Position numbers and translations under genes: made by a program
The notes under the pieces: model-generated
The model's input: only the letters and a program-made list of their open reading frames with translations
The model's database searches: none
What the model was told of the DNA's origin: nothing
DNA from: Acidobacteriaceae bacterium
GTDB taxonomy: Bacteria > Acidobacteriota > Terriglobia > Terriglobales > Acidobacteriaceae
Assembly: GCA_025360645.1 (NCBI GenBank)
Contig: JANYBT010000100.1
Location: 1-38,338, forward strand
Direction of reading: 5' to 3'
Length of the DNA stretch: 38,338 nt
Shown: positions 1 through 38,338 of the stretch, piece after piece
Layout: each line of letters begins with the position of its first letter
Position numbering within the stretch: the first letter of the stretch is position 1

Positions 1-61
1 AGTTCCTGGGCGACGGGATGTATCAGGTGCGATAAGTCTAAAGGTGTCGAGAGGAGAGAAG

Positions 62-325
62 TTGGCGACGGACGGCATTAACACCTCATTCGAAATTAAC
101 CAACCCATTTCACGGGAGGAGGCGCTGCTGTTCTGGGTGGAAGCCCTGCATTTCCTGCTCGACCCGCTCCGGCACCTCCCCTATATGAGCCCGAAGCTCG
201 ACCTCAAGCTGATGGCGCTAAGTTATGCCGGAGACGATGAACTGTACACGGAGGTCAATCTGGTTGACGATGAGCCGGTTAACATCCTGGACGGTACTTG
301 GACTGCATTTCAAATTTGGGATTGA
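62..325 (+). CDS. Small hypothetical protein upstream of HEPN gene
   Basis: An 87-residue acidic protein with no domain I recognise. The reading frame is open from a GTG at 44, but a GAGGAGA ribosome site at 51-57 sits 4 nt before a TTG at 62, so I chose TTG. It has no signal peptide or membrane segment; the centre (residues 20-45) is hydrophobic and helical-looking and the C-terminal half is rich in Asp/Glu. Its TGA (323-325) lies in the ribosome site of the next gene, whose GTG follows after 8 nt, so the two are probably translationally coupled. A partner or antidote role for the HEPN protein is only inference from position. Confidence 0.6.
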   Translation: MATDGINTSFEINQPISREEALLFWVEALHFLLDPLRHLPYMSPKLDLKLMALSYAGDDELYTEVNLVDDEPVNILDGTWTAFQIWD

Positions 326-333
326 GGTGGATA

Positions 334-1620
334 GTGGGCGTAAATGATGCAATACGTTCTTTCATAGAGTTTATCCGAAATGTCACTCCCAGCGATCACT
401 CGGATAAGGGCTTGTTTAAGGACTCGACGACACTAATCGTGCACGAAAACCAGACGGTAATCTTGGTCGGAGACGACGCGGACAAATACCGCGAAGTTAA
501 AGCCTCGGTGTATGAGGCAATATCAGCCAGGAGACCTGTCAGCAGGAAAGCTGTCGATAGCATCTTGGACGATTTCTTTATGCGGGCTCTTGCTTCCGGC
601 GACCATCGGGAGCTTCCTCATCTCGATGACCAATTGCAAGCCGGAATTCAGCGTCTCAAAACCGCGCTCTTTGAACAGTTGAAGAGTTGGGAGGTCAGGC
701 TGACGGTCGAAGGGCTTGCTCCGAGCGGTTTGCCTATGAGGGTGGGTAAAGTCGATTTCCGATTCGTCGATGACGAATATCTGGAGGAGCTTCAGGGGGA
801 CCTCCGTCAATCGACCGGAACCGAAACTGGAGATGTACCTCATGCCACGCAGCCGTTGATGAACATAGTGGGTGCAATACGGGACAAGGCCATCGCCGTG
901 TCCACAGTTAATTCGGTAGACCGAGATGCTGCAATCGACACTGCTAGACACGACCTCCGAATCACAATCGATGCCATAAACTTTTTTGCGTCACGAGAGA
1001 GCATGCGCGGGTGGGTGTTTCTGCCAGGCGACACAATGCCGCAGGCAGAGTTGGTATTTGCATCCTGTACGGGAAGTAACCTCGAGATGTCGTTTCATCG
1101 GGCTGGACCGATTCGCTGCATACCCCTGAACCAACTCGCAAGCCGCAAAGGCTTTGCGAGAGTCTCAGAAATCTTGGCCAAAGAAAATCCAACCGATCTC
1201 GAGGAGCGAATTCTCGCATCTCTTCAATGGGCTGGCCGCGCCCAAGTCGAGGCCCGGAGAGAGGAGGCTTTTCTTTTCTACGCAATTGCTCTCGAAACGT
1301 TGGTTCTCGGGAGGAAAACGACAATGGAGATTACACACCAGCTCGCTACTCGTTGCGCACACCTAGCGGGCGGTCCCTCTTTGGATGAGAAACAACTTGT
1401 AGTCCAAAAAATCCGCGCGCTATACGACCTAAGGTCTAAAATTGTCCATTCAGGCAGTCTCCAAATCAAAGAAGAAGAGCTAGCCCAGATACGGGAGTAT
1501 TCCCGGTTGTCGTTGTTCTTCATCATCGACGTGGAACCGTTTCGTGAAATGAAACTAGTCAACGACCTGGAGGGGTGGTTCAAAACTCGCCTACTGATGG
1601 GAGAAGTTCGTTCCGACTAG
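334..1620 (+). CDS. HEPN-domain protein, ApeA-like C-terminal region
   Basis: A protein of about 428 residues. The C-terminal region (about residues 300-400) is helical and carries the R-x4-H signature of HEPN ribonucleases, RSKIVH (Arg367/His372), preceded by a FYAIALETL helix typical of the Apea-like HEPN class. HEPN proteins are metal-independent RNases common in antiphage, abortive-infection and toxin-antitoxin systems. The N-terminal 300 residues are not recognised. The frame is open from a TTG at 298, inside the upstream gene, but GAGGTGG at 324-330 places the better start at GTG 334. There is no signal peptide, so it is probably cytoplasmic. The RNase role is inferred from the motif; the HEPN assignment is fairly firm, defence is speculative. 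Confidence 0.7.
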   Translation: MGVNDAIRSFIEFIRNVTPSDHSDKGLFKDSTTLIVHENQTVILVGDDADKYREVKASVYEAISARRPVSRKAVDSILDDFFMRALASGDHRELPHLDDQLQAGIQRLKTALFEQLKSWEVRLTVEGLAPSGLPMRVGKVDFRFVDDEYLEELQGDLRQSTGTETGDVPHATQPLMNIVGAIRDKAIAVSTVNSVDRDAAIDTARHDLRITIDAINFFASRESMRGWVFLPGDTMPQAELVFASCTGSNLEMSFHRAGPIRCIPLNQLASRKGFARVSEILAKENPTDLEERILASLQWAGRAQVEARREEAFLFYAIALETLVLGRKTTMEITHQLATRCAHLAGGPSLDEKQLVVQKIRALYDLRSKIVHSGSLQIKEEELAQIREYSRLSLFFIIDVEPFREMKLVNDLEGWFKTRLLMGEVRSD

Positions 1621-1628
1621 TCCAGTGG

Positions 1629-1856
1629 TCACGCAATTGCCTTACGCACTGCCCGCTCCACTGCTTGCGGCAATTGTACAGGGACGAAATAATTGGCAGG
1701 ATACAGGTAATCTTCGCCCGACTCGTCAATGACACGAGTCTGATGTTGCCTTTCGCCTGCCTCGTCGGGGATCACCTGATAAACCTTGCGCAGTTCCAGC
1801 GACGCAGCACAGCCGCTGTTGCCCACACAGATGACGAACTTAACCTCGCGCTTCAT
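1629..1856 (-). CDS. Small conserved hypothetical downstream of nrdJ
   Basis: About 75 residues, read from the ATG of MKREVKFVICV. It looks like a small acidobacterial conserved hypothetical containing a beta-rich VIDESGEDYLYP motif and an ending rich in Pro and Leu. The frame stays open upstream to a GTG at 1943 that overlaps the nrdJ stop codon and has a GGGGGA stretch in front of it, so a 104-residue form translationally coupled to nrdJ is possible. It has no membrane segment. It shares the nrdJ strand and follows it directly, so it is probably cotranscribed. Function unknown. Confidence 0.65.
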   Translation of the reverse strand: MKREVKFVICVGNSGCAASLELRKVYQVIPDEAGERQHQTRVIDESGEDYLYPANYFVPVQLPQAVERAVRKAIA

Positions 1857-1933
1857 ACAATCAATACATTGCTGTTCCACCCGGCGGAAACGACGCCGAA
1901 TTCTGGCATCGTCCCCGCCGAGACAAGAGAAAC

Positions 1934-4960
<3,027 letters not shown>

Positions 4961-5013
4961 GTCGTTCTCCTGCATCTTTCAATTTTAATGTCTTTTGAGG
5001 GGCTCCGCGCTGG

Positions 5014-5178
5014 CTAGAAACCGGCGGGAAAAATTGCGGGCGGGGGAACCTGCTCCCGCGGCGCGCTGCTCGGTGCCGCCCCGTAGGAAGTGGGCTGCCA
5101 GGCGGGGGCGCTCAGGTTGTAGCTCTTGGGTTCAGCAACGCGTTGCGATACCTGCGAGTTGGCGGTCATGTCTTCCAT
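5014..5178 (-). CDS. Small Pro/Ser-rich ORF ahead of nrdJ
   Basis: A 54-residue ORF starting MEDMTANSQVSQ and ending PPAIFPAGF, with AGGAG 5 nt before the ATG. It lies 53 nt upstream of nrdJ on the same strand and inside the presumed nrdJ transcript. It is rich in Pro, Ser and Ala, has no membrane segment and no domain I recognise. The frame continues upstream to 5265, but the internal ATG has the convincing ribosome site. It may be a true small protein or a leader peptide; I cannot decide from sequence alone. Confidence 0.5.
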   Translation of the reverse strand: MEDMTANSQVSQRVAEPKSYNLSAPAWQPTSYGAAPSSAPREQVPPPAIFPAGF

Positions 5179-5340
5179 GGGGCTCCTTTCGTTTACTTCG
5201 TGTGAGTTTCGTATCTTTTGCTTCGTGTCGTTAGAGTTCTTCTTCCTAACCGGGAAACCTTGCATTGGCTCAGGGACACCTTGCAGCCCGCCTGGGCGGG
5301 AAGCGGGCTGGGGTGCACGCGAGCAATAGATCGATTGTCA

Positions 5341-5394
5341 AAGCTTGTGGTCCCTCGAGCGGGGGCCCGGGGGACCCAGTCACCGCACAAGCTT
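5341..5394 (-). other. Long imperfect hairpin in nrdJ leader
   Basis: Outer arms AAGCTTGT (5341-5348) and ACAAGCTT (5387-5394) and inner arms GGTCCC (5349-5354) and GGGACC (5371-5376) are exact inverted repeats; the inner loop is GC-rich and the right side has a 10-nt bulge. A second hairpin, AGCCCGC/GCGGGCT, lies at about 5285-5309. Both fall in the region between the predicted promoter and the first ORF of the nrdJ unit, so the leader RNA would be highly structured. I looked for cobalamin-riboswitch signatures (B12 box, GCCACTG) and saw none. The element could also be a dispersed intergenic palindrome. Confidence 0.55.
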
Positions 5395-5478
5395 GATTCC
5401 GTCTTTGGAGGCGGGGTCCCGTGGTGCGGTCGAAAATCAGCTCGGTGAGGAGACTTTCGAAATCACCATGGGAATGTC

Positions 5479-5507
5479 ACATTACTCCCGTATATTGTGG
5501 CTGTCAA
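5479..5507 (-). promoter_or_regulatory. Sigma70-type promoter for nrdJ unit
   Basis: On the minus strand a perfect TTGACA (complement of 5502-5507) is followed after exactly 17 nt by TAATGT (complement of 5479-5484). Transcription would start near 5471, leaving about 290 nt of leader before the first small ORF. The spacer is occupied by an NrdR-like box. Predicted by eye. Confidence 0.6.
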
Positions 5508-5530
5508 GACCATAACGCAAGATATTGTAT
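5485..5530 (-). promoter_or_regulatory. Pair of NrdR-like boxes
   Basis: Compared with the published NrdR consensus acaCwAtATaTwGtgt, the stretch 5515-5530 agrees at 13 of 16 positions and 5485-5500 at 10 of 16, with the TATATTGTG half intact. Start-to-start spacing is 30 bp, close to three helical turns, as is usual for NrdR box pairs. One box fills the -35/-10 spacer and the other lies just upstream of -35, which fits repression of nrdJ when dATP is plentiful. No nrdR gene is present in the window. Confidence 0.6.
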
Positions 5531-5605
5531 ATTTTGTTCTTAGCAAAGCTGGTGCACCCGGGTGCGAAGAGGCTAACCTATTGCGTTGTTTGGACTTGCC
5601 TCAGC

Positions 5606-5896
5606 TCAGTTTGCTCTCGGACGGACCAGGGGAGGGAATTTTTCTGCCGAGCCGGGCGATTCTGCTCCCGGCGCCGGCCAGTCTCCCGACGATTGCAGCA
5701 GCGGCACGTAGATGTCTTCGAAGATCTCGCGTGGAGCGATGCGGCGCAGACCGTCAGAAGATTCGACCAGGTAATCGCCGGGGCACCCACATTGCTCGCG
5801 CCCGAAAGCGTCTTCAAAACTGAGGTACTCGGTGAGTTGGCGGGCGCACACCAGAAAGCGGGTGCGATAGACGGTCCATTCTGTGGCGGATCTCAT
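5606..5896 (-). CDS. Small conserved hypothetical protein
   Basis: A 96-residue protein that looks like a small acidobacterial conserved hypothetical. The recognisable core is WTVYRTRFLVCARQLTE, then GDYLVESSDG and REIFEDIYVP; the last 30 residues are Pro-rich and probably less conserved. AAGGGAAGAG precedes the ATG at a normal distance. No signal peptide or membrane segment. It lies upstream of the nrdJ promoter on the same strand. The core resembles small PGDYL-type proteins that may bind ligands or act as accessory subunits, but no function is supported. Confidence 0.65.
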   Translation of the reverse strand: MRSATEWTVYRTRFLVCARQLTEYLSFEDAFGREQCGCPGDYLVESSDGLRRIAPREIFEDIYVPLLQSSGDWPAPGAESPGSAEKFPPLVRPRAN

Positions 5897-6267
5897 GTTT
5901 TCGACTCTTCCCTTCAGGAAGTTTGCCTGGGTACAAACTTGGGCTCAAGCACGTCGCGGTTTTAGGGCGGCGATTGACTGATGTGGCCTATGCAACAGTG
6001 GAGCGAGAGTACTCGCTGCGCAGCCCCAGGTCAATTCCAAAAGAATGGTGCAGTGAGGAAAAGAAGGGCGTGGAATTCTTCGCCCTCAATCCTCCTTCAG
6101 GTTTCACTCGAACAGTGCAGCGCCAGGACGCAAGAACGCTTGGGATGGCGAATGCGCGGCTGAATTCGAGTACACTCGCTTAGACTGCATGGCCGGAATT
6201 TGCACAGGCCGTGCACAGGAAATTCAGAAAAGCGGTTTCGAGTTTCGTGGTTTCGAGAGGAGTGGTA
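5897..6267. other. Intergenic region before amidohydrolase
   Basis: A divergent spacer of about 370 nt. Plus-strand reading frames here have no ribosome site or recognisable content. Two short palindromes are visible: GCGAG-AGTA-CTCGC (6003-6016) and CGAGT-AC-ACTCG (6167-6178). The second contains TACACT, a possible -10 for the amidohydrolase. Nothing else is evident. Confidence 0.4.
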
Positions 6268-7545
6268 ATGAAGAAAATTTGCGCGATTGCGATTTGCGGG
6301 ATGGGCTTTTTGCCGGCTGCGTTGGGGCAAACCACGCCCGTGACTTACTTAAAGTGCGGGAGTTTGTTTGACGCCAAGTCAGACACCATGCGGAAGAACG
6401 TCGTCATCGCCATAGAGGGCGAGAAGATCAAAGAGGTCGGCGGAGCGGCGACCGGGGGCGACGTCATCGATCTCTCCTCGCGCACTTGCTTGCCCGGCCT
6501 CATCGATACCCACACCCACGTGCTGTTGCAGGGCGACATCACCGCCGCGGATTACGACGTGCAGTTGCTCAAGCAGTCGCCGGAGTATCGCACCATTCTG
6601 GCCACCGTGAACGCGCGGCGCGCACTCGAGTATGGCTTCACCACTATCCGCGATCTGGAAACCGAAGGCGCGGGCTATGCCGATGTGGATGTGAAGAAGG
6701 CCATCAACAACGGTGTGATTCCCGGGCCGCGCATGGTGGTCGTGACCCGCGCGCTCGATGTCACCGGGGCATACCCGCTGCAGGGTTACGCGCCAAACGT
6801 CGCCGTCCCGCATGGAGTGCAGATCGTGGATGGGCCCTACGAAGCCCGCAAAGCCGTGCGCGAGCAAATCAGCTACGGCGCCGACTGGATCAAAGTGTAT
6901 TCCGATCGCGCGTATCGCTATCGCGAGGATGGCGTGGTCGATGATATTCCGACCTTCACCCTGGAAGAGATGCGGGCGATTGTGGATGAGGCGCACCGCG
7001 AGCGGCACAAAGTGGCGTCGCACGCCAACGCGCTGAACGGCGTGCACAACTCCGTGGAAGCGGGCGTGGATTCCATCGAGCATGGCGACTATATCGCCGA
7101 GGAAGACTTGAAGACCATGGCGGCGCGCGGCATCTACTACGTCCCCACAATTTTTGTGGGCGAGTATGTTGCCGAAGGCCGGGCCCGGGACGGCGCGCCG
7201 GTGTGGCTGAAGCTGCTCAAGGTGCATGAGGACACCTTTCGTCGCGCCATGAAAGCCGGCGTGAAGATTGCCTTCGGCACCGATGCTGGCGGCTTCGACT
7301 GGAAGATCGATCCCGCAAAAGAGTTTGCCTACATGGTGAAGTTTGGGATGACGCCCGCCCAGGCCATCAAGTCGGCGACCTCAGTAGCGGCGGAGTTGCT
7401 CGACATGCAAAGCCAGGTCGGAACCATTGAGCCCGGCAAGTACGCGGACATTGTCGCGGTGGCCGGGGATCCTCTGAGCGATGTGAGCGTGTTGGAAAAA
7501 GTGGATTTTGTGATGAAGGGCGGAGTGGTTTACCGCAAGCCGTAA
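6268..7545 (+). CDS. Exported amidohydrolase (imidazolonepropionase/prolidase-like)
   Basis: A metal-dependent hydrolase of the amidohydrolase superfamily, about 425 residues. A signal peptide (MKKICAIAICGMGFLPAALGQ) predicts export. The metal-site motif DTHTHV carries His82 and His84; later come SHANALNG, DSIEHGDYI (metal His) and the FGTDAGG aspartate, followed by a C-terminal GTIEPGKYADIVAVAGDPL closing segment. These fit the exported Xaa-Pro dipeptidase/imidazolonepropionase-like group that is abundant in Acidobacteriota. Substrate cannot be told; a peptide or cyclic amide is likely. The frame opens at 6211, but GAGGAG sits 5-6 nt before the ATG at 6268. It converges on sodA. Confidence 0.9.
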   Translation: MKKICAIAICGMGFLPAALGQTTPVTYLKCGSLFDAKSDTMRKNVVIAIEGEKIKEVGGAATGGDVIDLSSRTCLPGLIDTHTHVLLQGDITAADYDVQLLKQSPEYRTILATVNARRALEYGFTTIRDLETEGAGYADVDVKKAINNGVIPGPRMVVVTRALDVTGAYPLQGYAPNVAVPHGVQIVDGPYEARKAVREQISYGADWIKVYSDRAYRYREDGVVDDIPTFTLEEMRAIVDEAHRERHKVASHANALNGVHNSVEAGVDSIEHGDYIAEEDLKTMAARGIYYVPTIFVGEYVAEGRARDGAPVWLKLLKVHEDTFRRAMKAGVKIAFGTDAGGFDWKIDPAKEFAYMVKFGMTPAQAIKSATSVAAELLDMQSQVGTIEPGKYADIVAVAGDPLSDVSVLEKVDFVMKGGVVYRKP

Positions 7546-7571
7546 GGGGACGGGCTGGCGCTCCCGTCCCC
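7546..7571. terminator. Hairpin between convergent genes
   Basis: A perfect 9-bp stem GGGGACGGG (7546-7554) / CCCGTCCCC (7563-7571) with an 8-nt loop starts directly after the amidohydrolase stop codon and 10 nt from the superoxide dismutase stop. It lacks a strong T-run, so it could be a bidirectional or stabilising 3'-end structure. Confidence 0.6.
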
Positions 7572-7580
7572 GCATTGCCG

Positions 7581-8183
7581 TTATTTGAGGCGTTTGTTGA
7601 TTTCGTCCCAGTTCACCACGTTCCACCAGGCTTGCAAGTATTCTGGCCGGCGGTTGTTGTATTTCAAATAGTAGGCGTGCTCCCAAACGTCGTTGCCGAA
7701 AATCGGGTGCAGACCCTGCGAGATCGGGTTGTCCTGATTGGGCGTGGAGAGAATTTGCACCTCTCCACCGGGCTTGCCCGCCAGCCAGACCCATCCCGAG
7801 CCGAACTGCTTCACTCCGGCATCGTTGAATTTCTCCTGAAAGCTCTTGAAGTCGCCAAACGTCTTCTTGATCGCATCGGCGATGGCGCCCGTGGGCTCTC
7901 CCCCACCGCCCGGCTTCATGATGCTCCAGAACATGGTGTGGTTGACGTGGCCGCCGCCGTTATTTCGCACCGCGCTGCGAATGGCCTCCGGAATGGCGTT
8001 CAGATCGCGAATCAGGTCCTCCGCGCTCTTGGCTTGCAAGTCAGGATATTTTTCCAGAGCGGCGTTCAGGTTTTTCACGTAAGCCGCATGATGCATGTCG
8101 TGATGCAGATGCATGGTCTTTTCGTCTATGACGGAATCGAGGGCCGTGTAGTCGTAGGGGAGTGCCGGTACTTCAAATGCCAT
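7581..8183 (-). CDS. sodA: Superoxide dismutase, Mn/Fe family
   Basis: Dismutates superoxide to oxygen and hydrogen peroxide. At 200 residues it has full family length with no signal peptide, so it is cytoplasmic. The metal ligands lie in MHLHHDMHH (His27), [11 protein letters not shown] and [18 protein letters not shown]. The Gln in the NQDNP segment and the GGGHVNH glycine pattern suggest the Mn-type or cambialistic form rather than a strict Fe enzyme; this is inference. It is divergent from the msrPQ oxidative-repair pair, so three oxidative-stress genes share one intergenic region. Confidence 0.95.
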
Positions 8184-8503
8184 GATGTTGCCTCCAGCCC
8201 CTCAGATGTATGGGGCAAGCCCAAGGATGCAGGCGCAAGCTCCGAAGTTCGAAGGAACCCAAATGCCCCCGGGTCCGATGCCTAGGCCTTACCCTGTGTT
8301 CCCCTGTGTCCCCTGTGGCGAGAGCCGTTGGCGAAGCGAAAAAATCCTACTCCCATACAACCCTTTCCTCCCGAGCCCACTCGCACGCCCAATGTAACTT
8401 CTCGCCTGCCAAAGGCATCTTAAAACAGTGGAACAACAGTGCTGCATCGCCCAACAACCAATCTGCGCGGGCAATAAAGCCGTACTTCCAGTGGGGACTC
8501 AAA
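8184..8503. other. Divergent sodA/msrP intergenic region with repeat
   Basis: About 320 nt carrying both divergent promoters, which I could not place with confidence. It holds one copy of a 30-bp repeat made of three 10-nt CACAGGGGAA-like units (8289-8318, minus orientation). A plus-strand frame open through this region is only an N-terminal extension of msrP with no coding character. Confidence 0.5.
8289..8318 (-). repeat. Dispersed triple 10-mer repeat, copy 1
   Basis: Read on the minus strand it is CCACAGGGGA, CACAGGGGAA, CACAGGGTAA: three tandem 10-nt units. It agrees at 24 of 30 positions with the stretch 23331-23360 on the plus strand. It lies between sodA and msrP. Confidence 0.65.
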
Positions 8504-9466
8504 ATGCTTATCAAGAAATCCTCTGACATCAAGTCGTCGGAGATCACTCCCAAAAACGCACTTCTCAATCGCCGAACATTTCTGGCGGGCACAGCAGTCG
8601 CGAGCGCCGCAGTGGCAACGGGCTTAGCCTGGCGCGAACTAGCTGCTCCTTCAATTGTGGCGCAGGCCAACACCAAGATCGACGGCATCCAGAAAAGCAA
8701 GTTCAGCACCAGCGAGGCCATCACGCCGTTCAAAGACGTCAGTAGCTACAACAACTACTATGAGTTTTCGACGGAGAAGGAAGAACCGTCGAAACTGGCC
8801 GGGAACTTGAAGACGCGGCCCTGGACCGTGGCCATCGATGGCCTGGTGAAGAAAAAGCAGACCTTCGATGTGGACGCCATCATGAAGATGGCTACGCCGG
8901 AGGAGCGCATCTACCGGCATCGCTGCGTCGAGGGCTGGTCCATCGTGGTTCCGTGGGTGGGCTTCTCGCTGAGCGAACTCATCAAGCGCGCCGACCCATT
9001 GCCCAAGGCGAAATATGTGGAGTTCACCACCCTTGAAGATCCCAAGCAGATGCCGGGGTTGCGCGTACCAGTGCTGAAGTGGCCTTACCTCGAAGGCCTT
9101 CGCATGGATGAAGCCATGAACCCGCTGGCCCTATTATGCTTTGGCATGTATGGCGAGGCGCTGCCTAATCAGAACGGGGCGCCCTTGCGCATGGTGCTGC
9201 CTTGGAAGTATGGATTCAAGAGCGCCAAGGCGATTGTGAAGATCAGCTTCACCGAGCAGCAGCCGGTCAACACCTGGAACTTGTCTGCGCCCAGTGAATA
9301 CGGCTTTTACTCCAACGTCAATCCCACCGTGGACCATCCCCGCTGGAGCCAGAAGACCGAGCGCCGTCTGGGCGAGTTTCGCAAGCGCGACACCCTGATG
9401 TTTAACGGATATGGCGACCAGGTGGCCAGTATGTATTCGGGCATGGACCTGAGGAAGAATTTCTAA
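8504..9466 (+). CDS. msrP: Protein-methionine-sulfoxide reductase catalytic subunit MsrP
   Basis: A molybdopterin enzyme that reduces oxidised methionine in periplasmic proteins, taking electrons from the membrane haem protein MsrQ. It has 320 residues. A twin-arginine signal ([17 protein letters not shown], about residues 22-38) sends the folded cofactor-bound protein through Tat. RHRCVEGWS holds Cys141, the expected Mo ligand; [18 protein letters not shown] and [16 protein letters not shown] are typical of the SUOX-like fold. The frame opens at 8210, but ATG 8504 has a GGGG site and gives a normal Tat leader. It ends 7 nt before msrQ, forming a two-gene operon. Confidence 0.95.
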
Positions 9467-9473
9467 GGGGTCT

Positions 9474-10106
9474 ATGGCGATTCGCTGGTTGAAAGTGGTG
9501 CTCTTTCTGGGATGCCTGGTGCCAGTCGCGCGCCTGGGATGGAGGGCTTACACCAACGCGTTGGGCGCAAACCCGATTGAGTTCATTACCCACTCGACCG
9601 GGGACTGGACCCTAATCCTGCTGCTGACCACGCTGACCATCACGCCCCTGCGCAAGCTCACCGGCCTGTCCGCGCTCATCCGCTTTCGCAAGATGCTGGG
9701 GCTGTTTGCATTCTTCTACGCCACGCTCCACTTCACCACCTACATCTGGCTCGACAAGTTTTTCAACCTTCACGAAATGCTGGCCGATGTCCTGAAGCGG
9801 CGTTTCATCACGGTGGGATTCCTCGGCCTGGTGCTGTTGATTCCCTTGGCGGTGACTTCCACTGCGGGATGGATCCGGCGCCTCGGCGGCAAGCGCTGGC
9901 AACAATTGCACCGTCTGATCTACGTCAGCGCGTTGGCCGGGGTGGTGCATTACATCTGGCTGGTAAAGGCCGATCTGCGAAAGCCGCTGCAATATGCGGC
10001 GGTGTTGGCCCTCCTGCTGGGCTATCGAATAGTGGCGTGGCTGAAGGGTGCAAGCAGAAAAGTGGCAAGCGCTCCCGCAGCCCCGGTTCGTGTGGGCCAA
10101 GAATAA
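9474..10106 (+). CDS. msrQ: MsrQ haem-binding membrane subunit
   Basis: The b-type haem quinol dehydrogenase partner of MsrP, passing electrons from the quinone pool or flavin reductase to periplasmic MsrP. It has 210 residues and about six membrane segments of the ferric-reductase-like fold, for example VVLFLGCLVPVARLGW, DWTLILLLTTLTITPL and MLGLFAFFYATLHFTTYIW, with the haem histidine in ATLHF and further His in QLHRLIYVSALAGVVHYIW. AAGGGG precedes the ATG, 7 nt after the msrP stop. The hydrophilic C-terminal tail is variable. Confidence 0.94.
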   Translation: MAIRWLKVVLFLGCLVPVARLGWRAYTNALGANPIEFITHSTGDWTLILLLTTLTITPLRKLTGLSALIRFRKMLGLFAFFYATLHFTTYIWLDKFFNLHEMLADVLKRRFITVGFLGLVLLIPLAVTSTAGWIRRLGGKRWQQLHRLIYVSALAGVVHYIWLVKADLRKPLQYAAVLALLLGYRIVAWLKGASRKVASAPAAPVRVGQE

Positions 10107-10140
10107 TTTGGAAAATAACGCGGGATAAAGCGCACTGAGC

Positions 10141-10575
10141 CTATTTGTCCATAGTCCCAAATTCCTCTGGAATTTCCCCTTCTTCATCCATTTCAGCCTG
10201 TACTGTTTTGAACTCAAGCAGGCCAAACGTGTTCGGTGCGGTCTTTACAAAAACCTTGCCGTCGCGGGCGTATCCTGACAAAGTTCCAGCCAGCGAGAGG
10301 CGATGTGCTTTGTCCTGAGGTTTCCCCAGTGCTTTGAGGATGTTCACAATGGTCATCGGAGTGCCCGCTGCCTTGAGTGCGTCCCTGGTTTTTGCCAATG
10401 CAGTGCCCTCACGCAGAGAGTATTCGGAGGCACCGCTATTGTCTCGCGGCAGCAGCTTCATTGAGTCCTGTAAGCCTTGGATGTATGCCTTGGCTTCCGT
10501 GATCTTGAGCGCCAAGGCCGCAATCTCCTCTTGTTTCTTGGCGACCAATTTTTGCAGATTTTCTTTTATTCCCAT
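10141..10575 (-). CDS. Coiled-coil plus HARE-HTH-like winged-helix protein
   Basis: A 144-residue cytoplasmic protein. Residues 5-40 are a charged helical coiled coil (KENLQKLVAKKQEEIAALA). Residues 60-125 resemble a HARE-HTH winged helix: RDALKAAGTPMTIVNILKAL, LAGTLSGYARDGKVFVK and a TFGL ending. HARE-HTH domains occur in restriction-modification and chromatin proteins and in small prophage or mobile-element proteins. GGTGA lies just before the ATG. It is divergent from dinD across 113 nt containing the palindrome ATACG-C-CGTAT. A DNA-binding or regulatory role is inferred. Confidence 0.65.
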   Translation of the reverse strand: MGIKENLQKLVAKKQEEIAALALKITEAKAYIQGLQDSMKLLPRDNSGASEYSLREGTALAKTRDALKAAGTPMTIVNILKALGKPQDKAHRLSLAGTLSGYARDGKVFVKTAPNTFGLLEFKTVQAEMDEEGEIPEEFGTMDK

Positions 10576-10658
10576 ATTTCACCCACAACTTGACTATACG
10601 CCGTATGGGAACTTAATGACAAGTATGACATTAGAAGTCTGACTTTCCCATCCCGTGC

Positions 10659-10664
10659 TATAAT
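10659..10664 (+). promoter_or_regulatory. Perfect -10 box ahead of dinD
   Basis: TATAAT lies 25 nt before the dinD ATG. No good -35 is seen at 16-18 nt spacing; the imperfect palindrome AAGTC-T-GACTT (10635-10645) lies there instead and could be an operator. I could not match it to a LexA box with confidence. Confidence 0.55.
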
Positions 10665-10688
10665 CTGGCGCACCAGGGAGTTTGCCTC

Positions 10689-11512
10689 ATGCAATCGTTA
10701 CAAATCGTCATGGTTTCGCTCGACCGGAAGAAGCGCGAAGCTCCCAATGGGGAGGATTACTGGATGGCCCGTGATCTTCAACCGATTCTCGGCTATACGG
10801 ATTGGAGAAATTTTCAGGGCGTCATCGAGAAGGCCAAGAGAGCCTGCGACGGTGCCGGAGTCAACTCCAAGTATCACTTCGTTGATACCGCCAAGGTGAT
10901 AGAAACTGGAAAGGGAGCGAAGCTGGAAAGGGCAGACTGTTACCTCACCAGGTATGCCTGCTATCTCATTGCCATGAATGGTGAATCCAGCAAACCGGAG
11001 ATTGCCACGGCTCAGACATATTTTGCGGTGCAGACGAGACTGCAGGAGTTGAGCGAGCAAGAAAAACGCATTCAGTTGCGCGAAAGGGTGAAAAAGGGTA
11101 ACAAGCTGCTTGCAGGGACGGCGAGAAGCGCGGGAGTGAAGCGTTTTGCCCTTTTTAATGACGCAGGATATCGGGGACTCTACGGAATGGGGTTGTCGGA
11201 TATTAAACTTCGCAAACGCATCCCCCTGAAAGAAGACCTCCTCGACCGCGCCGGTAGAGCGGAGCTTGCGGCAAATGAGTTTAGACTCACGCAGACACAG
11301 CAAAAGCTTGAACGGGAACGCCTCCAGGGGAAGGTCCGGCCATATAGACTCACGAAAGCGTAGGCCGTAAAGTGAGAAATACGATTCGAAGGATCGGAGG
11401 CATCATGCCGGAAGATTTGCCAACAGAAGAACCTATCAAGAAACTCATTGCATCTCAAAAACGGCGGGCAAAAAACAAAGAGCATCTTCTACCATTATCG
11501 AATGATGACTAA
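10689..11512 (+). pseudogene. dinD: DinD-like DNA-damage-inducible protein, frameshifted
   Basis: The first 224 codons read as DinD: DYWMARDLQPILGYTDWRNF (BRO/KilA-N-like N-terminus), YLTRYACYLIAMNG, TAQTYFAVQTR, GYRGLYGMG and AANEFRLTQTQQKLERE match the E. coli DinD order. The frame stops at 11363, but the next frame from 11348 continues THESVGRKVRNTI, GGIMPEDLPTEEPIKKL to a TAA at 11510-11512. That is the expected DinD C-terminus. Inserting one base between about 11335 and 11347 would restore about 275 residues. Either the gene is a recent pseudogene or the assembly lacks one base. An AGGGAG site precedes the ATG. E. coli DinD is SOS-induced and inhibits RecA strand exchange. Confidence 0.85.
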
Positions 11513-11560
11513 GTCTCGCCGAATCACCCGATAGTGGTTCGCCGAGCGCCCTAACTTCAC

Positions 11561-13471
11561 TCACGGATGCGGCAACTCCAGTGGACGCTCGCGGTGGGTC
11601 AAGACCCAGTCGCCGTTCTCGCGCAGCAGTTCTTCTCCCGCCGAGCGCAGAATCAGTTTGGCTGTAGTCTTATCTTTGCCGAGTATGGCGTCTCTAAGTT
11701 GCGCCGCCGCTTGCTCCAGAATCGGCGTCATACGCGAATACTGCTTGGCGTGCTCTGAGTAGGCCATGCGGTTGTTATAGTGGTGCACCAGCGCGCCCGC
11801 TGCCAGCGCTAGATCAATCATGATTATCAAGTAATTCACCGACTCATGAAGCCACCATGACAACCCAATCATCAGCAGCGCGCATAAGCCGACTAAGCCC
11901 AGACTCAATTGGCTGATCATTTCCAGCTTCTCCGCCGCATTCTCTTCCTGCGGAGCGTGCTTTCTATAGAAATCCCTCTGGTCTTCCACCCAGTTGTGAC
12001 CCGCCACTCGGATCCGGTCCAGCAAAGAAATTTCCGCCGGCCACTCCGTGCTTCCGGCGGGTCCCTCGATCTCCCAGCCGCGAAATCCATTGCGAATCCA
12101 GTCCAGTTCGGTGCGCTGCTTACCCAGGTAGCGGTCGGCCACCGATTCCCGAATCCCCGCCATCAGCCAGAAAAACCGGGTTCGCAGTCCTTCCGCGAGC
12201 GCCCGATAATCCTGATAATTGTCGTTGTGGTCGGCGGTGGTCCGGCGTAGATACTCTGCCAGCCCGACTACCAGGCCCGCAGCGACAATCACCAATGAGT
12301 TATGTCTGAAGTTATACTGCCCCAGCGGCTCGATCTCGACCAGGTGCCCATACAAAACAAACAGAGCGAACGCGGTAAACACCAGAAAGTGTATGCGGCG
12401 CTGTCCGCTCTTAGTCTGCTTCTGATACTTCTGCGCCAGCACGTCGGCCACCGCATAGCGATCCAGCAGCGTCTGCATGGCGACTGGCAAGCTTGCCGGG
12501 CTGACATAGGGCCGGCCATCCGCCGCGGGCGTCGCTGGCATCACATAGCCTTTGCTGGTTTCCATCGACGCCAGAGCTTCGGCCGAGGTGTTCCTGGCCT
12601 CGCGGTTGAAGGCATCGAGCCGCGAGAACATGCGCCGGTAAAACTTTTCCTGTTCCCCCCTGAGCTTGCTGTATTCCGCCTGGTTCAGTTCGCGGTGTCC
12701 GCGAGCCGACAGTCGTTGGTAGTCGGCGGGATAGAGAGTCGAGACCTTGAAGCTATCCGGTATATGTGGGTTCGAGCTGCGCGGTGTTTGTAGATGGTAG
12801 ATAGGAAAGCAATCGGGTGGATCCAGCTTACCCGCCATCTTAGGCACGCCGGTGGCTTGGTAGCACACTACCGATGCGGTCCCGCCCACCAGCCCTGTAT
12901 CAAACCCGTCCCACAAGGCGATCAAGAGTTGGCACCGGTCGGCCAGATGCAAGCCTAAAGCCTGGTATTGGCGGTCTCTCGCCGGGCCGTGAGCGCGAAT
13001 CGACTCATCGGTATTGCCCTCGGCCAGACCGAGCGGCGTCACCTTGTAAGCATGCTTGAGAAAAAAGTGGAACCCTTCCAGCGAAAACAGCTCGCGGTCT
13101 TCTTCCGCCAAGCCTTCCAGGTGCAGCCTGGCGGCGTCGTTCTCGATCTCTTCTTCGGTGCTGAAATCGCGTTCGTATTCTTCCTGCGGCAGCGGGAGCG
13201 TGGCGATCAGGCGAACGCCCAGTTTCAGGCCCACCGCCGCCACCAGACGGTCGGCGCCGGCCGCCAGTCCCGAGATCAGAATCAGCGGCGTCGCAGGATA
13301 CTGAGAAATAATTCTTTTCTCGAAGATGTCACGGACCTGCTCTTTTAACTTCGCAATCTGTCCCGGAATCAAGTCGCGGTGCCCCGTGACCCCGATCACC
13401 AGCGGCGCAAGCAAATCGCGAGCGTTGTCAGGTGCGGCGGCGGGGCGGGATGGCGCGGCGGCAGAGGACAT
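11561..13471 (-). CDS. SLOG-like sensor domain fused to four-TM (SLATT-like) module
   Basis: A 636-residue protein. The N-terminal third is a Rossmann-like DprA/LOG (SLOG) fold: VIGVTGHRDL at about 25-34, the nucleotide-loop-like ILISGLAAGADRLVA at about 64-78, and QLLIALWDG near 180. The second half holds two pairs of membrane helices (about 359-379, 391-408, 520-540, 544-565), separated by a hydrophilic stretch and followed by a helical tail. SLOG domains are predicted to bind nucleotide signals and are often linked to SLATT 2TM pore-like effectors in conflict systems, so this may be a one-polypeptide sensor/effector. The fold calls are by eye. It has an AGGAT ribosome site and appears to be monocistronic. 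Confidence 0.7.
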   Translation of the reverse strand: MSSAAAPSRPAAAPDNARDLLAPLVIGVTGHRDLIPGQIAKLKEQVRDIFEKRIISQYPATPLILISGLAAGADRLVAAVGLKLGVRLIATLPLPQEEYERDFSTEEEIENDAARLHLEGLAEEDRELFSLEGFHFFLKHAYKVTPLGLAEGNTDESIRAHGPARDRQYQALGLHLADRCQLLIALWDGFDTGLVGGTASVVCYQATGVPKMAGKLDPPDCFPIYHLQTPRSSNPHIPDSFKVSTLYPADYQRLSARGHRELNQAEYSKLRGEQEKFYRRMFSRLDAFNREARNTSAEALASMETSKGYVMPATPAADGRPYVSPASLPVAMQTLLDRYAVADVLAQKYQKQTKSGQRRIHFLVFTAFALFVLYGHLVEIEPLGQYNFRHNSLVIVAAGLVVGLAEYLRRTTADHNDNYQDYRALAEGLRTRFFWLMAGIRESVADRYLGKQRTELDWIRNGFRGWEIEGPAGSTEWPAEISLLDRIRVAGHNWVEDQRDFYRKHAPQEENAAEKLEMISQLSLGLVGLCALLMIGLSWWLHESVNYLIIMIDLALAAGALVHHYNNRMAYSEHAKQYSRMTPILEQAAAQLRDAILGKDKTTAKLILRSAGEELLRENGDWVLTHRERPLELPHP

Positions 13472-13547
13472 AAGCTTATCCTGCGACGGCAGAGGGCCAT
13501 CTTAGGCTAGCGCAAAAGCCAAGTCAACCGCGTGTACTCGACCATGG

Positions 13548-13559
13548 CGGGGTACCCCG
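13548..13559. terminator. Palindrome downstream of FG-GAP gene
   Basis: A perfect 12-bp palindrome CGGGGTACCCCG, followed by CAAG-CTCCG-CTTG and a run of G, lies between the FG-GAP gene and the SLOG gene (same strand). It may be part of a terminator or an intergenic palindromic repeat; there is no clear T-run. Confidence 0.35.
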
Positions 13560-13637
13560 TTCAAGCTCCGCTTGGGCGGGGGGGTACACCGGGGGGCCAC
13601 AAAATCGAGGCGATGGTCCCCAACCAGCTAAACACCA

Positions 13638-15061
13638 CTATTGCTGTTGAAAAAACACAACGTACGCTGCGTTCGGCTGACTAACCCCAATAAAATCCAG
13701 TAGACCGTCGCCATTGAAATCCGCCACCAGCGTCGGCCCGCCATTGCGAAGGCTAGGAATCGAAACCATCGAACCGGCCGTGAAGGTGCCGTCTCCGTTG
13801 CCGGCAAGCAGCGTCACCGTACCAAATCCGACCGAAAGAATATCTTCTCGGCCATCTGAGTTAAAATCACCAAAGTAGAACATGGTCGTGGCGTCGTAGT
13901 TGGTCAACTTCGGATTCCGGAAGGTTCCGTCGCCGTTGCCGAGCAATACATGGATCTGGCTATTGCCGTCTGTGTAGATCAAGTCGGCATTCCCATCGCC
14001 GTTCACATCAGTCGACACCAGAATGGGCACCAGAGACAGGCTGGGGTTCTGCTTAATTACACGCGGTTTTTGAAACGTCCCGTCGCCATTGCCCAGATAC
14101 ATCTTGATGGCCCCAATGCCGATCACGTAATCGATGGAAATCAGGTTTAGCTTTCCGTCGTTGTTGAAATCGCCAAGCACTGCATAGTTGTCTTGGGCTG
14201 CAACAAATGGGCCGTGGCTAAATATTCCATCGCCGTTTCCCGTGAATATTTCACTTATTCCATTCCCGAAGCCCGCATCCTGGTAAACATCTAGCACCCC
14301 ATCCTGGTTGAAGTCTCCCACCAAGTATTGCCACGGTGAAATGCTGATTGTGGTGTAGGTACCACCGCGCGCGTACGCCGCTCCAGGTCCCCCTAGAGCT
14401 ACCTTCTGTTCCCATGAAGTTTGATCGGAGAGACCGTTCGGAAACACGAAGTCCATGTAGCCGTCCCCGTTAAAGTCGCCCATGCCCGCGCCACCGAAGC
14501 CGGGATAGCGAACTGCGAAGGTCGGCGCCCCGGTAAAGGTGCCGTCGCCGTTGTTAAGCTGAGTCTGAAAGCCAACGTTCACAATGCCGGTGACGTCCAC
14601 CCGGTTGGTGCCAGTCGTATGGGCCAGCATGTACGGCGGCCCGATGTTCAGCACCGCAGCCGCCCGCTCCGCGCTGAAGTGGGTAGTCGGCTGATGCACG
14701 AGGACCTGTGCGTACGTGGAACTCTTGATCGGCCCGTTCGGGCTGTTCGTGGTGACGGTGATAAACCCGGAAGTTGGCAATGCTACGTCGGCAGCGTTGA
14801 TCTGCGCCCACAGATGGTGCGCCGAGAGGAACGTAGTAGTGCGCGCCGAGCCGTTCCAGTTCACCACCGAGCCGTTGATGAAGTTGGCTCCATACACGTC
14901 GAGGGTGAAGTGCAAGCTACCGGGCAACACGGCCGAAGGATGCGTCGGCCCAATGATCTGCGGGACGGGATACCCCGGCTGCGACGTGGCGGCCTGCGCT
15001 GCGACTGCGAACAGAAAATACCAAGAACGACGAGAAGGTAATTGGAAAGGCGAACCCGCAT
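13638..15061 (-). pseudogene. Secreted FG-GAP/VCBS repeat protein, frameshift in signal peptide
   Basis: The long frame holds an IPT/TIG-like Ig domain (PQIIGPTHPSAVLPG to about NSPNGP) and then six FG-GAP beta-propeller repeats with calcium loops such as GDFNGDGYMDF, GDFNQDGVLDV, GDFNNDGKLNL and GDFNSDGREDI. Its own upstream part is not a sensible start. In another frame, an ATG at 15061 with GGAGGAG 7 nt before it encodes MRVRLSNYLLVVLGIF; one extra T in the TTTT run (15015-15018) would join it to LFAVAAQAATSQPG, giving a perfect signal peptide and about 474 residues. Sequence error, pseudogene or phase variation are all possible. Confidence 0.8.
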
Positions 15062-15164
15062 TGGAATACTCCTCCGGGACGCGTTGGACATCCCCGTTCA
15101 AGCAAAGCATCACAATCACAAGGGAATTACCGACTAAACCATCAGACCTCTCCAGCGGTCCCCG

Positions 15165-15212
15165 CTCGGTCGGGCCCCGGCCCAGTCGGGTCGCGCCCCA
15201 GTCGGACGCCGT
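15165..15212. repeat. Three 16-bp tandem units
   Basis: CTCGGTCGGGCCCCGG, CCCAGTCGGGTCGCGC and CCCAGTCGGACGCCGT follow each other without a gap in the divergent spacer (15062-15368) between the FG-GAP gene and the lipoprotein gene. The GTCGG core recurs exactly every 16 bp. The rest of the spacer shows nothing I recognise apart from the two ribosome sites at its ends. Confidence 0.55.
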
Positions 15213-15368
15213 CACTCTCGAACCAATCGTCACTCTAAAACGGCGGCCAACCGATTGCCCGCTACACACATCTCACCCACAAGTGTCGGAAAACTTCCCC
15301 TCGAATTTCGGGTTTACCACTTTAGAAGGAATCCTCGGTTCTTGCGGGATACTCATTAGGAGCGTGTT

Positions 15369-16874
15369 GTGCAGTCGAAAATCAGTTTGCCGAGAAAGTT
15401 CGTCCCGTCTTCCCTTTCTAAATCCACAAACATTCTGCTGATCGCGGCCCTCGCATTATTGCTGGCGGCGGTCGCCTGCGGCAGCGGAACTACGGTCGTC
15501 AATCCCACCGGCAATTTCAGCAAATCCAGCCTGAGCGGGACCTACGTTTATTCGTTCGCCGGAACCGATACCAATGGCGACTACCGCGAGGCTGGCCTGT
15601 TCACTGCCGACGCCAATGGCAACATCACCGCCGGCTCGGATGACTTTGCCCAGGGCGGTTCTCTGGCCACCAATGCCACCACCGGCACCTACTCCATCGC
15701 CAGTGATGGCACCGGCACTCTGACTCTGGTATTTCCCGGCACCGCGGGAAGCATTAACTTGGCTATCACCATGCTGAGCACTTCCAGCCTGGATCTGATC
15801 GAAGCCGATACCTTCGCCAACGGTGCCGGTAGCGCCGAGAAGCAAGACACGACCGCCGCCACCACCTTGCCGTCCGGCACTTTTGTTTTCCGGCTGCAAA
15901 GCGCAAGCAGCATCACCGGATCGTCGGCCGCGGTCGGAGCCATGAACCTGAGCGGCGGTTCTATCACGGGCAATGATGACGTGATTCGTGCCGGGACTCC
16001 GCAACAACTGACTTTGAGCGGCATTGTGGTTGCGCCCTCCAGCAATGGACGGGGAACTCTGGCGCTCACTGATTCCGGCGGAGTCACCACCAACCTCGTG
16101 TATTACGTGGTGAACGCCGGCACTCTGCGCTTCCTGCAGAGCGATGGCGCGGCGCTGTCTCTGGGACGAGGGGAGAAGCAGACCCTCGCCACCTTCACCA
16201 CCGCTTCGTTGAGTGGCGGCTTCGCTTTTGGCAGCGGTGGCGACACCGCCTCGAACCAGGGGGGAGCCCAGACCGTCGGCGCTTTCACCACTGACGGCAA
16301 CGGCAACATCACCGCGGGCGCTTACGACTCGCAGCAGGATTCGGTCACCGCCAGCAATGTGTCGTTCACCGGGAACTATACGATCGCCTCCAACGGGCGG
16401 GCGCAGGTTTCCTTCACTCCGGCAGGAGGCACCGGGATCGTCATTCCTCACGTTTTCTGGCTGGTCAGTCCGAACCGCGCCATGTTCCTCGAAACCACGT
16501 TGAACAAAGTGGAGAGCGGCACCGCCGACAAACAGAATCCCACGACCTTCGCCAATTCCAATCTCGGCGCTCAGGCCGCGCTGGTGATGCACGGTTTCGA
16601 CACCGAACTGGTGGACCGAGTGGGAACTCTGACTCCCGACGGCAAGGGCAACGTGACCCTGAACTATCTGCTCAATCGCGGCGGCACGGTCACCGCGCCG
16701 GGAACGCTGCCGGGAACCTACACCGTCAGCTCGAACGGCCGCACCGTGCTCAACGTCAACAGCCTGACCACCAATCTGGTGCTCTACCTGGTATCCAACA
16801 ACTCGGGGTACTTGCTGCAGGGAGACACGGGAACCGAAATTTCAGGGCAGGTGGCGCAGCAAACGTCGCCGTAA
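15369..16874 (+). CDS. Secreted lipoprotein with four beta-rich repeats
   Basis: A 501-residue lipoprotein. The signal ends in a lipobox AVAC (residues 34-37), predicting lipidation. The rest is built from four degenerate modules of about 110 residues beginning SLSGTYVYSFAG, LPSGTFVFRLQ, SLSGGFAFGSGG and LGAQAALVMHG. Three of them contain a GxFTxDxNGNITAG-like strand-turn motif; the composition is rich in Ser, Thr and Gly. This matches large families of surface proteins in Acidobacteriota with no known function. The start is GTG with AGGAG 6 nt before it. It is divergent from the FG-GAP gene. Confidence 0.8.
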   Translation: MQSKISLPRKFVPSSLSKSTNILLIAALALLLAAVACGSGTTVVNPTGNFSKSSLSGTYVYSFAGTDTNGDYREAGLFTADANGNITAGSDDFAQGGSLATNATTGTYSIASDGTGTLTLVFPGTAGSINLAITMLSTSSLDLIEADTFANGAGSAEKQDTTAATTLPSGTFVFRLQSASSITGSSAAVGAMNLSGGSITGNDDVIRAGTPQQLTLSGIVVAPSSNGRGTLALTDSGGVTTNLVYYVVNAGTLRFLQSDGAALSLGRGEKQTLATFTTASLSGGFAFGSGGDTASNQGGAQTVGAFTTDGNGNITAGAYDSQQDSVTASNVSFTGNYTIASNGRAQVSFTPAGGTGIVIPHVFWLVSPNRAMFLETTLNKVESGTADKQNPTTFANSNLGAQAALVMHGFDTELVDRVGTLTPDGKGNVTLNYLLNRGGTVTAPGTLPGTYTVSSNGRTVLNVNSLTTNLVLYLVSNNSGYLLQGDTGTEISGQVAQQTSP

Positions 16875-17437
16875 GCGAGCGGCGTCGGAAATCGGGGAGC
16901 GTGGTGGAGGGGGCATGTTGCGAGCCATGCCTCTTTCCCCGTTTCGGTCATGCGCTGGCGGCCGATGGCTCGTAACTCTTTGAAAATGTCTGTAAAGTGT
17001 TGAAAACTAGAAGGGATTTTCCTGGGAATCCGTCGCCGGAGTCAACCGGGCCTTCGGCAGAAGTGTAAACTGGGGTTCCCCTCTTGCGTAGAATGCCCCG
17101 TAGCAGCGTTGCAAGGCCCCTAGGCCGACGACCTGTCCCTCCGGGCGGCCCGAAGGTCACCCCGCACCCCTCCCTCGCTCTGAGCGGCTCCTGGCGACGA
17201 AAAGTGCAAACTATTGCACTGTCACACAATTTATACAATATCTCGCAGTTCAAATTTCCCAACACCTGCCCCATGCGACTGCGCGGAAGCGTCGCCTATC
17301 TCGGCATCTCGGTGTTTTCCGTGAGAGCTTGACTGGCTCGTCGTCGCTCCCTGCCTCGTCATCGCTCCCCCCGGCCCCAGCGCGCGCGGTTGGCTTGTCA
17401 ATTTCAAACTTCCCATGTCCAATGGAACCAGTCCCGC
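16875..17437. other. Intergenic region before CPBP protease
   Basis: About 560 nt. Reading frames on either strand show no ribosome site or family signature. The region contains the inverted repeat at 17203-17220 and an AT-rich stretch (17221-17265) that probably carries the promoter of the protease gene. TTGAAAA occurs twice near 16979-17004. Confidence 0.4.
17203..17220. promoter_or_regulatory. Perfect 7+7 inverted repeat, candidate operator
   Basis: AGTGCAA (17203-17209), ACTA, TTGCACT (17214-17220). Its right arm runs into an AT-rich stretch with TACAAT at 17234-17239, a plausible -10, so a bound regulator would overlap the promoter. It lies about 220 nt upstream of the CPBP protease ATG. 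Confidence 0.5.
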
Positions 17438-18262
17438 ATGAGTTTCCCCGACAACCCGCTCCCCCCGTTCGAATTTGAAGCCCCGGCTGCCAGCCAAGAA
17501 TTCCTGGCTCCGGCACCGCGCGATCCGGTCTGGAGCGGGTGGGATGTGCTGCTCATCGCGCTCCTCACCTTGACCGCGATTTTCGTTTTTCTGTGGCTCG
17601 GAATTTTTGCGGCGCGGCATTTTTTCTTTCCCACCCTCCCTCCTGCAGAAGTGGCGAAGATGCCGGAGTTAGGCATCCTGACGCAACTCGGCGCTTCTTG
17701 CCTGGCTTACCTGGTGGTGTTTGCTTACATGCACTTGGTGGTCACGCGCCAGCCCGGAGCGCCCGACTTCTTGACTGCGATTCGATGGAACTGGCCCAGG
17801 AACTGGGGACGTTTCGCTTTGCTGGGTGCGGTGCTGGCGATTGGCCTGCAAGCGGTGGCTCATTTGCTGCCCATTCCCAAGAATTTGCCGATGGACAAGC
17901 TTTTCCAAACCGCGCGCGAGGCTTGGTTGTTTTCGATTTTCGGAACCACCTTCGCGCCTCTGTTTGAGGAGTTATTTTTTCGTGCGTTTTTATATCCGGT
18001 GCTGTCGCGGCGCCTTGGCATGGGCATGGCGGTGGCGCTGACCTCGATCGGTTTTGCCGCCATCCACGGCGCACAGCTGAGCTTCGCCTGGGGTCCGATT
18101 CTGGTGATCTTTACGGTGGGACTGGTGCTGACAACCATCCGCGCCGTCACGAAATCCGTGGCGGCGGGGTTGATTGTCCACAGCGCCTACAACGGAACCA
18201 TCGCACTGGCGATGTTCGCCGCAACCAGCGGGTTCCGGCACCTGGAACGCCTGAACCCTTAG
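17438..18262 (+). CDS. CPBP family intramembrane metalloprotease
   Basis: A 274-residue membrane protein of the CAAX-protease/bacteriocin-processing (ABI) family. Residues 1-35 are a Pro-rich cytoplasmic lead, followed by about seven or eight membrane segments (for example DVLLIALLTLTAIFVFLWLG and ILTQLGASCLAYLVVFAYM). The motifs are EELFFR (Glu177, Glu178, Arg182), FAAIHGAQL and HSAYNGTIAL, which place the two Glu and two His that form the active site. Substrate unknown. The frame opens at 17390; the ATG at 17438 is chosen because upstream codons look non-coding, although its ribosome site is weak. Confidence 0.88.
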   Translation: MSFPDNPLPPFEFEAPAASQEFLAPAPRDPVWSGWDVLLIALLTLTAIFVFLWLGIFAARHFFFPTLPPAEVAKMPELGILTQLGASCLAYLVVFAYMHLVVTRQPGAPDFLTAIRWNWPRNWGRFALLGAVLAIGLQAVAHLLPIPKNLPMDKLFQTAREAWLFSIFGTTFAPLFEELFFRAFLYPVLSRRLGMGMAVALTSIGFAAIHGAQLSFAWGPILVIFTVGLVLTTIRAVTKSVAAGLIVHSAYNGTIALAMFAATSGFRHLERLNP

Positions 18263-18280
18263 GCTGGAAGGCCGGGCGGT

Positions 18281-18341
18281 TTTTTCACGGTCAGATTTGT
18301 CACGATCAGTTTTGTCACGGTTAGTTTTTTTCATGGTCAGA
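18281..18341 (+). repeat. Tandem 15-bp repeat array before pyrE
   Basis: Four consecutive units: TTTTTCACGGTCAGA, TTTGTCACGATCAGT, TTTGTCACGGTTAGT, TTTTTTCATGGTCAGA (15, 15, 15 and 16 bp), with degenerate remnants continuing to about 18375. They fill the gap between the CPBP protease and pyrE. They could be regulator binding sites or a slippage product. Confidence 0.65.
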
Positions 18342-18388
18342 TTCTTCGTCGATTTTCTGGTCAATTTCTCATGGTAAGGTAAAGACTC

Positions 18389-18964
18389 ATGGCTTCTGCG
18401 CGAGAGGAATTGCTGCGTCTGCTGTCAGTGAAGTCGTTCCGGCTGGGAGAGTTCAAGCTCTCGTCAGGCGGCGCCAGCGACTATTACATTGACTGCCGCA
18501 CCACCACGCTGGATGCGCGTGGCGCTCAGTTGACCGGACAGGTTTTTCTGGACGAGATTCAGAAGCAGGGATGGAATCCTCAGGCCATTGGCGGCTTGAC
18601 CATGGGCGCCGATCCGATTGTGGTGGCGGTCGCGGTGACCAGCGGGACGCTGCACGGTTTTCTGGTGCGCAAGGCGGAGAAGCAGCACGGAACCGGGCAA
18701 CGCATTGAAGGCTTTCGCGAGAAGGGTGCGCGGGTGGTGATTGTGGATGACGTGTGCACCACCGGCGCGTCCACCGTGCAGGCGATTGAAGCGGCGCGTG
18801 AATTTGGCTTTGAGGTCGTCGGCGTGATGTGCCTGGTGGAGCGCGAAGAAGCCCACGGGCGTCCCGGCGTGGAACAGGCGGCGGCTCCGGCTCCGTTCGT
18901 TTCGCTGTTCACCGCCAGCGATGTAAGGCGGCAGCACTTGGCCGGGAGTGGCGCCAGTCATTAG
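18389..18964 (+). CDS. pyrE: Orotate phosphoribosyltransferase
   Basis: Makes orotidine 5'-phosphate from orotate and PRPP in pyrimidine synthesis. At 191 residues it is of typical length. Visible are FKLSSGGASDYYIDCR (orotate site), the GGLTMGADPIVVAVA loop, a basic loop with VRKAEKQHGTGQRIEG, and the PRPP-binding motif VVIVDDVCTTGAST followed by EAAREFGFEVVGVMCLVERE. AAGGTAA precedes the ATG. It is preceded by the tandem repeat array and followed, after 165 nt, by mtnA on the same strand. Confidence 0.95.
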   Translation: MASAREELLRLLSVKSFRLGEFKLSSGGASDYYIDCRTTTLDARGAQLTGQVFLDEIQKQGWNPQAIGGLTMGADPIVVAVAVTSGTLHGFLVRKAEKQHGTGQRIEGFREKGARVVIVDDVCTTGASTVQAIEAAREFGFEVVGVMCLVEREEAHGRPGVEQAAAPAPFVSLFTASDVRRQHLAGSGASH

Positions 18965-19129
18965 GCGGTCAATGGAGGTGCGGTCAATGGCGCGCAAGCA
19001 GTGTCCACACGGAAGCATCGAGAAGACCGCGGGAGGGATTCTCGCTTGGTCCCGCGCGGTCTGATCGCGTCAGGGTGGTCGGAACGGTTCGAAATTTAAA
19101 TTCAATCAAGACTGCGGAAATAAAAAACT

Positions 19130-20167
19130 GTGATTCAAACTTTGGAATGGACGGATGCGGGCGTGGTCTTCATCGACCAGACGAAATTGCCCACGGAGGA
19201 AACCTATGTCACCTGCGCTACGCATGAGCAGGTGGCGGACGTCATCCGCAACATGGTGGTGCGGGGCGCACCGGCGATTGGAGTGGCGGCGGCCATGGGC
19301 GTCGCGCTGGGAGTAAAAAACTCGCGCGCGCAAACCGTGGCGGAACTGAAGCCGGAGTTTGACCAGATCTGCGACTTGCTGGCGAAGACGCGGCCAACGG
19401 CGGTGAATCTGTTCTGGGCCATCCGGCGAATGACCGCCAAATTCGCGTCGCTCAGCGCGGAATCAGTGGCGCACATTCAACGCGAGTTGATTGAGGAAGC
19501 CAAACGAATGCACGCCGAAGACATTGCGGCGAACATGGCCATGGGACGATTCGGCGCGACCCTGATGCCTGCGAGCGGCGGGGTGTTGACGCATTGCAAC
19601 GCGGGCGCGCTGGCCACGGCGGGATATGGCACAGCGCTGGGCGTGATCCGCGCGGCGGTGGCGGCGGGCAAGAAGATTCACGTGTACGCCGACGAGACGC
19701 GTCCGTTTCTGCAGGGCTCGCGCCTGACCGCGTGGGAACTGATGAAAGACGGCATTCCCACGACGGTGATTTCCGACAACATGGCGGGCGCGATGATGGC
19801 GCAAGGCAAGATTGGCGCAATCGTAGTGGGCGCGGACCGCATTGCCGCCAATGGCGATGTCGCAAATAAAATCGGGACCTACACCGTCGCGGTACTGGCG
19901 AAGGAAAATGGGATTCCGTTTTATGTGGCAGCGCCGCTCTCGACCGTGGACCTGCAAACGGCGGACGGAAGCGGCATTCCGATCGAACAACGCAACCGCC
20001 GAGAAGTGACCCACATTGGCGGCAAGCAGATGACGCCGGATGGCGTGGGCATTGAAAATCCGGCGTTTGATGTGACCCCGGCGAAGTACGTGACCGCGAT
20101 CATCACCGAGCGCGGGATCGCAAAAGCGCCATATGTGGAGTCGCTCAAAAAGCTGGCGGAGAGCTAG
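19130..20167 (+). CDS. mtnA: S-methyl-5-thioribose-1-phosphate isomerase
   Basis: Methionine salvage enzyme turning methylthioribose 1-phosphate into methylthioribulose 1-phosphate. It has 345 residues, full length for the family (an eIF2B-like fold). [28 protein letters not shown] (catalytic Cys) and [18 protein letters not shown] (catalytic Asp) are intact. The start is GTG (MIQTLEW), which matches the usual N-terminus; the ribosome site is weak (GGAA about 12 nt away). No other salvage gene lies next to it here. Confidence 0.95.
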
Positions 20168-20330
20168 AGCAGAGAGCTAACAGAAGCGGCGTCGTCCGGA
20201 GCGAAACGAACGACTTCGGTGCATTGGCTGACCATCGAGAACTTAGGGGACGCGGAGGGAACACCCAGAAGATGCAACTCGCGGAACTTTCGGCCCCGCC
20301 TAAACGTAAAATACAGGAGAGAGGTGTGCC

Positions 20331-20531
20331 GTGCTGACATTCCTTCTTTGGTGCGTGCTCTTTGTGTTTTGCTGGCCGCTGGCGTTGCTCGCCCTGGTGC
20401 TTTATCCCGTGGTGTGGCTGCTGCTCTTGCCGTTCCGCATTGTTGGGATTGCGGTGCATGGAGTGCTGGAGTTGATCTGGGCAGTGATCACTCTGCCGGT
20501 GCGGTTGTTGCGCGCGCCGTTCCGGGTGTGA
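20331..20531 (+). CDS. Small hydrophobic membrane protein
   Basis: A 66-residue protein that is almost entirely hydrophobic: a segment from residues 3 to about 37 (LLWCVLFVFCWPLALLALVLYPVVWLLL, passing twice or as a hairpin) and a second from 37 to 58. It ends in the basic LPVRLLRAPFRV. The start is GTG preceded by AGGAGAGAGG. It resembles small acidobacterial membrane hypotheticals; function unknown. It converges on scoB, whose stop codon is 3 nt away. Confidence 0.65.
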   Translation: MLTFLLWCVLFVFCWPLALLALVLYPVVWLLLLPFRIVGIAVHGVLELIWAVITLPVRLLRAPFRV

Positions 20532-20534
20532 CGG

Positions 20535-21218
20535 CTACGACTCCATCACCTTTAGGTTCGCGCTGACGATCAGCCTGGCCTCGGTCGCTCGCTGCACGTC
20601 CTCCGCCGTCAGTCCTGGTGCGACTTCCTCCAGCACCAGGCCATCTTTGGTCACGCGGATGTAAGCCATCTCGGTCACGATGGTGTCCACCACGGCGACG
20701 CCGGTCAGCGGCAGAGTGCAGTACTTCAGGATTTTCGGCTGGCCTTCGCGGGTGGTGTGTTCCATGGCGATGACGACGCGGCGGGCGCCAGCCACCAGAT
20801 CCATCGCCCCGCCCATGCCCTTCACCACTTTTCCAGGGACCATCCAGTTGGCCAGGTTGCCCTGCTCGTCCACTTCCATCGCGCCCAGAACGCTTAGGTC
20901 CACATGGCCGCCGCGAATCATGGCGAACGAGTCGGCGCTGGAAAAATATGCGGTGCCGGGCAGTTCGGTGACGGTTTCCTTGCCCGCGTTGATCAGGTCG
21001 GAATCTTCTTCGCCCTCCAGCGGATACGGCCCGATTCCCAACATGCCATTTTCGCTTTGCAGGATAACGTCCATGCCCGCGGGAACGTAGTTCGCGACCA
21101 GCGTGGGCATGCCGATGCCCAGGTTCACATAGAATCCATCGCGCAACTCTTGCGCAATGCGCTTGACGATACGGTCGCGCTTCTCAGTATCTTTGCCCGG
21201 CTTCGCCGTAGTCGCCAT
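20535..21218 (-). CDS. scoB: 3-oxoacid CoA-transferase subunit B
   Basis: Beta subunit of the succinyl-CoA:3-ketoacid CoA-transferase type, which moves CoA between acyl-CoA and a keto acid such as acetoacetate. It has 227 residues. The catalytic Glu lies in [35 protein letters not shown] and [27 protein letters not shown] are family hallmarks. It starts 3 nt after the scoA stop, so the two are one operon and would form a heterotetramer. Confidence 0.95.
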
Positions 21219-21221
21219 AGG

Positions 21222-21920
21222 TCAGCTCGCCCGCCTTACGGTGCGCCGCTCAATCCGCTTTTCAAATAATTGGCCCTGGAAGATGCGCTTCACATACACG
21301 CTGGGAGTATGCACCAGATCGGGCTCGAGTTCTCCCGGTTGCACCAAGTGCTCGACTTCGGCAATCGTGATCTTCGCGGCGGTCGCCATCATGGGATTGA
21401 AATTGCGCGCCGTCTTGCGATAGATCAGGTTGCCCCAGGTGTCACCCTTCCAGGCTTTGATGAAAGCGAAGTCCGCCTTGAGTGCGTGTTCCATGAGATG
21501 GGGCTTGCCGTCGAATTCGCGGACTTCTTTACCGTCGGCCACCGTGGTGCCATATCCGGTGGGGGTGAAAAACGCAGCGATGCCGGCACCGCCAGCGCGA
21601 ATGCGTTCAGAGAATGTGCCCTGCGGGACCAGTTGCAGATCGATCTTGCCGCTCAACATCATGGCTTCCAGCATCTTGTTCTCGCCGACGTAGGTGCCAA
21701 TGTGTTTACGGATTTGTCCATTGGCCAGCAGCAGACCCATGCCGAGGCCGTCCACGCCGGCATTGTTGCTGATGGTGGTGAGGTTGCGGGTACCCTTGGC
21801 GGCGAGGGCGCGAATCAGGTTTTCGGGAATGCCGCAGAGTCCGAAGCCCCCCACCATAATGGTGGCGCCGTCAAACACGTCTGCGATAGCTTCTTCCGCG
21901 CTGGCAACAACTTTATTCAT
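21222..21920 (-). CDS. scoA: 3-oxoacid CoA-transferase subunit A
   Basis: Alpha subunit of the same CoA-transferase; 232 residues, full length. IMVGGFGLCGIPENLI (glycine loop near the N-terminus), TISNNAGVDGLGMGLLL, GTYVGENK, and TPTGYGTTVADGKEVREFDG are typical. Together with scoB it would support use of ketone bodies or short-chain keto acids. It is the promoter-proximal gene of the pair and is divergent from the chorismate mutase/tyrA unit. Confidence 0.95.
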   Translation of the reverse strand: MNKVVASAEEAIADVFDGATIMVGGFGLCGIPENLIRALAAKGTRNLTTISNNAGVDGLGMGLLLANGQIRKHIGTYVGENKMLEAMMLSGKIDLQLVPQGTFSERIRAGGAGIAAFFTPTGYGTTVADGKEVREFDGKPHLMEHALKADFAFIKAWKGDTWGNLIYRKTARNFNPMMATAAKITIAEVEHLVQPGELEPDLVHTPSVYVKRIFQGQLFEKRIERRTVRRAS

Positions 21921-22113
21921 GGAGATTCCAGGATGACTGGCGTGGCCGAACTTGTGATTTTACTCCAATGCAGGGAAACGAGGGTTGTACGGTGGCGATG
22001 CTGGCGCGCGAAGGCAGGCGCCAGGGGAGTCGGGACTACTCGATTTCGACGGTATGGCAAGAGTATCTTGGGAGAGAGAGCGCCGAAAATTCGGAGGGTT
22101 AGTCAAAACCGGA

Positions 22114-22392
22114 ATGGACATCGCAACGTGGCGGCTACAAATCGACGAATTGGACCGCAAGCTGGTGCAACTGCTCAACCAGCGGGCCGAGGCGGCGCGG
22201 GAAATTGGGCGCTTGAAGCGCAACAGCGACCTGCCGATCTACGAGCCCGAGCGGGAGCAAGCCGTGTTTGCGAATGCGAAGCGGGCCAGCCAGGGGCCAC
22301 TTTCAGAAACCGACTTGGCGCGCATCTTTGAGCGGATCATAGATGTGATGCGCAAAATCCAGAAAGACGAGATCGTTGCCAAGCCCCGGTAA
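22114..22392 (+). CDS. Chorismate mutase, AroQ class
   Basis: Converts chorismate to prephenate, the first committed step to Phe and Tyr. A 92-residue all-helical protein: MDIATWRLQIDELDRKLVQLL, then NQRAEAAREIGRLKR, PIYEPEREQAVFANAKR and RIFERIIDVMRKIQ. The Arg, Lys and Glu of the AroQ active site are recognisable. The frame opens at 21985, but upstream codons look non-coding; the ATG at 22114 fits family length although its ribosome site (GGAGGG about 14 nt away) is poor. It is followed 47 nt later by prephenate dehydrogenase, the next enzyme of the pathway. Confidence 0.9.
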   Translation: MDIATWRLQIDELDRKLVQLLNQRAEAAREIGRLKRNSDLPIYEPEREQAVFANAKRASQGPLSETDLARIFERIIDVMRKIQKDEIVAKPR

Positions 22393-22439
22393 CACTAAGG
22401 CTTCCGGCAAGCGCGTGCCGGTGTCGCGACAGGGAAACT

Positions 22440-23360
22440 GTGAAGCGCGGAAAGACGCCATCCATGCCATTTCGCAAGATCACGATTGTTGGAACCGGAT
22501 TGATTGGCGGGTCGTTCGGGCTAGCCCTTAAGCAATACGGTTACACGGGGACGATCATGGGCTGCGATAGCGCGGCGGTGCTGCAGACCGCGCGCCAGCG
22601 CAAGGCGATCGACCATGGAACCACCGATGTGGCAACCGCGATCGACGCCGCGGATTTGGTGGTGCTGGCTACTCCGGTGGGAAAGATCATTGAACTTCTG
22701 CGGCGGCTCGGTCCGCTTCTGCCGGTCGATACGTTGGTGACCGACGTGGGCAGCACCAAGGTTGCGGTGATGGCGAGTGCGCTGGCAGGGTTTGGCTCCG
22801 GGACGCGGGGCCGGTTTCTGGGGGGACATCCCATGGCCGGCAAGGAGCGCGGAGGGGTTCGAGGCGCGGACGCGGACTTGTTCCAGGGTGCGACGTGGCT
22901 GCTGACGCCGCTGCCGAATCAGGACATCCGGAGCGGGAAACAGCAGGAGTTGGTGCGCTGGATTCGTCGGGTGGGCGCACGAGCAATGGTGATGGACCCG
23001 CAGGAGCACGACCGGATATGCGCCTGGGTGAGCCACTTGCCGCAGATGATTGCGACGGCGCTAGCGGTAACGGTAGGGGAGGAATTGGAGCCGGGCGCTT
23101 TCGCGATCGGGGGCCGGGCGTTGCGGGAGATGACGCGGATCGCGGGGAGTCCGTACTCGATGTGGGGTGACATCGCGGCGACCAACCAAGCTGAGATTGC
23201 GCGAGCATTGAAGCAGTTTGAAGCGAACCTGAAGCGGCTGAGGGAGAGTCTGGGGAAACCGGGGTTGGCGAAACAGTTTGCAGCGGGGAATCGGGTGGTG
23301 GAGAAAGCGCGGCGGAAATCTAAATCTTTACCACAGGGTACACCGGGTCTCACGGGGTAA
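22440..23360 (+). CDS. tyrA: Prephenate dehydrogenase, C-terminus ending in a repeat
   Basis: Oxidatively decarboxylates prephenate to 4-hydroxyphenylpyruvate for tyrosine. It has 306 residues. The NAD-binding loop is ITIVGTGLIGGSFGLAL; other hallmarks are VTDVGSTK, GGHPMAGKERGG and WVSHLPQMIATAL. The GTG at 22440 has AGGGA 6 nt upstream; ATG 22464 is an alternative. The last ten codons, QGTPGLTG included, are the 30-bp CACAGGG-type repeat at 23331-23360, and its final TAA is the stop codon, so a repeat appears to have replaced the original end of the gene. Confidence 0.93.
   Translation: MKRGKTPSMPFRKITIVGTGLIGGSFGLALKQYGYTGTIMGCDSAAVLQTARQRKAIDHGTTDVATAIDAADLVVLATPVGKIIELLRRLGPLLPVDTLVTDVGSTKVAVMASALAGFGSGTRGRFLGGHPMAGKERGGVRGADADLFQGATWLLTPLPNQDIRSGKQQELVRWIRRVGARAMVMDPQEHDRICAWVSHLPQMIATALAVTVGEELEPGAFAIGGRALREMTRIAGSPYSMWGDIAATNQAEIARALKQFEANLKRLRESLGKPGLAKQFAAGNRVVEKARRKSKSLPQGTPGLTG
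23331..23360 (+). repeat. Dispersed triple 10-mer repeat, copy 2
   Basis: CCACAGGGTA, CACCGGGTCT, CACGGGGTAA: three 10-nt units aligning at 24 of 30 positions with the reverse complement of 8289-8318. It overlaps the 3' end of tyrA and supplies the stop codon. Confidence 0.65.
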
Positions 23361-23489
23361 AGCTCGGCCTCATTGCTGCGCCTTTCCTGCAACGCCGGCG
23401 CTGCTGCGGTTTGTAATAGTTTTGTTTTTCCCTTCGGCGGTCACAGTAAACCCGCACTCTGGGTGCATACGATCCCAGGTGAGGACCTA

Positions 23490-25139
23490 ATGGAAATCCA
23501 TCCTAAGAGAAACCATGCCCGGGTGCTGTTGAGTTCTGTATTCGGGCCGTACGCACAGGACGACGAATTCGGGAGCCGGAAAATCAATCCCATGGAGCTG
23601 TATCACAATCAGGTGACGCGGGCGCAGGGCAGTTTCTCGTTGCGCATGTTCCATCGCTCCTGGGGCATCATGATGATCCAGGCCAACATCTCGGCCCCCT
23701 GCACGGTGCTGGACTTTCCCACGCGGGAGGCGTTCGCGCGTGAGTTGACGGCAAACCAGTATGACGTGGTGGGCATCTCATCCATCATCGTCAACGTGGC
23801 CAAGGTCAAGGAAATGTGCCGGATGGTGCGGAGTCTCTCGCCGCAATCCGTGATCGTGGTGGGCGGGCATGTGGCGGCCCTCGCGGACCTGGGAACCAGA
23901 ATCGATGCCGACCACATTGTGCGGGGAGAAGGCATTGCGTGGATGCGGCGTTATCTGGGCGAAGATGACCAGGCGCCGATTTCGCATCCCGCGATCGTGT
24001 CTGGCATGCAGACGCGGATCATGGGAGTGCGCCTGCCGGATCGCAAAGGCGGCACGGCTGCGACCATTATTCCATCGGTCGGGTGTCCGATGGGATGCAA
24101 CTTCTGCACCACCTCGGCGTTTTTTGGCGGCAAGGGAAAGTTCGTCAATTTCTTCGAGGGTGGCGATGAGCTATTTGAAGTCATGAGCCAGATCGAATCG
24201 GAACTGAAGGTCGATTCATTCTTCATGATGGATGAGAATTTCCTGCTGCATCGCACGCGGGCCATGCGCTTGCTGGAGCGGATGAAGGCGGCGGGCAAGA
24301 GTTGGGAGCTTTCCGTATTTGCGTCGGCCAATGCCATCCGCAAATACACCATGCAGGAACTGGTGGAACTGGGCGTGTCGTGGCTATGGATGGGGCTGGA
24401 ATCGCCGGGGGCCAGCTACAGCAAGCTGGAGGGCACGGACACCAAGCAGCTCACGCAGGAGTTGCGACAGCATGGGATTCGGGTGCAAGGCTCGACCATC
24501 ATCGGGCTGGAGCACCACACGCCCGGCAATATGGCGGCGGAAATTGAGCACGCGGTGGAACACGAGACCGACTTCCATCAGTTCATGCTCTATACGCCGG
24601 TGCCGGGAACGCCGCTTCACCAACAAATGGCGGAACAGGGCCGGCTGCTGGACGACGTAGATCCCGCGGACATTCACGGTCAATACGGATTCAACTTCCA
24701 GCACAACGCGATTGCCGGCAGCGACTCAAAGCGGTTTCTGGATGGGGCGTTTCAGCGGGATTTTGAGCGCAACGGGCCGAGCCTGTACCGCATGTGCCAG
24801 ACCTTGCTGCAAGGATGGAAGCGACACAAGGACGATCCGGATCCGCGAGTGCGCGAGCGCTTTGGCCGCGAGATGCAGAAGTTGCGCAGCGCCTACAGCG
24901 GCGCGTTATGGGCGATGGAGCGGCAGCTCAAGACCATCAATGCGGACGTGAGCCGGCAGATCGGGTTGTTGCGCCGCGAAGTGGAAAAGGAATTCCCGGT
25001 GATGGCGCGGCTGAGCGCGCAAGTGCTGGGGCCGCTGCTGCTGTGGACGACGCGGCGGGAAGAAAAGCGGTTGGCCGCGGGATGCACGTATGAGCCGCCG
25101 ATTATGGTGCAGCGGACAAACTGGGGAGCGGCAGCGTAA
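23490..25139 (+). CDS. B12-binding-type radical SAM protein
   Basis: A 549-residue protein. Residues about 55-150 look like a cobalamin-binding Rossmann domain (YDVVGISSIIVNVAKVKEM, SVIVVGGHVAAL, ADHIVRGEG) although the usual DxHxxG is not evident. The radical SAM core follows: VGCPMGCNFC places Cys199, Cys203 and Cys206 for the 4Fe-4S cluster, then FFMMDENFLL, WMGLESPG and STIIGLEHHTPGN. The last 150 residues are helical. Members of this class are methylases or lipid/hopanoid-modifying enzymes; the substrate here is unknown. GAGGA precedes the ATG at 23490; an upstream frame to 23373 lacks support. Confidence 0.85.
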   Translation: MEIHPKRNHARVLLSSVFGPYAQDDEFGSRKINPMELYHNQVTRAQGSFSLRMFHRSWGIMMIQANISAPCTVLDFPTREAFARELTANQYDVVGISSIIVNVAKVKEMCRMVRSLSPQSVIVVGGHVAALADLGTRIDADHIVRGEGIAWMRRYLGEDDQAPISHPAIVSGMQTRIMGVRLPDRKGGTAATIIPSVGCPMGCNFCTTSAFFGGKGKFVNFFEGGDELFEVMSQIESELKVDSFFMMDENFLLHRTRAMRLLERMKAAGKSWELSVFASANAIRKYTMQELVELGVSWLWMGLESPGASYSKLEGTDTKQLTQELRQHGIRVQGSTIIGLEHHTPGNMAAEIEHAVEHETDFHQFMLYTPVPGTPLHQQMAEQGRLLDDVDPADIHGQYGFNFQHNAIAGSDSKRFLDGAFQRDFERNGPSLYRMCQTLLQGWKRHKDDPDPRVRERFGREMQKLRSAYSGALWAMERQLKTINADVSRQIGLLRREVEKEFPVMARLSAQVLGPLLLWTTRREEKRLAAGCTYEPPIMVQRTNWGAAA

Positions 25140-25169
25140 GCGGAAAGACTTGGAAAATGCGGTCTGCCA

Positions 25170-25199
25170 TTGACAGTGTATCCCTTTATGGGATACACT
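25170..25199 (+). promoter_or_regulatory. Promoter with 10+10 bp palindrome
   Basis: A perfect TTGACA (25170-25175) and TACACT (25194-25199) are separated by 18 nt. An exact inverted repeat AGTGTATCCC (25175-25184) / GGGATACACT (25190-25199) with a 5-nt centre fills the space from -35 to -10. Transcription would begin near 25206, only 2 nt from the ATG at 25208. The arrangement predicts repression by a dimeric regulator. Confidence 0.7.
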
Positions 25200-25202
25200 G
25201 AA

Positions 25203-25219
25203 TTTGTATGGCATACAAA
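25203..25219. promoter_or_regulatory. Second operator-like palindrome over the start codon
   Basis: TTTGTATGGCATACAAA is a perfect 17-bp palindrome centred on 25211 and includes the ATG of the small regulator gene. It shares TGTAT/ATACA half-sites with the palindrome in the promoter just upstream. Confidence 0.6.
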
Positions 25220-25441
25220 GCGACGACCATTGAAGAACTACTCGCCATCATGAAGCGCGTGCAGGGGGAGAAAACGCTCACCGAGTTCGCCGCCGAACTT
25301 GATTTGTCCAAGCAATATGTGAGCAACGTCTTCAACCGCCGGAAGGAGCCCAGTCAACGTCTGCTCGACAAATTGGGCTTCGTTCGGCGAACCGCTTACA
25401 TCCAGTCGCCGACTGCTGCCAACCAGGAGAAGAAGAAATGA
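25208..25441 (+). CDS. Small XRE-type helix-turn-helix regulator
   Basis: A 77-residue protein with an HTH of the XRE type: LTEFAAELDLSKQYVSNVFNRRKEPS, where the second helix (SKQYVSNVFN) would read DNA and a short tail follows. No ligand domain. There is no ribosome site in front of the ATG, and the promoter places the transcript start within about 2 nt of it, so the mRNA is probably leaderless. Two palindromes cover the promoter and start codon, suggesting autorepression. Its TGA overlaps the ATG of the vWA gene by 4 nt (ATGA), a coupled two-gene unit. Confidence 0.8.
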   Translation: MAYKATTIEELLAIMKRVQGEKTLTEFAAELDLSKQYVSNVFNRRKEPSQRLLDKLGFVRRTAYIQSPTAANQEKKK

Positions 25442-26085
25442 AAGCAAACCAATCCCAATCCGCGCCCTCGGGTGGCAAGCAGCGGGTGCTAGTCAACTTC
25501 CTCCAAGACAGGTCGGGTTCCATGAGCACCAAGGTTCGGGATGTGATCGGCGGCTTCAATCTTTACCTGGAGGCGCTGGCGAAAGAACCTTTGGTGGAAT
25601 ATGGATTCTCGCTCACGCTGTTCGACACCGCCCCGGAATTAAGATACACGGCGGTACCACTGGCAAAAGTTGCCAAGCTCGACGAAACGTCCTACCGTCC
25701 CAGCGGAGGCACCGCGCTGTTCGACGCCATTGGGAACAGCGTGCAAACCGTGAGCCCCGACGGCTTCGACAAGATCATCACGGTCATCATGACGGACGGA
25801 GAAGAGAATTCTTCGCGCGAATGGACGATGCAAGCCATCCGTGAACTGATCCGAACCAAGGAAGCGGCAGGCAACTGGACCTTCGTGTTTATGGGAGCGA
25901 ACCTGGAAGCCTTCGGGCAAGGCGCCGCAATGGGCGTGAAGAGAGGGAACTCTACCCAGTACGATCCGGCAGACTACCGCGGGGTGTACAGGTCGCTGGC
26001 GCATAATACGAATCTATTCTCGTCCAGCCCAGCCCCGGCGGAAGTTGACTTCTTCAAAGAAGGGGAAGGCGTCAAGAAGCCCTAA
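25438..26085 (+). CDS. von Willebrand factor A domain protein
   Basis: A 215-residue cytoplasmic protein that is almost only a vWA domain. The metal-ion-dependent adhesion site is intact: DRSGSM (DxSxS) near residue 24, the Thr in PSGGTALFDAIG, and the Asp of IMTDGEENS. It lacks a signal peptide or partner domain, so it would act on another protein through its Mg site. It is translationally coupled to the XRE regulator by an ATGA overlap. Small vWA proteins of this kind occur with phage-like or stress regulators; the target is unknown. Confidence 0.85.
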   Translation: MKANQSQSAPSGGKQRVLVNFLQDRSGSMSTKVRDVIGGFNLYLEALAKEPLVEYGFSLTLFDTAPELRYTAVPLAKVAKLDETSYRPSGGTALFDAIGNSVQTVSPDGFDKIITVIMTDGEENSSREWTMQAIRELIRTKEAAGNWTFVFMGANLEAFGQGAAMGVKRGNSTQYDPADYRGVYRSLAHNTNLFSSSPAPAEVDFFKEGEGVKKP

Positions 26086-26159
26086 GAGATGCGGCGCGAC
26101 TTGGCTGACAGCTCATGGCATTCCTCATTTCCTCTTAACATGCCTCATAACATTCTTCA

Positions 26160-26915
26160 ATGAAGAAACTTCGTCGCCAGGGCAGTCACGGTTCAGGGAA
26201 GCAGGGCGGGCGAAATTCTCGTTTCCCGAGAGAGCTCGACGTGCTCTACGAAGACGATGCTGTCCTGGCGTTGAACAAACCCGCCGGGCTTCTGGCGGTG
26301 CCGGTGAAAGGCTCGGATGCTCCGTCGGCGTGGTCTCTGCTTTCTGCAGAACTGAAACGGAAGAGGCAGCGAGCATTTGTTGTGCATCGCATCGATCGCT
26401 TCACCTCCGGGATTCTGCTGTTTGCAAAGACCGAACGGGATCGCGACGCACTGGTGGGGCAGTTTCTCGACCATAGTCCGGTGAGACAATATCTCGCGGT
26501 GGTGCGCGGACATCTGGGCGCCCAGGATGCGACGCTGGTTCACTATGTTCGGCGGGAAGGAATGTTCCAAACGCTGAGCACTCAGCGCGACTCCCAGGCG
26601 GCTCGTGCGGAACTTCGCTATCTGGTCGAACGCCGGCTTCGCGGCGCTGCGCTGGTTCGAATCACGCTGGTGACGGGTTTGCAGAATCAGATTCGAGTGC
26701 AGTTTTCGGCGATCGGCCACCCGGTGATCGGCGACAGAAAGTATCACCCGGAGGAAGCGTTGGAGCGGCGAATTGGCCGGGTCGCGCTTCACGCAGGGCA
26801 TCTTCAGTTCATGCATCCGCGGTCGGGCGAAAATGTGTCGGTTGACTGCGAAATTCCGCCGGACTTTCAATCGCTGGTGCAGGCATTGTCACCGGCTCCG
26901 CGCGCGCGCCGGTGA
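26160..26915 (+). CDS. RluA-family pseudouridine synthase
   Basis: Converts selected uridines in rRNA or tRNA to pseudouridine. It has 251 residues and no S4 domain. The catalytic motif VVHRIDRFTSGILLFAK holds the Asp; ALNKPAGLLAVPVKG precedes it, and LVTGLQNQIRVQFSAIGHPVIGDRKYH follows, an RluA-class signature. The basic N-terminus (MKKLRRQGSHGSGKQ) is a plausible RNA-contact tail. I could not see a good ribosome site before the ATG. Which RNA position is modified cannot be said from sequence alone. Confidence 0.93.
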   Translation: MKKLRRQGSHGSGKQGGRNSRFPRELDVLYEDDAVLALNKPAGLLAVPVKGSDAPSAWSLLSAELKRKRQRAFVVHRIDRFTSGILLFAKTERDRDALVGQFLDHSPVRQYLAVVRGHLGAQDATLVHYVRREGMFQTLSTQRDSQAARAELRYLVERRLRGAALVRITLVTGLQNQIRVQFSAIGHPVIGDRKYHPEEALERRIGRVALHAGHLQFMHPRSGENVSVDCEIPPDFQSLVQALSPAPRARR

Positions 26916-27129
26916 GGCGGTCCTCCGCTTTCCCTTCTGAACTTCACATTATCCGTTGTCTGCGGATCGCGATGGACGCTGCCTATCCGCGCTATTCCAC
27001 TTCCGACGCGTTGCTGGAGGCGGCGCTGCTGGGCGCGAAAGAGCGGGGACACGCGCTGTGCGCCCGCGCCGGACAATCAAGAGGTTGGATCAGACAGGCC
27101 TGGCGCGATGACTACAGTAGATCGCTGCC

Positions 27130-28260
27130 TTACCAGATGCCCTTGTCATTGCCAGTCAAGCGATGGGCAACGAGAGCAGAGATCGCCAAAGGGGGTAGCA
27201 GCGGCAGGCGGGAGAGCGCCCGCAAATTCAGATGTCGGCTTGCCGCTATCAATTGCGAACCGTATAGCTCCGCCCCGGTGATTTTCGACACTCGCAGAAA
27301 ACCGTTTCCGAATCGGACATTGTTTTGCCGCATGCTGGCGCTTGCCAAGACATCTGCGGGAAGGGAGACCTGTCCTCCGTAAGCGTTGACGTAGGCCTGC
27401 ATCAGAGCTAGAAAGGTGGCCACTCCGGGCCAGATGCCAGCGAGATCTGCAGTCTCGCGAAGCTGGTCGAAGCGCACATTCTCAGTCTGGCACAGCACCG
27501 CCATGTCGATCATGTCGCAGAGACGGTAATAAAAATGCCGATAGACCCTCTGCAGAGCGGAAATCACGATGCGTTCTTCGGGCGCGGGGACGAGAAACGT
27601 ATGTCCCTCCACCACTTTCGGAACGCGACGAGTGATCACCCGTGTGGCCATTTCAGCGTGTTCGCCGGTTTGACCAAGAAACTGAACATGGATTTCAACC
27701 AGTTCCGGCAATCCGGGGACGCTGTAGTTCCACTTGTTGGCCAGGCGATCGCCCCAGCTTCGTGCCACTGGGTGCGCGCGGAACTCCTCACGCATCACTT
27801 GCTCTACGCGTTTTTCCTCCTCCAAAGTGTATAAATCGAAGTCCGATCCAAGATCCGGCCAGTGATCCAGCGACTTGATCACGGCCACGCTGCACCCTCG
27901 GGATTCGAATGCTGTACAAATTGAGTGCAACACTTCGATTCCGTGATCGATTCGTCCGCGTTCGGCCCCGAGACTGCGTTCGCACCAGGCTTGGATTCTT
28001 GGTTCCTGCCACTCGACTGCGGCATCGTGCAGCACTCTCAAGGCCCGTATCAGCACATGGTTTGTATCTGCCAACTCATGGAAATCGCTCAACTCGGCGG
28101 GGCTGAGAGCCGCAACATATCTCAAATCCTGTCCCCACTGCTGCCGATCGTCGGGCGGCGTTTTCGTACTTCTCTCGCAGTAGGCACGAACCATCAAACG
28201 CGAGAGCGTATCCATCGATTTTTCGGGGCGCGATTTTTCCGGGTGCAACTCTTCCTTCAC
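27130..28260 (-). CDS. NTP_transf_5-type nucleotidyltransferase family protein
   Basis: About 376 residues. The core motif IKSLDHWPDLGSDFDLYTLEEE (a GSDxDL metal site) is that of the putative nucleotidyltransferase family often found in capsule and exopolysaccharide clusters. ALQRVYRHFYYRLCDMIDMAVL and the C-terminal helical part complete the fold. An ATG at 28290 opens the frame but lacks a ribosome site; GGAGAAGAGG lies just before GTG 28260, so I chose that. It is divergent from the sugar-nucleotidyltransferase-like gene. Activity and substrate are unknown. Confidence 0.75.
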   Translation of the reverse strand: MKEELHPEKSRPEKSMDTLSRLMVRAYCERSTKTPPDDRQQWGQDLRYVAALSPAELSDFHELADTNHVLIRALRVLHDAAVEWQEPRIQAWCERSLGAERGRIDHGIEVLHSICTAFESRGCSVAVIKSLDHWPDLGSDFDLYTLEEEKRVEQVMREEFRAHPVARSWGDRLANKWNYSVPGLPELVEIHVQFLGQTGEHAEMATRVITRRVPKVVEGHTFLVPAPEERIVISALQRVYRHFYYRLCDMIDMAVLCQTENVRFDQLRETADLAGIWPGVATFLALMQAYVNAYGGQVSLPADVLASASMRQNNVRFGNGFLRVSKITGAELYGSQLIAASRHLNLRALSRLPLLPPLAISALVAHRLTGNDKGIW

Positions 28261-28331
28261 GGGATCCTCTTCTCCTTTTGTGATCGACATTTGGATGCAG
28301 ACACGGGCGGCGGGTTTGTCCGCAGCTTTTT

Positions 28332-28368
28332 ATCACTGATCGGCTATCACTGATTGCGCATCACTGAT
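28332..28368. repeat. Three ATCACTGAT repeats at 14-bp spacing
   Basis: ATCACTGAT occurs exactly at 28332-28340, 28346-28354 and 28360-28368. Between the divergent start of the NTP_transf_5 gene and the next operon, this looks like a set of binding sites or a slippage array. A TTGACA occurs at 28436-28441, but I do not find a convincing -10. Confidence 0.65.
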
Positions 28369-28521
28369 CGCCGCGCGAAACCTACAGTGAACGCCCTATC
28401 CCCGCAGGGCCAATTAATCTCTATTCTGAAAATTGTTGACAAGGATTTGGGGTTTAAATTGGCTCGGCAGGAAACACTTGCCGCGCCACGAACCATCCAA
28501 CTGGCTTGGAGGAGAAATAGA

Positions 28522-29592
28522 GTGAGCGTCTCTGCGATTCTGGTGATTGGCGATGGGCCTTCATTCGTTCCCGCGAAGAATAATGTGCATCGTGACCGAA
28601 GGTATCCCGCTGCGGCTTCTATGCCCTGCACGGAAATCTTGGGGCAGTCAATCCTCGATCGTACCGTCACCCGCCTGCGGAAAGAAGGCGTTGATACCAT
28701 ATCGGTGGTCGCGGGTCCCGGGTCTTCCTCTCTGGCCTTCGGAGAGAATGTTGAAATCACCGTAGCCGATGGCTCGATTGACCCGTGGCGTGCGGCTCAG
28801 CGGCTGCTCCGCGAACAAATGGAGCATGGGATCCAGACGGCCATTGTGATGGTGCTGGGCGCCTACATGGAATTCTCATTGAAGGATGTACTCGAATTCC
28901 ATCGTGGTCACGGCCAACCGCTGACTCAACTCTTCGACGCCGGGGGTCCGCTGGAATTCTGGTTTGTAGATGCCAAGTGGTTGGGTTCAGAGGGCGTCCC
29001 CCTCCCGTTCCGTGAAGGCGAGTTTCTCGGCCTGCCCGTGGCCTGTCCCATCAGTGGTTACGTGAATCGTCTAGAAAACGCTCGTGACTTGCGCCGTCTG
29101 GTGCAGGATGCTCTTTTGGCCCGTTGCGACTTCCTGCCGCGTGGTCGGCAGCTCCGGCCGGGTATCTGGATCGACGATGGCGTCCGCATTCACCGCACCG
29201 CTCGTCTGGTTGCGCCTGTGTATTTGGGTCGTTCCACCAAGGTCGGTGCATCGGCGGTGATCACCCGCTTCAGCAATCTGGAAAAGCACTCTGGAGTCGG
29301 CCATGGCACGATCGTGGATGCCACCTCGATACTCCCGCACACCGTGATGGGAAGCGGTTTGGACGTTTCCCATGCGGTGATTGAGGGAAATCAATTTCTC
29401 GATCTACGCCGGAACGTGGTCTTGCAAATCGCTGATCCGAAATTGGTCCGCGACACCACGCCCCGCAGGTGGCGGAACCCTGCCGCATACTCCGACCTAC
29501 CTCTCGTCGGGGAGGCTCCCATCGAGATGGAAAACTCGCACTACATTACCCGTGCCGCCGGAAGGCTGTCCGGAGTCTTTTTTAAGGGGTAA
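28522..29592 (+). CDS. Degenerate sugar-nucleotidyltransferase with left-handed beta-helix
   Basis: 356 residues. The N-terminal domain aligns by eye with NDP-sugar pyrophosphorylases (PCTEILGQSILDRTVTRLRKEGVDTISVV corresponds to their LPVLGRPLLEH... helix), but the signature GGxGTRL is replaced by VIGDGPSFVPAK and the usual Lys is absent, so catalysis is doubtful. Residues about 215-320 form hexapeptide-like turns (IWIDDGVRIHRTARLVAPVYLG, VGASAVITRFSNLEKHSGVGHGTIV) of a left-handed beta-helix. GTG start with GGAGGAG 8 nt ahead. It heads an operon with the STAS gene 3 nt later. Confidence 0.7.
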   Translation: MSVSAILVIGDGPSFVPAKNNVHRDRRYPAAASMPCTEILGQSILDRTVTRLRKEGVDTISVVAGPGSSSLAFGENVEITVADGSIDPWRAAQRLLREQMEHGIQTAIVMVLGAYMEFSLKDVLEFHRGHGQPLTQLFDAGGPLEFWFVDAKWLGSEGVPLPFREGEFLGLPVACPISGYVNRLENARDLRRLVQDALLARCDFLPRGRQLRPGIWIDDGVRIHRTARLVAPVYLGRSTKVGASAVITRFSNLEKHSGVGHGTIVDATSILPHTVMGSGLDVSHAVIEGNQFLDLRRNVVLQIADPKLVRDTTPRRWRNPAAYSDLPLVGEAPIEMENSHYITRAAGRLSGVFFKG

Positions 29593-29595
29593 GAA

Positions 29596-29991
29596 ATGGC
29601 AACCACTCGACGCGTGATTGTAAAACACTTGCCTGAAAGCCTGAGTCGCGAACGGGCTCACCAATTCTTTGCAGAAGTAGCGCCCCTTTTGGAAGGCGAT
29701 CGCCCCAGCCTGGTCTTCGACTTCTCCGCAGTGCGTGATATGGATAGCGCGGGCGTCGAAGTCCTGTTGCGATGCATGGAAGAAGCAATGAAAAGCAACG
29801 GCGACCTCAAGCTTGCAGCCGTTCCTCCACAGGTTGCCGTCATCCTGGAACTAACCCAGGTGAGCCGACTGTTTGAACATTTTGAAAATCCTGCGGACGC
29901 GGTGGAAAGCTACCATCGCTTTCCAGTACACGCGTTCCAGCAGTCGAACACTCAGCTTTTTCCAGCATCGTTGGAAGAGAACCATGGGTAG
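29596..29991 (+). CDS. STAS-domain (anti-sigma factor antagonist-like) protein
   Basis: 131 residues. LVFDFSAVRDMDSAGVEVLLRCMEEAMKSNGDLKLAAV is the STAS core; the Ser in DSAG is at the position phosphorylated in SpoIIAA. The last 40 residues are unlike the core. AAGGGG lies 7 nt before the ATG and the gene begins 3 nt after the upstream one. STAS proteins switch partner kinases or sigma-factor regulators; in this envelope locus it may control synthesis or secretion. No partner kinase is in view. Confidence 0.88.
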   Translation: MATTRRVIVKHLPESLSRERAHQFFAEVAPLLEGDRPSLVFDFSAVRDMDSAGVEVLLRCMEEAMKSNGDLKLAAVPPQVAVILELTQVSRLFEHFENPADAVESYHRFPVHAFQQSNTQLFPASLEENHG

Positions 29992-30051
29992 GAGAGCGCG
30001 TCCAGTCAGCTCGATGTTCGCACTCATGCTTGTGGTTGAGGAGAGAGATTT

Positions 30052-30675
30052 ATGGCCCTGCGGGAATTCGTTCAAGTCCGATTTGTCGGCGTAGCCTCCG
30101 CTATTTGGCTAGTACTGTTCTGTACTTCGGCAGCATTTGGGCAACAGAATTCAAGTTCGCCAACCACAAGTTCGCCGACGAATGGTCAGACTCCGGCGCC
30201 CGAGGCGGTGCTTTCTCAGAAACCCGATGCCACGGATCCATCGGGGTCGGCAGCGACAGCCGACCCTCTTACGCCGGAAAGCCCGAGCGGTGAGCTTCCC
30301 GAGAGCCCGGGCGCGATGCGAACCAAAGATAAAGATAACGATAGCGTCGAGCACCAGGAAACAGCGCCGCCGACGCCAGCGGACCAGGCTGCGCCTCAAG
30401 AACCGGAAGCGCTCCCCGAACAGCGGCAGGCGGCTCCGCCGTCCCCGCGTGTAACCACCCAGCACGAACCCTTAGGAACTGCGGCTGCGGAATCTATACC
30501 GATTACTGGGGTTGCAGCCTTCCGCCCCACCGGCGCGGCTTTGGCTCCTGCGAAACAGCGCCGCGTGCGGAGCCTTCTGATTAAAGTTGGAGCAGTGGTT
30601 GGTGTGGGTGTGGCCGTGGGAACGACGATGGCTCTGTCCCAGTCAAGCCCGAGCCGGCCTCCGGGCGCACACTAG
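30052..30675 (+). CDS. Exported Pro/Ser-rich protein with C-terminal membrane segment
   Basis: 207 residues. A signal peptide (VGVASAIWLVLFCTSAAFGQ) is followed by about 120 low-complexity residues rich in Pro, Ser, Glu and Gln, then SIPITGVAAFRPTG and, near the end, a membrane segment LIKVGAVVGVGVAVGTTMALS. GAGGAGAGAGATTT precedes the ATG. It sits between the STAS and kinase genes in the operon, suggesting an envelope role, perhaps as a periplasmic spacer. No family is recognised. Confidence 0.7.
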   Translation: MALREFVQVRFVGVASAIWLVLFCTSAAFGQQNSSSPTTSSPTNGQTPAPEAVLSQKPDATDPSGSAATADPLTPESPSGELPESPGAMRTKDKDNDSVEHQETAPPTPADQAAPQEPEALPEQRQAAPPSPRVTTQHEPLGTAAAESIPITGVAAFRPTGAALAPAKQRRVRSLLIKVGAVVGVGVAVGTTMALSQSSPSRPPGAH

Positions 30676-30684
30676 GGGACGTTG

Positions 30685-31431
30685 ATGGCTCAAAGACAAT
30701 CCTACGGAGCAAGGCGTTCCGCGTCACATCGGCGGCCTTTCCTGGTGAGTTTCTCCGGCATTGACGGTGCCGGAAAAACAACGCAGATTGAAGCTCTATT
30801 GGCTTGGCTATCTCAGGCCGGCCTACGGGTCCGCGTGCTGCGGTTTTGGGACGACGTCGCCGTCCTGAGCCCGTTGCGTGAGGCGATGGGCCATGCCTTG
30901 TTTAAGGGCGAGAAGGGTGTCGGTTCTCCGCAGAAGCCGGTAGCGCGCCGCGATAAGAATGTCCAGACGTGGTACATGACGGCGGTCCGTTTCCTCCTTT
31001 ATCTTGGGGATGCAGTCCGACTGGCGGTTCGAGTCGCGCGAACTTCGACTCAAGATGTCGATGTCATCATCTTTGACCGATATCTTTATGACGAACTGGC
31101 CAACTTGGACCTCAGTAAGCCAATCTCGCGAGCTTACGCCGGGTGGCTGCTGAGGCTGGTTCCCCGTCCCGATTGCCCTCTTTTACTGGACGCAGATCCA
31201 ACCGAGGCCCGCGCTCGTAAACCCGAGTACCCGGTTGAGTTCCTCCACAGGAATCGCGCTGCTTATCTGGCTCTCAGCGATTTGGCAGGTGGCCTGACGG
31301 TGATCGCAGTTTCGGCCGTCGAAGATGTTACCCGCAGCATGCTTCGATCTGTAGAAGCTGCGCTGCGAACTTTTTTGTTCCGCCGCCAGGTCCCCAAGAG
31401 CCGTTCGCTTGCCGAAATGCCTCACCAGTAG
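30685..31431 (+). CDS. Thymidylate-kinase-like P-loop kinase
   Basis: 248 residues, about 40 longer than ordinary dTMP kinase. The P-loop is FSGIDGAGKTT; IIFDRYLYDELANLDLS matches the DR(Y/H) substrate motif; a LID-like EARARKPEYPVEFLHRNRAAYL follows. The length and its location in a presumed polysaccharide locus suggest one of the kinase-like proteins found in capsule or exopolysaccharide clusters rather than the housekeeping Tmk. ATG at 30685 with AGGGGA ahead; a TTG at 30682 opens the frame. The stop overlaps the convergent Ig-repeat gene by 10 bp. Confidence 0.8.
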   Translation: MAQRQSYGARRSASHRRPFLVSFSGIDGAGKTTQIEALLAWLSQAGLRVRVLRFWDDVAVLSPLREAMGHALFKGEKGVGSPQKPVARRDKNVQTWYMTAVRFLLYLGDAVRLAVRVARTSTQDVDVIIFDRYLYDELANLDLSKPISRAYAGWLLRLVPRPDCPLLLDADPTEARARKPEYPVEFLHRNRAAYLALSDLAGGLTVIAVSAVEDVTRSMLRSVEAALRTFLFRRQVPKSRSLAEMPHQ

Positions 31432-32975
31432 GTAAAAGTCAATTGGTCAACATACACTGAGTAGGGTGACTGTTTGTAATTTCCATCCATTTGATAATTG
31501 GCCGTCACGCCGTACCAGTTTCCTATCGAAAACGGGGGATAGGTCAGGTCAATCGTGGTGGTCACTCCGTTCAGCGTGATGGAGTGGTAGAGAAGTTGAT
31601 CGTCGGTCGTGCGCTGCACCTGTAAGGTGAGATGATTCCACGAGTTGTCGATGGGCTTACAGGAAACGCCGGTCCCGACCCACTTGCCGTTGACGTTGTC
31701 CCATATGTCAAATTCGTTGCCTCCCGCAATCCGGCATTGATGGCCCCAGGTATATCCCGTGCCACTGAAATACTGATTGATATCGAACTCCAGCACCTGT
31801 GACAGCTCGAGCGATGAGCTATAGAAGTAAACGTCGTAAGTAAAATTGTGGAGGTTGGGGATGATCGTGTGATGGGGATCCGGTAGTCCCTGGGAAGAGA
31901 AATCTCCGATCAGTGGGTTGGTCCAAAGCACATCGGCGTAGGCAGTAGTGCCGCCGATAGTGAACTTGGTGGCGTTTCCGGAGAGCGAAGGCGAGTTGAC
32001 TCCCTGCTTCGAGGACCAGGTAATGCCCGGACCACAGCTGGTGCAAATGTTATAGAGCGGGGGCAATTCACCATACCCCACCCATCCCTTGCTGGCCTGC
32101 AGATTAGTGAAAGAGGTCCCGCTGACGTTGACGGTCACATTCTGGAAGACGCTTCCACCGCAGTAATCCCACTCTTGCACCACCGTATTATTCGTGCCTC
32201 CCGCGAGGGTCAAGTTGGTATTGAGCGTTGCTCCATTCGCAACGTACACCAACTGATTGTTGACATAAACCCCCATCGAGGCGACCCCCTTGGAACAAGT
32301 CGAAGTGGCCGTGGCTTGATAGTTAACCGGATTGCTGACCGAGGCATTATTGGCTGGGGAAGTCACCGATACCCCGGTCTGCGAGGTGACCGTAATCGGC
32401 ACGGTTGTATAACTGGCGCCCCCGCAGAAGTCCCACTCTTCTACAACGGTACTGTGGGATCCCGCACTCACCGTCAGACTGGTATTGAGGCTCTTGCCGT
32501 TCACCACGTAGATGAGCTGGTTATCCACATACACTCCCATGGATGCCACGCCGCTCGAGCATCCCGACGCTGTGGCGGTCGCCACATAGTTCACCGGAGA
32601 TCCCACGCTGGCATTGACCGCAGGCGAGGTTACGGTGACGCTCGAACTCGAACTGTTTACCGTGATGGGCACAGTGGTAAACGTCGCGCCCCCGCAGAAG
32701 TCCCACTCTTCCACAACCGTGCTGTGGTTTCCCGCGCTGATGGTCAAATTCGAGTTGAGACTATTTCCATTGACAACATAGATCAGCTGGTTGTCCACGT
32801 AAACGCCCATCGATGCAACCCCAGTGGAACAACCGCTGGTTGTGGCCGTCGCCACGAAGTTCACCGGAGACCCGACCACGCTCCCACTAGCAGGCGCGGT
32901 TATGCTGACGCTGGCGAGTCCCGAAGCCGTCAGAATTAACAATATAAAAGTGTGGATCAAGCCAAGGCATTTCAC
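31422..32975 (-). CDS. Secreted protein with three Cys-paired Ig-like repeats
   Basis: About 517 residues. A signal peptide (MKCLGLIHTFILLILTASGLA) is followed by three near-identical modules of about 88-90 residues, each containing GVASMGVYVDNQ/NNQ and EEWDFCGG or QEWDYCGG, with one Cys near the module start and one near its end, probably a disulfide. The C-terminal half is a different beta-rich domain (NFTYDVYFYSSSLELSQVLEFDINQ, YGVTANYQMDGN) reminiscent of glycan-binding lectin folds; this is a guess. The GTG at 32975 has AGGGG 10 nt ahead; the longer TTG at 32993 has none. Likely a surface or matrix protein. Confidence 0.8.
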   Translation of the reverse strand: MKCLGLIHTFILLILTASGLASVSITAPASGSVVGSPVNFVATATTSGCSTGVASMGVYVDNQLIYVVNGNSLNSNLTISAGNHSTVVEEWDFCGGATFTTVPITVNSSSSSVTVTSPAVNASVGSPVNYVATATASGCSSGVASMGVYVDNQLIYVVNGKSLNTSLTVSAGSHSTVVEEWDFCGGASYTTVPITVTSQTGVSVTSPANNASVSNPVNYQATATSTCSKGVASMGVYVNNQLVYVANGATLNTNLTLAGGTNNTVVQEWDYCGGSVFQNVTVNVSGTSFTNLQASKGWVGYGELPPLYNICTSCGPGITWSSKQGVNSPSLSGNATKFTIGGTTAYADVLWTNPLIGDFSSQGLPDPHHTIIPNLHNFTYDVYFYSSSLELSQVLEFDINQYFSGTGYTWGHQCRIAGGNEFDIWDNVNGKWVGTGVSCKPIDNSWNHLTLQVQRTTDDQLLYHSITLNGVTTTIDLTYPPFSIGNWYGVTANYQMDGNYKQSPYSVYVDQLTFTYW

Positions 32976-32993
32976 AGACGCATGTCCCCTCAA

Positions 32994-33333
32994 ATTGGAT
33001 TGTTTAGGTTCTTGTTGAACTGTTCAACTGAGGAGAGAACCGAGACCGCGCCAAAGCTACCCGCGCCGCACTTAGGTAGCCCCGAGTCCGGAACAGGCCT
33101 GCTCAGGGGGAAACAGTGGCCAGACCCCGAGGCTAATACAGTGTTTACCCTGTGTCAACAGCGAGACAGTGTTTTTTTCGGCTATGTAGGATATCAAACG
33201 CTAGCTGGCGCGTGCACTGTTTCGAGACGGCGATGTTTTCGAGCCCGTCACAATCGCAACCAACATATAGCGGCTCAGTCGGCATCTGAAGGAATGTTCG
33301 ATTTCGTTTCGCGCCCGAGAAAGAGGATTTTTC
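32994..33333. other. Divergent spacer with palindrome
   Basis: About 340 nt between the Ig-repeat gene and the phosphoesterase gene. It holds a perfect 15-bp inverted repeat GTTGAA-CTG-TTCAAC (33014-33028), placed to act on the Ig-repeat gene promoter. Nothing else was identified; I see no clear -35/-10. Confidence 0.45.
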
Positions 33334-34845
33334 ATGCCGGATTCGGCGATTCAACGACCACCTAACCGTCACCGTCTGGCATTGCTCGGTCTCGCCGGTC
33401 TATTGGTATTCCTTGCAGGTTGTCGAGGGCTTGGCGTTACCGGGACTACGGGCAATCCACCGCCCCCCGGTGTCAGTCAGATTAACCACATCATCATCCT
33501 CGCCCAGGAAAACCGTGGCTTCGATCACTATTTTGGTGGGATGAGAGCGTATTGGGCCGCGCAAGGTATCCACGATCAGTCTTTCGATGGGCTGGCGCAA
33601 TTCAACCCGGTCGCTGGCGCCGCCCCCACCCAAGGGCTCGCTCCTACGAACCTCGGGTGCGACCCACTCTTCCCTTTTCCGGGGAACGATTGCATCGCCA
33701 ACTCGAACAGCCCAAGTATCGAGTCTTTCCACATGATTTCCCAGTGCGAAGAAAATCCCAGCCCGTCATGGAACGAGAGCCATGTGGATTGGAACTTGAA
33801 CAATCCGCTTTCGGCCATGCCGACCTTGGACGGGTTCGTGTGGACCGCGGCTCACGATGCCAGAAACGCAGGCTTGATCGATGTGGCGGGCAAACGGGCC
33901 ATGAGCTATTACAACGAGACCGATCTGCCTTACTACTACTCTCTGGCGTCAAATTTTGCCACCTCCGACCGCTGGTTCTCACCTGTCATGTCGAGAACGC
34001 AACCGAACCGGATGTTCCTGTTGGCAGCCACCTCGGCCGGGTATGCTTATCCCCCGGCGCCCGGCTCAACGCCTCTAGCGACTCGTACTATCTTTGACGC
34101 CCTGCAGGCTGCCGGCATCTCGTGGAAGGTTTACGTGACTGACCTGACGTATGCCAACCCGCCGGCCCAGAATGCCGCATTAAACTTCTTTGCGACCGCC
34201 GGTTTATACCCAAATAACATCGTTCCGGTCAGCCAATTCCTCACCGATGTGGCCAATGGAACTCTCCCGGCAGTCTCGTACATCGAGCCCGGCTACAACA
34301 GCGGCTATGACGAGCATCCAGGCCTTGACGACAACAACCCCGGCGCAAATATCCAAATCGGAGCCCAGTATGTTTCGACCCTCACCAATGCGCTGATGAA
34401 AAGCCCGTCGTGGAAAGACTCAGCCTTCATTCTGACCTTTGACGAAGGCGGGGGATTCTACGACCACGTTCCGCCGCAACCTACCGTGAGCCCGGATGGC
34501 ATTAAACCGATCGATCTTAAGCCCGCGAACCCTCCCAACGGTCCCGATGTCTGCACCGTTGGCACCGGACCCACCTGCGACTTTGTCTATACCGGATACC
34601 GGGTTCCGCTAATCGTCATTTCGCCGTTTGCGAAAAAGAATTACGTCTCCCACACAGTCGCCGACTCTACGGCATGGTTGAAGCTGGTGGAAACTCGATT
34701 CGGCCTTCCCAGCCTCACCAAACGAGACGCGGCCCAGATGGACATGACTGAGTTCTTTGATTTCCAGAACGTTCCCTGGAAAATCCCGCCCACTGTGCCG
34801 ACCCAGCCCACGAATGGCCCATGCTATCTGAACCGGCTACCCTAG
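33334..34845 (+). CDS. Phospholipase C/acid phosphatase-like phosphoesterase lipoprotein
   Basis: 503 residues. The signal ends in the lipobox LAGC (Cys near residue 29), so it is probably a lipoprotein. The phosphoesterase family (bacterial PLC/AcpA type) is shown by INHIIILAQENRGFDHYFGGM, with the catalytic ENR-x-FDHYFG motif, SPVMSRTQPNRMFLLAATSAG, and the metal region AFILTFDEGGGFYDHVPPQ and GYRVPLIVISPFAKKNYVSHT. AGAGGA precedes the ATG by 6 nt. It would hydrolyse phosphodiester or phosphomonoester bonds outside the cytoplasm. Substrate unknown. Confidence 0.92.
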   Translation: MPDSAIQRPPNRHRLALLGLAGLLVFLAGCRGLGVTGTTGNPPPPGVSQINHIIILAQENRGFDHYFGGMRAYWAAQGIHDQSFDGLAQFNPVAGAAPTQGLAPTNLGCDPLFPFPGNDCIANSNSPSIESFHMISQCEENPSPSWNESHVDWNLNNPLSAMPTLDGFVWTAAHDARNAGLIDVAGKRAMSYYNETDLPYYYSLASNFATSDRWFSPVMSRTQPNRMFLLAATSAGYAYPPAPGSTPLATRTIFDALQAAGISWKVYVTDLTYANPPAQNAALNFFATAGLYPNNIVPVSQFLTDVANGTLPAVSYIEPGYNSGYDEHPGLDDNNPGANIQIGAQYVSTLTNALMKSPSWKDSAFILTFDEGGGFYDHVPPQPTVSPDGIKPIDLKPANPPNGPDVCTVGTGPTCDFVYTGYRVPLIVISPFAKKNYVSHTVADSTAWLKLVETRFGLPSLTKRDAAQMDMTEFFDFQNVPWKIPPTVPTQPTNGPCYLNRLP

Positions 34846-34887
34846 CAGCCGGTACGAAATGCAGAAGAAGCGAAGCAGAGGCGGAAC

Positions 34888-34914
34888 AAGGGCTCCGCAT
34901 GTTGCGGAGCCCTT
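34888..34914 (+). terminator. 12-bp perfect hairpin after phosphoesterase
   Basis: AAGGGCTCCGCA (34888-34899), loop TGT, TGCGGAGCCCTT (34903-34914). It starts 43 nt beyond the stop codon. The stem is long and the loop short, as in intrinsic terminators, though the T-run after it is weak. The rest of the 34846-35158 gap has a small hairpin CCGTG/CACGG near 34984 and nothing else I recognise. Confidence 0.7.
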
Positions 34915-35158
34915 CCAGTTTGCGCTTGATCCAGGCCTCTTCCAATCAAGATAACGGGAACGCCTGCAGATAAGCGCGTCTCACCGTGGCTTAGATCACG
35001 GCGGAGATGTTTAGAAGAGGATCTTTGGGAGGCTGCGGCCCGGTATACTCGGGGAAGACGGGTCGAACCGATAGCCGGAGCGCACATCGAGAATAGGAAT
35101 GGAAAATTGGAGGCGACTTTATCGCCTGACGGTTTTGGTTCTCGACTGCGCTGTGCCG

Positions 35159-36064
35159 TTATTTCGGAGGCGCCGGAATCACGGTAATTCCATGGGCAAT
35201 GTAGTGGGTGCCATCGAAGGTGGTTTCCACTGTCACATCGGCACCTTCAAGCAAATCCCGCGTCAGACGACTCGCAGCAGAATCCAGACTGACCTCATAA
35301 CTTTTTTTGTCGCGGGGATCTGTCAATACCAGCAGTCCGTTTAACAAATCCAGGTGTTCAACCCGGCCTGAAAAGCTGAAACCAGCACCAGGCGCGGCCA
35401 GAATTGAGATCTGTCGGACCACGGGCTTGCCAGCGCTGCCCGGACTGAACTCCATGTTAACCAGGGTTCCGGGCCGCAATGCGGCCGGAAGAGCGGCTTG
35501 GTCTCCGCTGAGGATCACCGCATCGCGGGCGAGGAGCATCTCGACCGCTTTCGGAGCGAGGTTGTCGCGAACCGTCAATTCTCCGGTGGCAGGCTCGAAG
35601 GCCACGATCTGACCGTTGCTTTGCCCGGCGCCCGATTGAACCCCCAGCCGGATATTCCTGGCAAAAATGTGGGTTCCATCCAAGGTCGTGTCAACGTAGG
35701 CGCGTTCGCCGATTTTCAAGTCGTCCAAAGACGCCCTGGTCCCGTCTCGGAACACTTGAGTTCGCTCGTCAAAAAGAATCGCAGTGCGTCCGCCCCCGAA
35801 AATCCGAAGTGTCAACCGATCGCGCATAGAGTCCACATTTTGGATCAGACCACCCAATAAAGTTGTCTTTCCCGGAGGCAGCGTCGGCACACTGGACGGG
35901 ATACGGGAGTTGCTCTCCGGCCTGGGACTGATCCCGCTATGGCTCTCGGAGATGGCGTTCGCGGCGGGCGTGTTGCTTGCGGTCTGCATCAGCGGAGACA
36001 ACGCTTTGTCCTGGGCCCGCCCGACCGCCATCAGAAGAACCATGCTGCACAAAACTCGAGTCAC
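35159..36064 (-). CDS. Exported DUF5666-type protein
   Basis: About 301 residues. The signal peptide (VLCSMVLLMAVGRAQ) predicts export. After a Pro/Ser-rich stretch come repeated beta-strand modules typical of DUF5666: GLIQNVDSMRDRLTLRIFGG, FDERTQVFRDGTRASLDDLKIGERAYVDTTLDGTHIFARNI, a second VAFEPATGELTVRDNL module and RVEHLDLLNGLLVLTD. GTG start; an exact 15-bp tandem duplication (36060-36089) gives two GGAGG+GTG starts in the same frame, at 36064 and 36079. The frame stays open to 36427 without support. It is divergent from the TPR gene. Function unknown. Confidence 0.8.
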   Translation of the reverse strand: MTRVLCSMVLLMAVGRAQDKALSPLMQTASNTPAANAISESHSGISPRPESNSRIPSSVPTLPPGKTTLLGGLIQNVDSMRDRLTLRIFGGGRTAILFDERTQVFRDGTRASLDDLKIGERAYVDTTLDGTHIFARNIRLGVQSGAGQSNGQIVAFEPATGELTVRDNLAPKAVEMLLARDAVILSGDQAALPAALRPGTLVNMEFSPGSAGKPVVRQISILAAPGAGFSFSGRVEHLDLLNGLLVLTDPRDKKSYEVSLDSAASRLTRDLLEGADVTVETTFDGTHYIAHGITVIPAPPK

Positions 36065-36089
36065 GAACACCTCCGTCACGAACACCTCC
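36060..36089 (-). repeat. 15-bp tandem duplication of ribosome site and start codon
   Basis: Two exact copies of GGAGGTGTTCGTGAC (minus strand), each carrying GGAGG and a GTG codon in the same frame, five codons apart. Either copy can start the DUF5666 protein. Confidence 0.8.
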
Positions 36090-36263
36090 AGCTGTGAGGC
36101 CTTTGGATGCTTGGGGCGGGCGTAGGGTAGGCCGTAAATTCCCGGGTCGGCCAACTTCGACCTGGCAACTTCAGTCTGCCGACTTTTGGCTCCAATGGCA
36201 GCCCCAGGCCTCTTCGCGGCATCCAAAGGTCGTCGAGAAGATTCGATAATTTGGAAGGCTGAT

Positions 36264-37436
36264 ATGTCCCTTTGCTGCAAACGAGTGTTCTTGTTGACTG
36301 CCGGACTCGGGATTCTCTTAACGGCTCTGACTCCGTTGGCCCAAGCTGGCGATCTGAGGATTACGATCCCCAAGCGCAGCCAGCTCACGCCGGTGCAGCG
36401 ACTCAATCGGGAAGGGGTTGAAGCCATCCAAAAGCACGATTACCAAAAGGCAGCGACTTTGTTTTACAAGGCCTACCTGTTCGATCCCGGCGACCCCTTC
36501 ACCCTGAACAATCTCGGCTATGTTGCTGAACTGGAGGGGGATGCGGAACGCGCACAATCTTTTTACACTTTGGCATCCAGACAGGGTAGCGATGCTCTGG
36601 TGGACCGCGCGAGCGCGCGGAACCTGGTCGGGAAATCGTTTCAGAACGCGATCAGTGCGGTTCACAATGTCCCCTTGCAGATCAACCTCGGAAATGTCAG
36701 GGCGGTAAATTTGCTGTCGCAGGGCCGTTTGCGTGAGGCCGAATTGCTGTTGCAAAGCACCCAAGCGCTCGATCCGACAAACGGATTCACCTTGAATAAT
36801 CTGGGGGTGCTCAAAGAATCCCAAGGAGAATATAGCGAAGCTCTGAAATATTACGGAGGCGCTGCCGCCTCGCACAATACAGACACCATCGTGGTGGCGA
36901 TGAATTCCTCTTGGAGGGGCAGGCCGGTAACCGAAGTGGCTCGCGAGAACTCCAACAAACTCAAGGCCCGCATGAAGACTCTGGAAAGCTTGGACGCCGA
37001 AGTCGCCGTTTTGAACCTGCACGGCGTTACTGCGCTGAATCGGAACGATTGGTCCGATGCCATGCAGAATTTCTCGCAAGCCTATAAGCTCAACCCCGAC
37101 GATGCGTTCTCCCTTAATAATCAGGGGTACATGGCCGAATTGAATGGCGATCTTGAGACCGCGCAGCAGTTCTACCGCGCCGCCCAACAAGCCGAAGGAG
37201 CGGGCCATACCGTGGCGGTGGCGACTCGCCCGGTCGCTGAGCATACCAAACTGGTGAAGGTCGCAAATGGAAGCGAGCGCGACATCTCTACGGCGATCGA
37301 AGCCGCGAGCACCACCCTGCGCCAGAGCGGCGCGCCGATTCAACTGAAACATCGTGATGGTACTCCCGTGGTTGAGCCTGCGCCGGTAGTTGAGCCTGCT
37401 CCCGGCACAGAACCTCCAGCTCCACCGCAGAAATAG
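36264..37436 (+). CDS. Exported TPR-repeat protein
   Basis: 390 residues. A signal peptide (VFLLTAGLGILLTALTPLAQA) directs it outside the cytoplasm. Tetratricopeptide-like repeats are seen at three places, each with an ALNxNDWxxAxxxFxxAxxLxPxxxFxLNNxGYxxExxGDxxxAxxFY pattern: residues about 45-105, 155-205 and 260-315. The end is a Pro-rich tail (VVEPAPVVEPAPG). TPR proteins of this kind scaffold envelope or polysaccharide-export complexes. GGAAGG precedes the ATG at 36264; the frame opens at 36186 without support. Confidence 0.88.
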   Translation: MSLCCKRVFLLTAGLGILLTALTPLAQAGDLRITIPKRSQLTPVQRLNREGVEAIQKHDYQKAATLFYKAYLFDPGDPFTLNNLGYVAELEGDAERAQSFYTLASRQGSDALVDRASARNLVGKSFQNAISAVHNVPLQINLGNVRAVNLLSQGRLREAELLLQSTQALDPTNGFTLNNLGVLKESQGEYSEALKYYGGAAASHNTDTIVVAMNSSWRGRPVTEVARENSNKLKARMKTLESLDAEVAVLNLHGVTALNRNDWSDAMQNFSQAYKLNPDDAFSLNNQGYMAELNGDLETAQQFYRAAQQAEGAGHTVAVATRPVAEHTKLVKVANGSERDISTAIEAASTTLRQSGAPIQLKHRDGTPVVEPAPVVEPAPGTEPPAPPQK

Positions 37437-37784
37437 AAGTCTCTACCGACCCTCCGCCATTCCCGACCCTCCGCCATTTCCCTTCGTGGTCTCATGCCTA
37501 TGGTTCCAAGTTTTTGAATTATATTCTCCACCTGGCGGGGTGTAGATTGCGCTCGAACGGGAGCGCGATCACTGCGGAGTCCAACCGATCGCGGCGCAGA
37601 GGTTTGGAGGAAACGACACTCGGTCGGGTGTCCTACCTCCAAGTGGCGCGGCATCTCATTTGCCAACTTGCGTCTATACAGTGTTCGCTGTAGCATCCCG
37701 AGAAGCAAACTCACTACAACTCAAATGCAAACGTGCCTTGGGCGCTTTCGTCGAGGTCCAAGGGACGATGCTCGGGAGGTGCCA
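37437..37784. other. Intergenic region with 17-bp tandem repeat
   Basis: About 350 nt. Two exact copies of CCGACCCTCCGCCATT begin at 37446 and 37463 (17-bp period) just after the TPR stop. Reading frames here lack coding character; a promoter for the truncated gene is expected near 37680-37720, but I could not place it. Confidence 0.5.
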
Positions 37785-38338
37785 TTGCCGAAGTCGATCC
37801 TTTGTTGGCTGAACCGTGCTGCCGACTTTTCGGAGTTGCCCGCAAATTCCGTGGGCGCTCTGGCGAGTCTATTGCTGTTCCTGTTCATTCCGCTTGCTGC
37901 GAATGCCGACATTACCAGCCTCACCCTCGAATCTCCGCAGGTCGCTCAAAACGGAACCACGTCACTGCTCTCCCCCATTCACGTTCAGGCCACCGCAGAG
38001 GACACCTCCACGGTCACCGGGTATGTAGTGTATGTGGACAATCAGAATGTGTATCAAAACTCCCGGCCGTCGGTTGATGCCTGGATCGTGATCTCATCGG
38101 GGAATCACACGCTGTCCATCACGGCCTCAGATGCCAAGAGCAATGCCAGTACCGCAATTTATTCGATCAACGTCAGCGGATTTGCTCCACCCATCCCGCC
38201 GTCCCAGTCGGACCACCTTCTCGCGATCGACAATGGTAAATTCACGGTTGATAATGCTCCCGGAGTGGGAGGCCTCTGCAACCACGGGAGTCTCGGAACT
38301 TTTTCCAGCGACTCTGATCCGAACACCGGTAATTTGCC
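37785..38338 (+). CDS. Secreted Ig-like protein, truncated by window edge
   Basis: Open to the end of the window with no stop, so the true length is unknown (184 codons seen). A signal-like segment VGALASLLLFLFIPLAANA is followed by an Ig-like module DITSLTLESPQVAQNG, VTGYVVYVDNQNVYQN, SSGNHTLSITASDAKSNAS and then LLAIDNGKFTVDN, beginning a further domain. It resembles the modules of the gene at 31422-32975 (GVYVDNQLIYV, SAGNHSTVV) but lacks their paired Cys. GGGAGG lies 5 nt before TTG 37785; the frame also contains GTG 37779 and ATG 37725. Confidence 0.7.
   Translation, partial: MPKSILCWLNRAADFSELPANSVGALASLLLFLFIPLAANADITSLTLESPQVAQNGTTSLLSPIHVQATAEDTSTVTGYVVYVDNQNVYQNSRPSVDAWIVISSGNHTLSITASDAKSNASTAIYSINVSGFAPPIPPSQSDHLLAIDNGKFTVDNAPGVGGLCNHGSLGTFSSDSDPNTGNL

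Follow-up and report, generated by a model that had tools for sequence, protein, structure and literature searches.

What kind of genetic unit is formed by a small XRE-type regulator gene and the vWA gene that it overlaps, and does the regulator act upon its own promoter? The question is raised by one locus in the 38 338 nt stretch of Acidobacteriaceae DNA analysed here (contig C126 of genome G000, hereafter the window), which a first-pass annotation had described as an autoregulated, leaderless XRE–vWA cassette. Our study supports that description as probable, based upon half-sites that change together with the recognition helix and upon promoters that lie close to the ATG. The comparisons indicate a real, conserved and probably self-repressing unit that is likely to descend from phages. 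This type of circuit is familiar; its pairing with a phage-type vWA protein was absent from the literature searched (mostly freely accessible papers), which yielded no report of a vWA protein paired with an XRE or HTH regulator.

Architecture of the locus

The features of the locus, in window coordinates, are as follows.

25170..25175, + strand: -35 hexamer TTGACA, from the promoter scan
25174..25200, no strand: putative operator 1, a 27 bp inverted repeat with core GTATCC-N7-GGATAC, proposed from its long arms and the half-site comparison
25194..25199, + strand: -10 hexamer TACACT, ending 8 nt 5' of the XRE ATG
25203..25219, no strand: 17 bp palindrome TTTGTATGGCATACAAA over the start codon, containing GCATAC, the operator 2 right half-site of relatives
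25206 (+/-1 nt), + strand: predicted transcription start, placed from the position of the -10 hexamer
25208..25441, + strand: XRE-type HTH protein, 77 aa, Pfam HTH_3
25211..25216, + strand: GCA TAC codons (Ala2-Tyr3), at the position of the operator 2 right half-site
25425..25429, + strand: Shine–Dalgarno-like AGGAG of the vWA gene, 8 nt before the vWA ATG
25438..26085, + strand: stand-alone vWA protein, 215 aa, phrog_7371, with MIDAS-type residues

The two-gene unit is flanked by a radical-SAM gene ending at 25139 and a pseudouridine-synthase gene starting at 26160. The reported ATGA overlap of the 77-residue XRE protein with the vWA protein was confirmed, the XRE gene ending at 25441 and the vWA gene starting at 25438. 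This 4 nt overlap is common to the window and five related loci (L032, L034, L035, L182 and L207), and, taking the start adjacent to the Shine–Dalgarno-like site, it amounts to 44–62 nt in L033, L179 and L180. Stretches resembling AGGAG or GGAGA precede the vWA starts across loci.

The promoter, TTGACA-18 nt-TACACT, matches 10 of 12 consensus positions and was the one site returned by a scan of positions 24900–26300, against a mean of 0.4 in shuffled sequences. As the -10 hexamer ends 8 nt before the ATG, a start 6–7 nt past it would leave a leader of 1–3 nt; the -10 spacing thus agrees, as a prediction, with the earlier placement of the transcript start within 2 nt of the XRE ATG. Reading the sequence 5' of the window XRE gene revealed no Shine–Dalgarno-like site. 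Promoters were scored at 13 XRE loci, and in nine of these the best -10 ended 6–10 nt before the ATG (6 nt in L207, 7 in L089, 8 in the window and L182, 9 in L179, and 10 in L032, L033, L034 and L035), with scores of 8–11 of 12 and TTGACA, TTGACG or TTGATA as the -35 hexamer. At the other four (L178, which is decayed, L180, L181 and L172) the best promoter lay away from the ATG. The short distance in nine of 13 loci suggests that leaderless transcription is probably conserved in XRE–vWA cassettes. According to predictions for Acidobacteria, leaderless genes are frequent there (three of three genomes, mean 13.3 %, in the available text of PMC3160421), so the predicted leaderlessness of the XRE gene is unremarkable by itself. 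Folding of the first 95 nt as RNA gave no excess stability (z 0.97).

A viral contig (L223) also encodes a small phage XRE protein behind TTGACA and a TATTTT box that ends 6 nt before its ATG, and no vWA gene was found in L223 beside this leaderless-type gene. Small XRE genes with leaderless transcripts may thus extend beyond the XRE–vWA pair.

Putative operators and the recognition helix

The 27 bp repeat at the promoter reads CAGTGTATCCC-TTTAT-GGGATACACTG, with perfect arms of 11 nt and a loop of 5 nt. It had been described as a 25 bp palindrome that covers the TTGACA promoter wholly; the coverage of the spacer and the -10 hexamer stands, whereas the repeat is 27 bp long and takes in only the last 2 nt of the -35 hexamer. 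None of 300 shuffles held an arm as long as that of this repeat, and an arm of at least 10 nt (loop up to 7) occurred in 0.08 % of 20 000 random 120 nt stretches of the same first-order composition. The 38 kb window contains six perfect inverted repeats with arms of at least 8 nt and a loop of no more than 8, two of which are the 27 bp and 17 bp repeats.

Comparison with relatives revealed recurring half-sites. GTACGC occurs four times in L033 and L179, forming a pair of neighbouring repeats (6-N7-6 and 6-N6-6) whose final copy coincides with Ala-Tyr codons GCG TAC; L032, L034 and L035 have three copies of GTATCC plus GCATAC at the Ala-Tyr codons, and L207 has four copies of GACGTA. Four copies were matched by none of 1000 shuffles in each of L033, L179 and L207, and three copies by 14–45 of 1000 (1.4–4.5 %) in L032, L034 and L035; among 173 control upstream regions, none held four copies and four held three. 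In five of 11 loci (the window, L180, L181, L182 and L089) the six-base repeat count was not above shuffles, these having two copies only, a number reached by 43–70 % of shuffles. A longest inverted repeat that was no shorter occurred in 1 of 300 shuffles for L182 and in 3–7 of 300 for L032, L034, L035, L033 and L179, compared to 26 for L180, 41 for L089, 107 for L178, 208 for L181 and 256 for L172, again out of 300. The operator case for the window and L182 rests on long arms, and for L089, L180 and L181 neither repeat count nor arm length is convincing.

The half-sites change with the recognition helix. The XRE protein of L033 is 56 % identical to that of the window and has recognition helix SKQYLTDIYNGR where the window has SKQYVSNVFNRR, with half-sites GTACGC and GTATCC, respectively; the XRE proteins of L179 and L033 share only 45 % identity, yet have SKQYLTDIYKGR and GTACGC in common. 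This co-change is the strongest evidence, good though indirect and drawn from few loci, that each XRE protein reads its own operator, as expected of autoregulation. The operators lie after a consensus -35 hexamer, which would imply repression, not activation.

The 17 bp palindrome (25203–25219) spans the ATG at 25208, as had been observed, but the comparison did not support reading it as a second operator like the first. Operator 2 of the relatives lies in another register, and in the window its left half is degraded and its spacing is 2 nt shorter than in relatives, operator 1 being kept. With the left half lost, the 17 bp palindrome probably does not serve as an operator in the way that operator 1 would. 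We infer that it consists of the codon half-site and an adjoining GTAT, whose overlapping halves would misfit the same dimer spacing; the GTAT-NN-GCATAC pattern in the window has only two one-mismatch sites elsewhere.

The exact core GTATCCC-N5-GGGATAC occurs once in the 3.8 Mb genome, at the XRE promoter, and the XRE protein is therefore probably a dedicated autoregulator. Allowing two mismatches gave eight copies, compared to two for a reversed control pattern; seven are located within long ORFs and the eighth between genes. A wider XRE regulon was considered and rejected, as the exact core is confined to the XRE promoter and seven of the eight two-mismatch copies fall within long ORFs. The intergenic copy (G000:C97:85303-85321, equal to L241:1504-1522) lies about 150 nt before a 279 aa ORF and is a possible second XRE target.

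Viral contigs were scanned for the single pattern GTATCCC-N5-GGGATAC-N2-5-GTATCCC, and no credible operator of this form was found. One IMG/VR contig, L212, was discarded as a phage operator match, as its motif belongs to a short tandem repeat inside an ORF; positions 7680–7780 of L212 hold a tandem array of GTATCCCTGTGGGGGATAC-like units within a 399 aa ORF.

The two proteins and a one-chain form

The window XRE protein matched Pfam HTH_3 (E 3.5e-7) and, in PADLOC-DB 2.0.0, a collection of anti-phage defence models, HTH models only (best HTH_VI, E 5.7e-6). Its structure model has a mean pLDDT of 70.2. The best Foldseek match had E 0.055, none reaching E<=0.001, and no family therefore stands out by fold; its weak neighbours include C.Esp1396I (E 0.09) and structures of DdrO and CapH. 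The vWA protein had no Pfam model above the cut-off, no NCBIfam match and no PADLOC-DB 2.0.0 model match. It matched phrog_7371 over residues 14–189 (E 3.7e-45), a family that is listed as of unknown function and whose best rows are from Streptomyces, Pseudomonas and Pectobacterium phages. Its MIDAS-type residues are D24-x-S-x-S28, T92 and D120. All 52 aligned vWA sequences share D24, S28, T92 and D120, residues that would provide metal ligands as in a functional MIDAS. Folds of the vWA type usually hold a metal ion and serve for gripping other proteins. The vWA model (pLDDT 92.4) returned integrin I domains, TFIIH subunits, ArnAB and others among the best 50 rows of the fold search (Z 17.4–19.2); a shared vWA fold alone is no proof of function. 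Purifying selection appears to act on both genes, with dN/dS values of ~0.15 for XRE (versus L032, L034 and L035) and ~0.16–0.24 for vWA (versus L032 and L034).

In one IMG/VR contig (L089, 39 998 bp), whose other products include members of DNA polymerase, helicase and endolysin families, an XRE domain, a zinc finger and a vWA domain share one 378 aa frame. The zinc finger was recognized by eye as a C2H2 pattern, and an internal in-frame ATG (3687) after AGGAG could give a separate zinc finger–vWA protein. This fusion, a single case, suggests that XRE and vWA act jointly. The same contig encodes, at positions 2603–2841, a tRNA-Lys together with two CUA-anticodon tRNAs (tRNA-Pyl according to ARAGORN), the latter being possible amber suppressors. 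Coding density spoke clearly neither for nor against changed stop codons in L089.

Distribution and genomic context

Relatives of the vWA protein were found in species genomes (57) and viral contigs (79), and the family was present in 215 of 50 697 phage records (E<=1e-5) and 25 of 72 556 plasmid records. At E<=1e-14 the vWA protein was found in 14 of 398 genomes of the window's family. Ten of the 14 have an XRE gene directly upstream (G000, G400, G427, G437, G491, G568, G606, G608, G648 and G744) and four have a similar vWA gene without one (G623, G647, G673 and G711). L032, L033, L034 and L035 are contigs of G608, G437, G648 and G606, respectively, and were counted once; the G648 copy is cut by a contig end and the G606 copy contains unknown bases. 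With L089 added to these ten genomes, the pair is conserved beyond the genome in which it was noticed. Two of the ten pairs are decayed, with a frame change in XRE and a truncated vWA in G568 (L178) and an internal deletion of vWA in G427 (L180), so the unit can be lost. The XRE profile matched 10 of 300 genomes of the window's family at E<=1e-8, and a wider profile at E<=1e-9 matched, among 396 genomes of the phylum, the window's own genome only. By these low counts in family and phylum, the XRE–vWA pair is rare and sporadic.

The two proteins are not always together, as vWA occurs without XRE in the four genomes named above and XRE without vWA at L181 and L172. A profile scan of all collected loci placed XRE at the paired loci, L181 and L172 only. 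Genes upstream of vWA were surveyed from 145 vWA loci, 144 with a usable vWA match, omitting 22 loci (17 near-duplicates and 5 paired loci) and keeping ORFs of 45–170 aa among the three longest upstream, which gave 135 proteins plus the window control. HTH_3 was detected in one of these 136 proteins, the window control itself, and one other protein matched the winged-helix model HTH_39. DUF3310 proteins lie directly upstream of vWA in some distant phage loci (6 of the 136 upstream proteins). XRE relatives were found in 2 and 14 viral contigs in two scans. At L181/L194 (G631:C746), the same XRE type lies tightly before a non-vWA gene (L194:1-567, minus strand), whose product runs for 189 aa to the contig end and is 45 % identical to a protein of a 595 kb uncultured phage and 39 % to one of Virus Rctr197k; it had no Pfam or PHROG match.

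Neighbours of the cassette differ between loci, for example a histidine kinase gene upstream in L032 and, in L033, a GlnD-like gene some 1.2 kb before the XRE gene, and this suggests that the cassette is mobile; neither element ends nor an integrase came to light. The neighbours scanned in Pfam for the window are of housekeeping types or matchless. Neither an endonuclease nor a methylase was found among 14 window neighbours or among 23 neighbours at eight other loci (one in the wrong frame), and the same neighbours included no MoxR ATPase or Ter gene. The pseudouridine-synthase neighbour (E<=1e-40) was found in 5 of 61 genomes, the window's own included; in the other four, the radical-SAM gene was not within about 1.5 kb of it, so no empty site is demonstrable. 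The sporadic spread, varied neighbours and phage relative fit a mobile, phage-type gene unit.

In G400 (L182:1299-1358, contig C110), a tRNA-Ser 3' fragment lies about 130–190 nt upstream of the XRE gene. Along 60 nt it shares 95 % identity with an intact tRNA-Ser(GCT) at another place in the G400 genome, and it looks like an old attachment site.

Comparison with described systems

The closest parallels in design are the C-protein modules (C.PvuII, C.AhdI, C.Esp1396I and C.Csp231I), which control type II restriction–modification. As described in the available text of PMC4824078, PMC2997769 and PMC3850674, these share with the unit a small XRE autoregulator whose gene often overlaps a downstream effector gene, two neighbouring palindromic operators, known regulator–effector fusions and a leaderless mRNA, the latter predicted here from a -10 box 6–10 nt before the ATG at nine of 13 loci. 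However, C-protein modules have an operator upstream of a weak -35, so that activation is followed by repression, whereas here the -35 is of consensus type and, in the window, L032–L035, L179 and L182, the repeats start where it ends or later. The effector is also a vWA protein, with no endonuclease or methylase among the neighbours scanned. As there is no activator site upstream of a weak -35 and the scanned neighbours include no restriction–modification enzymes, we do not class it with them: the unit works like a C-protein module and is not one.

By analogy, the unit appears equally to resemble a phage repressor with an accessory gene. Phage repressors of the CI/Cro type regulate themselves via operators over promoter and start, and lambda cI is leaderless when transcribed from PRM. 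The XRE gene is similar in its operators over promoter and start, its predicted leaderless mRNA and its phage relatives, and differs in that no divergent lytic operon was seen, the protein is a bare 77 aa HTH and the partner is a vWA protein. Phage vWA proteins of phrog_7371 belong to the same family as the window vWA, although no such XRE gene lies beside the distant members examined. In DdrO/IrrE, CapH/CapP and XRE-antitoxin pairs, the XRE protein represses its own operon and the second protein can act on it; the partner there is a protease or toxin, whereas here it has a vWA fold. ArnAB is a fold neighbour of the vWA model (8s05, Z 17.7). ArnA–ArnB of Sulfolobus is a two-protein module with a vWA protein that represses gene expression; in the available text of PMC6509490 it differs in being archaeal and phosphorylation-dependent, with an FHA partner and no XRE protein. 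MoxR–vWA systems and TerF-type proteins likewise include vWA proteins, some of them in phages (PMC7159879 and PMC7824862, as far as their available text extends), but the neighbours scanned here held no MoxR or Ter gene.

Proposed mechanism and alternatives

We consider it likely that the locus is a mobile two-gene unit of phage type, subject to negative autoregulation by a dedicated regulator. A leaderless bicistronic mRNA would be made by RNA polymerase at the near-consensus promoter, and an XRE dimer bound to operator 1 between the -35 and -10 hexamers would shut the promoter. In relatives, a dimer would also bind operator 2, which lies about 22 bp downstream and spans the start site and ATG. 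Such autorepression would hold XRE and vWA levels low and steady, and a separate ribosome-binding site at the ATGA overlap would serve for vWA translation. The vWA protein would be of the metal-dependent, peptide-binding type and most likely contacts XRE, or else a phage or host protein, a contact that might tune or use the XRE switch. The sequences themselves show the anatomy, the conservation of pair and layout, the co-change of operator and helix, the purifying selection and the one-chain form in L089; from these we infer repression, dimer binding, the transcription start and mobility, and the partner and purpose proposed for vWA are a guess. A more specific version, a vWA-gated switch spread by phages in which metal-loaded vWA binds XRE (or an invading phage peptide) and sets operator release, is advanced only tentatively, and with the same reserve the L089 protein would be a fused form of XRE and vWA.

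This unit would tie a vWA subclade to a dedicated autorepressor, once in one chain, and so offers a small cloneable unit for testing the function of phrog_7371. It also provides naturally occurring pairs of operator and recognition helix, one half-site being written in codons 2 and 3 of the regulator, and an example of a C-protein-like design used outside restriction–modification.

Other explanations were weighed against dedicated negative autoregulation. The XRE protein could be a chromosomal small phage repressor that silences phages with the same operators, in the manner of immunity or lysogeny control, with vWA as a moron gene. Relatives of both proteins occur in phages, the L089 phage contig holds the pair in one frame, the same XRE type in G631 precedes a gene whose best phage match (45 %) is in the 595 kb phage, and the G400 cassette lies near the tRNA-Ser 3' fragment with intact copies elsewhere. 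Set against this, the single-pattern operator scan of viral contigs led to one contig, with a tandem repeat in an ORF, and the Pfam-scanned neighbours in the window are housekeeping types or matchless; we regard this explanation as unlikely. Somewhat less probable again is a toxin–antitoxin module with vWA as the toxin and XRE as antitoxin and autorepressor. A small, overlapping, autoregulated bicistron of sporadic occurrence is typical of such modules (general knowledge, and the available text of PMC3874152), but the model shows a vWA/integrin-I type fold, no toxin family was matched in libraries that hold described families only, both domains share one frame in L089, and vWA occurs without XRE in four of the 14 family genomes and in phages.

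A true C-protein activator–repressor circuit, in which vWA replaces the endonuclease and the second gene is delayed on arrival in a new host, is very unlikely in our judgement. The small XRE protein, leaderless transcript, overlap, tandem operators and fusions agree with it (available text of PMC4824078, PMC2997769 and PMC3850674), as does the weak Foldseek neighbour C.Esp1396I (E 0.09). However, the operators follow a consensus -35 with no upstream activator site seen, methylase and nuclease are absent among the neighbours scanned, and a profile search of PDB sequences had no C protein among its 13 matches. The least credible explanation, which we hold to be highly improbable, is that the 27 bp repeat serves only to terminate the radical-SAM transcript from upstream, the layout having arisen by chance. 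Although a terminator scan lists the repeat (stem 11, loop 5, then AATTTGT), its T tract is weak, an inverted repeat occupies the same position with respect to the XRE ATG in L032 and L033, where different genes lie upstream, and the half-sites co-change with the recognition helix.

Elsewhere in the window, positions 34888–34914 hold another 27 bp inverted repeat, with 12 nt arms and a 3 nt loop, which is perhaps a terminator.
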